Shown here: positions 1 to 58,601 of the stretch, piece after piece
How positions within the stretch are numbered: position 1 is the stretch's first letter
Layout of the letters: every line of letters begins with the position of its first letter
NCBI GenBank assembly: GCA_004298115.1
Contig: SCRJ01000017.1
Coordinates: 1-58,601 of the forward strand
Source of the DNA: Acidobacteriota bacterium
GTDB lineage: Bacteria; Acidobacteriota; Thermoanaerobaculia; Thermoanaerobaculales; Thermoanaerobaculaceae
Direction: 5' to 3'
DNA length: 58,601 bases
Made by a program: the position numbers and the translations under genes
Notes under the pieces: model-generated
What the model saw: only the letters and a program-made list of their open reading frames with translations
What the model was told of the DNA's origin: nothing
Databases searched by the model: none

Positions 1-190
1 GGCAAGGCCCGGCGGCGGCCGCTTCGGGGCTGCCGCACACGGGGCAGAGCGGGCCGGCGTGCTGCGCGACCCGACCCCAGCAACCCGGGCAGACCCCGGC
101 ACGGCTCCCGCTCCACGCGAGCGCACCGCGGCAGATCGCGCAGGTGGATGGGAGGAACGTCAAGGCGAGCGCCTCGGCGAGTTTCGCCAT
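1..190 (-). CDS. ComF-type protein, N-terminal double zinc ribbon (partial, runs off left edge)
   Basis: Reading leftward from an ATG at 190, the first 63 codons give a protein with paired cysteines: CAIC near residue 18, CPGC near 35, and CPVC followed by GPC near 48-63. This spacing matches the double zinc ribbon at the N terminus of ComF-family proteins, which carry a phosphoribosyltransferase-like domain after it and act in competence DNA uptake or related nucleotide metabolism. The rest lies outside the window, so the PRTase domain cannot be checked. There is no Shine-Dalgarno sequence. A TACAAT hexamer lies 9 nt before the ATG, suggesting a very short or absent leader. A different zinc-ribbon protein remains possible. 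Confidence 0.7.
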   Translation of the reverse strand, partial: MAKLAEALALTFLPSTCAICRGALAWSGSRAGVCPGCWGRVAQHAGPLCPVCGSPEAAAAGPC

Positions 191-199
191 GGCGCGGAG

Positions 200-205
200 A
201 TTGTA
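200..205 (-). promoter_or_regulatory. -10-like TACAAT of the ComF-type gene
   Basis: TACAAT on the minus strand, preceded by TGG (extended -10 look), ends 9 nt before the ATG at 190. No ribosome binding site follows. It belongs to the window-wide group of probable leaderless promoters, with slightly wider spacing than the others. Confidence 0.45.
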
Positions 206-273
206 CCAGTTCCGCACGAGCTTGCCACCGGCCGTGCGCGCCGCGGCCGGCAACGGCGCGCGCCGGATGCCCG

Positions 274-279
274 TATACT
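274..279 (+). promoter_or_regulatory. -10-like TATACT before the outer-membrane protein gene
   Basis: TATACT lies 17 nt before the ATG at 297, and an AGGAGG ribosome binding site sits between them. Unlike the leaderless group, this would give a short leader of about 10 nt that still contains the Shine-Dalgarno sequence. I see no convincing -35 box. Confidence 0.4.
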
Positions 280-296
280 CGCGGCAGGAGGCGACC

Positions 297-836
297 ATGC
301 GTTGGACGTGTGCGGCGCTTTTGGCACTGGGGATGGCGAGTGCTGCGAACGCCCAGGTGGCGTGGGTGGGGGCGTCGTGGGGTGCGAGCTGGGAGTGGCA
401 GGCGCCGACCGCCCCCGACCGGAACTTCCTGCACAGCTCGGACGGCGCGCCGGCCGCGTTCGTGGCGTTCCCGGTCAGCAGCGACACGCTGTTTCGGTTG
501 CAGGCGGCCGACCTCCCGCACGTCACGGTCATCGACGGGGTCGGCTGGCCGGCTCGGTATCGTGCCTACACCGCCGGGATCGACTACCTTATGGACGGCA
601 CCTTCGGGACCTCCGTGCTCTCCGCGGGCTTCGGCTCCTACAAGCTCGACCTCAAGGCGAGACGCCCGCCCGCCGGGGTCGAGGAGACCAAGCTCGGGTG
701 GTACCTCGGGGTCGGCGAGTGGTTCGACCTGACCCGCCGCACCCGGGTGACGACCGAGATCGCGATGCACCGCACCCAGCACGCCGAGCGGCCGCAGATC
801 TTCACCGCCAACGTCGGCCTCGCGTTTTCCTGGTAG
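297..836 (+). CDS. Small secreted, probably outer-membrane beta-barrel protein
   Basis: 179 aa. The start at 297 is chosen because AGGAGG precedes it and a clean signal peptide follows (basic Arg2, hydrophobic stretch, small residues ending ANAQ near residue 20). The mature part alternates polar and hydrophobic residues, is rich in Gly, Tyr and Trp, and ends in Phe-Ser-Trp; a terminal aromatic residue is typical of beta-barrel proteins recognised by the BAM machinery. The segment around residues 90-130 (LSAGFGSYKLDLKAR..., WYLGVGEWF) resembles adjacent barrel strands. No named family is recognised. The next gene starts 3 nt after the stop, so the two are probably co-transcribed. Confidence 0.7.
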   Translation: MRWTCAALLALGMASAANAQVAWVGASWGASWEWQAPTAPDRNFLHSSDGAPAAFVAFPVSSDTLFRLQAADLPHVTVIDGVGWPARYRAYTAGIDYLMDGTFGTSVLSAGFGSYKLDLKARRPPAGVEETKLGWYLGVGEWFDLTRRTRVTTEIAMHRTQHAERPQIFTANVGLAFSW

Positions 837-839
837 CCG

Positions 840-1193
840 ATGCCGCACGTGATCCGGGGCGGGCTCGCCGACCTGGCCTTCGCGTGGCGCGACCTCCCGC
901 GCGGCCCGTGGCGGTGGGGGACGGCGGTGGCGAGGGTCGAGGGCTGTTACCTGGGTTCCGGCGCGGCCTGCCTTCTTGTCGCCGGCGTGGTCGTCGAGTA
1001 CGGACGGCCGCTCCATCCGATCGTCCTCGTCACGCACGGCGCGGGTCCGACCACGGGGGTCCACCTGTGGGGCGCGGTGACCGTGGAGCGGACCGCGGGG
1101 GTCAAGCGGTTCCTGGCGCAGGTGGCCCGGGAGCTCGCGGCGTTCGGCGCCGGGCCGGTCGTGACGACCAACATCCCGGACCTCCTGGTCTGA
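840..1193 (+). CDS. Hypothetical 117-aa protein coupled to the outer-membrane protein gene
   Basis: Starts 3 nt after the preceding stop codon, so translation is probably coupled. Codon third positions are almost all G or C, as in the surrounding real genes. The protein has no signal peptide or obvious membrane helix; residues 45-55 (ACLLVAGVVVEYG) look like a buried strand. It contains scattered His and Cys residues but no metal motif I can name. Composition suggests a small alpha/beta cytoplasmic protein. I do not recognise the family. Confidence 0.6.
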   Translation: MPHVIRGGLADLAFAWRDLPRGPWRWGTAVARVEGCYLGSGAACLLVAGVVVEYGRPLHPIVLVTHGAGPTTGVHLWGAVTVERTAGVKRFLAQVARELAAFGAGPVVTTNIPDLLV

Positions 1194-1410
1194 CCTGAGG
1201 CTTCGCCGACGCGGCCACACGCCACAGGTGGCGGGTCCCCGCCCGGCGGCGGAGCGTTCGATTCCGGAGGTGTCATCCCCGCGCACGCGGGGATCCCGGC
1301 CGTGGCTTCCGTGAGGCGGCGGCCAGCTTCCCGCGTGCCCGGCAACGACGACCAGAGGAGGCGGCTCGGCCTGCGGCCGGCGCGGCCGGTTCGAGCCCCG
1401 AACCCCGGCC
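1194..1410. other. Intergenic region with a palindromic repeat
   Basis: A 217-nt gap between convergent genes. It holds a 33-nt stretch (1251-1283) that recurs with 28 of 33 matches at 46994-47026, followed by a small hairpin CCCCGCG-CA-CGCGGGG. The sequence CTGCGGCCGGCGCGGCC near 1371-1387 also recurs near 47049. The hairpin could stop transcription from either side. No further gene is seen. Confidence 0.5.
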
Positions 1411-1920
1411 TCAGTCCTGGTCGTTCTGCTGCAACTGCTCCCGGTGCGACTGCTGGATCTCCTGCAGCTTGTCGCGCAGGCCGCCGATCGCGCCGGGGGG
1501 GCCTCCGCCGGGGGCGCCGGGCGCGGCCGTGGCGGCGGCGAGCAAGCGCCGGGCCGTCGTGCGGTGCGGATCGGCGAGAGAGTCCGAGGCGGCGAGCAGC
1601 TCGTCGGCCGCCCCCCGCAGGTTGACGGCCGTGTGGTAGCCCGGAGTCCCCGGCGCCTGGCCCGCGGCCCAGCCCGCGGCCGTCGCCGCGGCCGCGCGCA
1701 GCTCGTCGGCGGGGAGCCGAGGCTGGCCCGCCAGCTCGTTCAGGCGCCCGGCGAGGCGCGCCGCGGCGGCCGCGTCGAACGGCGTCGGCGCGGCGTCGCT
1801 CCCGAGCGCGAACGTCACGCTCTTGACCGCCTCGACGTCGTGGTGGGTCTGGCGCGTCGCGAGCACGAGCGCGACCACCATGACGGCGAGCAAGCCCACG
1901 AGAGTGAAGATGGAACGCAC
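1411..1920 (-). CDS. Membrane-anchored hypothetical protein with Ala-rich helical domain
   Basis: 169 aa from a GTG at 1920, preceded by GGGGAGG at proper spacing; an in-frame ATG at 1938 would add 6 residues but would place the ribosome binding site inside the gene. One N-terminal transmembrane helix (FTLVGLLAVMVVALVLA, residues 4-20) is followed by about 130 Ala/Arg-rich residues that look helical and repeat-like. A charged, Gln-rich tail (KLQEIQQSHREQLQQN) could form a coiled coil. The protein would sit on the periplasmic side, anchored by its N terminus. No family recognised. It is transcribed divergently from the secreted-protein gene at 2057. Confidence 0.6.
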   Translation of the reverse strand: MRSIFTLVGLLAVMVVALVLATRQTHHDVEAVKSVTFALGSDAAPTPFDAAAAARLAGRLNELAGQPRLPADELRAAAATAAGWAAGQAPGTPGYHTAVNLRGAADELLAASDSLADPHRTTARRLLAAATAAPGAPGGGPPGAIGGLRDKLQEIQQSHREQLQQNDQD

Positions 1921-1939
1921 ATGGACCTCCCCTGCCATA

Positions 1940-1945
1940 ACGATA
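1940..1945 (-). promoter_or_regulatory. -10-like TATCGT for the anchored protein gene
   Basis: TGTATCGT (extended -10 form) lies upstream of the GTG at 1920. Initiation about 7 nt downstream would give a leader of roughly 13 nt that still carries the GGGGAGG ribosome binding site. Confidence 0.35.
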
Positions 1946-2017
1946 CACCGCCCGGCAACAGTGACCGCAAAAGGTGACACGGACGGCCGCGAGGCGCGCC
2001 GCGGCGGCGCCCAGGTC

Positions 2018-2033
2018 TGGCATGACACCTGCA
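2018..2033 (+). promoter_or_regulatory. Possible sigma-54 (-24/-12) promoter of the surface protein gene
   Basis: TGGCATG-N4-CTGCA matches the sigma-54 consensus TGGCACG-N4-TTGCA at all but two positions, with the conserved GG and GC at correct spacing. The predicted start near 2044 would leave a 13-nt leader containing the GGGAGG ribosome binding site of the gene at 2057. This is weaker than the candidates at 10539 and 52663. Confidence 0.45.
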
Positions 2034-2056
2034 ATGCGGATGGCGGGAGGTGGTGC

Positions 2057-2980
2057 ATGATCCGCAGGCTGGTGGTGCTCGTGGCGGTCGTCGCGGCGGT
2101 GGCGGTGCCGGCGGCGGCCAGGGAGATGTCCAGCGCGTACGTCGTCACGGCGGTGGCCAACCTGCAGGGGGCCGGCGGCACCGACTGGCACACCGACCTC
2201 ACCCTGTACAACCCGCACAAGACCGTGCTCTACGTCAAGCTGGTCTTCCTGCCCACCGATCAGGACAACAGCGGCGGCGCGCCGACGGCGCCGCTCGTCG
2301 ACCTGCAACCGTGGGAGACGCTCAACCTCTGGGACGTCCTCGGCCCCAGCGGCTTCGACGTCCGCGGCGAGAAGGGCGCCATGCTCGTCTATGCGGACAC
2401 GGCCGCCAACAACTGTCCGAGCGCCGCCGGCGACACGACCTGCGACTTCGCGGTGTTCGCGCGCAACTACACCCTCGACCCGACCAGGGCCAGCGGCGAG
2501 TTCGGGCAGGACTTCCCCGGGGTCCCGTCGGGTCTCGGCGTCGATTCCTCGGTGATCGCGTATATGCCGCAGATCTCCGACAACGGCGACTTCAGGACGA
2601 ACGTCGGCGTCGCATCGTGGACCGCCGATTGGGTCACCGTGCGCGAGGACGTCCAGGACGTGAGCGGCAACATCATCGGCCGTTACGATCACACGATCCC
2701 CCCGAACGGGCACAGGCAGTGGCGGCTCGAGGTCGGGGACCTCACCGGCGGCACGGTGGCGGTGTACATCGCGAGCGGCCCGAGCGACGCGATGGTCTAC
2801 CCGTACGCCACCGTGGTCGACAACACCACCGGGGACGCCACCACGGTCGAGGCGCAGATCAGCACCGTCGGCCTCTCGGCGCAGGCGGCCTCGGTGCGCG
2901 CCGTCGCGCCGCGATCCGTCCCCAAGGCGCTGCCGGTGCCGACCTTCTCGCTCGACGCGCTCAGGCGCCGCGACCGCTAG
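2057..2980 (+). CDS. Secreted surface protein of the two-domain type shared with the 49430 gene
   Basis: 307 aa. GGGAGG lies before the ATG, and a signal peptide follows (basic MIRR, hydrophobic VVVLVAVVAAVAVPAAA, cut near residue 21). The mature protein looks all-beta. It has an opening segment DWHTDLTLYNP and VKLVFLP, a middle stretch with paired Cys residues, and a second half with FRTNVGVASW, RYDHTIPPNGHRQW and AVYIASGPSDAMVYPYA. The N-terminal 250 residues of the protein encoded at 49430-51700 follow the same order of segments, so the two are likely paralogues. Function is unknown; a cell-surface or extracellular beta-sandwich protein is most likely. It ends 41 nt before a separately promoted signalling operon. 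Confidence 0.7.
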   Translation: MIRRLVVLVAVVAAVAVPAAAREMSSAYVVTAVANLQGAGGTDWHTDLTLYNPHKTVLYVKLVFLPTDQDNSGGAPTAPLVDLQPWETLNLWDVLGPSGFDVRGEKGAMLVYADTAANNCPSAAGDTTCDFAVFARNYTLDPTRASGEFGQDFPGVPSGLGVDSSVIAYMPQISDNGDFRTNVGVASWTADWVTVREDVQDVSGNIIGRYDHTIPPNGHRQWRLEVGDLTGGTVAVYIASGPSDAMVYPYATVVDNTTGDATTVEAQISTVGLSAQAASVRAVAPRSVPKALPVPTFSLDALRRRDR

Positions 2981-3008
2981 CGGTTCCCGCCCACAGCGGC
3001 CGACTTGC

Positions 3009-3014
3009 TACAAT
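3009..3014 (+). promoter_or_regulatory. -10-like TACAAT of the signalling operon (leaderless)
   Basis: TACAAT ends 7 nt before the ATG at 3022 and no ribosome binding site lies between, so transcription should begin at or next to the A of the start codon. No good -35 box is seen. Confidence 0.6.
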
Positions 3015-3021
3015 CCCTCCC

Positions 3022-4173
3022 ATGTCGGCCGAACAGCGGGGCAGGCGGCTCGTCATTCTGGTCGTCGATAAGGACGCCACGCTGCGCGAGGCGATCCGAT
3101 CGGCGCTCGCAGACCAGTTTCGCGACGTCGAGGTCCGCGTGGTCGAGAGCGGCGCCGCCGCCTGGGAGGTGGTTCGCGGCGGCGGCGTCGACCTCCTGAT
3201 CAGCGGCGTCATGATCGCGGACATCGACGGTCTCCAGCTCCTCCGCATGGTGCGCGAGGACCGCCGGCTCGCCGACATGTACATCCTGTTGATGACGGGC
3301 GTGGCGTCGCCGGAGGACCTCTTCGCGGCGATGGACGAGGGCGCCGACGACTGCCTGCTGAAGCCGTTCCGCTGGAACGAGCTGATCGCACGGGTGCGCG
3401 CCGGGCTGCGGCGGGTCGCAGCCACCCGCCGTCACGCGGCCCGCGCCGACGAGCTCGAGCGCCTCAACGACCGCCACACCGAGTTCCTATCGATGGTCTC
3501 GCACGAGATCCGCACGCCTCTGTCCGCGATCCTCTCCGCCGCCAACGTCCTGATGCGGTACGGCAGCAAGCGGCCCGACTCGGTCGAGCGCTTCGCCCGG
3601 GTGATCCACCAGGAGGGCCGGCGCCTGACGCGCCTGATCAACAACCTGCTCGACCTCGCCAAGATCGAGGCCGGCCACGTGGAGTGGAGCTTCGCCCCCG
3701 CCGCCGTGGACGAGCTGGTGCGCGACGTGCAGGAGTCGTTCTCCGCGCTCGTCGGCGAGCGCAACCTCACGCTCGCGGTCGAACCCTGGCCCGAGCCGGT
3801 CGTGGTCGAGCTCGACCGCGACAAGATCACGCAGGTCTTGGTGAACCTGCTGTCCAACTCGATCAAGCACTCCCCCGACGGCGCCGTCGTGCGGCTGCGG
3901 TACCGGCCGCAGGGCCGTGGGCTCCGTCTCGAGGTCGAGGACGAGGGCGCCGGGATCCCGCCGGGGCGGGAGGAGCAGATCTTCGAGCGCTTCGAGCAGC
4001 TCGGGATGGACGACCAGCGCCGGGGCTCGGGTCTCGGACTGACGATCTCGCGGCAGATCGTCGAGACGCACGGCGGCCGCATCTGGGCCGAGCCCGGACG
4101 CACGCACGGCGCGCTGTTCGTCGTCGAGTTGCCGGGGGGCGCGGGGGGTCGGGGGCGCGATGGTTCAGTTTGA
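3022..4173 (+). CDS. Hybrid histidine kinase with a phosphoacceptor-less (pseudo) receiver domain
   Basis: 383 aa. Residues 10-130 form a CheY-like receiver: acidic pair D16/D18, Thr92 and Lys114 are in place, but the position that normally holds the phosphorylated Asp is Gly62 (DLLISGVMIADIDG), so the domain should not be phosphorylated in the usual way. After a short linker come the dimerisation/phosphoacceptor helix (FLSMVSHEIRTPLSAIL, His161) and a HATPase with N box NLLSNSIKHS, G1 DEGAGIP and G2 GSGLGL, so the kinase itself looks active. No membrane segment is present; it is cytoplasmic. First gene of a four-gene overlapping operon: its last 14 nt overlap the GTPase-kinase gene. The receiver probably acts as a protein-binding input. 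Confidence 0.88.
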   Translation: MSAEQRGRRLVILVVDKDATLREAIRSALADQFRDVEVRVVESGAAAWEVVRGGGVDLLISGVMIADIDGLQLLRMVREDRRLADMYILLMTGVASPEDLFAAMDEGADDCLLKPFRWNELIARVRAGLRRVAATRRHAARADELERLNDRHTEFLSMVSHEIRTPLSAILSAANVLMRYGSKRPDSVERFARVIHQEGRRLTRLINNLLDLAKIEAGHVEWSFAPAAVDELVRDVQESFSALVGERNLTLAVEPWPEPVVVELDRDKITQVLVNLLSNSIKHSPDGAVVRLRYRPQGRGLRLEVEDEGAGIPPGREEQIFERFEQLGMDDQRRGSGLGLTISRQIVETHGGRIWAEPGRTHGALFVVELPGGAGGRGRDGSV

Positions 4174-6346
4174 CAACCAGTACCGGCAGGTGAAGCTGAA
4201 GGTGGTGTATTACGGGCCGGCCCTCGGCGGCAAGACGACCTGCCTGCAGTACATCCATCGCGTCACCGACCCGCAGCGCCGGACCAAGCTGTACACCCTC
4301 AACACCGCGGCCGACCGCACCTTGTTCTTCGACCTGCTCGGCCTCGACCTCGGGCGCGTCCGGGGCTACCGGCTGACCTTGCAGCTCTACACCGTGCCGG
4401 GCCAGGTGCAGTACAACGCGACGCGGCGTGCGGTGCTCGGCGGCTGCGACGGCGTGATGTTCGTAGCCGACTCGCAGCGTGCCGCCGGCAAGGCCAACGA
4501 GGAGAGCCTCGCGAACCTGATCGAGAACCTGCGGGCCAACGGGCTGGACCCGAATACGGTCCCGATCGTGCTGACCTACAACAAGCGCGACCTGCCCGAC
4601 GTGCTCGCGCGGGCGGAGCTCGACCGGTCGCTGAACGCGCGCGGCCTGCCCGCATTCGAGACCGTGGCCACGTCGGGGGAGGGTGTGGTCGAGGCGTTCT
4701 CGGCGGTGACCCAGGCCACGGTGCTGGCGGTGGCGGACCGGCTCGGGATGTCGGGCCAGCCCGAGGCGCTCACGCGCCTGATGGGCAACGTGACGGCCGC
4801 GCTGCAGCCGCTGATGCGCAAGAACCCGCCGGCTGCCGTCGACGCGCCGGTCGTCATCCAGACGGCGACCCAGAGCGGCAACCTGCGCGACGACGAACTG
4901 GTGACCGAGGCCGTGCGCGCCAACGTCGCCATGACCGACCTCACCACTCGCCTCGACCAGCTCGCCGGGGATCTCGAGAGGCGCGTGGCGATGCTCCGTT
5001 CGATCAACGAGTTCGGCCGGGTGATGTCGCTGGCGCGCGAGCCCGAGGAGGTGACGACCGCGTTTCTCGACCGCCTCCTCTCGGAGCTGCGGGTCGGCTG
5101 CGGTTCGCTGCTCCTCCTCGACCACAAGGGCGATCTCGTCGAGGTCCTCCGCCGCGGCCTCGCCGCGGACCCGCTCGCGCGCCGCAACGACAAGGGCGAA
5201 TCGCCGGCCGGGGTGATCCTCGCGTCACGGCAGGCGTTCCTGGCGCGGCTGGACGAGCTCGAGCCGGCGCAACTGCTGGACGCGCCGTGGGCCGATGAGG
5301 TTCGCGGCCTGAGCCTGGTCGGGCTCCTGGCCGTGCCGCTCGTCGCCCAGGACAGGCCCCTCGGTCTCGTGACGGCCTACGCCGATCAGGCGCGGGGAGG
5401 GTTCGCGGACGACGACCTGGAACTCGCGACCGCGTTGGGCGCCAACGCGGCGACCGCCCTGGCGAACTCGCGCGCCTGGAGGTCGCTCGAGCAGCTCAAC
5501 CGTTCGCTCGAGGACGCGGTGGGGGAGCGCACGGCGAAGCTCCAGGAAGCGCTCGGCCGCGCCCAGACGCTGGCGGAGCAGCTCGAGGACCGCAACCTCG
5601 CGCTCGAGGCCGCCAACCGGCAGCTGCGCGACCTCGAACGTCTCAAGGGCGACCTGCTGAAACGCATCGCCCACGAGCTGAACACCCCGGTCACGGCGAT
5701 CCAGACCGCGGGACGGATCCTGGCGCGGTACGACGAGATGCCGCCCGAGAAAGCCGTCAAGTTCGTCGAGATCATCACCCAGGAGGCCACCCGGCTCGCC
5801 GAGCTGATCTCGTCGTCGTTGCAGGCGCTGGTGCTGGGCGTGCCGGAGGGCCGGCCGGCGCCGACCGCCGTCGAGGTCGCCGAACTCCTCCGCCGCGTCC
5901 TCGCGCCGCTCAAGGGGGACGTCGCCGCCAAGCACCTGGCGGTGCAGGTGAAGGTCGCCTCCGGCCTCGACGAGATCGTCGGCGACGGCGACCAGATCGA
6001 GGCGGCGCTGCGCGCCGTGGTCAGGAACGCCGTCGATTTCAACCGCGACGGCGGCAGCGTCGTGGTCACGGTGCGCTCGCTGCGGCGAGGCGCCGTCGCG
6101 ATGGTGGAGATGCGCGTCGAGGACACCGGAATCGGCATTCCGGCGCAGGACCTCCCGCACGTGAGCGAGGTGTTCTGGCAGGGCGGCAACGTGCTCACGG
6201 CCAAGCCGCGCGGCCTCGGCCTCGGGCTCGCGGTCGCGCGGCGCGTGGCGGAGAACCACGGCGGCGCGCTCGAGGTCGTCTCCGAGGAGGGCAAGGGCAC
6301 GGCGGTCAGCCTGCTGTTCCCGGTCGCGGGGGCCCCGGAACCATGA
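4160..6346 (+). CDS. MglA-type GTPase fused to GAF and histidine kinase domains
   Basis: 728 aa. Residues 10-200 are a Ras-like GTPase of the MglA family: P-loop GPALGGKT (19-26), switch II segment TVPGQVQY, and base-recognition motif NKRD. After a linker (200-275), residues about 280-440 look like a GAF domain (LRVGCGSLLLLDHKGDLVEV ... LLAVPLVAQDRPLGLVTAY). A coiled coil (440-500) leads into the H box IAHELNTPVTAI with His505, and a HATPase with DTGIGIP and GLGLGLAVARRVAENHGG follows. In Myxococcus, MglA is a stand-alone switch for gliding and type IV pilus polarity; a covalent fusion to a histidine kinase suggests GTP state gates kinase output. It overlaps the upstream gene by 14 nt and the downstream gene by 4 nt (ATGA). 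No MglB-like activator is seen in the window. Confidence 0.88.
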   Translation: MVQFDNQYRQVKLKVVYYGPALGGKTTCLQYIHRVTDPQRRTKLYTLNTAADRTLFFDLLGLDLGRVRGYRLTLQLYTVPGQVQYNATRRAVLGGCDGVMFVADSQRAAGKANEESLANLIENLRANGLDPNTVPIVLTYNKRDLPDVLARAELDRSLNARGLPAFETVATSGEGVVEAFSAVTQATVLAVADRLGMSGQPEALTRLMGNVTAALQPLMRKNPPAAVDAPVVIQTATQSGNLRDDELVTEAVRANVAMTDLTTRLDQLAGDLERRVAMLRSINEFGRVMSLAREPEEVTTAFLDRLLSELRVGCGSLLLLDHKGDLVEVLRRGLAADPLARRNDKGESPAGVILASRQAFLARLDELEPAQLLDAPWADEVRGLSLVGLLAVPLVAQDRPLGLVTAYADQARGGFADDDLELATALGANAATALANSRAWRSLEQLNRSLEDAVGERTAKLQEALGRAQTLAEQLEDRNLALEAANRQLRDLERLKGDLLKRIAHELNTPVTAIQTAGRILARYDEMPPEKAVKFVEIITQEATRLAELISSSLQALVLGVPEGRPAPTAVEVAELLRRVLAPLKGDVAAKHLAVQVKVASGLDEIVGDGDQIEAALRAVVRNAVDFNRDGGSVVVTVRSLRRGAVAMVEMRVEDTGIGIPAQDLPHVSEVFWQGGNVLTAKPRGLGLGLAVARRVAENHGGALEVVSEEGKGTAVSLLFPVAGAPEP

Positions 6347-7860
6347 AGCGCTGGTTCCTGCCGCGCGACGTGCAGGCGCTGCTGGACGCCGTGGCGCTCG
6401 CCGCCGGCGGCGCGGTGCTGCTCGACCCGGACGGCAGGCTGGTCGGGCAGGCGGGCGACGTCGCCGCCGCCAACCGCGCGCTGCCGGTGCGCTGCGGCGA
6501 GACGCAGGCCACCCTGTTGCTGCCGCCTCCGGCCGGGGAGGGAGTCGGCGTGGTGGCGGCGGCGGCGCTCGAGCGGATGGCGGCGGCGCGCCTCGCCATC
6601 GACGACCTCGCGTCGGCCACCCGCACGCTGTGGTGGCAGCAGAACCTCGTCTTCTCGTCGGGCGGGCTGCTCAGGCACGGTTTCGGCGATCGCGACATCA
6701 ACCGCTGGCTGCTCGACCGGCTCGCCGGGCTCCAGCTGCAAACGGTCGTCGTGTGCATGTGGGACGGCGCCATCCTCGAGGTTGCGGGCGGCGTCCTCCC
6801 CGCGGGCCTGCGGGCCGGCGACGACGTGCCGGCGTCGGCGCTCGCGGCCCAGGTACTCGCAGCCGGCGAGCCGATCGCGTTCGTGGTGCAGGACGGGAGC
6901 GGCGCGCCGGAGCTGGGCATCGCCGTGGAGCCGGGCCAGCCGTGCCTGATGGTGCCGCTGCGCAGCGCCGACAGCGTGCTCGGCCTGGTGATGCTCGCCC
7001 GGCGGCGCGGCGAGGGTGCCTTCGGGGCCGGCGAGGTCAAGCTCGTCCAGCTGCTCGCCGACCTCCTGAGCGTGGGCATCGTCAACCGTTCGCTGGTGGG
7101 GGAGGCGGAGCACACCGCGCGGCTCCTGCGAGAGATCGAGCTCGCGGCCGAGATCCAGCGGCGGCTCTTCCCGCCGCAGGTCGCGCGCTCGGGCGGGCTC
7201 GAGATCGCCGCGCACTGCCGGCCGGTGACCCAGGTCGGCGGCGACGGGTTCCTGCAGCGCCGGCTGGCCGGCGGCACGTTGCTCCTCGGCGTCGTGGACC
7301 TGACGGGCCACGGGATCGCCGTCGCCCTGGCCCTCGCGGCGCTCTACGCCCGCCTCGACGCCCTCGCCGATGCCGTCGAGACGCCGGCTCGCCTGCTGCA
7401 GCTGGTCAACGACCAGCTCACGCAGGGGGAGTTCAACTGGTACACGATGGCCACCGCGGTGATCGCCTTCGCCGACCCCGACAGCGGCCGCTTCACGGTA
7501 GCCACGGCGGCGCACCCGCGGGCGTTCGTGCGCCGGGCGGGCGGGAGGATCGACGTGCTCGAAGCCAGCGGGCTCCCGCTCGGGGTCCGCGCGGGCGAGC
7601 AGTACCCCCTGCAGGAGGGGCGCCTGGAGGCCGGCGACCTCCTCGTGCTCCACTCCGACGGAATCAGCGAGGCGACCGGCCACGGTTCGGATCTCTTCGG
7701 CGTCGACGGCCTGCACCGCGCGCTCGAACCGGGGTTCGCCTCGGCGTCGGCGGCGCTCGCGGCGGTGCTCGACAGCGTGGCGGCGTTCACCGGCGGCGCG
7801 CCGGCGATCGACGACCAGACCATCATGATCGTGCGCAAGGCGGAGGCCGCAGGTGAGTAA
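6343..7860 (+). CDS. GAF-like domain plus SpoIIE-type PP2C serine phosphatase
   Basis: 505 aa, start overlapping the previous stop (ATGA). The first 250 residues look like two sensory modules, the second GAF-like (CLMVPLRSADSVLGLVMLARR near 205-225). A linker helix (LLREIELAAEIQRRLFPP) typical of RsbU-type proteins leads into a SpoIIE/PP2C phosphatase: VGGDGF, VVDLTGHG, LVLHSDGISEA and DDQT supply the metal-binding aspartates. The residue following the first motif is less canonical than the usual GGDYYD. Such phosphatases dephosphorylate anti-anti-sigma or other serine-phosphoproteins; no STAS or anti-sigma partner is in the window, so the substrate is unknown. Probably takes input from the two kinases encoded upstream. 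Confidence 0.85.
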   Translation: MKRWFLPRDVQALLDAVALAAGGAVLLDPDGRLVGQAGDVAAANRALPVRCGETQATLLLPPPAGEGVGVVAAAALERMAAARLAIDDLASATRTLWWQQNLVFSSGGLLRHGFGDRDINRWLLDRLAGLQLQTVVVCMWDGAILEVAGGVLPAGLRAGDDVPASALAAQVLAAGEPIAFVVQDGSGAPELGIAVEPGQPCLMVPLRSADSVLGLVMLARRRGEGAFGAGEVKLVQLLADLLSVGIVNRSLVGEAEHTARLLREIELAAEIQRRLFPPQVARSGGLEIAAHCRPVTQVGGDGFLQRRLAGGTLLLGVVDLTGHGIAVALALAALYARLDALADAVETPARLLQLVNDQLTQGEFNWYTMATAVIAFADPDSGRFTVATAAHPRAFVRRAGGRIDVLEASGLPLGVRAGEQYPLQEGRLEAGDLLVLHSDGISEATGHGSDLFGVDGLHRALEPGFASASAALAAVLDSVAAFTGGAPAIDDQTIMIVRKAEAAGE

Positions 7861-8221
7861 CGCGCTCATCTTACTCGTGGACGACGAGCCCAACATCCGG
7901 GAAACCGTCTCGTTCATCCTCGAGATGGAAGGGTTCCCGGTCGCAACCGCCGAGGACGGCGAGGAGGGGCTCGAGAAGATCCGCGCCCTGCGGCCGGCGG
8001 TGGTCCTCCTCGACGCCATGATGCCGAGGCGGGACGGTTTCGACGTGTGCCGGACGGTGAAGGCCGATCCCGAGCTCGCCGCGGTGAAGATCGTGATGCT
8101 GACGGCGCTCGGGCAGAAGGCCGACCAGGAGAAGGGCCGCGCCGCCGGAGCGGACTTCTACGTCACCAAACCGTTCGACGAGGAGGAGCTGCTCGCCCTC
8201 CTGCGCCGCCTCACCGGCTGA
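7853..8221 (+). CDS. Single-domain CheY-like response regulator
   Basis: 122 aa from a GTG at 7853, overlapping the phosphatase gene by 8 nt. A complete receiver: acidic pair in LLVDDEPN, phosphoacceptor Asp in VVLLDAMMPRRDG, Thr in IVMLTALG and Lys in YVTKPFD. There is no output domain, so it should act by protein-protein contact or as a phosphotransfer intermediate. As last gene of the operon it is the obvious phosphate acceptor for the two kinases encoded upstream, one of which has a dead receiver. Confidence 0.9.
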   Translation: MSNALILLVDDEPNIRETVSFILEMEGFPVATAEDGEEGLEKIRALRPAVVLLDAMMPRRDGFDVCRTVKADPELAAVKIVMLTALGQKADQEKGRAAGADFYVTKPFDEEELLALLRRLTG

Positions 8222-8304
8222 TCCGCGTCCGGCGGTCGCACCCCGTTGGCACCCCCCGTGTGTCGGCCGATGCCCGCAGCGGCCGGCGAGCGCGTCTCCA
8301 GGGC

Positions 8305-8310
8305 TACACT
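8305..8310 (+). promoter_or_regulatory. -10-like TACACT of the ATP-grasp gene (leaderless)
   Basis: TACACT ends 7 nt before the ATG at 8318, with no ribosome binding site between. It fits the leaderless pattern seen across the window. A TGGCACC upstream (8255-8261) is not followed by a TTGC at sigma-54 spacing. Confidence 0.55.
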
Positions 8311-8317
8311 ACCCGGC

Positions 8318-9199
8318 ATGCCGACCGTGGCGGTGCTGACCGCGAAGCCCGACCTGCCCGTGCACCGTGAACTTCAGGCGGCGGGGGAGGCGTGCGGGGT
8401 ACAGGTCGAGATCCTCGACGCCCTCGCGGTCGCGGCGCTGGACGCGCCGCCGCGTCTCTGGCGCGCCGGCCGTCCCGTCGCCGCGGCCGGCATCGGGGCG
8501 GTGCTGCCCCGGGTCGGGAACTGGCGGCCGGATGCCGTGCTCGCCGTGCTCGCCGTGTTGCGGGCGTCGGGCGTGGCCGCGCTCAACGAGCCCGCGGCGA
8601 TCCGGACCGGCCGCGACCACTGGCGCACCGCGTGCGCTCTGGCGGCCGCCGGGGTGCCGCACCCGGCGACCGTCGCCGGCTCCGAGCCCGAGGTGCTCGC
8701 GGCCGCGGCCGCGGCCGCGTTCGGGTTTCCAGTCGTGGTCAAGCAACGCAGCTCCCGGCGGGGGATCGGGGTGATCCGCTGTGCGAGCGCGGCCGAGCTG
8801 GAGGCCGTGCTCGACTCGCTCTGGCGGGTCGGCGACGAGGTGGTCGTGCAGCGCTTCTGCCCGCCGGGCGGGGTGAGCCGGCGCGTGCTCGTGCTCGACG
8901 GCGAGGTGCTCGGTGCGGCCGAGCACCGCGCGCCGGAGGGGGAGTTCCGCGCCAACGCCGCGCGCGGCGCGGCGGTGCGGGGAGTCGCGGCGGACGGCGA
9001 GACGACCGGGCTGGCGGTGTGCGCCGCGCGGGCGACCGGCCTCGCGTTCGCCGGCGTGGACCTGATCCCGGACGGCGGTCGCTGGGTGGTGGGCGAGGTC
9101 AACCCTTCGCCGGGATGGACGCACTTCGCCGCCGCGACCGGGGCGCCGGTGGCGGCCCGCGTGGTCGCGGCGCTCGCGAGGCGGAGCGGGGACCGGTGA
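8318..9199 (+). CDS. ATP-grasp ligase of the RimK-like type
   Basis: 293 aa. The N-terminal third is a pre-ATP-grasp alpha/beta domain (VLPRVGNWRPDAV). ATP-grasp features follow: FPVVVKQRSSRRGIGV (ATP-binding Lys and glycine-rich loop, about residues 143-158), VVVQRFCPPGG, and the metal-binding end FAGVDLIPDGGRWVVGEVNPSPGW with Asp, Glu and Asn. RimK-family enzymes join an amino acid or amine to a carboxylate using ATP; the substrate here cannot be read from sequence. The stop overlaps the GTG of the next gene (GTGA), so an operon of two is likely. Confidence 0.8.
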   Translation: MPTVAVLTAKPDLPVHRELQAAGEACGVQVEILDALAVAALDAPPRLWRAGRPVAAAGIGAVLPRVGNWRPDAVLAVLAVLRASGVAALNEPAAIRTGRDHWRTACALAAAGVPHPATVAGSEPEVLAAAAAAAFGFPVVVKQRSSRRGIGVIRCASAAELEAVLDSLWRVGDEVVVQRFCPPGGVSRRVLVLDGEVLGAAEHRAPEGEFRANAARGAAVRGVAADGETTGLAVCAARATGLAFAGVDLIPDGGRWVVGEVNPSPGWTHFAAATGAPVAARVVAALARRSGDR

Positions 9200-10368
9200 G
9201 CGACCCGTTCACATGCGCCGCCGAGGTCCGCCTGAAGCCCGGGCGCGACGCATCGGTGCGCGGGCGCCACCCGTGGGTGTACCGCGGGGCGCTCGCCGGC
9301 CCGCTGCCCGCGGGGCCGGCGCCGGTGCGAGTGGCGGCGGCGAACGGCCGGCCGCTCGGCGTCGCGCTGCCGGGTGGGCCCGGCTCGCTGGCGCTTCGCA
9401 TGGTGGCGTTCGGCGACGAGCGCTGGGACGCCGCGGCGCTGCGCCACCGCCTGCTCGCGGCAGCGAGGCTGCGGGAGCGCCTCGCCCTCGACGCCGACGC
9501 CTTCCGTCTCGTCCACGCCGAGGGCGACGGCCTGCCCGGCCTCGTGATCGACCGGTACGGCGCGGTCGCCGTGTGCCAGCTCTTCGCGCCCGCGTGGGAG
9601 CCGCTGCTCCCGGCCGTCCTCGACGTGCTGGCGTGCGATCTGGGCGCCGGCGACGTCCTGCTGCGCGGCGGGGATGGGGCGGGGAGCGCGCCGGCCGTGG
9701 TGCGCGGTCGCCCGGCCGCCGAGGTCGTCATCCGCGAGGGCGCCGTCCGCTACGCCGTGGACCTTCTCGGCGGCCAGAAGACGGGCTTCTTCCTCGATCA
9801 GCGCGAGAACCGCCGCCTCGTCGCCTCGCTCTCCCGGGGGGCGTCGCTGCTCAACCTCTTCTCCTACAGCGGCGGCTTTGCGGTCGCGGCGCTCGCCGCC
9901 GGCGCCGCGCGGGCCGTCAACGTCGACGCCTCACCGCAGGCCCTCGCCCTGGCGCGGCGCGCGTACGCGCTCAACGGGCTGCCGGCGGATGACGCCGGCT
10001 TCGTGGCCGGGGATGCGTTCCGCGTCGCGCGCGCGCTGGCGGCGGCTTCCGAGCGCTTCGGCGTCGTGGTCGTGGACCCCCCCGCGTTCGTGAAGCGCAA
10101 GGCCGACCTCGCAGCCGGGCTGCGCGGTTACAAGGACATCAACTTGCACGCGATGCGCCTGGTGGAGCCGGGCGGGTTGGTGCTGGCTTGCTCCTGCTCG
10201 GCGCTCGTGGGTGAGGACCAGTTCGGCGAGATGCTGGCCGCCGCCGCGCTCGACGCCGGCCGGACGGTGCGCGTGCTGGCGCGCCGCGGGGCGGGGCCGG
10301 ACCACCCGGTCTCGGCGTTCTGCCGTGAGGCGGAGCACCTCAAGGCGTGGCTGGTTGCGGTAAACTGA
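9196..10368 (+). CDS. rlmI: RlmI-like 23S rRNA (cytosine-5) methyltransferase
   Basis: 390 aa from a GTG overlapping the upstream stop. It has an N-terminal PUA-like domain (VRGRHPWVYRGAL), a central RlmI-specific stretch (LPGLVIDRYG, then GQKTGFFLDQRENR), and a class I S-adenosylmethionine methyltransferase fold: LNLFSYSGGFAVAAL (motif I), VNVDASPQAL, VVVDPPAFVK (motif IV) and LVLACSCSALV. RlmI methylates C1962 of 23S rRNA in E. coli; the DPPAF and CSCS motifs are those of this family. The exact target base is inferred. Confidence 0.85.
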   Translation: MSDPFTCAAEVRLKPGRDASVRGRHPWVYRGALAGPLPAGPAPVRVAAANGRPLGVALPGGPGSLALRMVAFGDERWDAAALRHRLLAAARLRERLALDADAFRLVHAEGDGLPGLVIDRYGAVAVCQLFAPAWEPLLPAVLDVLACDLGAGDVLLRGGDGAGSAPAVVRGRPAAEVVIREGAVRYAVDLLGGQKTGFFLDQRENRRLVASLSRGASLLNLFSYSGGFAVAALAAGAARAVNVDASPQALALARRAYALNGLPADDAGFVAGDAFRVARALAAASERFGVVVVDPPAFVKRKADLAAGLRGYKDINLHAMRLVEPGGLVLACSCSALVGEDQFGEMLAAAALDAGRTVRVLARRGAGPDHPVSAFCREAEHLKAWLVAVN

Positions 10369-10423
10369 CAGCCGATGATCCGGTTCTTGACGGCGTTGCG
10401 GTCCGGCGGGGCGCGGTGGGCTG

Positions 10424-10459
10424 ACCTGAGGCCGGAGCGGGCTCAGGTGTCACACTTTT
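10424..10459 (+). terminator. Probable Rho-independent terminator after the methyltransferase gene
   Basis: ACCTGAG (10424-10430) pairs with CTCAGGT (10442-10448) around a GC-rich loop that can add further pairs, followed by a T-run at 10454-10460. It lies 56 nt after the stop at 10368 and would separate this operon from the pilin operon. Confidence 0.5.
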
Positions 10460-10538
10460 TCCGATTTCAAGGGGGGTAGGGTGTGATGCGGCGAAGATCC
10501 CAAGGCGTATGTTCTTTTCTTCCAAGACATCCACGTGG

Positions 10539-10554
10539 TGGCACGGGGGTTGCG
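10539..10554 (+). promoter_or_regulatory. Sigma-54 (-24/-12) promoter of the minor pilin operon
   Basis: TGGCACG-GGGG-TTGCG matches the sigma-54 consensus at every conserved base. The predicted transcription start is near 10565, 2 nt before the in-frame GTG at 10567, which decides the start of the first pilin gene and gives it a normal short leader peptide. Sigma-54 control of pilin genes is well known in Pseudomonas, Geobacter and Myxococcus. No sigma-54 activator gene is in the window. Confidence 0.75.
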
Positions 10555-10566
10555 TTGACACCGACC

Positions 10567-11172
10567 GTGATATGCGCGAAGCGAGGTGTCTGCCGCCGCA
10601 GTGCCGGGTTCACGCTGATCGAGGCGCTGGTCGTGCTCGCGATCGTGGGGCTGCTGACCCTCGTTGCGATCGTGCCGATCAACTCGGCCTGGCAGCGATC
10701 GCGCCTCGAGACGACCGCGGGGGACATCCGCAACTTCCTGCAGTCGGCGTACTTCGAGGCGATCGACCAGCACACGCAAGTGGTCGTGACGCTGCAGCAG
10801 AACGCCGCGACCGGGCGGTGGGAGCTGCACCTCACCCCGCCGCCTCCGCCGCCGCGTACCGCGAACGGGACGCTCGTGCTCCCGGAGTTCGTGAGCTTCG
10901 CCGACAACCCGGCGGCGACCGCGGGCGGATGGCCGGTGTCGGCGGCCGACGCCACGGTCCGGGGCCTCACCTGCGACCCGGGCGGGCGGACGATCGTCCC
11001 CGCCGGCTTCACGGGCTCGACGGTCGAGGCCGCGGGGCAGGCGGTGGAGGAGGTGAAGACGTTGGCGATCACCCACGTCAGCATGGTGGACGGCAGCCTG
11101 CAGCCCAACATCCGCGAGGACGTCCAGCTCTTCCCGATCTGGAACGCCACGATCCGGAAGGTCGTCCGATGA
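10567..11172 (+). CDS. Type IV minor pilin / pseudopilin, FimT-GspH-like
   Basis: 201 aa from a GTG at 10567. The class III leader is basic and ends in Gly14, followed by FTLIEALVVLAIVGLL: a prepilin peptidase site with Glu at mature position 5 and a hydrophobic helix. The rest is a GspH/FimT-like globular domain with a proline run (PPPPPP) in a loop. A longer reading from 10483-10486 gives a 41-residue leader, but that start lies upstream of the sigma-54 promoter and is less likely. It overlaps the next gene by 4 nt (ATGA). Probably part of the pilus-tip priming complex with the next four gene products. Confidence 0.78.
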   Translation: MICAKRGVCRRSAGFTLIEALVVLAIVGLLTLVAIVPINSAWQRSRLETTAGDIRNFLQSAYFEAIDQHTQVVVTLQQNAATGRWELHLTPPPPPPRTANGTLVLPEFVSFADNPAATAGGWPVSAADATVRGLTCDPGGRTIVPAGFTGSTVEAAGQAVEEVKTLAITHVSMVDGSLQPNIREDVQLFPIWNATIRKVVR

Positions 11173-11681
11173 GCCGCGCCGCGACGGCCCCACCGGCAGG
11201 GAACGAACGGCGGCAGCGGGGCGTGACGCTCATCGAGGTGCTGGTGGCGTTCTTCATCCTGTTCGTCGTCACGCTCGCCGTGCTCCAGATGCTCTCGATG
11301 GCGTACATGGTGAACCTGGGAGCGCTGATCCGCACCGACCTGACGTACCGCGCCCAGCGCGTCGTCGAGACGATCCGGCTGCAGCAGTACCTTTCCTCCA
11401 TCGCCGGCGGCACGAACGCCGCCTGTTGCCCTCTCCCCGGCTCCGGCAGCCCGACCGTCCAGTACACGATCCCGTCCCTTTCGGGCGGCGCCTGCGACGC
11501 GTTCTGGGGGCCGGACGGGGCGAACGTGATGGAGCCGAACGCCCGCTACTCGCTCACGTACTCGATCGACGCCAACGGCCGTGTGGCCGTGCAGGCGCTC
11601 CCCCTGACAACCGGAGCCAACGTGTACCTCGGCCCGGCGGCGAACAAGGCGGTGGTCTATGTCGCGACGCTCCTTCCGTAA
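11169..11681 (+). CDS. pilV: Type IV minor pilin, PilV-like
   Basis: 170 aa; ATG overlaps the previous stop. The leader MSRAATAPPAGNERRQRG ends in Gly and is followed by VTLIEVLVAFFILFVVTLAVLQM, the prepilin cleavage site and helix with Glu5. The globular part contains two Cys pairs (AACCPLPG, GGACDAF) that may form disulfides. Order FimT-PilV-PilW-PilX-PilY1 matches classic minor pilin operons. The end overlaps the PilW-like gene by 23 nt. Confidence 0.8.
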   Translation: MSRAATAPPAGNERRQRGVTLIEVLVAFFILFVVTLAVLQMLSMAYMVNLGALIRTDLTYRAQRVVETIRLQQYLSSIAGGTNAACCPLPGSGSPTVQYTIPSLSGGACDAFWGPDGANVMEPNARYSLTYSIDANGRVAVQALPLTTGANVYLGPAANKAVVYVATLLP

Positions 11682-12933
11682 GCCCGGCGCCGGCTTCACG
11701 CTGGTCGAGGTGCTGGTCGTCGTGGCCGCGCTCGGGATGATCCTGTGGATGGTGGGCGCGCTCTTCTTCCCGATGCGGCAGGCGGCGGAGCGCCAGCGCC
11801 TGCAGGTCGAGGCGCGCCAGACCGCGCGCGGCGCCACCGATTACGTGGCGATGCTGGTGCGCGGCGCGACCGACATGAACGACATCACGAACCCGCGCAA
11901 CCCCGCCGCGATCCTCACCTTCCTCTACCAGGGCAACCCGCCCGGAGGACCGTCGGCTCCGATCCCGACCTGCGACGGGTCGGCCGGCTCGTCGTGCGTC
12001 CAGCTCTCCTACAACAACGTGACCGACGCGACGCTCGCCACCCCCGGGACCGACATCCTGACCCTCGGCGTGCCCTCGGCGCCGCTGCGGCTCAAACCGG
12101 CGCGGTGGAACGGCGCGTTCAGCAGCAGCCCGACCTCATGGGAGTTCGACCAGGGGTGCCCGAACGACGCCGCCAACAAGGCCGCGTTCGACCAGGCGAC
12201 CGGCCGCGACCCGGTCACCGGCTGGAGCCAGCCGCAGATGCTGATCGACAAGAACGGCAACTGGGTCTTCTACCAGATCACCAAGTACGACGACACGCAG
12301 AACGCGAACAGCTGCACCGCCCCCCCGGCCGCGTGGTGCACGGACCCGCAGTCGGGCGAGGTCGTGCCCTGCCTGCAGGTGATCGCCAACCCCGGCAACG
12401 CGGCGCTCAACGCGCCCGGCGGGCAGCGCAACTACGTCGAGCCGGTGACCCTCATCGTCGGGTTGCAGTACGCCGTGTTGCGCGTCTGCGACGGCTGGCT
12501 CGAGCAGAAGGCCGGGATCTTCAACCCCACGACCGACGCCAACTGCCCGGCGCTCGCGGCCGGGGCGCCGTTCCCCCCGTACGTGACCAAGACGGGGTGG
12601 TCGCCGCTGCTGCCGAACGTGGAGGACCTGCAGTTCACCTACCTGTTCCGCGACGGCACCTTTGGCAACGGGCCGGCCGGCTCGATGACGACCCCCGCCG
12701 GCGTGCCGACCATGAGCGCGAGCCCGCTCGTGCCCCCGGACATCCGGGCCGTCATCGGCATCCGGGTCACGGTCACCGCGCGCTCCTCGACGCCGGTGAC
12801 GGTCGGGGGAGGGAAGACGCCGATGGCGCCCCCGGCCGCCGAGGACCACGTCCCGGCCGGCGGCGCGGACGCCTACTTCCGCTATCAGCTCTCGTCCACA
12901 TCGCTGCTGCGCAACCGGGACGCGGGGTACTGA
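11659..12933 (+). CDS. pilW: Type IV minor pilin, PilW-like
   Basis: 424 aa. Leader MSRRSFRKPGAG followed by FTLVEVLVVVAALGMILWMVG, a standard prepilin cleavage site. The globular domain is large and contains several Cys residues (PTCDGSAGSSCVQL, CTAPPAAWCTDP, VPCLQV) likely to form periplasmic disulfides. The C-terminal third (VEDLQFTYLFRDG ... DIRAVIGIRVTVTARS) is the part best conserved in PilW proteins. It starts 23 nt inside the PilV-like gene and ends 2 nt before the PilX-like gene. Confidence 0.8.
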   Translation: MSRRSFRKPGAGFTLVEVLVVVAALGMILWMVGALFFPMRQAAERQRLQVEARQTARGATDYVAMLVRGATDMNDITNPRNPAAILTFLYQGNPPGGPSAPIPTCDGSAGSSCVQLSYNNVTDATLATPGTDILTLGVPSAPLRLKPARWNGAFSSSPTSWEFDQGCPNDAANKAAFDQATGRDPVTGWSQPQMLIDKNGNWVFYQITKYDDTQNANSCTAPPAAWCTDPQSGEVVPCLQVIANPGNAALNAPGGQRNYVEPVTLIVGLQYAVLRVCDGWLEQKAGIFNPTTDANCPALAAGAPFPPYVTKTGWSPLLPNVEDLQFTYLFRDGTFGNGPAGSMTTPAGVPTMSASPLVPPDIRAVIGIRVTVTARSSTPVTVGGGKTPMAPPAAEDHVPAGGADAYFRYQLSSTSLLRNRDAGY

Positions 12934-12935
12934 CC

Positions 12936-13670
12936 ATGGCCGACACCCGAAATCGCCGAACCGACGCGGGCGAGCGCGGCATCGCGCTGATCATGGTGAT
13001 CCTGCTGCTCCTCGTCCTCACCGTCCTCGGGATCACCGCCACGATGATGATGACGCAGGAGGACCGCATCTCCGGCCGGCAGGAGACGCAAAAGGCCGCC
13101 TTCTACGCCGCCGACGCCGGGCTGCGGCGGGGCGAGACGATCCTCGGTCTCACGAAGTACAAGAACGCCAACCTCACCGCGTTCCTGGCGCACACCCCGA
13201 TCGCGCACACCGTGGCGGTCACGCCCGTCGTCCCCGTGCCGCCTCCGGGCTGGGACATCACCCACCTCGGCACCTACCTCACCACCGTGGCGGGGGGCGG
13301 CACCGAGCTGGCCAACCAGGAGGTCCCGCAGGTGGTGGTGGGCGGGGACACGTTCGACCGGGTGCGCGCCTACTACAGCCTGTACGTGCGCAACAACCCT
13401 GAGGACACCACGCCGGGGAGCCCCCTGGCGACGCCCCCCGGCGGCCAGGTGAGCCCGCTCGTCAACTACGACACGCGGCTGCGCCTGGTCTCGGTCGGCT
13501 TCCTCACCGACGCGAAGGGGGTGGACCCGACCACCGGGGCCGCCCGGGTGCTGGCCGTGAAGATCCTCGAGGAAGAGCTGAACTGGGTGGGGTCGGCCGG
13601 CGGCAAGGACGACCAGGCCGACGGGAACCCGGGCGCCACCAACTCCAGTATGTGGCAAGGCGGAAGCTGA
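12936..13670 (+). CDS. pilX: Type IV pilus assembly protein, PilX-like
   Basis: 244 aa. N-terminal [15 protein letters not shown] then [32 protein letters not shown] and [16 protein letters not shown]: the PilX N-terminal motif, in which Glu5 of normal pilins is absent and an AxxAxxAG-like helix follows. The remainder is Pro/Thr-rich with few secondary-structure landmarks. Sits directly between the PilW-like and PilY1 genes, as expected for the minor pilin complex. Confidence 0.8.
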
Positions 13671-13716
13671 CGCGAGCCGGCGCGAGAACCGCGCCGGCGC
13701 GGTTGTGGAGGTCGTG

Positions 13717-18225
<4,509 letters not shown>

Positions 18226-18239
18226 CGCCAAGCGCGGGT

Positions 18240-18282
18240 GGCACGGCACGGGGTGGGCGCGAGCCCACCCCGTTGTCGTGCC
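18240..18282 (+). terminator. Hairpin terminator after pilY1
   Basis: A 10-bp perfect stem CGGGGTGGGC / GCCCACCCCG closes on a GCGA tetraloop, with an outer GGCACG/CGTGCC pairing around it. It starts 15 nt after the stop at 18225. There is no strong T-run. Confidence 0.6.
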
Positions 18283-18379
18283 TCAAGCGGGGAGTGCGAG
18301 CGGAAAGGAAGAGTTGAGGGAAGACGGAAGCAGCCGGCGCTCCGACCTCGCCTTTCCTCGTCCCTTCACCCTCGTCTAC

Positions 18380-18407
18380 GGACCACGGACCCCGGACCAC
18401 GGTCCGC
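18380..18407. repeat. GGACCAC heptamer array (3-4 units)
   Basis: GGACCAC, GGACCCC, GGACCAC, then a partial unit, followed by CGTCTCTCC. It lies between convergent genes, just past the 3' end of the UPF0173 gene at 18428. Same family as the arrays at 19874, 43800 and 47070. Confidence 0.75.
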
Positions 18408-18427
18408 GTCTCTCCTGCGCCCCGCAA

Positions 18428-19048
18428 CTACTCCTTCGCCTTGACCACGACCTCGATCCCGCTGCCGGCCAGCAGCCGCGCGAAACGGCGGGCGTCCGCC
18501 TCGGCGCCGACGATCGCGCCGTAGTGCATGGGCACGGCCACCTTCGGCCGGATCGCGCGCGCCGCCTGGGCGGCCTCCTCGGCGGTCATGACGTACGTCC
18601 CGGAGACCGGCAGCAGCGCAACGTCGGGGGCGAGGCCGGTCATCTCCGGAATGAGGTCGGTGTCGCCGGCGTGGTAGTAGGTCACGCCGCCGACCTTAAA
18701 CACGTAGCCGACCTTGCCGTCGGCCCTGGGGTGGAACGCCTTGTCGGTGTTGTACGCGGGCACCGCGGTGATCGCGACGCCCTTGACGGTTCTGGTCTCG
18801 CCGGCCGCGATCACCTCGACCCGAACCGTACACTTGGCGGCGACCTCGGCGGGCCCGACCACGGTCGTGGCGGGGGTCAGGACGCGGGCGAGGTCGGGCT
18901 CGGAGAGGTGGTCGAAGTGGTCGTGGGTGAGGAGGACGATATCGGCCGGCGGCAGGTCGCCTCCGAGCTGGTACGGGTCGGTGTACACGACCGGGGGGCC
19001 GTCGACGCGGAAGCAGTCGTGGCCGAGCCAGTGCAGGTGGTCTGTCAT
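18428..19048 (-). CDS. UPF0173 metal-dependent hydrolase (beta-lactamase fold), cytoplasmic copy
   Basis: 206 aa from an ATG at 19048 preceded by GGGAGG; the GTG one codon earlier is an alternative. Motifs of the metallo-beta-lactamase-like UPF0173 family: HWLGHDCFRV at the N terminus, LLTHDHFDH (HxHxDH metal site, near residue 41), VTYYHAGDTDLIPEM and MHYGAIVG near the end. There is no signal peptide. The substrate of this family is not established. The next gene upstream (19095-19778) is a tandem paralogue, and their 3' ends are nearly identical in DNA. Confidence 0.85.
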   Translation of the reverse strand: MTDHLHWLGHDCFRVDGPPVVYTDPYQLGGDLPPADIVLLTHDHFDHLSEPDLARVLTPATTVVGPAEVAAKCTVRVEVIAAGETRTVKGVAITAVPAYNTDKAFHPRADGKVGYVFKVGGVTYYHAGDTDLIPEMTGLAPDVALLPVSGTYVMTAEEAAQAARAIRPKVAVPMHYGAIVGAEADARRFARLLAGSGIEVVVKAKE

Positions 19049-19094
19049 CACGGGAGCCTCCCTCGGGCGCCGCGGCGCCCACTCGCGCGCGTCC

Positions 19095-19778
19095 CTACTC
19101 CTTTGCCTTGACCACGACCTCGATCCCGCTGCCGGCGAGCAGCGCCGCGAAGCGGCGGCCATCCGCCTCGGCGCCGACGAGCGACCCGTAGTGCATCGGC
19201 ACGGCCACCTTGGGCTTGATCGCGCGCGCCGCCCGCGCCGCCTCGGCAGCGTCCATCGTGTACGTGCCTCCGACCGGCAGCAGCGCGACGTCGGGGCGGA
19301 GTCCGGCCATCTCGGGGATGAGGTCGGTGTCGCCGGCGTGGTAGTAGGTCACGCCGCCGACGGTGACGAGGTAGCCGACGTTGCCGGCCTGCTGCGGGTG
19401 GTAGGGCTTGCCGATGTTGTACGCCGGCACGGTGCGGATCGTCACGCCCATGACTGTCTTCGTCTCGCCAGGGACGATCACCTCGACCGGGGGCGGCAGC
19501 TTGGCCGCCGCCTCGCGCGGCGCGACCACGACGGTCGTGGCCGTGCGGACCTTCGCCACGTCGGCCGGCGAACAGTGGTCGAAGTGGGCGTGGGTGATCA
19601 GGATGATGCCGGCCTGCGGGAGGCCGTCGGGAAGTCGGAACGGGTCCAGGTAGATCACCGGCGGGCCGTCGATGCGAAACGCGCTCTGCCCGAACCAGTG
19701 CAGCCCAGCGGTCAGGTCCGCCGCCGCCGCGCCGGCGGCGCCCAGGGCGAACAGCGCCACGACTGCGAGAGGTTTCAT
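19095..19778 (-). CDS. UPF0173 metal-dependent hydrolase, exported copy
   Basis: 227 aa; GGAGG lies 5 nt before the ATG. Unlike its neighbour it begins with a signal peptide (MKPLAVVALFALGAAGAAAA) and is therefore probably periplasmic. The same family motifs follow: HWFGQSAFRI, LITHAHFDH, VTYYHAGDTDLIPEM and MHYGSLVG, and both copies end in GIEVVVKAKE. The two probably arose by tandem duplication, with gain or loss of export. It is separated from the downstream copy by 46 nt, so the genes may be co-transcribed. Confidence 0.85.
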   Translation of the reverse strand: MKPLAVVALFALGAAGAAAADLTAGLHWFGQSAFRIDGPPVIYLDPFRLPDGLPQAGIILITHAHFDHCSPADVAKVRTATTVVVAPREAAAKLPPPVEVIVPGETKTVMGVTIRTVPAYNIGKPYHPQQAGNVGYLVTVGGVTYYHAGDTDLIPEMAGLRPDVALLPVGGTYTMDAAEAARAARAIKPKVAVPMHYGSLVGAEADGRRFAALLAGSGIEVVVKAKE

Positions 19779-19873
19779 CGGGACCTCCGGGGCCGATCCG
19801 GGCCCCCACTCCAGCGAGTCTCGGCCGCTCGAAGCCGATTTTCAAGCCCCGGGCCCCGGGTCCCGGGCTCTAC

Positions 19874-19896
19874 TGACCACGGACCACTGACCACGG
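19874..19896. repeat. GGACCAC-type heptamer array (3 units)
   Basis: TGACCAC, GGACCAC, TGACCAC, then GG, followed by CCCGTCTCTAC, which runs into the stop of the PIN-PhoH gene. A short GC palindrome (CCCGGGCCCCGGGTCCCGGG) lies just to its left at 19848-19866. Confidence 0.7.
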
Positions 19897-19906
19897 TTCC
19901 CCGTCT

Positions 19907-21397
19907 CTACAGCTCGTCCGCCTTGGTCGAGATCGGACCGCGGTAGTTGCGAACGAGGCGGACCTGCGCCACGAACGGCCCGAACCCGCGGTACGCCTGC
20001 TTGATCCGCGTCAGCGCGTTGGAGCGCCAGTCCACGTACGGGTTGTCGATCTGGATCGGGTCCAGGCACCCCGCCAGCACGACCTTGGAGGACGAGCAGA
20101 AGCGGCTCATCAGCGTCTTGGCGAGGTGGCGGTCGCCGTTCTGCAGCTCGTCCACGAGCACGAGCGAGTTCTCGATGTCGAGGCCGCGCAGCAGCGAGGT
20201 CGACAGCATGGTCAGGCGCCCGGTGGCCTCGAGGTCGCGCAAGAAGTCGTGGCCGTTGGCGAGCGAGACCGAACGGATCGCCTGGAAGAACGGCTCCAGC
20301 CACGGCGACATCCTCTCGTCGTGGCTGCCCGGAAGGTAGCCCATCTCGAAACGGCTCGAGGAGTGCTCGGGGCGCAGCAGGATCAGCCCGTTCTCGAAGC
20401 CGGGCTCCGCGCCGGAGAGCGGCTGCGAGCGCTGGCTGACCTTGAAGCTCGTGGGCTGGCCGAACAGCAGGTAGAGCGCCGCGATCACCATGAGGCGGGT
20501 CTTGCCGGAGCCGGCGGGCCCGTCGAGGACGACGAGCTGGACCTCCGGGTCGAGGAGGAAGTCGAGGGCGAACACCTGGCGGACGTCGGCGGGGGTGAAG
20601 CCGAGCACGGTCCGCGGTGTCCAGCACTCGCGCTTGGAGTCCCAGTACTGGGCGAAGCGCAGTTCGCGGGCCACGCCACGCTCGGCGTCCACCCGCAGCA
20701 GCAGCTCCCGGTTGCCGGAGCGCACCGCCAGCCCCTGATTGGCGACCGGGTCGGGCAGCGCCGCGGCGAGGAGGTCGAGCGGGAGCGCGCGCTCGCGCAC
20801 CGGGCCGCTCGCGAAGAACGCCGCCGCTGCCTCGGGGCTGGCCGTCAGCTCCACCACGCCGTCGTAGATCTCCTCCGGACGGTTGAGGTCGAGCTTGCCG
20901 AAGCGCAGCGGCTCGGCGGCGAGGCCGAGCGCGTCGCAGCGCAGCAGCATGTTGGAGTCCTCGGAGATGAGCACGACGCGGAAGCGCCCGTTGCCGTTGT
21001 TCATCGCCTGGATGCGGCGGGCCGCCTGGATGATCAGGTTGTCGCCGTGGCCGTTGCCGTTGCCGGACGAGGTCACCGGGCCGGACGGCTCCCAGGCGAG
21101 GACACCGCCGGTCGCGGTGGCGGCGAACGACTCGAGGGCGGCCTCGCCGCGCAGGAAGCGTTCGGCGCTGTGGTGGATGAGGGCATCGTTGCGGTAGGTG
21201 AGGATCTTGCGCGTCGCGACGCGAGCCGCGGCGCGCACCCCCTCGGACTTCGTCCGGCTGCCCTGCAGCCGTCCCAGCTCCTCGAGCACCTGATGCAGCA
21301 GCACGACCACGTTGCCGGGCTGCAACAGGCGGTCGAGGGCCTCGGGGTTCTCCACCAGTGCGCTTGTGTCGGGGATGTAGACGTCGATCGGTGTCAT
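19907..21397 (-). CDS. PIN domain-PhoH ATPase (YlaK/PhoH2-like)
   Basis: 496 aa. Residues 1-150 form a PIN ribonuclease-like domain: VYIPDTSALVENPEAL opens it with the first conserved Asp, and VVLISEDSNMLLRCDALGL carries a later acidic site. The C-terminal half is a PhoH-type P-loop ATPase: VVLDGPAGSGKTRLMV (Walker A), SLVLVDELQN (Walker B) and VVLAGCLDPIQIDNPYVD. Fused PIN-PhoH proteins have RNase and RNA helicase activity in mycobacteria and are widespread. The PIN part is at the N terminus, as in YlaK. The start at 21397 is the first Met before the PIN motif; a TAGGCT lies 10 nt before it, which is a poorer leaderless fit than other genes here. Confidence 0.85.
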   Translation of the reverse strand: MTPIDVYIPDTSALVENPEALDRLLQPGNVVVLLHQVLEELGRLQGSRTKSEGVRAAARVATRKILTYRNDALIHHSAERFLRGEAALESFAATATGGVLAWEPSGPVTSSGNGNGHGDNLIIQAARRIQAMNNGNGRFRVVLISEDSNMLLRCDALGLAAEPLRFGKLDLNRPEEIYDGVVELTASPEAAAAFFASGPVRERALPLDLLAAALPDPVANQGLAVRSGNRELLLRVDAERGVARELRFAQYWDSKRECWTPRTVLGFTPADVRQVFALDFLLDPEVQLVVLDGPAGSGKTRLMVIAALYLLFGQPTSFKVSQRSQPLSGAEPGFENGLILLRPEHSSSRFEMGYLPGSHDERMSPWLEPFFQAIRSVSLANGHDFLRDLEATGRLTMLSTSLLRGLDIENSLVLVDELQNGDRHLAKTLMSRFCSSSKVVLAGCLDPIQIDNPYVDWRSNALTRIKQAYRGFGPFVAQVRLVRNYRGPISTKADEL

Positions 21398-21753
21398 CTC
21401 GAGTTTCAGCCTAGCACACGCAGCGCCGCGTAACGATTGCCGTCTATCGGCGACGAATTCCTGTGAGGAGTCCCGTCGCAGGCGGGCCGAAGTAGTCTCA
21501 TTCCACCGCCTCTCATTGCGAGCCCCGCCGCAAGCGGGGCGAAGCAATCCCGTGCCGACCGCGCGGACCGGCCAACCTGACGTCCTCGAAATGGCCACGG
21601 TTCCCTCGCCCCGCCCTCGGCGGGGCTCGGGAACCTCGCAATGACAGCCCCCCATCGGCCACGACGGCGCACCCGGCGGTCGCCTTCCCCACGATTGACA
21701 ATGTGGTGGTGGAGGTTGTCCCCGCCCGCCGCCGTCTCCGCCCGACTCGCGGC
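21398..21753. other. 356-nt intergenic region holding REP-like elements
   Basis: No gene is seen. The DNA carries a 132-bp element ending in TCATTGCGAG/CTCGCAATGA (21513-21644) and, to its left, a decayed related copy (about 21468-21508). The rest contains the upstream region of the PIN-PhoH gene and the 3' flank of the 775-aa protein gene. Confidence 0.6.
21513..21644. repeat. REP-like element with 10-bp terminal inverted repeats
   Basis: TCATTGCGAG at 21513-21522 is the exact inverse of CTCGCAATGA at 21635-21644. Inside are two strong hairpins, CCCCGC-CGCAA-GCGGGG and GCCCCGCC-CTC-GGCGGGGC, and the string GCGAAGCAATCCC. This resembles the common bacterial intergenic repeat CATTGCGAG...GAAGCAATC. 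A related degenerate copy lies immediately to the left. No transposase is nearby. Confidence 0.65.
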
Positions 21754-24081
21754 TCACCGGGGTGAGCGGTGCGGAGCGGCGAGCAGGCAGGTGACGTACC
21801 CGTCCCGCCGGCGCAGGTCCTCGAGCGGGACCGTGGCGCCCTGCGAGTGGCGGCGCAACCCGTGGTAGAGCTTGGCGAGGTCGCCGCGGCGCTGGAACAG
21901 CCACGCCTCGAACGGCTCCCCGTCCTTCAGGCCCACCGGCGCGAGCTTCACGCGGAAGGCGTTGGCGAGCGCCGCGACCTCGTCCTCGAACCGGCCGATG
22001 TACCAGGTGCGGGTGGCCTCGTCCTCGAGCACGCTGACGACGCACAGGCGGGGGTCCACCTCGGCGGTCACGGCCTCGGCGCTCTCGGCGTCGCCTCCGG
22101 GACCGCGCAGGCGCTGCAGCGTCTGCTGCAACGGCGAGGTGGGCGGCAGCGGCACGCTGCCCGGCGGCGGCTGCTCGAACACCACGGTCTCGATCAGAGG
22201 CATCGGCTCGAGCCCCTTCAGGCGCGCGGTGCCGAGGATGCGCAGCCCGACCCACGGCGCCACCTGCTCCGGCGCGGCGGTCGCGAGCAGGAGCCAGCGC
22301 GCCCCGAACGCCTCCCCCTCCGCGAGCCGGAGGTCGCCGCACTCGGCTTCGAGGTCGCGCAGGAAGCTTTCGGTCACGACCCCGCCGAGGTTCACGAGCT
22401 CGCCGTTTTCGGCGATGAACGCGGCGTAGGGGCGGTCCTTCGTGACGGCGGCGAACCGGCCGGCGTGGCGGACGGGCTCGAGGAACTCGAGCACGCGCTG
22501 CAGGTCGTAGCCGTTGGCGGTCAGGAAGTCCGCGATGTCCTCGACCTCGTGGGTCGTCTTGCCGGTCGTGAGGCGGACGAGCTCGACGAGGCCGTGCCCG
22601 AAGAACTCGAGGTGGGGGCGGTCGACGGCCGCCGCGACCATCGGCAGCAGGTGGTAGGTGCCGACGTTGACCGCGAGGCGGAGCCCCCGGTCGAACGGGA
22701 ACCCCTGCCGTCGCATCTCCTCGTATACGGAGCGGAGCTGGGCCGCCGCGAGGAAGACGGCGCGGGCGCTGCGCGCCGAGTAGAACGCCCCATCCCCGAG
22801 GAACTTCTCGAACTTCAGACGGTGGCGCGCGCGGATCTCCTCGACGCGTCCGAGGAAACGCACCATCTGGCGCATCGCCTGCTCCTCGGTCGCCCGCCCG
22901 CGGCGGCGCAGCTCCTCGATGAGCTGCGTGAACTCGACGAGGTCGTAGAGGAGGCCGTAGCGCCGCACGACCGAGGAGAGAACGCCGGGTGAAGTGAAGT
23001 CGAACGGCCGCGTCGTGTCCGAGAGCTGCACCGTGCGCCCCTGCAGCTGGGTCACGGTGTGCGGCCCGCGGTCGGCGATGCCGACGACCCGATCCCGCAG
23101 CGCGCTGACCACCTCGAACCGCTTGAACCGGCGCGCGACGTCGGCGAGAAGGCGGCGCAGGTCGGCCGACAGGCGCGGCGTTGCGGGGTGGGGCCAGATC
23201 TCCAGGAGGTCGAGGACGGCCGCGCAGAAGAGCAGGCGGTCGGCCGGGAACGCGGCCGCCTCGGGGTCGATCGCCGCGAGCACCGGGTCGAACGTCGGGT
23301 CGTGCGCGCGCAGGGCCTGGATCTGCTCGGTGGTGGAGCGGAAGATCGTGCGGAAGCGGCCGGCGTCGATGTGCAGGTGCCCTTGCAGGTACGCCGTGAC
23401 TTCCGGCAGGCCGGTGCCGAGGTGAAGCTCGGCGAACGGGACGATGTCGTCGCGGACGAGCTCGGCGAACGCCCTCGAGGCAGGTGTCGGCTCCAGCGCC
23501 TCGGCCCGCCGCAGGCGGTCGAGCGCCTGGGTGCGGGCGCGGTGGGCGACGTCGCCCAGCCGCTGGGCCGTCGCGTAGCGGATCTCGTCGATGGCGCGGG
23601 CTCCCAGTTCCGGCGCCGCGGCCGTGAGGGCGCGCGTGGCCGCGCGCAGCCGCTCCGCGACCTCGCGGGTGAGGACGAGGAGGAAGACCTCGGGCAGACG
23701 CTGCCCGTAGTCGTGCAGGTAGGCGTTCTCGAGCGTCTCGGCGATCCGGCCGACCATGACCCGGCGCAGCTCCACGAGCGCCGCCTTGCTCACCTCCGCC
23801 TGCTGCGCCATCGCGCGCCGGTAGGCGATCTCCGCGTCGATGAGACGCCCGAGGTCGCGGCCGAACTCCTCCCACGCCGGCGAGAGCTGCAGCGGGAAGC
23901 CGAGGACGAGCGGGCTCTGGTCGGCGCCGGAGTAGAGCCAGTACGGCTGCGGCACCCTGGCCGCGGCGGCGCCGAACGCCTCGCGCCAGCGCCCTCCGCG
24001 CTCGGCGGGCGTGAGGAAGACGAGCCGTGGCGCCGACTGCTCGAGCGCCTGCTCGATCAACCTCGCGGTCTCCTCCGGCAT
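21754..24081 (-). CDS. 775-aa protein of unknown function with cryptic class III cyclase-like domain
   Basis: No family recognised over the whole length. Residues about 370-530 show the order of motifs of class III nucleotide cyclases: LLYDLVEFTQLIEEL (Asp380 at the first metal position), HRLKFEKFLGDGAFY (Asp430 at the second) and LRLAVNVGTYHLLPM, followed by FFGHGLVELVRLTTG in place of the usual GxxVNxAxRL segment. Flanking parts are helical; the N-terminal 90 residues are alpha/beta. Near the C terminus, VEDEATRTWYIGRFEDEVAALANAFRVKL looks like another folded unit. The start is set by TAGAAT 6 nt before the ATG. It could be a diverged cyclase or a cyclase-fold sensor. Confidence 0.7.
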   Translation of the reverse strand: MPEETARLIEQALEQSAPRLVFLTPAERGGRWREAFGAAAARVPQPYWLYSGADQSPLVLGFPLQLSPAWEEFGRDLGRLIDAEIAYRRAMAQQAEVSKAALVELRRVMVGRIAETLENAYLHDYGQRLPEVFLLVLTREVAERLRAATRALTAAAPELGARAIDEIRYATAQRLGDVAHRARTQALDRLRRAEALEPTPASRAFAELVRDDIVPFAELHLGTGLPEVTAYLQGHLHIDAGRFRTIFRSTTEQIQALRAHDPTFDPVLAAIDPEAAAFPADRLLFCAAVLDLLEIWPHPATPRLSADLRRLLADVARRFKRFEVVSALRDRVVGIADRGPHTVTQLQGRTVQLSDTTRPFDFTSPGVLSSVVRRYGLLYDLVEFTQLIEELRRRGRATEEQAMRQMVRFLGRVEEIRARHRLKFEKFLGDGAFYSARSARAVFLAAAQLRSVYEEMRRQGFPFDRGLRLAVNVGTYHLLPMVAAAVDRPHLEFFGHGLVELVRLTTGKTTHEVEDIADFLTANGYDLQRVLEFLEPVRHAGRFAAVTKDRPYAAFIAENGELVNLGGVVTESFLRDLEAECGDLRLAEGEAFGARWLLLATAAPEQVAPWVGLRILGTARLKGLEPMPLIETVVFEQPPPGSVPLPPTSPLQQTLQRLRGPGGDAESAEAVTAEVDPRLCVVSVLEDEATRTWYIGRFEDEVAALANAFRVKLAPVGLKDGEPFEAWLFQRRGDLAKLYHGLRRHSQGATVPLEDLRRRDGYVTCLLAAPHRSPR

Positions 24082-24087
24082 CGCTCC

Positions 24088-24093
24088 ATTCTA
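24088..24093 (-). promoter_or_regulatory. -10-like TAGAAT (leaderless) of the 775-aa protein gene
   Basis: TAGAAT ends 6 nt before the ATG at 24081 with no ribosome binding site, so the mRNA should begin at the start codon. It lies in the 42-nt gap after the comM-like gene, implying that the gene can be transcribed independently. Confidence 0.55.
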
Positions 24094-24123
24094 CGTTCTC
24101 TTCGCCGCCGCGGCGCGCCGCCC

Positions 24124-25650
24124 CTACCCCGCCGCGACGCGGTCGAGCGTGCGGTAGGCGATCGCCTCGGCCACGTGCCGCGCCGCCAGGGTCTCGGCGC
24201 CGTCGAGGTCGGCGATCGTGCGCGCCACCCGCAGGATACGGTGGATCGCCCGCGCCGACAGCGCGAGCTTGGCCATCGCCAGCTCCAGCAGCCGCTCCCC
24301 CTCGGCGTCGGGCGCGCACCAGCGCCTGACCTCGGGGGGCGTCAACTCGGCGTTGGCGTGCCGCCCGCTCGAGCCCAGGCGGCGGGCCTGGCGGGCGCGC
24401 GCGGCGAGCACGCGGGCGAGCACCGCGGCCGAGGGCTCGCCGCGCCCACAGCGCGCGAGGTCGCGGTAGGGGACCGGCGGCACCTCGAGCTGGAGGTCGA
24501 TGCGGTCGAGCAGCGGCCCCGAGAGCCGGGCGCGGTAGCGGCGCACCTCCGGCGGCGTGCACCGGCACTCGCGGCGCGGGTCGCCGAGGTGGCCGCACGG
24601 GCACGGGTTGGCGGCCGCGGCGAGCTGGAAGCAGGCGGGGAAGGCGAGCGACCCGGCGGCGCGCGCGATCACGACCCGGCCGGATTCCATCGGCTGGCGC
24701 AGGACCTCCAGCACGTCGCGCCGGAACTCCGTGATCTCGTCCAGGAACAGGACGCCGTTGTGCGCGAGCGAGACCTCGCCGGGCCGCGGCACCGTGCCGC
24801 CGCCGACCAGGCCGGCGGCGGAGATGGTGTGGTGCGGGGCGCGAAACGGCCGCCGGCCGATGAGCCCGTGCGGGCGCGGCACGCCGGGCGCGACCGAGTA
24901 GACCTTGGTCGTGGCGAGCGCCTCGGCCTCGTCGAGCGGCGGCAGGATTCCGGGCAGGCGTTGCGCCAGCATCGTCTTGCCGGCGCCGGGCGGCCCTAGG
25001 AACAGCAAGTGGTGGCCGCCGGCGGCGGCGATCTCGAGCGCGCGCTTGGCGTGCTCCTGGCCGGCGACGTCGGCGAGGTCGGGGCCGCCGCCCTCGGCCG
25101 CCGCGAACGCGCCTCCTCCTCCCCCGGCCGTCTCGGAGAGCGGCCGCTCGCCGCGCAGGTGGGCCACGGCCTCGGCGAGGGTGGCCGCGGCGTACAGGCG
25201 CGCGCCGCGCACGACGGCCGCCTCGGCGAGGTTGTCCGCCGGCAGGATCACTGGGGCGCCGCACCGCGTGGCGGCCTCGACGATGGGGAGCACGCCGCGC
25301 ACCGGGCGCAGCGCGCCGTCGAGCGACAGCTCGCCGATCAGCCACGCCTCGGGCGGGCCGGGGGGCGCCAGGCCGACCGCCATCAGCACCCCGGCGGCGA
25401 TCGCCAGGTCGAGGAGCGCGCCCTCCTTGCGCTCTTCGGCCGGGGAGAGGTTGACGACGATGCTCTTCGGCTCGAGCCGGCACCCGAGGTGGCGGATCGC
25501 CGCCAGGACGCGCTCGCGGGCCTCGCGCACGGCCGGGTCGGGGAGGCCGACCACGGTCAGGTTGGGGAGCCCGGAACGGGCGTCGACCTCGACCTGGACG
25601 CACAGCGCCTCGACGCCACGGGGAACGGCCGAACACACCTTGGAAACCAT
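24124..25650 (-). CDS. comM: ComM/YifB family Mg-chelatase-like AAA ATPase
   Basis: 508 aa; the ATG at 25650 is preceded by GGAGGTGATCC, an almost perfect anti-16S match. The N-terminal Lon-like domain holds VVGLPDPAVREARERVLAAI and KSIVVNLSPAEERKEG. The AAA+ part has LFLGPPGAGKTMLAQRLPGI (Walker A) and GVLFLDEITEF (Walker B), then the family-specific Cys cluster NPCPCGHLGDPRRECRC and LSGPLLDRIDLQLEVP (arginine finger region). ComM is a branch-migration helicase that aids integration of transforming DNA. With the ComF-type gene at the left edge, it hints at natural competence. Confidence 0.92.
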   Translation of the reverse strand: MVSKVCSAVPRGVEALCVQVEVDARSGLPNLTVVGLPDPAVREARERVLAAIRHLGCRLEPKSIVVNLSPAEERKEGALLDLAIAAGVLMAVGLAPPGPPEAWLIGELSLDGALRPVRGVLPIVEAATRCGAPVILPADNLAEAAVVRGARLYAAATLAEAVAHLRGERPLSETAGGGGGAFAAAEGGGPDLADVAGQEHAKRALEIAAAGGHHLLFLGPPGAGKTMLAQRLPGILPPLDEAEALATTKVYSVAPGVPRPHGLIGRRPFRAPHHTISAAGLVGGGTVPRPGEVSLAHNGVLFLDEITEFRRDVLEVLRQPMESGRVVIARAAGSLAFPACFQLAAAANPCPCGHLGDPRRECRCTPPEVRRYRARLSGPLLDRIDLQLEVPPVPYRDLARCGRGEPSAAVLARVLAARARQARRLGSSGRHANAELTPPEVRRWCAPDAEGERLLELAMAKLALSARAIHRILRVARTIADLDGAETLAARHVAEAIAYRTLDRVAAG

Positions 25651-25721
25651 GGATCACCTCCGCTCGGGAGGTGGCAGGACGGTCACCGACAATCTGGGGC
25701 CGGGCGCGGCCGGCGTCAAGG

Positions 25722-25727
25722 TATCCT
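25722..25727 (+). promoter_or_regulatory. -10-like TATCCT (leaderless) of the 50-aa protein gene
   Basis: TATCCT ends 6 nt before the GTG at 25734, matching the spacing of the other leaderless candidates. Confidence 0.45.
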
Positions 25728-25733
25728 GGCCGG

Positions 25734-25886
25734 GTGGACGAGCACCGGGGACAGGTCGATACGCTGCGCCACCTCCTGGAGACCGAGTTGGAGCGCCAGG
25801 TGCGGCCTCAGTGGGGGTGTTGGCCGCTGCTCGTCGGCGCGCTCGGGGTGCTGCTCGGGCTCGCCTTGCTCGCCGAGAAGCTCTGA
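25734..25886 (+). CDS. Small single-pass membrane protein (50 aa)
   Basis: From a GTG at 25734 the product is a charged N-terminal helix (about residues 1-25, DEHRGQVDTLRHLLETELER) followed by one transmembrane helix (CWPLLVGALGVLLGLALLA) and a short cytoplasmic-like tail EKL. Its last 79 nt overlap, tail to tail, the CvpA-like gene on the other strand. The promoter spacing supports it as real. The family is unknown. Confidence 0.5.
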   Translation: MDEHRGQVDTLRHLLETELERQVRPQWGCWPLLVGALGVLLGLALLAEKL

Positions 25887-26311
25887 ACCGCCAGGAACGC
25901 CTGTCCGGTCGCCGCGAGGCGGGCGGCCCACGGCGACGACGGGGGGTGACCCCCGAGCGAGGCGAGGCCGAGCAGCAGCGCGAGGACCAACGCCGCCGCC
26001 CCGGCCCCCACCAGCAGGCCGGCGAGCCGGTCCGCCCACCCCAGGTGGAGCGCCCTGACCCCCCGGCGCAACCCCTTTCCCGCCAGGAAGACCAGCAGCG
26101 CGGCGAGGACGGCGACGGCGGCGATGACGAGCACGCGGCCGCTGCCGCTCGCGGCGGCGCCGCCGATCAGCTGCGCCGCGGGGGGGCCCGCCCAGCGGCC
26201 GGCCGCGATCGCGGCGACGACGGCGGCCACGAGCGCCGCCAGGCGCACCGCCCCCGCGATCAAACCGAGGACGGCGCAGCCGCACACGACGAGGAGGATC
26301 ACGAGGTCCAT
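25808..26311 (-). CDS. CvpA-family membrane protein
   Basis: 167 aa with four predicted transmembrane helices: VILLVVCGCAVLGLIAGAVR, AALVAAVVAAIAAGRWAG, VLVIAAVAVLAALLVFLAG and AGLLVGAGAAALVLALLLGLA. The loop HLGWADRLAGLLVGA is the conserved CvpA/YhjX-like feature (xLGxxDRxxGxxxG). CvpA proteins are linked to colicin V production, envelope stress and purine operons. The last 25 residues are Ser/Pro-rich and coincide with the antisense of the small membrane protein gene, so the true C terminus may have drifted. The start is placed by TAAGAT 7 nt upstream. Confidence 0.75.
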   Translation of the reverse strand: MDLVILLVVCGCAVLGLIAGAVRLAALVAAVVAAIAAGRWAGPPAAQLIGGAAASGSGRVLVIAAVAVLAALLVFLAGKGLRRGVRALHLGWADRLAGLLVGAGAAALVLALLLGLASLGGHPPSSPWAARLAATGQAFLAVQSFSASKASPSSTPSAPTSSGQHPH

Positions 26312-26318
26312 GACGGGA

Positions 26319-26324
26319 ATCTTA
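26319..26324 (-). promoter_or_regulatory. -10-like TAAGAT (leaderless) of the CvpA-like gene
   Basis: TAAGAT ends 7 nt before the ATG at 26311, and no ribosome binding site is present. Divergent from the DUF2231 gene promoter at 26340. Confidence 0.5.
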
Positions 26325-26339
26325 GCGTAGCCCGGGCGC

Positions 26340-26345
26340 TACACT
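26340..26345 (+). promoter_or_regulatory. -10-like TACACT of the DUF2231 gene
   Basis: TACACT lies 23 nt before the ATG at 26369, and GGAGGG sits between them, so this transcript should have a short leader with a normal ribosome binding site, unlike the leaderless group. Confidence 0.4.
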
Positions 26346-26368
26346 ACAGGTAGTCGCCCGGAGGGACG

Positions 26369-26863
26369 ATGGGATTCCTGCCAGATCCGTTGCACCCGGC
26401 GCTCGTGCACTTCCCGATCGCGCTCAGCATCGTGGCCGTGTTGCTCGAGCTGCTCGCCCGCCACCCGCGGCTGCGTTCCCTCGGCGGTGCCGCCGGACTG
26501 GTGATGGCGCTCGCCGCCGCCGGGAGCGTGGCCGCGGTGCTCTCCGGCGAGGCGGCCCACGACGAGGCCGTGATCCCCGCCGCGGCCGCCGCCCTGGTGG
26601 CGCGCCACGAGGACGTCGGCGAGTTGGCGATGTGGCTGCTGCTCGGCGTCGTCGCCCTGCGGCTCCTGCTCGCCTGGCGTGGCTGGCTCGTGCGCTGGGG
26701 GGCGTGGCTCTACCTGGCGGCGGCGGTGGCCGCGACCGCCGCGGTCGGCTACAACGGCTACCTCGGCGGCAAGATGGTCTTCGACCACGGGGTCGGCACC
26801 GCGCCGGTGCAGCGCGGCGCCGCGGCGGCCGCGCCGGCTGCGGCCGTGGGCTCCGGCCGGTGA
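26369..26863 (+). CDS. DUF2231-family membrane protein
   Basis: 164 aa with a GGAGGG ribosome binding site. Starts PDPLHPALVHFPIALSIVAVLLELL, the hallmark of DUF2231 proteins (conserved HPxxVHFPI). Four hydrophobic helices follow (LVMALAAAGSVAAVLSG, LAMWLLLGVVALRLLLA, WLYLAAAVAATAAVGY), with conserved His residues near helix ends (HDEAVIP, ARHEDVGELA, FDHGVG) that could bind a metal or haem. Function of the family is not settled; many members sit near cytochrome or metal-handling genes. The stop overlaps the GTG of the next gene. Confidence 0.82.
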   Translation: MGFLPDPLHPALVHFPIALSIVAVLLELLARHPRLRSLGGAAGLVMALAAAGSVAAVLSGEAAHDEAVIPAAAAALVARHEDVGELAMWLLLGVVALRLLLAWRGWLVRWGAWLYLAAAVAATAAVGYNGYLGGKMVFDHGVGTAPVQRGAAAAAPAAAVGSGR

Positions 26864-29283
26864 CGCTCGCGGCCCGGGCGCTGCGCGCCCTCGCCTTCGC
26901 CCTTGCCTTGCCGGCGTTGCTCCCGGCGCCCGGGGAGGCGGCCGCTGCGCCGCCGCCGCTGGCGTGGGCGGTCGTCAGCCAGCACACGCCCCGGCTGTTC
27001 TGGACCGGTCGCAACCGCGACGTGCGCGTCCGCGTGCGCAACGACGGCCGCGCCACCTGGTCGGAGGCGGCGGGCGACCACCTCTCGTACCACTGGCTGG
27101 CCCGCGACGGCACGATGGTGGAGCAGGACGGCGAGCGGACCAGCTTCCCGCACACGGTCCGCCCCGGCGAGACGGTCGAGGTGACCGCCCGGGTGCGGGC
27201 CCCCGCCACCTCGGGCGTGTGGATCCTCGAGTGGGCGATGGTGCGGGAGCAGGTCGCGTGGTACGGGCCGCCGGCGGGCCCGGCCCCGGCGCGCGTGCGG
27301 GTGCTCGTCGTGTGGCGGTGCGCCCTGCTCACCGTCGGGTTCGTCCTCCTGAGCGCGGCGGCGGTGCTGGCCGCCCGGCGGTGGCGCCCGCGCGGCGGGG
27401 CGCGGTTCTGGCTGGCAGTCGAGGCCGCGCCGGTGCTGTGGACGTGGCTGGGCGTCGGCCTCGCGACGGTCACGTTCTCCGAGGTGGCCGAGTACCAGCT
27501 CTGGAGCGGGGGCGGCGTGCTGGCGGCCTCGGCCGCGGCGTTGCTGGCGTTGCCGGTCGCGTTGCTGCCGGGCCGCTGGCGGGGCGTCGCCGCCGGGGGG
27601 ATGGTCGCGGCCGTCAACCTGGTGGCGCTCGCCGACGTCCTCCACCTGCGCTACTTCGGCACGGTGGTCCCGGTCGTCGCGGTGGTCGGCGCGGGTCAGC
27701 TCCGCCAGGTCGAGGGCAGCATCCGCGCCCTGATGCACCCGATCGACGGCTGGCTGCTGGGGGGTGCGGCGACGGCGCTCCTGTTCGCGCCGCTGTGGCC
27801 GCGCCGGCGTCGCAGCCAGGCTGCGCCGGCGCGGTCGCGCCGCCTCGCCTGGGTCGGCGCGGTCGCCGCCACGCTGGCCGCCGGCGTGCCCGCCGGCCTC
27901 GCGCTGCGCGCCGGGATGAACGATCCCGCCGTTTCGGAGCAGCTGTTCTCGCACGGCGCCCTCCTTGGGCGCTGGGGACTCGTCAACGTCCACCTGTTCG
28001 ACGCCGTGCGCACGTACCGCGAGTGGGCGACCCGCGACAGGCCGACACCGCAGGAGGCGGCCGCCGCGCGGGCGTTCTTCGCCGCCCGGGCGGCCGCCCG
28101 GACGGGTCCTTTGTCCGCCTACGGCGTCGCCAAGGGCGACGACCTGGTGCTGATCCAGGTGGAGTCGTTGCAGCAGTGGGTGATCGGCGCCCGCGTCGGC
28201 GGCGTGGAGATCACGCCGTTCCTCAACGCCCTGCGGAGCCGCGCCCTCTACTTCCCCTTCGTCTTCGACCAGACCGGGGAGGGGCGCAGCTCCGACGGCG
28301 AGTTCGGCGTGCTCAACTCGCAGCACGCGCTCGACCGCGGCGCGCTCGCGTTCCGCTTCCCGTACGACCACTTCGTCACGCTCGCCTCGACGCTGCGCCG
28401 GCAAGGGTACGCGACGCTTTCGGCGCACCCGTTCGAGCGGGGGTTCTGGAACCGCGGCGTGCTCCACCCGCGCTATGGGTTCGAGCGCATGGTGTTTCGG
28501 CGGGCGTTGGGGCCCGGGGAGACGATCGGCTGGGGTCTCGCCGACGAGGTGTTCTTCGAGCGTATGGAAGGCGTGCTCGCCGCCGAGCGCCGGCCGTACT
28601 TCGCGTTCCTCATCACCCTCGGGCTCCACCACCCGTTCGACCTCTTCCCCGACCGCCACAAGGTGCTCGACGTCGGCGCGCTCAAGGACACGCCGCTCGG
28701 CAACTACATCCACGCGATGCACTACTTCGACGCCTCCCTGGCGGCGCTGGTCGCCGCCCTCGAACGCTCGGGCGCGCTCGCTCACACGGTCGTGGCGCTC
28801 TACGGCGACCACGAGGCGGGGCTCTACGTCGACGCGCCGCTGCTGGCGCTCGCCGGGGAGAAGCGGTGGGATCCCTCGGTGCTCGTGCGGCTGCGGCGGG
28901 TGCCGTTCTTCGTGCTGCTCCCGGGCGGCCGGCTCGCGGGGGAGATCCCGACGATCGGCGGCCAGGTGGACATCGCGCCGACGCTGCTCACGCTCCTCGG
29001 CGTCCCGGCGCCGGCGTGCTTCGTCGGCGGACCGCTCGACCCCGGCCGGCGCTCGCTCGCGGTGCTCAACGACGGCTCGGCGGTGGGGGACGGCCTCGAG
29101 TTCGTCGCCGAGGGGCCGGCGATCCCGGTCGAGGGCGCCTGCTTCGCGTGGCCCTCCGGGGAAAGGCGGCCGCTCGCCGAATGCGGCGGGATCGAGCGGC
29201 GCGGCGAGCAGGAGCTGGCGGCTTCCCGGTTCGTGGTCGAGCACGACCTCGCCGAGAAGTTCGCGGCGCCGGCCCAGCCTTGA
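26860..29283 (+). CDS. LtaS/MdoB-like phosphoglycerol transferase (sulfatase fold) with N-terminal beta-sandwich domain
   Basis: 807 aa from a GTG overlapping the previous stop. A signal-like helix is followed by a roughly 110-residue Ig/NBR1-like domain (PRLFWTGRNRDVRVRVRNDG ... TSGVWILEWAM), which is not part of typical LtaS proteins. Five or so transmembrane helices (residues 150-345) then precede the extracytoplasmic sulfatase-fold catalytic domain: VLIQVESLQQWVIG (metal site), GEGRSSDGEFGVLNS, ITLGLHHPF and ALYGDHEAG. The catalytic Thr of LtaS (GKTSDSEF) is Ser477 here. Such enzymes transfer phosphoglycerol or a similar group onto an envelope glycan; the actual product is unknown. Confidence 0.8.
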   Translation: MTLAARALRALAFALALPALLPAPGEAAAAPPPLAWAVVSQHTPRLFWTGRNRDVRVRVRNDGRATWSEAAGDHLSYHWLARDGTMVEQDGERTSFPHTVRPGETVEVTARVRAPATSGVWILEWAMVREQVAWYGPPAGPAPARVRVLVVWRCALLTVGFVLLSAAAVLAARRWRPRGGARFWLAVEAAPVLWTWLGVGLATVTFSEVAEYQLWSGGGVLAASAAALLALPVALLPGRWRGVAAGGMVAAVNLVALADVLHLRYFGTVVPVVAVVGAGQLRQVEGSIRALMHPIDGWLLGGAATALLFAPLWPRRRRSQAAPARSRRLAWVGAVAATLAAGVPAGLALRAGMNDPAVSEQLFSHGALLGRWGLVNVHLFDAVRTYREWATRDRPTPQEAAAARAFFAARAAARTGPLSAYGVAKGDDLVLIQVESLQQWVIGARVGGVEITPFLNALRSRALYFPFVFDQTGEGRSSDGEFGVLNSQHALDRGALAFRFPYDHFVTLASTLRRQGYATLSAHPFERGFWNRGVLHPRYGFERMVFRRALGPGETIGWGLADEVFFERMEGVLAAERRPYFAFLITLGLHHPFDLFPDRHKVLDVGALKDTPLGNYIHAMHYFDASLAALVAALERSGALAHTVVALYGDHEAGLYVDAPLLALAGEKRWDPSVLVRLRRVPFFVLLPGGRLAGEIPTIGGQVDIAPTLLTLLGVPAPACFVGGPLDPGRRSLAVLNDGSAVGDGLEFVAEGPAIPVEGACFAWPSGERRPLAECGGIERRGEQELAASRFVVEHDLAEKFAAPAQP

Positions 29284-29303
29284 GGCCGTTCCCGGCCGCG
29301 TGC

Positions 29304-29309
29304 TACCGT
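29304..29309 (+). promoter_or_regulatory. -10-like TACCGT (leaderless) of the ubiE/menG gene
   Basis: TACCGT ends 7 nt before the ATG at 29317 and there is no ribosome binding site, despite the short 33-nt gap to the upstream gene. Confidence 0.45.
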
Positions 29310-29316
29310 CGCCGCG

Positions 29317-30018
29317 ATGGACGAGCGCATCGCCCGTGACCCCGCGGCCATCCGCGCCATGTTCGCCGAGGTGGCGCCGCGCTACGACGTGCTCAACCGC
29401 ATGCTGTCGCTGCGCCAGGACGTGCGCTGGCGCCGGCTGCTCGTGGCGGCGCTCGGACAGGCTCCGGCCGGGCGCGTCCTCGACCTCGCCACGGGGACGG
29501 GGGACGTGGCGCTGGCGATCCCGGGGAGGGTGGTGACCGGCGCGGACTTCTGCCTCGACATGCTGGTCATCGCCCGGCGCAAACAGGGCCGGCCCGGGCG
29601 CCGCGTGACGTGGGCCGCGGCGGACGCGCTGGCGCTCCCGTTTCCGTCGGGGTGCTTCGCGGGGGTGGTGATCGCGTTCGGGGTGCGCAACTTTGCCGAC
29701 CTCGCCGCCGGCTTCGGCGAGATCTCTCGGGTGCTCGTGGCGGGCGGCATCCTCGGCGTGCTCGAGCTGCACCGCCCCGAGCGCCGCACGGTGGCCGCGG
29801 TGAGCCGGCTCTGGAACCGCCTCGTGGTGACCCCGGTGGGCCGGCTCGTCTCGCACGACGGCAGCGCCTACGCCTACCTCCCGGCCTCGGTGGACACCTT
29901 CCCCGGCCGGGCCCGCCTGGCGGAGCTGCTGCGGGCGCAGGGCTACGGGGTGCTCGCGAGCCGCGACCTCTCGGGCGGCATCGCAGCGCTCACGGTGGCG
30001 CGGTGGGAGGGACGATGA
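29317..30018 (+). CDS. menG: UbiE/MenG demethylmenaquinone methyltransferase
   Basis: 233 aa. RAMFAEVAPRYDVLNRMLSLRQD is the UbiE signature near residues 14-36, followed by VLDLATGTGDVALAIPG (SAM-binding motif I), VTWAAADALALPFPSGCFAGVV and FGVRNFADL. The enzyme methylates demethylmenaquinone in the last step of menaquinone synthesis (or the ubiquinone equivalent). The C-terminal half is complete. It overlaps the folD start (ATGA), beginning a three-gene housekeeping operon menG-folD-coaE. In this probable lineage menaquinone is the expected product; that is inference. Confidence 0.9.
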   Translation: MDERIARDPAAIRAMFAEVAPRYDVLNRMLSLRQDVRWRRLLVAALGQAPAGRVLDLATGTGDVALAIPGRVVTGADFCLDMLVIARRKQGRPGRRVTWAAADALALPFPSGCFAGVVIAFGVRNFADLAAGFGEISRVLVAGGILGVLELHRPERRTVAAVSRLWNRLVVTPVGRLVSHDGSAYAYLPASVDTFPGRARLAELLRAQGYGVLASRDLSGGIAALTVARWEGR

Positions 30019-30935
30019 ACGCCAGGATTCTCGACGGGGCGGCGGTGGCCGCCGCAATCCGGGAGCGCGTCGCGGGCCAGGTCCACGAGCTCGCGGCGCG
30101 CGGGGTCAGCCCGCGCCTCGAAGTCATCCTCGTCGGGGACGATCCGGCGTCGCGGGTGTACGTCGCTGCGAAGGGCAAGGCGTGCCTGCAGGTGGGGATC
30201 CGGTCGGGTACGCACAACCTCCCCGCCGGCGCCGGCGGGGATGAGCTCGCCGCGTTGATCGCCGCCCTCAACGCCGACCCCGACGTGGACGGCATCCTGC
30301 TCCAGATGCCGTTGCCGAAGCCGCTCGACGGGCGCGCGTTCCTCGATCTCATCGACCCGGCCAGGGACGTGGACGGCTTCCACCCGACGAACGTCGGTCT
30401 GCTCCACCAGGGACGGCCGGCGTTCGTGCCCTGCACCCCCGCCGGCATCGTCGAGCTGCTCGACCGTTCCGGCGTGGCTCTGACCGGCGCGCGCGCCGTG
30501 GTGCTCGGCCGCTCCGAGATCGTCGGCAAGCCGATGGCCGCCCTGCTGCTCGCCCGCCACGCCACCGTGACGATGTGCCACTCCCGCACCGCCGACCTCG
30601 CGGCCGTGTGCCGGGAGGCCGACGTGCTGGTGGCGGCCGCGGGGAAACCGGCGCTCGTGACCGTGGCGCACGTCAAGCCCGGGGCGGCCGTGATCGACGT
30701 CGGCGTCAACCGCGTCGACGACGCGGCGCTGGTGGCGCGCCTGTACCCCGGCGACGCCGAGCGCCAGGGGCAGCTCGCGAAGCGCGGGTATACGCTGGTC
30801 GGCGACGTGGACTTCACCGCGGTGGCCGCGGTGGCGGGCGCGATCACGCCGGTGCCGGGCGGCGTCGGGCCGCTCACGATCGCCGGCTTGCTGCAGAACA
30901 CCGTCACGGCCGCGCGCCGCCGCCGGGGGCTCTAG
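30015..30935 (+). CDS. folD: FolD bifunctional methylenetetrahydrofolate dehydrogenase/cyclohydrolase
   Basis: 306 aa. Catalytic Tyr/Lys region SRVYVAAKGKAC (the family's YxxxK), DGILLQMPLPKPLD, RDVDGFHPTNVG, PCTPAGIVELL, NAD(P)-binding VVLGRSEIVGKPMAALLL and the terminal PVPGGVGPLTIAGLLQNT are all present. FolD converts methylene-THF to formyl-THF for purine and formate metabolism. Full length for the family. GGAGGGACG precedes the ATG. It is followed after 1 nt by coaE. Confidence 0.95.
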   Translation: MNARILDGAAVAAAIRERVAGQVHELAARGVSPRLEVILVGDDPASRVYVAAKGKACLQVGIRSGTHNLPAGAGGDELAALIAALNADPDVDGILLQMPLPKPLDGRAFLDLIDPARDVDGFHPTNVGLLHQGRPAFVPCTPAGIVELLDRSGVALTGARAVVLGRSEIVGKPMAALLLARHATVTMCHSRTADLAAVCREADVLVAAAGKPALVTVAHVKPGAAVIDVGVNRVDDAALVARLYPGDAERQGQLAKRGYTLVGDVDFTAVAAVAGAITPVPGGVGPLTIAGLLQNTVTAARRRRGL

Positions 30936-30936
30936 C

Positions 30937-31587
30937 GTGCTCCGGGTCGGGCTCACCGGTGGGGTGGCAAGCGGCAAGAGCGCGCTGGCCGCGCTGCTCG
31001 CGCGGCTCGGCGCGGCGGCGTGCGACGCGGACGCCATCGTCGCCGAGCTGTACCGCCCGGGCGGCGCCGCCGTGGCGGCGGTCGCCAGGATCTTCGGCGC
31101 CGGGGTCGTCGCGCCGGACGGCGGCGTCGATCGCGGCGCGCTCGCGGCGGCGGCGTTGGCCGACCCCGCGGCGCGGCAACGCCTGGAGGCGGCGGTCCAC
31201 CCGCTGGTACGCGCGCGCGTCGCGGCCTGGCTCGAGGCGGCCGCGGCCGCCGCGACGCCCCCCGACGTCGCGGTGGTGGAAGCGGCGCTGCTGGTCGAGA
31301 CCGGGTCGTTTCGCGACTACGACCGGCTGGTTGCGGTGGCCGTCCCGGAGCCCGCACGGGTGGCGCGCGCGCTCGCCAAGGGGTGGCCCGAGGCGAAGGT
31401 CAGGCGGATCGTGGCGGCGCAGGCGAGCGACGGCGAGCGCGCGGCCGCCGCCGACTACGTGGTCCGCAACGACGGCGAGCCGGAGGCGCTCGCGGCCGCC
31501 GCCCGACGGCTGTGGGCGCTCCTCGTCGAGGACGCCCAGCGCCTTCGCGCCGGCGTCCCGCTGCCCCCCCGCCGGATCACGATCTGA
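30937..31587 (+). CDS. coaE: Dephospho-CoA kinase
   Basis: 216 aa from a GTG 1 nt after the folD stop. The P-loop GLTGGVASGKSALAALLARLG at the N terminus, ACDADAIVAELYRPGG, and HPLVRARVAAWL and VEAALLVETG in the substrate region match CoaE, which phosphorylates dephospho-CoA in the last step of coenzyme A synthesis. The later LID part AKGWPEAKVRRIVAAQAS corresponds to the usual RxxxQ motif. The C terminus is slightly longer than usual and Arg-rich. Confidence 0.92.
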   Translation: MLRVGLTGGVASGKSALAALLARLGAAACDADAIVAELYRPGGAAVAAVARIFGAGVVAPDGGVDRGALAAAALADPAARQRLEAAVHPLVRARVAAWLEAAAAAATPPDVAVVEAALLVETGSFRDYDRLVAVAVPEPARVARALAKGWPEAKVRRIVAAQASDGERAAAADYVVRNDGEPEALAAAARRLWALLVEDAQRLRAGVPLPPRRITI

Positions 31588-31640
31588 CGATGGGGCGCGG
31601 GGGTGGCGACCGCTCGCCCTGCGGTCGCGCCCCACATCGA
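31588..31640. terminator. Bidirectional hairpin between convergent coaE and rdgB-like genes
   Basis: GGGGCGCG (31592-31599) pairs with CGCGCCCC (31626-31633), and GCGACCGC (31606-31613) pairs with GCGGTCGC (31621-31628); the two pairings partly overlap and are alternatives. The hairpin fills the 57-nt gap between two convergent stops and could end both transcripts. No T-run. Confidence 0.55.
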
Positions 31641-31644
31641 AGAT

Positions 31645-32199
31645 TCAGCGATCGAGCTCGCGGTGCAGCGCCGCGAGCGCGAGGGCGCGGTGAGAGCGCG
31701 CGTTCTTCTCCGCCGGGGTCATCTCCGCGTAGCTGCGCCCGCCGCCCCAGTCCGGGACGAACACGATGTCCCAGCCGAACCCGCTGTCGCCGGCCGCCTC
31801 GCGGGCGATCGTCCCGCTCACCTCGCCGACGCCCAGCCACTCGCGCGTGCCGTCCCAGGCGAGGGCGGCGCAGCGCGCCTGCGCCCGGCGGTCGGCGAAG
31901 CCGTCGAGCATGCGGGCGATCGCACCCGGCCCCGCGGCCTCGAGCAGCCAGCGGACCAGCGGTCCGGGGAACCCGCCGAGCGCCGCGAGCTCGAGCGAGG
32001 TGTCCTCGACCAGGATCGGGCGCTCGAGCAGGTCGAACGCGGCGCGTGCCTTTTCCCGCGCGACCTCGACGACGTCCAGACTCTGGATCTCGGGGAGATC
32101 GACGGAGACGCGCTCGAGCGCGAGTCCGAGGATCGCCTCGGCCTCGCGGTGCTTGTGCGGGCTCGAGGTGACGAACGCGAGCGCGGAGATCCCGCTCAT
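31645..32199 (-). CDS. rdgB: RdgB/HAM1-type non-canonical purine NTP pyrophosphatase
   Basis: 184 aa. Starts with LAFVTSSPHKHREAEAILG, a close match to the family motif TxNxxKxxE. PILVEDTSLELAALGGFPGPLVRW contains the catalytic acidic residues, and GFGWDIVFVPDW, SYAEMTPAEKNARSHRALAL complete the family pattern. The enzyme removes ITP, XTP and dITP from the nucleotide pool. The start overlaps the stop of the upstream FHA-cyclase gene (ATGA), so it depends on that gene's promoter. Confidence 0.9.
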   Translation of the reverse strand: MSGISALAFVTSSPHKHREAEAILGLALERVSVDLPEIQSLDVVEVAREKARAAFDLLERPILVEDTSLELAALGGFPGPLVRWLLEAAGPGAIARMLDGFADRRAQARCAALAWDGTREWLGVGEVSGTIAREAAGDSGFGWDIVFVPDWGGGRSYAEMTPAEKNARSHRALALAALHRELDR

Positions 32200-33782
32200 T
32201 CGCCGACGCCGGTGATCTCTTCGGTCATGAGCCGGAACACCGGCAGCTTGCCCTGCAGGCCGCGCAGCTGCACGTTGCCGAGGTGTTCGGTGGGGAAGAG
32301 GTGGGCGACCCCGCGCTGGGTCGCCGCGCCGAGCACGATCTGCCCGGCCTGCGCCACGATCTCCTCGAGGCGCGCCGCGACGTTGACGGTGTTGCCGAGC
32401 ACGGTGTAGTCCACGCGCGTCGCGGAGCCGATCTCGCCGACGACGACGAGGCCGGAGTTGATCGCCATGCGCACCTCGACCACGTCGAGGCCGGCGAGCA
32501 CGCGCTCGCGGTTCCAGGTCTTCAAACGGCGGCGCAACGCCAGGGCCGCCAGGACCGCCCGTTCGGCATGGTCGGGCTGCGCGAGCGGCGCGCCGAAGAA
32601 CGCCATCGCGGCGTCGCCGATGAACTTGTCGAGCGTGCCGCCGAACTCGAACACCGAGTCCGAGGCCAGAGTGAAGAACTCACCGAGGAAGCGCGCGACG
32701 TCGGGGGGGTCCATCCCCTCGCAGCGGGCGGTGAACCCGACGAGATCCGCAAACAGCACGGAAACCTCGCGGGTCTCGTGCCGTTCCGCGTCGCCGGCGC
32801 CGCGGTGACGCCCGACGATCGCCTCGACGACGGCGGGGGAGTGGTACCGCTCGAGCCGTTCGCGCGCACGCCGCGCCTCGCGGATGTGGTCGTTGAGGCG
32901 GGCCCGATCGATGGCGACGGCGGCGTAGTTGGCCAGCGCGGTGAGGAGGTCGAGGTTCTCGGCGGTGAAACACCCGGCCGCGAGCGGCGTGTCCACGAAG
33001 AGCACGCCGATCACGGCATCGCGGTGCCACAGCGGGGCGCACATCGCCGAGCGGATCTGGTGGAGGCGCACGGAGAGCCCGGCCGCGAAGCGCTCGTCGG
33101 ACTGCGCGTCCGAGGTGAGGACCGCGACCTTCTGGCGGCTCACGAGGTCGAGGATCGTCTGGGACACCGGCGCCTCCGCCAGCGCGGCGCCGCCGCGGGA
33201 GCGGGCGATACGCAGCTCGGCCTGGCCCTCGGGGTTGAAGAGCAGGATATAGGCGCGCTCGGCCGGAAGCTGGCCGAACACGGCCTCCATCACCTTGACG
33301 AGCACGGGCTCCAGCTCCTCGACCTCGAGCAGCGTGCGCGCGACCTGCGCCAGCGACTCGAGCACACGCTCGCGCGGGGTCGCGCCGGTGACGGCGGTGC
33401 CCTTCCTGACCTGCTCGGGCTCGAGGGCGAAGTCCTCGCGGAACTCCTCCAGGGTTCGCAGGAACGTGGAGGAGCTGGCGGAAAGGCCGGCCGAGGAGTC
33501 GCCGCGGTGGAAGGAGAGCGTGAAGTTGCCGACCTGAACCTGGTCGCCCTCGGTCAGCATCGCGTCGGTGGCGTAGCGGTCGTTGATCTTGATCCCGTTC
33601 GTCGAGCCGAGGTCCACGATCCACCAGGTGTCGCCCCGCTTCTCCACCCGGGCGTGGTGGCGCGAGACCGAGAAGTCCTTGAGCACCAGCTGGTTGTCGG
33701 ACGCACGCCCGATCCCGGACGGCGAGGTCACAAGACGCAGCCGCCGTGGCACGTCGCCTTCGGTCCATCTCAGCTCGGGCAT
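32196..33782 (-). CDS. FHA-GAF-adenylate/guanylate cyclase
   Basis: 528 aa. An FHA domain at residues 1-100 (GIGRASDNQLVLKDFSVSRH, VDLGSTNGIKIN) reads phosphothreonine. A GAF domain occupies about 130-310 (AYILLFNPEGQAELRIARS ... CAPLWHRDAVIGVLFVD). A class III cyclase domain follows: VLFADLVGFT (Asp346), DKFIGDAAMAFFGAP, RMAINSGLVVVGEIGS and YTVLGNTVNVAARLEE, so metal, Asn and Arg catalytic residues are all present. It probably makes cAMP or cGMP in response to a Ser/Thr kinase signal and a GAF ligand. The start is fixed by TACAAT 6 nt before the ATG. No serine/threonine kinase is in the window. Confidence 0.92.
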   Translation of the reverse strand: MPELRWTEGDVPRRLRLVTSPSGIGRASDNQLVLKDFSVSRHHARVEKRGDTWWIVDLGSTNGIKINDRYATDAMLTEGDQVQVGNFTLSFHRGDSSAGLSASSSTFLRTLEEFREDFALEPEQVRKGTAVTGATPRERVLESLAQVARTLLEVEELEPVLVKVMEAVFGQLPAERAYILLFNPEGQAELRIARSRGGAALAEAPVSQTILDLVSRQKVAVLTSDAQSDERFAAGLSVRLHQIRSAMCAPLWHRDAVIGVLFVDTPLAAGCFTAENLDLLTALANYAAVAIDRARLNDHIREARRARERLERYHSPAVVEAIVGRHRGAGDAERHETREVSVLFADLVGFTARCEGMDPPDVARFLGEFFTLASDSVFEFGGTLDKFIGDAAMAFFGAPLAQPDHAERAVLAALALRRRLKTWNRERVLAGLDVVEVRMAINSGLVVVGEIGSATRVDYTVLGNTVNVAARLEEIVAQAGQIVLGAATQRGVAHLFPTEHLGNVQLRGLQGKLPVFRLMTEEITGVGE

Positions 33783-33788
33783 GGGCGC

Positions 33789-33794
33789 ATTGTA
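33789..33794 (-). promoter_or_regulatory. -10-like TACAAT (leaderless) of the FHA-cyclase gene
   Basis: TACAAT ends 6 nt before the ATG at 33782. One of the clearest examples of the leaderless arrangement in the window. Confidence 0.6.
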
Positions 33795-33856
33795 GCGCGA
33801 AGCGGCCAGGGTTGTCGCCGGCGCCGTGCCGGGAACGGACCGGGGTGCGGCTCGCG

Positions 33857-33886
33857 TTGTCCCCTGGGCGGGCCGCGGCGTAGAAT
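33857..33886 (+). promoter_or_regulatory. Probable promoter of the sulfatase-TPR gene
   Basis: TTGTCC (33857-33862), 18 nt spacer, TAGAAT (33881-33886). Transcription would start near 33893, giving a leader of about 35 nt that contains AGGGGGG before the GTG at 33928. Divergent from the FHA-cyclase promoter. Confidence 0.5.
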
Positions 33887-33927
33887 CCACGGCGGTCGGG
33901 ACGGCCGCGGCGGACCCAGGGGGGAAC

Positions 33928-36162
33928 GTGGGGGAAATCGAACGGAAGGATGGACGCGAGGCGGCGCCACGCCGGCGGGCGGAGGGCGCGCGCGCCGGGA
34001 GCCGGCGGTCCACCGCCGCGGCGGCGGGGCTGGGCGCCGCGCTGGCGCTCGGGCTCGTCGCCGTTTCCTGCGGGCGCGGGCACGGCGTGCCGGTGTCGCA
34101 CGACGCGCCGGTGATCCTGATCTCGATCGACACGCTGCGCGCGGACCACCTGCCGGCGTACGGCTACACGAAGATCCGCACGCCGTTCATCGACGCCTTC
34201 GCCAAGGATTCGTGGCTGTTCGAGAACGCCTACACGCCGTGTCCGATGACGCTCCCGGCGCACACCACGATGCTCACGGGCGAGCTGCCTCCCGAGCACG
34301 GCGTGCGCAACAACGTCGGGTTCGTCTTCGACGGCCGGGCGCACCCGAGCCTCCCCCTGCTCCTGAAGGCGCAGGGTTACGCGACGGGGGCCGCGGTCTC
34401 GTCCTACGTGCTGCGGTCGGACACCGGCCTCGGGCCCCTGTTCGACTACTACGAGGACTCCACCGAGGCGGCGCCGGGAATGGCGCCGGTTCACTACCGA
34501 CGGACCGGCGACAAGACCGAAGCGGTGGCGAAGGAGTGGATCGCCAAGCACGCCGGGGAGCCGTTCTTCTTCTTCTTCCACATCTACGAGCCGCACCTGC
34601 CGTACAACCCGCCCGAGCCCTTCTTGAGCCTGTACGGCAAGACCTACGACGGCGCGATCGCCTCGGCGGACGCGATCATCGGCACGTTCCTCGACGACCT
34701 GAAGCGGCTCGGCGTCTACGACCGGGCGATCGTGGTCCTGGTCGGCGACCACGGCGAGGGGCTCGGCGACCACGGCGAGGAACAGCACTCGATCCTGCTC
34801 TACCGCGAAGCGATCCACGTCCCGATGATCGTCAAGCTGCCGGGCGAGTTCGGCGCCGGGCGCCGGATCGGGTGGCCCGCGCAGCTCTCCGACATCGTGC
34901 CGACGGTGACCTCGGTGCTCGGGATCGCGACCCCCAAGGAGGTGAGCGGGTCGTCGCTGGTGACGATGGACGCCAAGGCCGGTTCGCGGCGCGTCCTCTA
35001 CAGCGAGACCCTCTACCCCAGGCTTCAGCTCGGCTGGAGCGACCTCCACAGCACCCTCGACGCGCGCTACCAGTACATCCAGGGACCGCGCCCGGAGCTC
35101 TACGACATGGTCGCCGACCCGGCCGAGAAGCACGACCTCATCGCCAGCCGGGCCGCCGACGCCGCGCGCCTGGCGGCCGACCTGCAGAAGTTCCCGCAGG
35201 GGAGCGACAAGCCCGCCGCGGTGGATCAGGAGACGCTGCGGCGCCTCGCCGCCCTCGGCTACATCGGCGGCTTGCGCGACACCGCGGCCTCGCCCGCGCT
35301 CCCGAACCCGGTGGACAACCTCCAGTACCTGCAGCGTATGCAGGACGGGTGGCGGCTCGCCGACGAGAAGGAGTTCCCGCAGGCGATCGCGGCGCTGCGC
35401 GCGATCCTCAAGGACAACCCCGGGATGGTGGACGTGTGGCTGAAGCTCGGCGAGGTGCTCACCAACGCCGGCTTCGACGAGGAGGCGGCGGCGGCGTACC
35501 GCGACGCGATGCGGCGCTCGCCGATCTTCCTGCCCGACGCGTCCGTCTCGCTCGGGTACGTCGAGCTGAACCTCAAGCACCTGCCCAAGGCCGAGGCGGC
35601 GGCGCGGCGCGCGCTCAAGGACGTCCCGACGAAGGCGCACGAGCTGCTCGCCCGCGTCGCCATCGCCAAAGGCGACTTCGCCGCCGCGACCGAGGAGGCC
35701 CGGGCCGCCGCGGCGGAGCGCAACCCGCAGCCGCCGGCGTTGCTGGTGATGGCCGAGGTGCAGTTGGGCGAGGGAAAGCCGGCCGACGCCCTGGCGACCG
35801 TCGAGCGGGCGGCGCAGCGGGCGAACGAGCTGCGGTTCCCGCAGGTCTACAACCTCGAGTACCTGCGCGGCGACGCGCTCGCACGCCTGAACCGCATGCC
35901 CGAAGCCGAGGCGGCGTTCCGGCGGGAGATCGCCGCGTTCCCGGCGCACTCGCGCGCCTACGCGAACCTCGCCGTCATCCGCTTCATCCAGGGGGACCGC
36001 GCGGGGGTCGCGCAGCTGATGGACGCGATGGCGCGCGCCAACCCGACGGGGCAGACGTACCTCCTCGCCGCGACGACGTTCGGCTCGCTCGGCGAGAAGG
36101 CGGAGGCGGCCGCGTGGCAGCGCCGCGCCTCAGCCGCCGCCGACCGGATCAAGCGGCCGTGA
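33928..36162 (+). CDS. Sulfatase-fold lipoprotein with C-terminal TPR repeats
   Basis: 744 aa from a GTG with AGGGGGG upstream. The N terminus is basic, then hydrophobic, and ends LVAVSCGRG, a lipobox-like site with Cys near residue 50. The sulfatase/phosphatase superfamily domain covers residues 60-440: VILISIDTLRADHLPAYGY (metal site), PMTLPAHTTMLTGELPPEHG, FFHIYEPHLPY, LVGDHGEGLGDHGEEQHS. The usual Cys/Ser-x-Pro-x-Arg nucleophile motif is replaced by Thr-Leu-Pro-Ala-His, a variant in which Thr is the likely nucleophile. Residues 470-740 are TPR repeats (AIAALRAILKDNPGMVDVWLKLGEVL, ARLNRMPEAEAAFRREIA). It is probably exported and acts on an envelope or extracellular ester; the substrate is unknown. 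Its end overlaps the convergent TMTC-like gene by 33 nt. Confidence 0.82.
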   Translation: MGEIERKDGREAAPRRRAEGARAGSRRSTAAAAGLGAALALGLVAVSCGRGHGVPVSHDAPVILISIDTLRADHLPAYGYTKIRTPFIDAFAKDSWLFENAYTPCPMTLPAHTTMLTGELPPEHGVRNNVGFVFDGRAHPSLPLLLKAQGYATGAAVSSYVLRSDTGLGPLFDYYEDSTEAAPGMAPVHYRRTGDKTEAVAKEWIAKHAGEPFFFFFHIYEPHLPYNPPEPFLSLYGKTYDGAIASADAIIGTFLDDLKRLGVYDRAIVVLVGDHGEGLGDHGEEQHSILLYREAIHVPMIVKLPGEFGAGRRIGWPAQLSDIVPTVTSVLGIATPKEVSGSSLVTMDAKAGSRRVLYSETLYPRLQLGWSDLHSTLDARYQYIQGPRPELYDMVADPAEKHDLIASRAADAARLAADLQKFPQGSDKPAAVDQETLRRLAALGYIGGLRDTAASPALPNPVDNLQYLQRMQDGWRLADEKEFPQAIAALRAILKDNPGMVDVWLKLGEVLTNAGFDEEAAAAYRDAMRRSPIFLPDASVSLGYVELNLKHLPKAEAAARRALKDVPTKAHELLARVAIAKGDFAAATEEARAAAAERNPQPPALLVMAEVQLGEGKPADALATVERAAQRANELRFPQVYNLEYLRGDALARLNRMPEAEAAFRREIAAFPAHSRAYANLAVIRFIQGDRAGVAQLMDAMARANPTGQTYLLAATTFGSLGEKAEAAAWQRRASAAADRIKRP

Positions 36163-37932
36163 GCGGCCGCCCGGCCCGCCGCCCCCGGTTCCGGCCGCTG
36201 GGGGCGCGGCGAGCGCCCGCTCGAGGTTCGCGCGCGCCATCCAGTAGTCGGGCTTCAGGCGCAGCGCTTCGCGGAACTCCTCCACCGCCTCGGTCCGCCG
36301 CCCCTGGCGGATCAGCGCCACGCCGAGGCCGTTGTGCGCCAGGTAGTCGTCCGGCGACGGGTGGCGCAGCGCGTCCCGATACGCCCCGATCGCGTCCTCG
36401 TAGCGACCCGCCTTGGTGCAGACCGTTCCCAGGTTGACCAGCACGGTTGGGTCCGCGGGGTCCACCGCGAGGGCCTGGCGCAACTCGGACGCCGCCTCGT
36501 CGAGCCGGCCGCGGTCCTCGTCGACCTTGGCCAGGTTGAGCAGCGCCGGCACGTTGTCCGGCTTGAGGCGCAGCGACGCCCGAAAGTGATCGATCGCATC
36601 GGCGACGCGGCCCTGGCGGTAGAGGAGGAAGCCGTAGTTGGTGTGGCACATGAAGCAGCCGGGGTTGCGGGCCAGGGTGGCGCGCCAGAGGGTCTCGGCG
36701 CTGGCGAACTCCTCGGCGTGGCGGAAGGTGAGCGTGCCGAAGGCGGCAAGCACCGCGACGCCGGCGGCGGCCGCGGCGCGTCGCCGCGCGAGCGAGGGCC
36801 CGGCCAGCGTGGCGACGGCGGCCGCGACGCACGCCGCCCCCACCGCCACGGCCTGGTAGGCGAAGTGGTCGGCGACCCAGGAGTAGCGCATCGCGTACAC
36901 GTTGAAGAAACCCAGCGCCGGGACGAGCACGCCGCCGAAGAGCAGCACGGCGGCAAGCGGTCCGCGGCCGAGCTTGCGGCGCAGCGCCCAGGCCGCCGCG
37001 AGCACGGCGAGCACGGCCAGCACGGGCGGCCACTGCCGCACCGCCGCCGCATCGATCGTCCAGCGCGGGTAGATGAAGGCGAGGTCGGTCGGCCAGAGGA
37101 GCTTGCCGGCGTAGAACGCCACCGCCCGGCCGGCGAGGACGAGATGGCCCGCCGGGGACAGCGACCACTCCGAGCCGCTGGCGCGGACCACGGTCGTCTC
37201 GAGCCATGCGGTGTTGAGCGCGAGGGCGGCGCCGATCGCGAAGAACGGCACGAGCGGGCGCACGTTCGCGCCGCGCAGGCGGCCGGCTCGCCACCAGGCG
37301 AGGACGAGGAGCACGGCGGGGAGCAGGGCGGCCGTGGTCTTGGCGAGGAGCGCGAGCGCAAACAGCGCGAGCGCGCCCGCGTAGAGGGCGCCCGGGCGGC
37401 GGTACCAGGGGAGCAAGTCCGGCGCGTGGTCGCGACGAGCACTGCCGCCCGCGACCGCGGCGCGGCGCTCCGACCACGCGAGGTAGGCGAGGGCGGCGAG
37501 GAGGGAGAGCAGCAACGAGAGCGTGTTCTTGCGCTCGGTCACCCAGGCCACCGACTCGACGCACACCGGGTGCAAGGCGAAGAGCGCGGCGCCGAACCAG
37601 GCGCCCGGAGCGGCGAGGCGGCGCAGCAGCCGCCAGAGCAGCAGCGCCGAGGCGGCGTGTAGCAGCACGTTGACGAGGTGGTACCCGAGCGGGCGCAGGC
37701 CCCAGAGCCGCTTCTCGACCCAGAACGAGGAGAACACGAGCGGGTAGTACTGCTCGTTGGCGCGCGGGTCGGCCCAGATCGCGTGCAGCCCCGCCCCGCC
37801 GTCGAGCGTGCGGTTGTTGGTGAGGTAGGTGTCGTCGTTCCAGACGAAGCCGGCCCGGAGCGCGGGCAGGTAGGCGGCGACGACGGCCGCCACCAGCAGC
37901 GCCGCGAGCCCGAACGGGACCGCCCGTTTCAC
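36130..37932 (-). CDS. TMTC-like polytopic membrane protein with TPR repeats (probable GT-C glycosyltransferase)
   Basis: 600 aa from a GTG at 37932. About ten transmembrane helices in residues 1-400. The first external loop has FVWNDDTYLTNN, the acidic pair expected at the catalytic site of GT-C polyprenyl-linked sugar transferases; ALHPVCVESVAWVTERKNTLSLLLSL is the segment shared with eukaryotic TMTC O-mannosyltransferases. Residues 425-590 form TPR repeats (AIDHFRASLRLKPDNVPALLNLA, AIGAYRDALRHPSPDDYLAHNGLG). Such proteins are common in Acidobacteriota and Planctomycetes and are thought to glycosylate exported proteins. TATCGT lies 6 nt before the start, so it is probably leaderless. Confidence 0.8.
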   Translation of the reverse strand: MKRAVPFGLAALLVAAVVAAYLPALRAGFVWNDDTYLTNNRTLDGGAGLHAIWADPRANEQYYPLVFSSFWVEKRLWGLRPLGYHLVNVLLHAASALLLWRLLRRLAAPGAWFGAALFALHPVCVESVAWVTERKNTLSLLLSLLAALAYLAWSERRAAVAGGSARRDHAPDLLPWYRRPGALYAGALALFALALLAKTTAALLPAVLLVLAWWRAGRLRGANVRPLVPFFAIGAALALNTAWLETTVVRASGSEWSLSPAGHLVLAGRAVAFYAGKLLWPTDLAFIYPRWTIDAAAVRQWPPVLAVLAVLAAAWALRRKLGRGPLAAVLLFGGVLVPALGFFNVYAMRYSWVADHFAYQAVAVGAACVAAAVATLAGPSLARRRAAAAAGVAVLAAFGTLTFRHAEEFASAETLWRATLARNPGCFMCHTNYGFLLYRQGRVADAIDHFRASLRLKPDNVPALLNLAKVDEDRGRLDEAASELRQALAVDPADPTVLVNLGTVCTKAGRYEDAIGAYRDALRHPSPDDYLAHNGLGVALIRQGRRTEAVEEFREALRLKPDYWMARANLERALAAPPAAGTGGGGPGGRSRPLDPVGGG

Positions 37933-37938
37933 CGGCGA

Positions 37939-37944
37939 ACGATA
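37939..37944 (-). promoter_or_regulatory. -10-like TATCGT (leaderless) of the TMTC-like gene
   Basis: TATCGT ends 6 nt before the GTG at 37932 and no ribosome binding site is present. It lies downstream of the TonB-receptor terminator, so the gene has its own transcription unit. Confidence 0.5.
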
Positions 37945-38000
37945 GCATCTCCCGGGCCGCCGCGCGGCGCGGGGCGAAGGCGGGTGGGACGGGACGCGGG

Positions 38001-38035
38001 GAAAAGAAACGGCCCCGGTCCGAAGACCGGGGCCG
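38001..38035 (-). terminator. Rho-independent terminator of the TonB receptor gene
   Basis: On the minus strand an 11-bp perfect stem (CGGCCCCGGTC paired with GACCGGGGCCG) closes on a TTCG tetraloop and is followed by TTTCTTTTC. It begins 22 nt after the stop at 38057. It is the most canonical intrinsic terminator in the window. Confidence 0.92.
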
Positions 38036-38056
38036 TGAATTCCGAACGTGAAGCGG

Positions 38057-41000
38057 TTAGAAGCGGACGCCGAACGAGACCACGAAGGTGCGCGCGGTCT
38101 GGAAATCGGTCGGCGCCTGCGGCTTGCCGAAGTTCGGTCCCTTCTGCCAGTTGCCGCAGTGAGCGGTGGTCGTGCCCTGGGGGCACTCGACCGGCGCGGC
38201 CGTGGTGAAGGGGTTGAAGTTGTCGAGATAGCTCTTGTTCCTGTTGGTGTAAACGGTGGTGTTGACGTTGGTCACGCCGTGCTCGTTGAACACGTTGGTG
38301 ACGCGCGGCTCGACGTAGAACTGCAGGTCGGTGCCGAGCGCCGGAAGCACGAACGCGTAGTTGAAGGAGAGGTCAGTGCGGGTGATGGTGTCGGTCGTGT
38401 ACTTCGCCCGGTTGGTGAAGTAGTAGTTCACGTTGCTCGGCGGGGAGAGGTAGCCGGGGTTGGTGACGTACGGGCGGTCGTCGATGCCGGCGACGGCGCC
38501 GTACGGAGTGCCGGACGAGTAGGTCTCGAGGGCGCTGACCGAGAGGCGGTTGTGCTTGGTGTTGATGAGATCCCAGACGCCCCAGATGCGGGCGCGGTGG
38601 CGCTGGTCGCCGGAGAGGTACCCCTTGGGGTTGTACCACTTCTCCTGCTTGTACTCGGGGTACGTGAGGTCGGCGCCGGTGACCGGGCCGGAGCCGCCGG
38701 TCTCGCCCACCATGTTGCCCTTGAGGGTCGACCAGGTGTAGTTGCCGCCGAGGCTCAGGGCGTCGGTCAGCTTGTACTGCGCCGAGATCAGGATGCCGTT
38801 GTACTCGCGGCTGACGATGCTGTCGTTGTTGACGATCCAGCCGAGGTCGTACTGGTTGCCGTACTGGTCGGACGGCGACAGGCCGGTGGTCTGGTTGACC
38901 TCGGTCATGTAGAAGTCGTGGAACTTGCGGTTGATGTAGTCGATGCGGACCTGGCCGTTGTTGCCGAGGCGCTTGGAGGCCCCGATCGTCCACTCGTCCG
39001 CGTTCGGCGAGTTGAGCGACCCCGGGATGATGGTGGAGAGGCCGGGGATCGAGCCGTAGATCAACGTCGCCGCCTTCTCAGCCTGGGTCAGCGAGTTGAA
39101 CCACGCGAACATCTGCGTGAGCGCCTGCTGCGAGGTCAGGCAGTTGGCGCCGGAGGCCGCGTCGCAGTTGGTGTTGATGTCCGGACCGTTGTACTGGTAG
39201 TAGATGGTGGCCGGGGAACCGGCGTTCGAGGTCGCGTCGCCGATCGAGTTGGCGATCGCCGACACGTACTTCGCGTAGCTCAAGTTGAACAACAGCGAGC
39301 CGTCGCCGGCCGGGTCGAACGTCGCGCTCAAACGCGGCGAGATCTTGGAGTCCTTGGCGACGACCGCGCCGTTGCCGTTCTTGCCGTCGTTCTTGTCGTA
39401 GCGCAGGCCGATGTTGAACGACCAGTTGTTGTTAAGGCGCCACTTGTCGTTGGCGAAGATCGACGTGGTCTTGAAGTCGTTGCCCGCCGTGATCACCGCG
39501 ATCGGCCAGTAGGTGAGGTAGGTCGAACCGCTGCCGCCGACGAGGATCGGGTACGGCGTGCCGACCGAGTCGACCTTGATCGAGCCGTCGGGGTTGAGGA
39601 CCTCGCCGTTGACGACGAGACCGTAGGACGAGCCCGACTGCCAGTTGTTGGAGAGGCGCTTGTCCTCGAACTGGTCGTAGCCGACCACGAGGTCGTGCGA
39701 GCCGAGGCTGCCGGTCGAGAGGAAGAACGACGCCTTGCCGATGTACTCCGTGTTGTCGCGCTTCTCGGCCGCGCCGGCGCAGACCGCGCAGAAGATCGGC
39801 GAGTTGTAGAACGCGTAGTTGCTGAAGTTGTACGGGTCGAAGATCCAGGTGCCGCGCTCGAGGTCGGTGTACGCCGAACCCGAGTTCTCGAACGTGAACT
39901 TGCGCGAGGAGTACTGCCCCTCGACGAAGAAGTTGTCCGTGAGCACGCCGGTGTAGTTGGCGGCTCTCAGCTCCTGCGGCAGCTGGCGGGTGTAGAGGCT
40001 CGCCCTGTCCATGAAGTTGTAGCCGCCGGGCCCGTAGATGTTGCCGAACCCGTAGTTGGCCTGCTGCCGGTCCACCTTGAAGTAGGAGCCGATCACGCGG
40101 TGGTTCGGCGTGATCGCGAGGGTCAGCTTGCCCTCGTACCGCTTCTCGGTGTCGGCGTAGGCGAACGGCTCGTTGGTGAGGTAGGTCTGGGCGTTACCGG
40201 AGGTCTTGCGGTCGCGGTAGGCGCCGAAGAACCACAGCCGGTCCTTGATGAAGAAGCCGCCCAGCGTGGCCTCGTAGGTGTTGAGGATCTTGTCCTGGCG
40301 CTGCGCGGTCGTCTTCGGGGTCTTGGCGGTCCACTTGTCGTTGGTGAGCGTGTCGCGCGCCGTGAAGTGGAACTCGTTGCCGCCCGACTTGGTCAGCGTG
40401 TTGACCACGCCGCCGGTGAAGCGGCCGTACTCGGCCGAGATGTCGGACACCGAGGTCGTGGTCTCCTGGACAGCGTCCTCGATGTAGAGCGTGTTCGGCG
40501 TGCCGCGGACGTTGTCCATGATGGCGACGCCGTTGACCATGAACAGGTTGCCGTAGGCCATCGCGCCCGCGATCATGACGTTGCCGCTCGGGCCGGTGGT
40601 GGACACGCCGGCGGTCAACGCGACCGTGTTGATGAGGTCCTTGGGAACCGGCAGCTTGTTGATCAGCGACTTCTCATAGGTCGTGGCCATCGTCCCCGAG
40701 GAGGCGATCGTGTCGTACGCGCCGGTGACCGTGACTTCCTCGGCCACCTTCGCCTGCGGCATCGTCGCGTTGACCCTCTGGGTCTGGGCGGCGTTGATCT
40801 TGACCGTCGTGTCGATGGTCTGGAACCCCTGGAGTTCGAACCTCACCCGGTAGTCGCCGGGGGGCAGGAACGTGAAGATGTAGTCGCCGTTGCCGTTGGT
40901 GACCGAGGTGCGGGTCCCCTGCAGGTTCGGGGACGTCGCCGTGACGGTCACGCCGGGGAGCGGATCCTTGCCGTCGGACGCGTGGCCCGACAGGGTCCCC

Positions 41001-41071
41001 GTGGGGTTCTGGGCGAACAGTGGCATCGCCACGCACCCGATGAGCAGAGCAAACAATACGAAACGCTTCAT
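38057..41071 (-). CDS. TonB-dependent receptor with N-terminal carboxypeptidase-regulatory-like domain (Oar-type)
   Basis: 1004 aa; AGGAGG lies before the ATG and a signal peptide follows (MKRFVLFALLIGCVAMPLFAQ). Residues 25-105 form a CarboxypepD_reg-like beta-sandwich (LPGVTVTATSPNLQGTRTSV, GDYIFTFLPPGDYRVRFEL). The plug domain follows (IMIAGAMAYGNLFMVNG region, YIEDAVQETTTSVSDISAEYGRFTGG), then a large beta-barrel that ends FVVSFGVRF, with a terminal Phe. This Oar-like type is greatly expanded in Acidobacteriota and is used for uptake or surface display of large substrates. Expression seems isolated, with its own leader region and a strong terminator, as expected for an abundant outer-membrane protein. 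The substrate is unknown. Confidence 0.92.
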   Translation of the reverse strand: MKRFVLFALLIGCVAMPLFAQNPTGTLSGHASDGKDPLPGVTVTATSPNLQGTRTSVTNGNGDYIFTFLPPGDYRVRFELQGFQTIDTTVKINAAQTQRVNATMPQAKVAEEVTVTGAYDTIASSGTMATTYEKSLINKLPVPKDLINTVALTAGVSTTGPSGNVMIAGAMAYGNLFMVNGVAIMDNVRGTPNTLYIEDAVQETTTSVSDISAEYGRFTGGVVNTLTKSGGNEFHFTARDTLTNDKWTAKTPKTTAQRQDKILNTYEATLGGFFIKDRLWFFGAYRDRKTSGNAQTYLTNEPFAYADTEKRYEGKLTLAITPNHRVIGSYFKVDRQQANYGFGNIYGPGGYNFMDRASLYTRQLPQELRAANYTGVLTDNFFVEGQYSSRKFTFENSGSAYTDLERGTWIFDPYNFSNYAFYNSPIFCAVCAGAAEKRDNTEYIGKASFFLSTGSLGSHDLVVGYDQFEDKRLSNNWQSGSSYGLVVNGEVLNPDGSIKVDSVGTPYPILVGGSGSTYLTYWPIAVITAGNDFKTTSIFANDKWRLNNNWSFNIGLRYDKNDGKNGNGAVVAKDSKISPRLSATFDPAGDGSLLFNLSYAKYVSAIANSIGDATSNAGSPATIYYQYNGPDINTNCDAASGANCLTSQQALTQMFAWFNSLTQAEKAATLIYGSIPGLSTIIPGSLNSPNADEWTIGASKRLGNNGQVRIDYINRKFHDFYMTEVNQTTGLSPSDQYGNQYDLGWIVNNDSIVSREYNGILISAQYKLTDALSLGGNYTWSTLKGNMVGETGGSGPVTGADLTYPEYKQEKWYNPKGYLSGDQRHRARIWGVWDLINTKHNRLSVSALETYSSGTPYGAVAGIDDRPYVTNPGYLSPPSNVNYYFTNRAKYTTDTITRTDLSFNYAFVLPALGTDLQFYVEPRVTNVFNEHGVTNVNTTVYTNRNKSYLDNFNPFTTAAPVECPQGTTTAHCGNWQKGPNFGKPQAPTDFQTARTFVVSFGVRF

Positions 41072-41442
41072 CCTTTTCCTCCTTTTCCCTTTTTGTTTCT
41101 GCTGCCTTCACAGCGTCAAGGGCAGTGACGCGTTGGAAGCTGGTTCTAACCTATTGAATATGACCGAGTTCCCCTCCTCCTTTCCCAACGGGGCGGGAGC
41201 GCGGCACCCGCCTGGCGCTGTCTGGGCGGAAAAACCCACAATTTCACACTCCGGCCCATTGCAATGGCTGTGCCCGGACCCGTCCCGGCGCCGTAAGCGG
41301 ACCGGGTCCGTTTGTCCGGACATTTGGATAAACCGTTCGGCTTCGTGGATGGGCCGCGTCCGGCGGCCACACACCAGCCGGCCGGGGTTTCCACGGCGGC
41401 CGCCGCTCGCAGCGGCCGCCGGATCGCTCCCAGCCCCGCCCG
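41072..41442. other. 371-nt region upstream of the TonB receptor gene, with palindromes
   Basis: No gene seen. On the minus strand it ends in the purine-rich leader that carries AGGAGG. Two perfect palindromes, CCATTGCAATGG (41256-41267) and TGTCCGGACA (41313-41322), could bind dimeric regulators. A hairpin at 41395-41420 probably ends the upstream GGDEF-like gene. AT-content here is higher than in the genes. I cannot fix a promoter with confidence; TTGACG near 41120 on the minus strand lacks a good -10. Confidence 0.5.
41395..41420 (-). terminator. Hairpin after the degenerate GGDEF gene
   Basis: GGCGGCCGC (41395-41403) pairs perfectly with GCGGCCGCC (41412-41420) around an 8-nt loop, 23 nt beyond the stop at 41443. 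No T-run, so strength is uncertain. Confidence 0.5.
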
Positions 41443-43095
41443 CTACGGTGCGGTGGCGGTGCAATCTCCACCCTCGCTCACCGCCGCGTACAGGGCGGCC
41501 TCGGCCTCGCGGAGCAACTCCGCGGCGGCGAGGTGGCGCCCGGGCCGGTACTGCGCCAGGCCCGCCGTGGTGCGGGTGCGCCCGGCGCGGCCGCCCGCCA
41601 GCTCGCCGGCCGTTCGCCGCAGCCGCTCGATGATCGTCATCGCGGCGCGCTCGTCGGTCTCGGCGAGCAGGAGCGCGAAGGTCTCGCCGTCGTAGCGGGC
41701 GAGGAGATCGATCTGGCGGAGCGCCCGGCGCAGGCTCGAGACCGCCTCGACCGGGGGCTGGCCGCGCTCTCCCGCGGTGTCCGCGACGGTGAGGCGAATG
41801 AGCGCGACGGCGAGCGACGACCCGTTGCGCCGCGTCCGCAACAGTTCGGCCGCCAGGCGGTCGGTGAAGCGCTCCCGGGTCATCAGACCGGTCGTGGCGT
41901 CCACCGGCTCGCCCCAGCGGCGCTGCATCCAGCTCATGGCGAGCGCGAGCGACAGACATACGGCGAACGGCACGGCCGCAAGGGGCCCGATCAGCTCGCC
42001 GCCGAGCGCCCTGGTGCGCGGGAGCGCGCCGGTGTCGACGAGCACGTCGAACACGATCGCGGCGGTGAACACCGTCGTCGCGACCAGCGCGGGGAGCGCG
42101 CACGGACGGCGGCCCACCAGTGACGCCTCGATTCTCAGGGTGACCCCCGCAACGAGGAGGAGGGCCGCCTCGCCGGCGTACAGCCAGAACTGCAGGTCGC
42201 CCTGGTTGCGCCACACGAGGGTGAACACCGCCCCGAGGGTGAGCAGGGTCTCGAGGCCGAGGAGCGCCACCGGTTGGCGGCGCGCGGCCAGGCGGTAGAC
42301 GACGGCCGGGAAGAGCGCCACCCCCGCCAGGAGCGAGGCCACGGCCAGGCGGTACGCGCCGCCGAACCCGACGACGAGAGCCGGACCCCAGGTGGTGTGG
42401 GCGACGACGAACACGGCGATGGCCGCCATCGCACCGGCGAACGCCAGGTGGTCGAGGAGGTCGCGCTGCGTGAAGAACAGCAGGATGTGGAGGGCGGCGA
42501 GCGTGAGCAGGAGCGTGGCGATGGCGTACGCCGCGATGTCGCGGACCACCTCGTGGGCGAGGACCGTCGGGTAGCGGTCGAGGATCGGCGCCGGGCCGAG
42601 CAGGCCGCCGAAGCGGGAGTCGCTGAACACATGGATCGCCAGCTCGTTGAGCTGGCCGAGCCGGACGACGTCCTGCGGGATCAGGTAGAAACGGCGGGCG
42701 AGCGTCGCCTTGTCGAAGTTCGGCGGGAACGAACCGGTCCCGCCGATCCGCCGGCCGTTGAGGAACACCTCGTCCACGTCGCCGATGTGCCCGAGGTCGA
42801 GGCCGAGGTCGATGCCGGCCAGATCGGAGGAGACCACGAACGTGAGCCGGTACCAGGCGTGGCCGACGTACTCCGGCCACCCCTGGCGCTCCCAGGGCCC
42901 GGGGACGTGGATCCGCTGCCAGTTGCGCTGCTCGCGAAACGGGCTCGCGAACGCGGGATCGTGGCCGGTGCGAAACAGCCACTCGCCCGCGAGCGACGCC
43001 GGCAGCGTATTGAGGACGAGCGGCGGCGCGTCCTGGGCCGCGGCGGCGCCGGCAACCGCAAGCGCGATGGCGGCGACGGCGAGGCGCGCCCTCAC
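41443..43095 (-). CDS. 7TM sensory protein with extracytoplasmic beta domain and degenerate GGDEF
   Basis: 550 aa from a GTG overlapping the rlpA stop. Signal peptide (ending AAAAQD), then a jelly-roll, carbohydrate-binding-like domain (residues 30-180: EWLFRTGHDPAF, WQRIHVPGPWERQG, HAWYRLTFVV). Seven hydrophobic helices follow (about 190-390), in the style of 7TMR-DISM receptors. The C-terminal domain has the GGDEF-family fold (TGLMTRERFTDRLAAELLRT), but the signature is ARYDGETF: Asp469-Gly-Glu-Thr-Phe replaces GGDEF and the following acidic residues differ. It probably does not make cyclic di-GMP and may instead bind a nucleotide or a partner. Confidence 0.8.
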   Translation of the reverse strand: MRARLAVAAIALAVAGAAAAQDAPPLVLNTLPASLAGEWLFRTGHDPAFASPFREQRNWQRIHVPGPWERQGWPEYVGHAWYRLTFVVSSDLAGIDLGLDLGHIGDVDEVFLNGRRIGGTGSFPPNFDKATLARRFYLIPQDVVRLGQLNELAIHVFSDSRFGGLLGPAPILDRYPTVLAHEVVRDIAAYAIATLLLTLAALHILLFFTQRDLLDHLAFAGAMAAIAVFVVAHTTWGPALVVGFGGAYRLAVASLLAGVALFPAVVYRLAARRQPVALLGLETLLTLGAVFTLVWRNQGDLQFWLYAGEAALLLVAGVTLRIEASLVGRRPCALPALVATTVFTAAIVFDVLVDTGALPRTRALGGELIGPLAAVPFAVCLSLALAMSWMQRRWGEPVDATTGLMTRERFTDRLAAELLRTRRNGSSLAVALIRLTVADTAGERGQPPVEAVSSLRRALRQIDLLARYDGETFALLLAETDERAAMTIIERLRRTAGELAGGRAGRTRTTAGLAQYRPGRHLAAAELLREAEAALYAAVSEGGDCTATAP

Positions 43096-43829
43096 CAGCC
43101 GCCCCCGCACGGGACCGCGACCGCGCCCGGGTACTCGGACGCGAGAGACGCCGCGAGCTCGAGCGCCTTGGGCCGTCCGCCGATGCCCGTCGCCCGCACC
43201 CGGGTGAGGCCGCCTCCGGCCGGCGCGAACCGCACCACCAGCCCCCCGGCTTCGAGGTTGGCACGGGCGCGCGCGGCGTTCTCCCGCTTCGCGAAGGCGC
43301 CGACCTGGACCTCCCAGCAGGGATCGTCCGGCATCCCGTCCCCGACGTGGGTCACCTCGAGGCGCACCGGGATCACGCCGGGGCCGATCGCTCCCAGCGC
43401 CTCGGCGGCGCGGCGGGACAGGTCGAGGATGCGTCCGGCCACGAACGGACCGCGATCGTTGATCGTGACCTCGGTCTGGCGCTGCGAATCGAGGTTCGTC
43501 ACCCGCACGACGGTGCCGAACGGCAGGGTGCGGTGGGCTGCGGTCATCGCCCACATGTCGTAGCGCGGGCCGGAGGCGGTGCGGCGCCCGTGGTACGGCT
43601 CCCCGTACCACGAGGCGAGCCCCTCCTCGACCGCACCGAGCCGGGCCGCCGCCGCCGCGGGGTGCGCGACCGCGTGCGGCGCGCGTCGCGCCGGTCGGAC
43701 GGTGCTCGCACACCCGGCGGCCAGCACTCCCAGCGCCGCGCCGCCCAGGAGCAGCGCCAGCACCCGCGATCGTCTTCCCGGTTCTCTGCGGGGGTCTTCG
43801 GACCACGGACCACGGACCACGGGCCACAT
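43092..43829 (-). CDS. rlpA: RlpA-like lipoprotein with SPOR domain
   Basis: 245 aa. A lipoprotein signal (VLALLLGGAALGVLAAGC, Cys near residue 40) precedes the double-psi beta-barrel: GLASWYGEPYHGRRTASG, TLPFGTVVRVTN and INDRGPFVAGRILDLSRRAA, the RlpA signature. A C-terminal SPOR domain (WEVQVGAFAKRENAARARANL) binds denuded peptidoglycan at division sites. RlpA is a septal lytic transglycosylase in Pseudomonas. The start is uncertain: the ATG at 43829 has AGGAG only 2 nt away, and its first codons are read through a GGACCAC repeat array; a downstream GTG (about 43760) would still leave the signal. It overlaps the next gene by 4 nt. Confidence 0.88.
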   Translation of the reverse strand: MWPVVRGPWSEDPRREPGRRSRVLALLLGGAALGVLAAGCASTVRPARRAPHAVAHPAAAAARLGAVEEGLASWYGEPYHGRRTASGPRYDMWAMTAAHRTLPFGTVVRVTNLDSQRQTEVTINDRGPFVAGRILDLSRRAAEALGAIGPGVIPVRLEVTHVGDGMPDDPCWEVQVGAFAKRENAARARANLEAGGLVVRFAPAGGGLTRVRATGIGGRPKALELAASLASEYPGAVAVPCGGGW

Positions 43830-43870
43830 CTCTCCTGTGTCCGGACCACGGACCACGGACCACGGGCCAC
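43800..43870. repeat. GGACCAC heptamer arrays, two blocks of four units
   Basis: Block 1 (43800-43827) is three GGACCAC and one GGGCCAC; block 2 (43843-43870) has exactly the same order. The 15-nt spacer is ATCTCTCCTGTGTCC. Block 1 overlaps the putative 5' end of rlpA, and block 2 lies just past the purB stop at 43877. Confidence 0.85.
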
Positions 43871-43876
43871 GGGCTT

Positions 43877-45304
43877 TCAAACCTGCGGCTCCTCGTCGTC
43901 GACCGGCGCGGGGTGGGCTGCGATCCACGGTTGCACAACGGTCGCGAGGAACTCGTCCACCTGCTCCGGCGCGCGGCCGATGAAGCGGGCGGGGTCGAGC
44001 AGCCCGTCGAGCCTGCCGCGGTCGAGGGCGAACGCCGGATCGGCGGCCACGAGCTCGAGCAGCGGGTTCTTCTCGCCGCCGTCCTTGACGCGGCGGCCGG
44101 CCTCGCCCGAGAGGACACGCAGGCGCTCGTGCAGCTGCTGGCGGTCGCCGCCGCGGGCCGCGGCCGCGAGCAGGATCTCCTCGCTCGCCATGAACGGCAG
44201 CTCCTCCTCGAGGTTGCGGCGCACCATCGCCGGGTGGACCTCGAGGCCGGCGGCGACCGAGCGCCAGAGGAGCAGGATCGCGTCCGCCGTCAGGAACGCC
44301 TCGGGAAGCGCGATGCGGCGGTTGGCCGAGTCGTCGAGCGTGCGCTCCAGCCACTGCGAGGCCGCGGTCCACGCCGCGTCCGGCTCGAGGACGATGAGGT
44401 GGCGGGCCAGCGCCGTCATCCGCTCGCAACGCATCGGGTTGCGCTTGTAAGGCATCGCCGAGGAGCCGACCTGGCCCTCGCCGAACGGCTCCTCGATCTC
44501 CTTCAGGCGTGCGAGCAAGCGGATGTCGCCGGCGAACTTGTGCGCCGACTGTGCCAGACCGGAGAGGCACGCGAGCAGGTAGAACTCCGGCTTGCGCGGC
44601 GAGGTCTGGCCGGTGACCGGGTACGTCCCGGGGAATCCGAACGCGGCGGCGATGCGCCGGTCGAGCTCGCGGACCTTGTCGGAGTCCCCGAGGAGCTGGA
44701 GGAACGACGCCTGCGTGCCGGTGGTCCCCTTGGCCCCGCGCAGGAGGAGGCGGCCGCGCTCCGCTTCGAGTCGCTCGAGGTCGGCGATCAAGTCGGCCAG
44801 CCACAGGCACGCCCGCTTGCCGACGGTGGTCGGTTGCGCCGGCTGGAAGTGGGTGTGGCCGAGGCAGGGGAGCGCGCGGTTGGCGCGCGCGAACTCGGCG
44901 ATCGCCGCCGCGGCGGCCGTCCCGCGCTTGAGGATCAGGTCGGCCGCGCGGGCGAGGATGACGAGGTCGGCGTTGTCGGTCACGTAGCACGACGTCGCAC
45001 CGAGGTGCAGGTACGGGCCCGCCGCCGGCGCGACCTCGGCGAGGGCGCGGATGTGCGCCATCACGTCGTGGCGGGTCTCGCGCTCGATCTGGGCGGCGCG
45101 CCCGAGTTCGGACGCTGTCGGCTCGAGGTGGGCCTCGAGCTCGGTGAGCGCCGCGGCCGGGATCGCGAGCCCGAGGTCGCGCTCGGCGCGCATCAGCACG
45201 AGCCAGAGGCGCCGCCACAGCGCGAACCTCGCTGCCGGCGAGAACAGGCGCCGCATCGCGCGCGACGCGTACCGTCCCGCAAGGGGGTGAACGAACTCGT
45301 CCAT
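43877..45304 (-). CDS. purB: Adenylosuccinate lyase
   Basis: 475 aa. Contains the fumarase/aspartase superfamily signature GSSAMPYKRNP near residue 285, LGATSCYVTDNADL and CLGHTHFQPAQPTTVGKRA (catalytic His region). These match the PurB group that acts on adenylosuccinate and SAICAR in purine synthesis. The start MDEFVHPLAGRYAS is typical. CACAAT lies 6 nt before the ATG, a weak version of the leaderless arrangement. It is divergent from the GGDEF gene and followed by rlpA after 47 nt. Confidence 0.93.
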   Translation of the reverse strand: MDEFVHPLAGRYASRAMRRLFSPAARFALWRRLWLVLMRAERDLGLAIPAAALTELEAHLEPTASELGRAAQIERETRHDVMAHIRALAEVAPAAGPYLHLGATSCYVTDNADLVILARAADLILKRGTAAAAAIAEFARANRALPCLGHTHFQPAQPTTVGKRACLWLADLIADLERLEAERGRLLLRGAKGTTGTQASFLQLLGDSDKVRELDRRIAAAFGFPGTYPVTGQTSPRKPEFYLLACLSGLAQSAHKFAGDIRLLARLKEIEEPFGEGQVGSSAMPYKRNPMRCERMTALARHLIVLEPDAAWTAASQWLERTLDDSANRRIALPEAFLTADAILLLWRSVAAGLEVHPAMVRRNLEEELPFMASEEILLAAAARGGDRQQLHERLRVLSGEAGRRVKDGGEKNPLLELVAADPAFALDRGRLDGLLDPARFIGRAPEQVDEFLATVVQPWIAAHPAPVDDEEPQV

Positions 45305-45381
45305 TGATCCATTGTGCCACGCAACCCGACGGTGGAGGGCCCGGCGGCGGCCGCCGTTGCGCAATTCCGCCGCGCCTGGCT

Positions 45382-45387
45382 TACACT
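45382..45387 (+). promoter_or_regulatory. -10-like TACACT (leaderless) of the GGDEF gene
   Basis: TACACT ends 6 nt before the ATG at 45394. A TTGCGC 19 nt upstream may serve as a poor -35. The purB promoter on the other strand overlaps this 89-nt region. Confidence 0.55.
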
Positions 45388-45393
45388 TACACA

Positions 45394-46722
45394 ATGGCAT
45401 CGGGGTTGTGGGGATTTATGCGCGTTCGAATCACCGTGTTCGCGGCGGGCGGCGCGGCCGTGGCCGCGGCCGCGGTCCTGGTCGCGGCGGACCTGCTCGG
45501 GACCCGCGAGGCCGACAGCGCCGTCGAGCGCGCCGCGCGCACGGTGGCCGTGAGCGTGGCCGAGCGCCTGGAACGACCGCTCGCGGCCGGCGACCGGGAC
45601 GTCCTCGTCAAGGCGGCGCGGCGGGTGACGGAGCACGGGGGCGCCTTCCTCGTCGTCGTGTTCGACCACAACCGCCGGGTTGCCGCCGCGGAGCCCGCCG
45701 CAACTCCGCCGGGGCCGGTCCTCGGCACGTGGCCGACCGGCGACGACGACCAGGCCGAGCTCACCCTCGGCGGGGTCCATGTCCAGGCGAACTTCCAGGT
45801 CATCCGCAACGGCGGCGACGATCTCGGGGGGCTCTGGCTCGCGATCGACCGGCGGTCGATCGACAGGACGCTCGAACGGTCCCGCGGGACGGCGCTGGCG
45901 TTCGCGGCCGGGTTCGTGGCGTTGTGGGCGTTCCTTGCCTGGCTCGCGGCGGGCCGGCTCATGCGTCCCTTCGACGAGTTCGGCGAGACGGTCGCGGCGA
46001 TCGGTCGCGGCGAGTTGACGGCGCGCCAGGCGATCCGCGGGCCGAAGGAGATGCGGCTTCTCGCGGAGCGGGTGAACCGGATGGCCGAACAGCTCGAGGG
46101 CACGCGGGCCGAACAGACCCGCCTCGCCGGCGAGCTCGACGCCCAGGTGCGCGATCGGACGCGGCAGCTCGAGCAGGCCAACCGGTTGCTGCTCAACATC
46201 TCCCACAAGGACCCCCTGACCAACATCGAGAACCGCCTCGGGTTCGAGCGCGAGCTCGAAAAGTACCTTTCCCTGTGCCGGCGCAGCGGCCAGCCGCTCG
46301 CGGTCATCATGATGGATCTCGACGGTTTCAAGGCGTACAACGACACCTGGGGCCACCCTGCCGGCGACCAGGCGCTCATCGCCGTCGGCGCGGCGCTGAA
46401 GGGGCGTGCGCGCGCCTCGGACACCGTCGGCCGTCTCGGTGGGGACGAGTTCTGCATCGTGATCCCCTCCACCAAACCCGAGCGCGCGATCGCCGCGGCC
46501 GAGGGGTTCGTGGCCGCGATCGTCGAGGCGACCCGCGACCTGCCGCGTCCGGGCGCCAACGCGACGCTCGGGGCCAGCGCCGGCGTCGCCTGTTTCCCCG
46601 AGGACGGCGAGGAGGCCGCCGAGCTGCTGGCGCGCGCCGATGCCGCGCTCTACCGGGCGAAGGCGGCGGGGAAGGGGCGGGTGTTCCGAGCGGCCCCCCC
46701 CCTCCCCGACCAGCAAGCCTAG
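45394..46722 (+). CDS. Membrane-bound GGDEF diguanylate cyclase with HAMP
   Basis: 442 aa. Two transmembrane helices (VFAAGGAAVAAAAVLVAADLL near 15-35; ALAFAAGFVALWAFLAWLAAG near 165-185) flank a periplasmic sensor of about 130 residues. A HAMP domain (RLMRPFDEFGETVAAIGRGEL) and a coiled coil lead to the GGDEF domain: DPLTNIENRLGFERELEKY, VIMMDLDGFKAYNDTWGH, and an intact LGGDEFCIV (349-353). An RxxD inhibitory site is not obvious before the active site. It should synthesise cyclic di-GMP, which in many bacteria controls type IV pili and surface attachment. Confidence 0.93.
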   Translation: MASGLWGFMRVRITVFAAGGAAVAAAAVLVAADLLGTREADSAVERAARTVAVSVAERLERPLAAGDRDVLVKAARRVTEHGGAFLVVVFDHNRRVAAAEPAATPPGPVLGTWPTGDDDQAELTLGGVHVQANFQVIRNGGDDLGGLWLAIDRRSIDRTLERSRGTALAFAAGFVALWAFLAWLAAGRLMRPFDEFGETVAAIGRGELTARQAIRGPKEMRLLAERVNRMAEQLEGTRAEQTRLAGELDAQVRDRTRQLEQANRLLLNISHKDPLTNIENRLGFERELEKYLSLCRRSGQPLAVIMMDLDGFKAYNDTWGHPAGDQALIAVGAALKGRARASDTVGRLGGDEFCIVIPSTKPERAIAAAEGFVAAIVEATRDLPRPGANATLGASAGVACFPEDGEEAAELLARADAALYRAKAAGKGRVFRAAPPLPDQQA

Positions 46723-46825
46723 GGGCGCCGCCGGCGTCGGACCTCTGGCTGCGTTGCACTCGGCGGATCGCATGCTCACGTACCCTCCGGGTACGCTCCG
46801 CTGCTCCCGCCTCGTGCGCCTTGCC

Positions 46826-46937
46826 AGGGGCCGGGCATCACACTTTGTTCGCGGTTCGGCAGCGCTGGTCCGGCGGCCGAGCGATATGGGGACCCACTGG
46901 TCAGGCCACCGGCACCAAAGTGTGATCACCGGCCCCT
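46826..46937. repeat. MITE-like element with 22-bp terminal inverted repeats
   Basis: Left arm AGGGGCCGG-GC-ATCACACTTTG (46826-46847) and right arm CAAAGTGTGAT-CA-CCGGCCCCT (46916-46937) pair at 20 of 22 positions around a 68-nt core. No open reading frame or target-site duplication is evident. It could be a non-autonomous mobile element or a large regulatory hairpin. Confidence 0.65.
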
Positions 46938-47069
46938 ACCAACGGCGGCGGCGCGGCTGCACGCCCCAAGCTCGGAAGCCCTGCCTTCGGTGGAGCGCTC
47001 AATTTCGCTGGTGTCATCCCCGCGAATGACGACACGTGCAGGTTGGGCTGCGGCCGGCGCGGCCTGCTC

Positions 47070-47146
47070 GGACCACGGGCCACGGACCACGGGCCACGGA
47101 CCACGGACCACGGACCACGGGCCACGGACCACGGACCACGGTCTTT
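47070..47146. repeat. GGACCAC heptamer array, ten units
   Basis: Ten perfect 7-bp units (GGACCAC or GGGCCAC) in a row, then GGTCTTT. The longest array of the family in the window; it ends 7 nt before the -35 of the arcC promoter. Confidence 0.9.
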
Positions 47147-47152
47147 CCGCGC

Positions 47153-47181
47153 TTGACTTCCTTGTGAGCGATCCGCACAAT
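47153..47181 (+). promoter_or_regulatory. Sigma-70-type promoter of the carbamate kinase operon
   Basis: TTGACT (47153-47158), 17-nt spacer, CACAAT (47176-47181). The predicted start near 47188 leaves a leader of about 39 nt holding GGAGG before the GTG at 47227. Confidence 0.65.
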
Positions 47182-47226
47182 CTCCTTCCTCCATGCGGGC
47201 ACTCCCCGCGGTGGGCGGAGGCCTTT

Positions 47227-48210
47227 GTGACAGAGCATCAAGACGCACGGCGGCCGGTGGCGGTCATCGCCTTCGGAGGCAACGCGCTGCTCCGGCCGCA
47301 GGACCACGGCACCCAGGAGGAGCAGTTCACGCTCACCTGGAAGGCGACACGCTGGTTGGTGGAGATCATCCATCGGGGGTTCGAGCTCGTGATCGTCCAC
47401 GGCAACGGGCCCCAGGTCGGCAACATCATGATCCAGGTCGAGGAGGCGATCACCAAGATCCCGCCGCAAAGCCTGGAGGTGTGCGTCGCACAGACCGAGG
47501 GCTCGATGGGGTTCATGCTGCAGAACCAGCTGCGCAACCGGCTGAACGAGGAGCAGCTCGCGAAGCCGGTAGTCACCGTCCTCACCGAGGTCGAGGTGGC
47601 GCGCGACGACCCCGCGTTCGAGAACCCGAGCAAGCCGGTCGGCCCCTACTTCACGGCGTACCGCGCCAACCTGCTGATGCAGGAGCAGGGGTGGCAGATG
47701 GTCGAGGACGCCGGGCGCGGCTGGCGCAAAGTGGTGCCCTCGCCGCGGCCGAAGCGGATCCTCGACGTGAGCGTGATCAGGCGCCTGGTCGAAGGCGGAG
47801 CGGTGGTGGTGGCCGCCGGCGGGGGCGGAATCCCGGTCTACCAGGACGTCGGCAACTACTTCAACGGCGTCGAGGCGGTGATCGACAAGGACTACACGAC
47901 CTCGCTCCTCGCTCAGGAGCTGGACGCCGACCTCTTCATCGTGCTCACCCAGGTTGCGCAGGTCGCCGAGAACTTCGGGCGTCCCAACCAGCGCTGGCTG
48001 CCGGAGATCACGGTGGCCAAGGCGAAGGAGATGCTGGAGCAGCATCAGTTCCCGCCCGGTTCGATGGGACCCAAGATCAGAGCGGCGATCGAGTTCGTGG
48101 AGAAGACAGGCAAGGAGGTGCTGATCACCGACGCCGAGCACCTCAAAGACGCACTCGCGCGCACGTCCGGCACGTACATCGTCGCCGACGGCGCCGGCAA
48201 GGAGGCGTGA
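47227..48210 (+). CDS. arcC: Carbamate kinase
   Basis: 327 aa from a GTG with GGAGG 5 nt upstream. Amino acid kinase fold: VAVIAFGGNALLRPQDHG (the GGNAL motif), ELVIVHGNGPQVGNIMIQ, VVVAAGGGGIPVYQDVGN and GVEAVIDKDYTTSLLAQEL, then GSMGPKIRAAIEFVEKTGKE with the conserved SMGPK. Carbamate kinase makes ATP and carbamate from carbamoyl phosphate in arginine or citrulline fermentation. The ornithine carbamoyltransferase gene follows after 1 nt. No arginine deiminase or transporter gene is seen. Confidence 0.95.
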   Translation: MTEHQDARRPVAVIAFGGNALLRPQDHGTQEEQFTLTWKATRWLVEIIHRGFELVIVHGNGPQVGNIMIQVEEAITKIPPQSLEVCVAQTEGSMGFMLQNQLRNRLNEEQLAKPVVTVLTEVEVARDDPAFENPSKPVGPYFTAYRANLLMQEQGWQMVEDAGRGWRKVVPSPRPKRILDVSVIRRLVEGGAVVVAAGGGGIPVYQDVGNYFNGVEAVIDKDYTTSLLAQELDADLFIVLTQVAQVAENFGRPNQRWLPEITVAKAKEMLEQHQFPPGSMGPKIRAAIEFVEKTGKEVLITDAEHLKDALARTSGTYIVADGAGKEA

Positions 48211-48211
48211 G

Positions 48212-49156
48212 ATGTTCCACGGCCCGTGGCAGAGGCACAAGGACCTGGTTTCGATCCACGACCTGACCGCCGAGGAGGTCGAGGCGCTGTTCCAGCTCGC
48301 GGCCAACGTGAAGGCTCGGCCGGAGCGCTACCGGTCGGCGCTGTCGGGCCAGTCGCTGGCGATGATCTTCGAGAAGTCCTCGACGCGGACGCGGGTTTCG
48401 TTCGAGGTCGGCATGTACCAGCTCGGCGGCCTCGCCACCTTCCTCTCGAGCCGCGACATCCAGATCGGCCGCGGCGAGACGATCGCAGACACCGCCAAGG
48501 TCCTCTCGCGGTACGTCAACGGCATCATGGCGCGCACCTTCGCGCACGCGACGGTGACCGACCTCGCGAAGTTCGCGACCGTGCCGGTGATCAACGGCCT
48601 CACCGACCTGCTGCACCCGTGCCAGGCGCTCACCGACTACTTCACGGCGCGCGAGCGGTTCGGCACGACCAAGGGCCTGACGCTCGCCTACGTCGGCGAC
48701 GGCAACAACATGGCGCACTCGCTGATGCTGGGTGGGCCGAAGGCCGGGATGAACGTGCGCGTGGCGAGCCCGGAAGGGTACAAGCCGAAGCCGGCGATCG
48801 TCGAGCTGGCCAAGCAGGATGCCGCGGCCGCCGGCACCAAGGTCGAGGTCGTCACCAGGCCCGAGGACGCGGTGCGCGGCGCGCACGTGGTGTACACGGA
48901 CGTCTTCGCCTCGATGGGGCAGGAGGCCGAGGCGCAGGTGCGCCTCAAGGCGTTCTCCGGGTACCAGGTCACCCCCGAGCTGATGGAAACCGCGGACAAG
49001 GAGGCGGTCTTCATGCACTGCCTGCCGTGCCACCGCGGCGAGGAGGTGGCCGCCGCCGTCGCGGACGGGGGCGCCTCGGTCATCTTCGACGAGGCGGAGA
49101 ACCGGTTGCACGTGCAGAAGGCGATCATGCTGATGCTGATGATGCACCGCCACTGA
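48212..49156 (+). CDS. argF: Ornithine carbamoyltransferase
   Basis: 314 aa. Carbamoyl-phosphate site MIFEKSSTRTRVSFEVGM (SSTRTR), LTDLLHPCQALTDYFT (HPCQ), ornithine site VTRPEDAVRGAHVVYTDVFASMGQE and the catalytic HCLPCHRGEEV near residue 268. All active-site residues are present. Coupling to arcC with 1-nt spacing suggests the catabolic direction (citrulline to ornithine and carbamoyl phosphate), although the sequence alone cannot separate catabolic from biosynthetic enzymes. GGAGG before the ATG lies in the end of arcC. Confidence 0.93.
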   Translation: MFHGPWQRHKDLVSIHDLTAEEVEALFQLAANVKARPERYRSALSGQSLAMIFEKSSTRTRVSFEVGMYQLGGLATFLSSRDIQIGRGETIADTAKVLSRYVNGIMARTFAHATVTDLAKFATVPVINGLTDLLHPCQALTDYFTARERFGTTKGLTLAYVGDGNNMAHSLMLGGPKAGMNVRVASPEGYKPKPAIVELAKQDAAAAGTKVEVVTRPEDAVRGAHVVYTDVFASMGQEAEAQVRLKAFSGYQVTPELMETADKEAVFMHCLPCHRGEEVAAAVADGGASVIFDEAENRLHVQKAIMLMLMMHRH

Positions 49157-49191
49157 ATCAGCATCGCCAAGCCCTGACGCCATCGCCTGCG

Positions 49192-49252
49192 GGCGCCGCC
49201 GATAGCGGACCATCTATCCGGGCGGGGGGTCCCGTCCCGCCTGCGGTGGGAC
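49192..49252 (+). repeat. 61-bp intergenic element, copy 1
   Basis: Begins GCGCCGCCGATAGCGGACC and ends GCGGTGGGACTC. It matches 58401-58461 at all but a couple of positions. It contains a GATAG...CTATC pairing and a hairpin GTCCCGCC-TGC-GGTGGGAC (one mismatch here). It lies 36 nt after the argF stop and may act as terminator or REP-like element. Confidence 0.8.
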
Positions 49253-49429
49253 TCTCGACGGCGCGGCTCCACCCGACGCCGGTCGCGACGCTCCCGCCTT
49301 GCGGAGGTGGCCTCCGCGTCGAGCGCGGCGCTCAGCGGCGCGGCCGGTCGCACCCCTGACCAGTGACGAAGGCGACCCGCGATCGCACGGCGGGGCGCCG
49401 TCCTGCTACCGGCGGGTTGCGGGGGAAGC
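49253..49429. other. Intergenic tail between argF repeat and the surface protein gene
   Basis: A 177-nt stretch with no convincing gene or promoter. GCGGAGGTGGCCTCCGC (49310-49326) is a near-perfect palindrome and may serve as a terminator for either side. Confidence 0.4.
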
Positions 49430-51700
49430 TCAGAAGAAGAACGGGGCAGGGTCTGCGACTTGCGTCGTCAAGACGACGCCGGCGCCGCCCGCTCCCGGGC
49501 CGACGCCGTTGACGCCGCCGTTGCCGCCGCCGCCGGCGCACGCTCCCCCTCCTCCGCCACTGGAGCCGGTCGGGGAACCCCCGTTGGCACCGGCCGAGCC
49601 GCCGCCGGCGACGATGGTGCCGCCGGCCGAGTTCGCATTGGGACCCAGAATGTGGACGATCCCTCCCCCTCCTCCTCCGCCGCCGAAGAACCCTGGGAGG
49701 ACGGAGCTGCCACTACCTCCGCTGCCGCCGTTTGCGGCGATCGTGCCTCCGTTGGCCACGGTGCCCCTGGTCGCGAGAACGACCACTCCTCCGGCGCCGC
49801 CCCCGCCTCCCCCTCCGCCGGCCGGGTCACTGTTGTTGGCGCCACTTGCGCCGCTCGCGCTGATCACCGTTCCGGCGCCGATCGCGATCCCGCCCTCGGC
49901 GCGGACGACGAGAGAGCCGCCGCCCCCACCGCCGATGGCGCTCCCCGCCGCCCCGCCGCCGCCGGCGATGAACGGTGGACGCAGGACCGAACCGACCTGG
50001 CCGGGTCCGAGACCCGCGCCGCCGACCCCGGAGAAGCCGTCGGCGGCGGACTGCGCGACCCCGGGACCGGGCGAGGGACCGGCGTTGGGGGCGCCCGGCG
50101 CGATCGTAATGGTGACGCTCGCCCCGACGGTGAACGAGCCGCCGAGCACGCGGATCACAAGGCCGCCAGGAATCGTCCAGTCCGCGCCGTCCGACACCGT
50201 GACGCTGCTGTATTGATAGTTCGGGACCGCCGGCGGGCTTGTCGTCCAGTTCACGGTACCGGAGATTGTCAGCGCTCCGGCCGAACCGTCGCCCCAGACC
50301 GAGTCCAGGCCGGAAACGCCCTGTGCACCCGTGGCTCCGATTGGGCCGGCCGGTCCCGCGGCCCCGGTAGCTCCGGCCGGTCCCGTCAGGCCTTGCGGGC
50401 CGGCCACCCCGGTCGCTCCGGTCGGTCCGGCCGGCCCCGCGATGCCCGGGGCGCCGGTGGGTCCCGTCAGGCCTTGCGGGCCGGCCACGCCGGTCGCCCC
50501 GGTCGGTCCGGCTGGCCCCGCGATGCCCGGGACGCCGGTCGGTCCGGTCGGGCCCTGCGGCCCCGCCGCTCCGGTTGGTCCGATCGGTCCGATGGCCCCG
50601 GTGGACCCAGTCGCGCCGATAGGCCCGGAGGGTCCCGTCGTGCCGGCCGAGCCCGTCGCTCCCACCGGTCCGGTGGAACCCGTCGCGCCGGCGATCCCGC
50701 GCTGTCCCGCCGGCCCGACCGGGCCTTCGGACCCCGTCGGTCCAGTCGGTCCGGTGGGCCCCGTCGGGCCGGGGACGGTGGTTGCCGCGATCGTGAGCGA
50801 GTTGGCGCCCGACGGCTCGATCGTGATGTTGGCCCCCGCCACCAGGGTGATGTCGCCCTTGAGCGTGTTCAGCGTCGCCACCCCGCCGGTGCCGAGCGCA
50901 CCCGCCGGGAACGCCATCTCGAAACCGGTGCCGTCGTTGCTCGCGTTGGTGTTCTGCGTGCCGTATGCCAGCACCTGGCCGCCCCCGGCGGTCACCGAGA
51001 TCTCGAGCAGCGCGTTGTCCACCCCCGAGATCGCCGGGGTGATGTCGGTGACGTTCTGCTGCATCTGCGCGTGCGGCGGCAGCGGGTAGTCCTTGGCGGC
51101 GATCACCGCGCCGGTGCCGTCGAGGAGCGTCGCCCGCACCGTGACGCCCTGGCCGGCGACCTCGATGACGCCGAAGTTGGAGCGGTCCTGGCCGGTCTGC
51201 GCCACGCCCTGGACCTCGGTGGTCTGGCCCTGGCCGATGGCGAACGCGACCGGGATCGCGCCGAAGTACTGCCCGGTGGTGTCCTGCTCGGAGCCGCCGG
51301 GCGGCAGGTTGTAGGTGCGGGTGGAGGCGAGCACGGCCTGCGTCGAGACCAGGCGCAGCGAGCCCGCCACCCCGGTGACGCCGAACAGCGTCTCGACGCA
51401 GTCGTCGATCCGCCGCGTCTCGGCGGGCGAGAGCGTCAGCGTCGTCGAGGCGACGGGGTTGGCGCTGCTGTTGCGCTGGTAGAACTGGACCACGACCGTG
51501 GCCGCCGTGTCGGCCGACTGGTTGGTCAGCCACAGCGTCGAGTAGAACTGCCCTGCGGGCTGGCCGAGCCCCTGGATCCGGGCGACCACGGGCACCACCA
51601 TGTCGGTGCCGGGGAAACCCGCCACGGCGCTCGCGGCGGCGAACAGTGAGAGCACGAGGCCGGCACCCGCGGAGCGAGCCACGAAAGACGAACATCTCAT
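49430..51700 (-). CDS. Exported surface protein: beta domains, 52-triplet collagen-like segment, glycine-rich tail
   Basis: 756 aa; GGAGGT precedes the ATG and a signal peptide follows (ending AVAGFPG). Residues 28-310 share order and motifs with the secreted protein encoded at 2057 ([59 protein letters not shown]). Then come 52 uninterrupted Gly-x-y triplets, many GPT, GAT and GPA, which should form a collagen-like triple helix. A following beta stretch ([19 protein letters not shown]) leads to a very glycine-rich region with runs of up to nine Gly, ending PAPFFF. It is probably a trimeric surface fibre. The tail-collar protein gene lies 86 nt upstream on the same strand. Confidence 0.82.
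50385..50546 (-). repeat. 81-bp tandem duplication inside the collagen-like segment
   Basis: The 81-nt block starting at 50385 recurs at 50466 with few differences and encodes 27 residues (nine Gly-x-y triplets, including [11 protein letters not shown]). This indicates that the collagen segment has grown by unequal exchange in units that keep the triplet frame. Confidence 0.85.
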
Positions 51701-51786
51701 CGCACCACCTCCAAGGCCGCGAGGGAACGAGCGGCTGGGCACACCGGCCCCGCGAGAGCGGTTGCGGCCACCGCCCAGGTTCGTTG

Positions 51787-52410
51787 TCATGGCCGACTCG
51801 GGAAGACGCCCGTCACGGCGATGCACGGGGTCAGGACGAGGTACGGCTGCATGTTGTTGTGCGGCTGGCCACCGCCGGTGACGCCGGTGTTCCCGACCGC
51901 GAGAGGCACGGTCGAGGGCGCCGCGGAGGCGTAGGTCCGGTCGCCGCTTGCCGGGGCGGCGAGGTAGCTCCCGTTCACCGGCGCCGGCTGGTTGCCCTTG
52001 CCGGACGAGACGAACAGCGAGAACGGGTGCGAGTGCCCCGGCATCTCGTTGATCGTCAGCGTGTGCGCCTCCTCGCCGGCCATCTGGCCGAGCGTGTAGT
52101 ACTGCAGGCCGGGCCCCTGCCCGACGCCGACCGGAACCCGCCCGCGCAGGTCGGGCAAGGCGAAATTCTGTGTTCCATTGCCGCCGTACGTGGTTCCAAG
52201 CAGACTGAACAGCGCGGTGTTCTGTTGGATGGACAAGATGCTACCGTCGGCAACCGCCCACCCCTGCGGGCAGAAGTTGAAACCCACCCACATGATCTGG
52301 CCCAGGAACGGGTCGGTGGCCTGGGCCCGTGCCGTCGTGGCGAGGAAGCTCGAAAGCACTGCCAGCCCGACTACCAGAGACGCTCCCACTCGCTTCGTTC
52401 GCGCGTTCAT
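51787..52410 (-). CDS. Secreted phage-tail-collar domain protein (MdpB/microcystin-dependent-like)
   Basis: 207 aa; GGGAGGAG precedes the ATG at 52410. Unlike phage collar proteins it carries a Sec signal peptide (basic MNARTKR, hydrophobic [19 protein letters not shown], cut near ARAQ). The collar domain follows: [48 protein letters not shown], then [11 protein letters not shown] and the end [16 protein letters not shown]. These tail-collar proteins occur in many bacteria outside prophages and are probably surface or secreted fibres. No other phage gene is nearby. Likely co-transcribed with the collagen-like gene. Confidence 0.88.
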
Positions 52411-52761
52411 CGAACTCCTCCCGGTCTGGCTTCGACCCGCCAACAGTTATGAATCGCAGTCTCATTCCCTTTTAACGCGGCGCGGGCGGCGCGTCAATAC
52501 CCCGAGCGCGCCGGCGGCGGGCCCTGGCCCCTCGCCTTGCGGCCGGGCGGCGTGGCCACGGTGCGGCGCTCGGCGCTCGTGCCCGAGCCGCGCGTCGCGC
52601 CACGGTGGCGCGCCCGGCTGGCGGCGCGGGGAGGCTGGTGCGGTTGAGACCGAGGTGAAAGTTGGCAGAGCAATTGCTAAGTGGTTTCGGGACGGTGCTC
52701 GGTCACTCGCCTTTCCGGGGGACCCGGGGGCGGTTCGCGTGTGCGCCGTCGGAGGTGATCG
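52411..52761. other. 351-nt region between divergent surface-protein and ABC operons
   Basis: No gene seen. It holds the upstream region of the collar protein gene (minus strand, a CATAACT near 52448 may be its -10) and, on the plus strand, the sigma-54 promoter at 52663-52678. The middle, 52480-52640, is extremely GC-rich. Confidence 0.5.
52663..52678 (+). promoter_or_regulatory. Sigma-54 (-24/-12) promoter of the Gld-type ABC operon
   Basis: TGGCAGA-GCAA-TTGCT carries the conserved TGGCA and TTGCT at correct spacing. Transcription would start near 52689, leaving a 73-nt leader before the GTG at 52762, which has its own GGAGGTGATC. Confidence 0.65.
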
Positions 52762-53727
52762 GTGATCGAGGTCGAGGGGCTGACGAAACGTTTCGTCGAC
52801 AAGGACGCCGTGGCCAACGTCTCCTTCTTCGTGCCCGAGGGCGAGGTCCTCGGGTTTCTGGGTCCGAACGGCGCCGGCAAGACCACCACGATGCGCATGA
52901 TCACCGGGTTCCTGCCGCCGACGTCGGGCACCATCAAGGTGGCGGGCCTCGAGGTGGCCCACGACTCGCTGGCGGTGCGCGCCCGGATCGGGTACCTGCC
53001 GGAGAACGTCGCGCTCTACCCCGAGATGCGGGTGGAGGAGTACCTGCGCTTCCGCGCCGCCGTCGAGGGCGTGGGGCGGGCCGAGATGCGCGCGCGGGTG
53101 GACGAGGCGGCCGACCGCTGCATGGTCGCCGACGTGCGCCGCCAGGTCATCGGTACGCTCTCCAAGGGGTACCGGCAGCGCGTCGGCCTCGCGGGCGCGC
53201 TCATCCACCGCCCGCCGGTGCTCATCCTCGACGAGCCGACGGTCGGCCTGGACCCGCGGCAGATCGTCAAGATCCGCGAGCTGATCACCGAGCTGGGACG
53301 CGAGCACACCGTGATCCTGTCGACGCACATCCTCCCCGAGGTCGAACAGGTCTGCCGTCGGGTGCTGATCATCGACGGCGGCAAGCTCGTCGCCGACGGC
53401 ACGCCGGCGCAGCTGCGCAGCGGCTTTTCGGGCGCGGCGCAGCTCGCGGTGCAGTTCGAGGCGCCCGAGGCCGAGGCCCAGGCCGCCCTCGCCAAGCTCT
53501 CCGGCGCCGCGGGCGTGAGGAGCGAGGGGGGCGGACGGTTCCGCGTTGCGGTCGAAGGCGGCGCCGACTTGCGGCGCGAGGTGTTCTCCCTCGCGGTCGC
53601 GAAGGGGTGGGTGTTGCTCGAGCTCGTGCAGACGACGCCATCGCTCGAGGACGTCTTCCTGCGCCTGACGACCCACGACGCCGCGGCGGAAGCCGAGGCG
53701 CCGGTCGCGGAGGTGGCCAATGCGTAA
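52762..53727 (+). CDS. gldA: ABC transporter ATPase, GldA-like
   Basis: 321 aa from a GTG after GGAGGTGATCG. Complete nucleotide-binding domain: LGFLGPNGAGKTTTMRMITG (Walker A), LSKGYRQRVGLAGALIH (signature, SKGYRQR), VLILDEPTVGLDP (Walker B), ILSTHILPEVEQ (H loop). The C-terminal extension (residues 225-321) is typical of GldA/NatA/CcmA-like ATPases. It pairs with the permease and GldG-like genes downstream. In Flavobacterium, GldA-GldF-GldG are needed for gliding, but homologues are widespread in non-gliders. Overlaps the next gene by 8 nt. Confidence 0.9.
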   Translation: MIEVEGLTKRFVDKDAVANVSFFVPEGEVLGFLGPNGAGKTTTMRMITGFLPPTSGTIKVAGLEVAHDSLAVRARIGYLPENVALYPEMRVEEYLRFRAAVEGVGRAEMRARVDEAADRCMVADVRRQVIGTLSKGYRQRVGLAGALIHRPPVLILDEPTVGLDPRQIVKIRELITELGREHTVILSTHILPEVEQVCRRVLIIDGGKLVADGTPAQLRSGFSGAAQLAVQFEAPEAEAQAALAKLSGAAGVRSEGGGRFRVAVEGGADLRREVFSLAVAKGWVLLELVQTTPSLEDVFLRLTTHDAAAEAEAPVAEVANA

Positions 53728-54460
53728 GCTTTTCGCCCTCGTCGAGCGCGAGCTGCTGGCGTACTTCTCGTCGCCGCTCGCCTACGTGGTGCTGACGGCC
53801 TTCCTGTTCATCAACGGCTACGTCTTCTACCTCATCGTCGCGTTCCTCAACGACCCGCGCACGCAGGCGATGGCGCCGCTCAAGCTGCTGTTCGGCGGCA
53901 CGATCTTCTTCTGGCTCTACCTGCTGTTCGTCGTGCCGGTGATCACGATGCGCCTGCTCGCGGAGGAACGCCGCACCGGCACGCTCGAGGTGCTGCTCAC
54001 GTCCCCGGTGAGCGAGGGCCAGGTCGTCGCCGGCAAGTTCATCGCGGCGTTCGTGTTCTACCTGTTCCTCTGGCTCCCCACCTGTGTGTACGTCTGGATC
54101 CTCGCGGGCCACGCCACGATCGACTTCGGCCCGGTGTGGGCGGGTTACCTCGGGATCGCCGTCCTCGGCCTGCTCTTCCTCTCGGTCGGGACGTTCACCT
54201 CGGCGCTGGTGCGCAACCAGATCATCGCGGCGATCCTGGCGTTCGCGGTGCTGGTCGTCGTGTTCTCGATCGGTCTCGTCGAGAACATCGCCACCGGCGC
54301 GGCGTTGAAGGGAGCGCTGGGCTACATGAACCTGTGGAACCACATGGACGACTTCGCCAAAGGGATCGTGGACACCCGCCACCTCGTCTACAGCCTGAGC
54401 CTCACCGGGCTCTTCCTCTTCCTCGCCACCAAGGCGCTGGAAGCGAGCAAGGGGAGGTGA
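53720..54460 (+). CDS. gldF: ABC transporter permease, GldF-like
   Basis: 246 aa with six hydrophobic helices: LAYVVLTAFLFINGYVFYLIV, GTIFFWLYLLFVVPVITM, FIAAFVFYLFLWLPTCVYVWIL, WAGYLGIAVLGLLFLSVG, IIAAILAFAVLVVVFSIGL and LVYSLSLTGLFLFLATKAL. The segment EERRTGTLEVLLTSPVSEGQVVAGKF after helix two is the ABC-2 permease signature shared with GldF and NosY. It partners the ATPase encoded immediately upstream. The following gene starts 3 nt after its stop. Confidence 0.9.
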   Translation: MRKLFALVERELLAYFSSPLAYVVLTAFLFINGYVFYLIVAFLNDPRTQAMAPLKLLFGGTIFFWLYLLFVVPVITMRLLAEERRTGTLEVLLTSPVSEGQVVAGKFIAAFVFYLFLWLPTCVYVWILAGHATIDFGPVWAGYLGIAVLGLLFLSVGTFTSALVRNQIIAAILAFAVLVVVFSIGLVENIATGAALKGALGYMNLWNHMDDFAKGIVDTRHLVYSLSLTGLFLFLATKALEASKGR

Positions 54461-54463
54461 GCG

Positions 54464-55894
54464 ATGAGAAAGCAGACCGTCTTCGCTGCGTCCTCGTCCG
54501 CCGCGATCGTGCTGGCGGTGGCGCTCGTCGCCATGGTGAACTGGCTCGGTTATCGCCACTACTCGCGCGGTGACTGGACCAGCTCCAAGCTGTACACACT
54601 CTCGGAGAAGAGCCTGAACGTCCTCAAGGGCCTCACCGCGGACGTGCGCGTCGTGGTGCTGATGACGCCGTCCACGCCGCTGTTCTCCGAGACGAAGGAA
54701 CTGCTCGGCCGCTACGAGGCCGCATCGCCGAAGATCAAGGTGGAGTTCATCGACCCGGAGCGCGACCCACTGCGCACCAAGGCGCTCGCCCAGGAGTTCG
54801 GGGTGTCCACCGCGAACACGGTTGTGTTCTCCTCCGGCGGGCGCAAGAAGTACGTCACCTCCGACCAGCTCGCCGACTACGACTACTCCGGGATGCAGAC
54901 GGGCCAGGCGCCGAAGCTGAAGGGCTTCAAGGGCGAGGAGCAGTTCACCGCGGCGATCCTCGGCGTCGTGAACCCGAAAGTCCCGAAGATCTACTTCACG
55001 ACGGGTCACGGCGAGCACGATCCCGACGGCATGGATGCCGGCGGCTACTCGCAGCTGCGCGACGCGATCAAACGCGACAACTTCGACGTGGAGAAGACCA
55101 CGCTGCTCGCGGGCGCGGTCCCGGCGGACTGCGACCTCCTGGTGATCGCCGGGCCGAAGGCGCCGTTCACCGACCCTGAAAAGGCGGCACTCAAGGCCTA
55201 CCTCGACAAGGGCGGACGCGCTCTCGTCCTGCTCGACCCCGTGATCGGCGACCGCGCCCAGCCGTCGGGTCTCGAGGAGCTGCTGAAGGGGTACGGCGTG
55301 CAGGTCGACAACGACATCGTCGTCGACCCGGCGCGCCGGCTGCCGTTCTTCGACCTTTCGGCGGTGTACGTCAGCGAGTTCCGTTCCCACCCGGTGGTGG
55401 ACGGGATGCAGGGGCTCGCGGTGCTGCTGCCGGTGGCGCGGTCGGTGACCACCGTGAGCGCGCCGGGGGCGTCGTCCACGATCCTGCTCACCACGTCGGA
55501 CAAGGGGTGGGGCGAGACCGACCTCGCGGCGATCGCGGCCGGCAAGCCGGTGGCCAAGGACGCCAAGGACATCCCTGGACCGGTGTCGCTCGGCGTCGCC
55601 GCGCAGTCGGAGAAGGACAAGCAAGGAGGCTGGCGCCTGGTGGTGTTCGGCAACTCGGAGTTCGCCACCAATCGATACGTCGCCAACGCCGGCAACTCCA
55701 ACCTCGCGCTCAACGCGGTCAACTGGCTCGCGAACCAGGTGCAGGCGCTCGGGATCGCGCCGCGCTCACCGGAGCAGGTGCAGCTGTTTCTGTCCGAGGC
55801 GCAGATGAGCCGGGTCCTCCTGATCTCGCTGATCGGACTGCCGGCGTGCGCGATCCTGCTCGGCGTCGCGGTGTGGTGGCGCCGGCGCCGGTAA
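54464..55894 (+). CDS. gldG: GldG-like ABC auxiliary protein
   Basis: 476 aa. One N-terminal helix (SSAAIVLAVALVAMVNWLGY), then a large periplasmic domain opening KLYTLSEKSLNVLKGLTADVRVVVLM, with YFTTGHGEHDP near residue 180 and ALVLLDPVIGDRAQPSGLEELLKGYGVQV near 245, both hallmarks of the ABC_transp_aux/GldG family. A C-terminal helix (VLLISLIGLPACAILLGVAVWW) anchors it again. It works with the ATPase and permease; the substrate of this transporter type is unknown. Start is well placed 3 nt after the permease. Confidence 0.9.
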   Translation: MRKQTVFAASSSAAIVLAVALVAMVNWLGYRHYSRGDWTSSKLYTLSEKSLNVLKGLTADVRVVVLMTPSTPLFSETKELLGRYEAASPKIKVEFIDPERDPLRTKALAQEFGVSTANTVVFSSGGRKKYVTSDQLADYDYSGMQTGQAPKLKGFKGEEQFTAAILGVVNPKVPKIYFTTGHGEHDPDGMDAGGYSQLRDAIKRDNFDVEKTTLLAGAVPADCDLLVIAGPKAPFTDPEKAALKAYLDKGGRALVLLDPVIGDRAQPSGLEELLKGYGVQVDNDIVVDPARRLPFFDLSAVYVSEFRSHPVVDGMQGLAVLLPVARSVTTVSAPGASSTILLTTSDKGWGETDLAAIAAGKPVAKDAKDIPGPVSLGVAAQSEKDKQGGWRLVVFGNSEFATNRYVANAGNSNLALNAVNWLANQVQALGIAPRSPEQVQLFLSEAQMSRVLLISLIGLPACAILLGVAVWWRRRR

Positions 55895-55904
55895 GGGAGC
55901 GGGC

Positions 55905-57281
55905 ATGAAGACCGGACGACTCATCCTGCTGGCGCTCGTGGTCGTTGGCCTGGGCGCGTACATCGGCCTGGTCGAGCGGCACCAGCCGACCACCGACCAG
56001 CTCAAGGAACGGGAGGGCAAGCTGTTCCCCGACCTCGACCAGGCCAAGGTGCGGAAGGTCGTCGTGACCAACCCCCAGGGTCGCTTCGAGCTGGTCAAGG
56101 ACAAGGACGTCTGGTCGCTCAAGGCCCCCATCGTCGACCAGGCCAACCAGGGCGCGGTCTCGAGCCTGCTGTTCTCGCTGACCGGCCTCAAGGCCGAACG
56201 CACGTTGGCGGCCAAGGACGTCAAGCTCGCGGAGTACGGCCTCGACAAGCCGCCGCTCGCGGTCACGGTCGAGGACGACGCGGGCAAGAGCTTCGCGCTC
56301 AAGCTCGGCACCGAACTGCCGCTCGGCGACCTGCGCGCGGCCGTCACCTCCGGCGACAAGGTGTACCTCGTGAGCAAGTACGTGGCGAGCGACCTCGACA
56401 AGGACCTCGCCGGGTGGCGCTCCGACGAGCTGGCGCAGCTCTACTCGCCCGACGTCGCGTCGGTGACGATCGCCGGAGCCGGCGCTTCGCTCACGCTGGC
56501 GCACGCCGGGTCGCTGTGGACGATCACCGCGCCGGTTCCGGATCTTGCCGACCGCGATCGCGCCGAAGCCCTCATCACCGACATCTCGGGGGCGCGCATC
56601 AAGGAGTTCGTGGACCACGCGCCGGACCTCGAGGCGCTCGGCCTCGAGCCGAGCCGCTGGAGCGTGACGATCGTCAAGCGCGACGCCAAGGCCGCACCGC
56701 TCTCCCTTCAGTTCGGCAACGAGCGCGACGCCAAGGACGGCAAGCAGGTCGCGTGCAAGCGCGGGGACAGGGTGTTCTGGGTCGAGGCGAAGACCGTCTC
56801 GCACCTGGGTGGGCCGTGGCAGGCGTGGCGCTCGAAGACGCTGCTCGGCTTCGACAGCTGGGGGGTGGACAAGCTCGAGGTCGCATCCGGGGCCGCCACC
56901 GCCTCGCTGGCGCGCAAGGACGGCGCCTGGAAGGCCGGCACCACCGACGTGGACGGCGACGCCGTGAGCCGCCGCCTCACGGCGCTCGGCGGCCTCGAGG
57001 TCAAGGCGTTCGACCTGGCGAAGCCGTCGGGCGCGCCGCTCGGTCACGTCAAGCTCTCCGGGCAGGGCTTCGCCGATGACGTCGAGTTCTACGCGGGGAC
57101 CTCCTCCGGCGAGGATGTCGCGATCGTGGCGGGGCGCACCGGGGGGCTCGGGGTGGACGCCGCGAAGGTGGCCGCGGTGCTCGCCGATCCGGCGGCGCTC
57201 GCGAAGCCGAAACCGGCGGCGCGGCCGACCCCGCCGGCGAAGGGCAAACCGGCGGCGGCCCGGCCGGCCGCGGAGAAGTAG
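55905..57281 (+). CDS. DUF4340 domain protein of the Gld-type operon
   Basis: 458 aa. Signal-anchor helix (LILLALVVVGLGAYIGLVE) followed by FPDLDQAKVRKVVVTNPQGRFELVKDKDVWSLKAP, the DUF4340 repeat start; a similar beta unit recurs later (VASVTIAGAGASLTLAHAGSLWTIT, VDKLEVASGAATASLARKDGAWKAG), giving three related units. The C terminus is Lys/Pro/Ala-rich. DUF4340 genes typically follow gldG homologues, and the product is expected to sit in the periplasm with that transporter. Ends 74 nt before the aldo/keto reductase gene; CGGGC/GCCCG near 57284-57303 may form a weak terminator. Confidence 0.88.
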   Translation: MKTGRLILLALVVVGLGAYIGLVERHQPTTDQLKEREGKLFPDLDQAKVRKVVVTNPQGRFELVKDKDVWSLKAPIVDQANQGAVSSLLFSLTGLKAERTLAAKDVKLAEYGLDKPPLAVTVEDDAGKSFALKLGTELPLGDLRAAVTSGDKVYLVSKYVASDLDKDLAGWRSDELAQLYSPDVASVTIAGAGASLTLAHAGSLWTITAPVPDLADRDRAEALITDISGARIKEFVDHAPDLEALGLEPSRWSVTIVKRDAKAAPLSLQFGNERDAKDGKQVACKRGDRVFWVEAKTVSHLGGPWQAWRSKTLLGFDSWGVDKLEVASGAATASLARKDGAWKAGTTDVDGDAVSRRLTALGGLEVKAFDLAKPSGAPLGHVKLSGQGFADDVEFYAGTSSGEDVAIVAGRTGGLGVDAAKVAAVLADPAALAKPKPAARPTPPAKGKPAAARPAAEK

Positions 57282-57355
57282 CCGGGCGGCAAAGGCTGCC
57301 CGACCGCCGCCGCACCAGACGGCACGCCGGGCGTTCTCCGGTGAAGGGAGCGCGC

Positions 57356-58396
57356 ATGGAGTACAGAACGTTCGGCACCACCGGGGTCAAGGTCAGCACC
57401 CACTGCCTGGGCGCGATGATGTTCGGCGCCTGGGGGAACGACGACGCCGGCGAGTGCGTGCGGATCATCCACGCGGCGATCGACGCCGGCATCAACTTCA
57501 TCGACACCGCCGACGTCTACTCGGCCGGGGGGTCGGAAGAGATCGTCGGCAAGGCTCTGGCGGGGCGACGGGACCGGGTCGTGCTCGCCACCAAGGTGCA
57601 CGGCGCGATGGGCCGCGGGGTCAACGATGGCGGGAACTCGCGCCTGTGGATCATGCGCGAGGTCGAGGCCAGCCTCCGGCGCCTGGGCACCGACCACATC
57701 GACCTCTATCAGGTCCACCGCCCCGCGGCCGACGCCGACCTCGAGGAAACCATCGGCGCGCTCACCGACTTGCAGCGCCAGGGGAAGATCCGCTACTTCG
57801 GGACCTCCACGTTCCCGGCGTGGCTCGTCGCCGAGGCGCAGCGGGTCGCCGAACGCCGCGGCCTCGCCCGGCCCCGGAGCGAACAGCCGCCCTACTCGAT
57901 CCTGGTGCGCCACGCGGAGCTGGACCTCTTGCCGGCAGCGCAACGCTACGGGATGGGCGTGCTGGTGTGGAGCCCGCTGTGCCGCGGGTGGCTCACCGGC
58001 CGGTACCGGCGCGGGGTGCAGCCGGAGGCGGGCTCGCGGGCCGTGCGCAACCGCGAGCGCGGCGGCGTGTTCGCCGCGCAGTTCGACATGGCGCGGCCGG
58101 AGAACCAGCGCAAGCTCGACCTCGTGGAGTCGCTGGCGAGGATCGCCGCCGCGGCGGGCGTGTCGCTGCCCCACCTCGCCGTCGCCTTCGTCCTCAGCCA
58201 CCCCGGCGTGACCTCGGCGATCATCGGGCCGCGGACGATGGCGCAGCTCGAGGACCTGCTCGCCGGCGCCGACCTGCGCCTCGACGGCGCGACGCTGGAC
58301 GCCATCGATGCGCTGCTGCCAGCGGGGACCACCGTGGACGACAACGACCGCGGGTGGGTCCCGTGGTGGCTCGACAAAGCCGCCCGCCGCCGCTAA
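57356..58396 (+). CDS. Aldo/keto reductase
   Basis: 346 aa; AAGGGAG precedes the ATG at 57356 (an in-frame GTG at 57341 is less likely). The (alpha/beta)8 NADPH-dependent reductase motifs are complete: DAGINFIDTADVYSAGGSEEIVGKAL with catalytic Asp and Tyr, VLATKVHGAMG with Lys, LGTDHIDLYQVHRP with His, GKIRYFGTSTFPAW, GVLVWSPLCRGWLTGRY and SAIIGPRTMAQLEDLL. It belongs to the AKR11/12-like group of bacterial oxidoreductases; the carbonyl substrate is unknown. The 61-bp repeat copy follows 4 nt after the stop. Confidence 0.93.
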   Translation: MEYRTFGTTGVKVSTHCLGAMMFGAWGNDDAGECVRIIHAAIDAGINFIDTADVYSAGGSEEIVGKALAGRRDRVVLATKVHGAMGRGVNDGGNSRLWIMREVEASLRRLGTDHIDLYQVHRPAADADLEETIGALTDLQRQGKIRYFGTSTFPAWLVAEAQRVAERRGLARPRSEQPPYSILVRHAELDLLPAAQRYGMGVLVWSPLCRGWLTGRYRRGVQPEAGSRAVRNRERGGVFAAQFDMARPENQRKLDLVESLARIAAAAGVSLPHLAVAFVLSHPGVTSAIIGPRTMAQLEDLLAGADLRLDGATLDAIDALLPAGTTVDDNDRGWVPWWLDKAARRR

Positions 58397-58400
58397 CGGT

Positions 58401-58461
58401 GCGCCGCCGATAGCGGACCACTATCCGGGCGGGGGGTCCCGTCCCGCCTGCGGCGGGACTC
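58401..58461 (+). repeat. 61-bp intergenic element, copy 2
   Basis: Near-identical to 49192-49252. Here the hairpin GTCCCGCC-TGC-GGCGGGAC is perfect. Both copies lie in the same orientation just after the stop codon of a plus-strand gene. Confidence 0.8.
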
Positions 58462-58517
58462 CACCGCCCGCCCGGCCGCTCCAGCCCCCCCGTGCCCCAT
58501 AGGCGCTAACTTTAGTG

Positions 58518-58545
58518 TTGACATTGGCGAGCGGGTGAATATGCT
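58518..58545 (+). promoter_or_regulatory. Sigma-70-type promoter of the right-edge gene (leaderless)
   Basis: TTGACA (58518-58523), 16-nt spacer, TATGCT (58540-58545), then 6 nt to the ATG at 58552. It is the only promoter in the leaderless group with a perfect -35, and it lies in notably AT-richer DNA. Confidence 0.7.
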
Positions 58546-58551
58546 GTGGGT

Positions 58552-58601
58552 ATGGAAGAATGCGCTCTCGTACAGGAAGAATGGCGATGGGTTGAAGGTC
58601 T
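58552..58601 (+). CDS. Start of an unidentified gene, possibly a NUMOD4/HNH-type protein (partial)
   Basis: Only 16 full codons are visible: MEECALVQEEWRWVEG. The string EEWRWVEG resembles the beginning of the NUMOD4 motif (E-x-W-x-x-x-x-G) found in HNH homing endonucleases and some phage proteins, but 16 residues are too few to decide. Base composition is lower in GC than the rest of the window, which could mean recent transfer. The promoter directly upstream supports a real gene. Confidence 0.4.
   Translation, partial: MEECALVQEEWRWVEG

Follow-up and report, generated by a model that had tools for sequence, protein, structure and literature searches.

The window analyzed herein, a 58,601-nucleotide stretch of an Acidobacteriota genome, carries a compact operon of 4 overlapping genes (A to D), which is a genuine, conserved, and apparently undescribed gene set joining 3 known kinds of signaling. 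Gene B encodes an MglA-type GTPase fused to a histidine kinase (HK), gene C a SpoIIE-type PP2C phosphatase, and gene D a stand-alone receiver. The genes, their domains and intact residues, the synteny, the overlaps, and the co-occurrence of the phospho-acceptor His of B with a neighboring receiver gene are established by sequence comparison. We propose, giving the idea an even chance, that B, C, and D constitute a signaling module in which B would act on D, D on C, and C on a STAS partner switch, with the MglA GTPase built into the kinase.

Gene layout and domain architecture

The 4 genes are all on the + strand and overlap by 14, 4, and 8 nt (Table 1), exactly as described in the first-pass annotation, the domain assignments of which agree with Pfam and with a search of PDB sequences. 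Orthologues in congeners are approximately 60% to 93% identical and preserve the same overlaps, indicating that the genes are real. Given the overlaps, the operon is likely expressed as a single transcript; the shared promoter claimed previously could not be confirmed, because a scan of positions 2600–8700, by consensus only, revealed neither a sigma-70-like promoter nor a terminator-like site. Of the flanking genes, the one for the secreted protein (AlphaFold pLDDT 84) directly precedes A or B in nearly all Thermoanaerobaculales loci with enough contig, and the RimK gene lies downstream of B or D in loci of the window's family (f1) and of its sister family (f2).

Table 1. Features of the operon and its immediate surroundings, in window positions.
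Feature	Position	Strand	Description
Upstream neighbor	2057..2980	+	Secreted beta-rich protein, without Pfam family; conserved context, not core
Gene A	3022..4173	+	Receiver 3055-3399, HisKA 3478-3675, HATPase_c 3814-4134 (Pfam)
A/B overlap	4160..4173	+	14 nt in 12/15 loci, 17 nt in 3/15
Gene B	4160..6346	+	MglA-type GTPase 4160-4744, linker/signaling helix, GAF 5036-5461, HisKA 5645-5821, HATPase_c 5981-6325
Gene B phospho-acceptor His codon	5672-5674	+	Within HisKA
B/C overlap	6343..6346	+	4 nt in 6/6 C-bearing loci
Gene C	6343..7860	+	GAF 6733-7080, SpoIIE/PP2C phosphatase 7270-7836 (Pfam)
C/D overlap	7853..7860	+	8 nt in 6/6 loci of the window's genus; 1-8 nt in 9/9 distant loci
Gene D	7853..8221	+	Single-domain receiver; canonical residues all present (Pfam, alignments)
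Downstream neighbor	8309..9199	+	RimK-family ATP-grasp ligase (TIGR00768); conserved context, not core

Residues 1–195 of B belong to the MglA family (phmmer against PDB sequences, 5.6e-52 to Myxococcus xanthus MglA), and Pfam recognizes Ras/Arf-like, GAF, HisKA, and HATPase domains in the protein. In the AlphaFold model of B (mean pLDDT 78), a helical linker connects MglA to GAF, and a long helix leads on to HisKA and the ATPase; the pTM of 0.38 renders the arrangement of the domains unreliable. Foldseek searches with this model retrieved MglA structures (TMt 0.84–0.88, 42%–48% identity) as well as HK853-type kinases, with DivL among the top matches. The GTPase motifs are present, namely the P-loop GKTT, TVPGQ (T78, Q82), the intrinsic R53, and NKRD, with a single NKQD variant in the f2 locus L060. 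The catalytic residues R53 and Q82 are invariant in all 68 B proteins, and the N, G1, and G2 boxes for ATP binding are mostly retained among them. Together, B and D display the orthodox two-component residue set (HisKA His and N/G1/G2 boxes in the kinase; DD, D, T, and K in the receiver), and the canonical residues of D were confirmed in alignments that include its distant counterparts. The SpoIIE domain of C (Pfam, 2.1e-33) contains the metal-binding acidic residues, and the motifs GGD, DLTGHG, SDG, and DDxT are kept in 6/6 congeners and in the distant loci described below. The operon contains no roadblock (MglB-like) gene; elsewhere, the genome encodes 2, one of which adjoins, on contig C112, the gene for a separate MglA paralogue, and 3 further MglA-like GTPases.

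Distribution within Thermoanaerobaculales

By its named relatives, the window belongs to the order Thermoanaerobaculales of the class Thermoanaerobaculia. Full-length B orthologues are found throughout f1 and in most of f2, and none were found in the remaining families of the class. Within Thermoanaerobaculales, the exact A-B-C-D set occurs in 6 species of a single genus, that of the window, so that the refuting condition set in the first-pass annotation, no co-occurrence in any relative, does not hold. The f1 gene order is secreted protein–A–B–[C]–D–RimK, with C restricted to the 6 species of the window's genus and D directly following B in loci without C. In f2, B is likewise flanked by the genes for the secreted protein and RimK, with A, C, and D missing and a convergent DUF4388 gene being common; in locus L060, a receiver gene follows B, and a C-like gene lies on the other side of B. 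Because C is missing from most Thermoanaerobaculales loci, D would need another or an additional target there.

Gene A is present only in f1 and, on this distribution, is a family-level addition. The phospho-accepting Asp of its receiver is replaced by Gly in the window (...LLISGVMI...), whereas the receiver is intact in orthologues from several sister species (...LLLTDVVMPG...); the residue is lost in the window's subclade plus loci L044 and L048 and intact in others. The term pseudo-receiver, applied to A in the first-pass annotation, thus describes the window genome correctly, but not a design feature of the protein. Judged from the alignments, the pseudo-receiver arose by recent decay specific to this lineage; an ancestral origin is ruled out by the Asp kept in the sister species.

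The C-D-B module across Acidobacteriota

To define the distribution of B beyond Thermoanaerobaculales, a profile of B was run over 396 Acidobacteriota genomes, the scope of the survey, and yielded matches at a cutoff of 1e-110 in 90 of them, some spanning the N-terminal half only. Full-length proteins combining MglA, GAF or another domain, and a kinase are present in many further families of the phylum. Domain scans revealed consecutive PP2C, receiver, and B genes on the same strand in 9 genomes from 4 families, f41, f67, f76, and f86 (loci L182, L183 [Ca. Polarisedimenticola svalbardensis], L187, L193, L199, L200, L201, L204, and L207). The C/D overlap is kept in all 9 triads (4 nt in 6, 8 nt in 2, and 1 nt in 1). 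When the window C was used as a query against the whole triad genomes, the triad PP2C was the top match in 8 of 9 and ranked third in the remaining one (G280); with D as the query, the triad receiver was the best of 51–91 receivers in 7 genomes and the second best in 2. The window C matches triad PP2Cs down to 1.1e-38 versus 1.3e-32 for its closest paralogue among the 12 SpoIIE matches in its own genome, and it is closer to most of the triad PP2Cs than to these paralogues, which favors an old C-D pair. Other families depart from the triad: f20 has receiver–B pairs with PP2C missing, f23 has a receiver–receiver–B–GAF kinase arrangement, and Geothrix and its kin encode MglA-PAS-kinase-receiver as a single chain.

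On the evidence of gene order and similarity, the conserved ancestral unit is C-D-B, an old Acidobacteriota module, and the order B-C-D in the window is therefore a rearrangement. The 4-gene set, regarded as a functional unit in the first-pass annotation, does recur in relatives, but its conserved core is C-D-B, with A confined to f1 and C often lost. The same restriction of A and the patchy occurrence of C rule out all 4 genes as the ancestral unit. A late insertion of C in the window's genus is likewise ruled out, since C matches the triad PP2Cs over its own paralogues and L060 keeps a C-like gene.

Kinase, receiver, and partner switching

The phospho-acceptor His of B (residue 505 in the window) is kept in all 37 B proteins that have a neighboring receiver gene, whereas it is lost in 23 of the 31 that do not and kept in the other 8. 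Fisher's exact test on these 68 proteins gives 1e-11, a value that overstates the significance of the association because the rows are related by descent. A tree-aware test found approximately 4 independent pairs in the same direction and none in the opposite one (p at least 0.125), the informative pairs being too few for this sign test to reach 0.05 and the underlying quick tree carrying a long-branch warning. The retention of the His wherever a receiver gene adjoins B favors phosphotransfer from B to D, for which the case is good but not conclusive. In many B proteins of f2, f33, and f78, the phospho-His is replaced and the ATPase domain is retained. As the ATP-binding boxes persist in such proteins, B probably keeps a job without phosphotransfer; a role of this kind, requiring both GTP and ATP binding, has similarly good but inconclusive backing.

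The neighborhoods of the distant triads point to the output. A STAS gene with a DS(A/T)G motif is located behind the triad in 7 of 9 loci and a gene for an RsbW-like ATPase (HATPase_c_2) in 5 of 9, whereas neither is present in the window operon. Most distant triads are also followed by a PAS-HisKA protein that lacks an ATPase domain and preceded by a divergent pair of ECF sigma factor and zinc-finger anti-sigma factor. The standard set for a partner switch consists of a SpoIIE PP2C with a neighboring STAS protein and RsbW-like kinase. A cascade leading from an HK through a receiver and a PP2C to a STAS protein has precedents in RsfS-RsfR and RsbK-RsbY (PMC10950880), which, in combination with the STAS and RsbW-like genes of the triads, support our proposal. 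The output by protein contact suggested in the first-pass annotation is compatible with these loci, which indicate a specific contact, that of the PP2C with a STAS protein. Elsewhere in the window genome there are 7 STAS matches, the best of which scores 1.7e-10, with no clear orthologue. One of the 7, on contig C163 (L254), adjoins genes for an RsbW-like ATPase and a receiver and represents a candidate only.

In the proposed mechanism, B would be a cytoplasmic HK with its built-in MglA-type GTPase and GAF domain as the input. The long signaling helices would transmit to the HisKA/ATPase core both the signal of the GAF ligand and the nucleotide state of the GTPase. We infer the subsequent phosphotransfer and contact steps from sequence: B would autophosphorylate at His505 and hand the phosphoryl group on to the stand-alone receiver D, which, translationally coupled with C, may switch the phosphatase either on or off by contact. 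C would then dephosphorylate a partner phosphorylated on Ser/Thr, the most likely candidate being a STAS protein that resembles anti-sigma-factor antagonists and is held by an RsbW-like kinase. Because both partners are encoded beside the module in other classes and not in the window operon, in the window genome they would operate from outside the operon. A, a second kinase specific to the family, would probably feed D or modulate B. Several observations count against the chain from B to STAS: the window operon lacks STAS and RsbW-like genes, and the genome has no clear STAS orthologue; C is missing from most Thermoanaerobaculales loci; the association of the His with the receiver is not significant in the tree-aware test; 8 B proteins keep the His without an adjoining receiver; L060 has, next to B, a receiver that is not orthologous to D; and A could serve D.

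Alternative readings

The GTPase could instead be the output, with A, D, and the HK half of B setting the GTP/GDP state of MglA, which would then bind effectors, as proposed for the Cvn conservons. No other part of B is nearly as well conserved as the GTPase domain, the ATP-binding boxes outlast the phospho-His, and f2 loci pair B with the convergent gene for DUF4388, which we take to be a PATAN-like family. PATAN genes are reported near MglA/MglB in a survey of these GTPases (PMC4316618). However, this arrangement would account neither for the retention of PP2C and receiver genes beside B nor for the persistence of the His exactly where there is a receiver, and we consider it unlikely, if not strongly so.

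Distinctly unlikely, in our assessment, is that A is the true kinase for D and that B is a GTP- and ATP-sensing regulator of A or D that transfers no phosphate. The HisKA of A is fully canonical, with the His intact in 15/15 orthologues, and A vanishes along with D and the phospho-His of B in L049. Yet A is absent from every distant C-D-B and D-B locus, and the His of B is still kept there; these loci often hold another HisKA protein, though one lacking the ATPase domain.

Control of type IV pili or of polarity, suggested in the first-pass annotation on the basis of proximity, is unsupported by synteny. At a distance of 2.3 kb downstream of the operon, beyond the RimK and a methyltransferase gene, there is a minor pilin/PilY1 cluster, which follows the operon in the window and in L035, L038–L040, L043, and L044, that is, in 3 genera of one family, but it was not found in other f1 members, in f2, or beside the distant modules examined. 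Beyond synteny, the backing comes from analogy: MglA controls type IV pili in Myxococcus (PMC7519303), and the catalytic residues of MglA, R53 and Q82, are also present in the GTPase domain of B. Such control is thus possible, albeit improbable. Chance clustering of signaling genes is scarcely credible, since, abundant as kinases, receivers, and SpoIIE phosphatases are in these genomes, the synteny, overlaps, order, and best-match identity of C and D hold across classes and largely refute it.

Relation to known systems and significance

Work on prokaryotic MglA GTPases has treated them as single-domain switches whose partners are separate. The MglA of the Myxococcus MglA/MglB/RomR/Frz polarity module shares the R53/Q82 chemistry and the link to receivers with the window system but is a single-domain protein, which works with MglB and RomR and is without a fused kinase or PP2C (PMC3441718). 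The closest parallels to the proposed cascade are RsfS-RsfR of Mycobacterium smegmatis and RsbK-RsbY of Bacillus cereus, in which a receiver phosphorylated by an HK controls a SpoIIE-type PP2C whose target is a STAS protein; RsbK even has a GAF domain, as does B (PMC10950880). In RsfR and RsbY, however, receiver and PP2C form one protein, whereas in the window they are encoded by separate overlapping genes, and kinases of the RsfS/RsbK type have CHASE3/GAF input without the GTPase carried by B (PMC10950880). Actinobacterial conservons (AGPS, CvnA-D) similarly combine an MglA-family GTPase and an HK in a conserved operon with no DNA-binding regulator, but they have separate kinase (cvnA) and GTPase (cvnD) genes, an MglB roadblock gene (cvnB), and cvnC, with neither receiver nor PP2C (PMC13343842, PMC4316618). 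The window operon, with its GTPase–kinase fusion and no roadblock match, falls outside that definition. DivL-type pseudo-HKs retain the ATPase with the phospho-His replaced, resembling the His-less B proteins of f2, f33, and f78, but not the window B, and they lack the GTPase of the B family.

The survey by Wuichet and Søgaard-Andersen covers single-domain prokaryotic Ras-like GTPases and their two-component links, and its passages on HKs and domain architecture do not mention a kinase fusion (PMC4316618). In the open-access literature, we found no description of an MglA–kinase fusion or of this gene set, consistent with the first-pass annotation, which knew of no such system.

The conservation of a GTPase–HK fusion across Acidobacteriota, together with its receiver and phosphatase, bears on a long-standing question, the crosstalk between Ras-like GTPases and two-component systems, and makes it testable with a few purified proteins. 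Relatives of B with and without the phospho-His provide a natural mutant series for the role of the GTPase and ATPase without phosphotransfer, and Geothrix, with its single-chain MglA-kinase-receiver, includes named isolates, such as G. fermentans DSM 14018 and G. limicola. Tentatively, and somewhat short of an even chance, we envisage a phylum-wide system in which an MglA GTPase within an HK would gate a PP2C/STAS switch via a stand-alone receiver, the His-less proteins of several lineages acting as GTP/ATP-reading pseudokinases. If this is true, G-protein, two-component, and partner-switching signaling would be joined within one operon.

Surroundings and architecture of the GTPase-kinase operon

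Locus comparison revealed that the secreted protein keeps its position directly 5' of the operon throughout the order Thermoanaerobaculales. The protein had zero matches in Pfam and NCBIfam, its AlphaFold model has a pLDDT of 84, and the PDB yielded nothing convincing, with mostly weak, Ig-like matches. In the PilY1-like ORF, Thr-Pro repeats run on at great length, from roughly residue 110 to 340, and this tract accounts for spurious long ORFs on the opposite strand.

Features in the window and at related Acidobacteriota loci
Feature	Locus	Position	Strand	Context
Secreted beta-rich protein	window	2057-2980	+	directly 5' of operon
PilY1-like ORF	window	13705-18225	+	
DUF4388 gene	L056	3232-4617	-	sister family; convergent with His-less B
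DUF4388 gene	L062	5078-6454	-	sister family; convergent with His-less B
Shortened B orthologue, 534 aa	L065 (G027)	C231:2392-3996		
PAS-HisKA protein	L183	10536-11483		adjoins GTPase-kinase
PAS-HisKA protein	L187			adjoins GTPase-kinase
PAS-HisKA protein	L193	4175-5119		adjoins GTPase-kinase
PAS-HisKA protein	L199	10340-11257		adjoins GTPase-kinase
PAS-HisKA protein	L204	6539-7504		adjoins GTPase-kinase

The architecture of B, the GTPase-kinase, varies: the shortened orthologue lacks GAF and most of HisKA, with MglA fused to HATPase, and MglA-PAS-HATPase-receiver forms one chain of ~800 aa at L106, L116, and other Geothrix/Holophagaceae loci.

Candidate partners in trans

The window's own genome encodes a STAS protein (L254, contig C163 near 8948) that has an RsbW-like ATPase close by, as well as a receiver. 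This STAS protein is a candidate partner, acting in trans, of the PP2C phosphatase gene C. The PAS-HisKA proteins beside distant GTPase-kinases all have the His and lack the ATPase domain, so that their phosphorylation could be possible in trans only; B is perhaps a kinase acting in trans on such neighbors.
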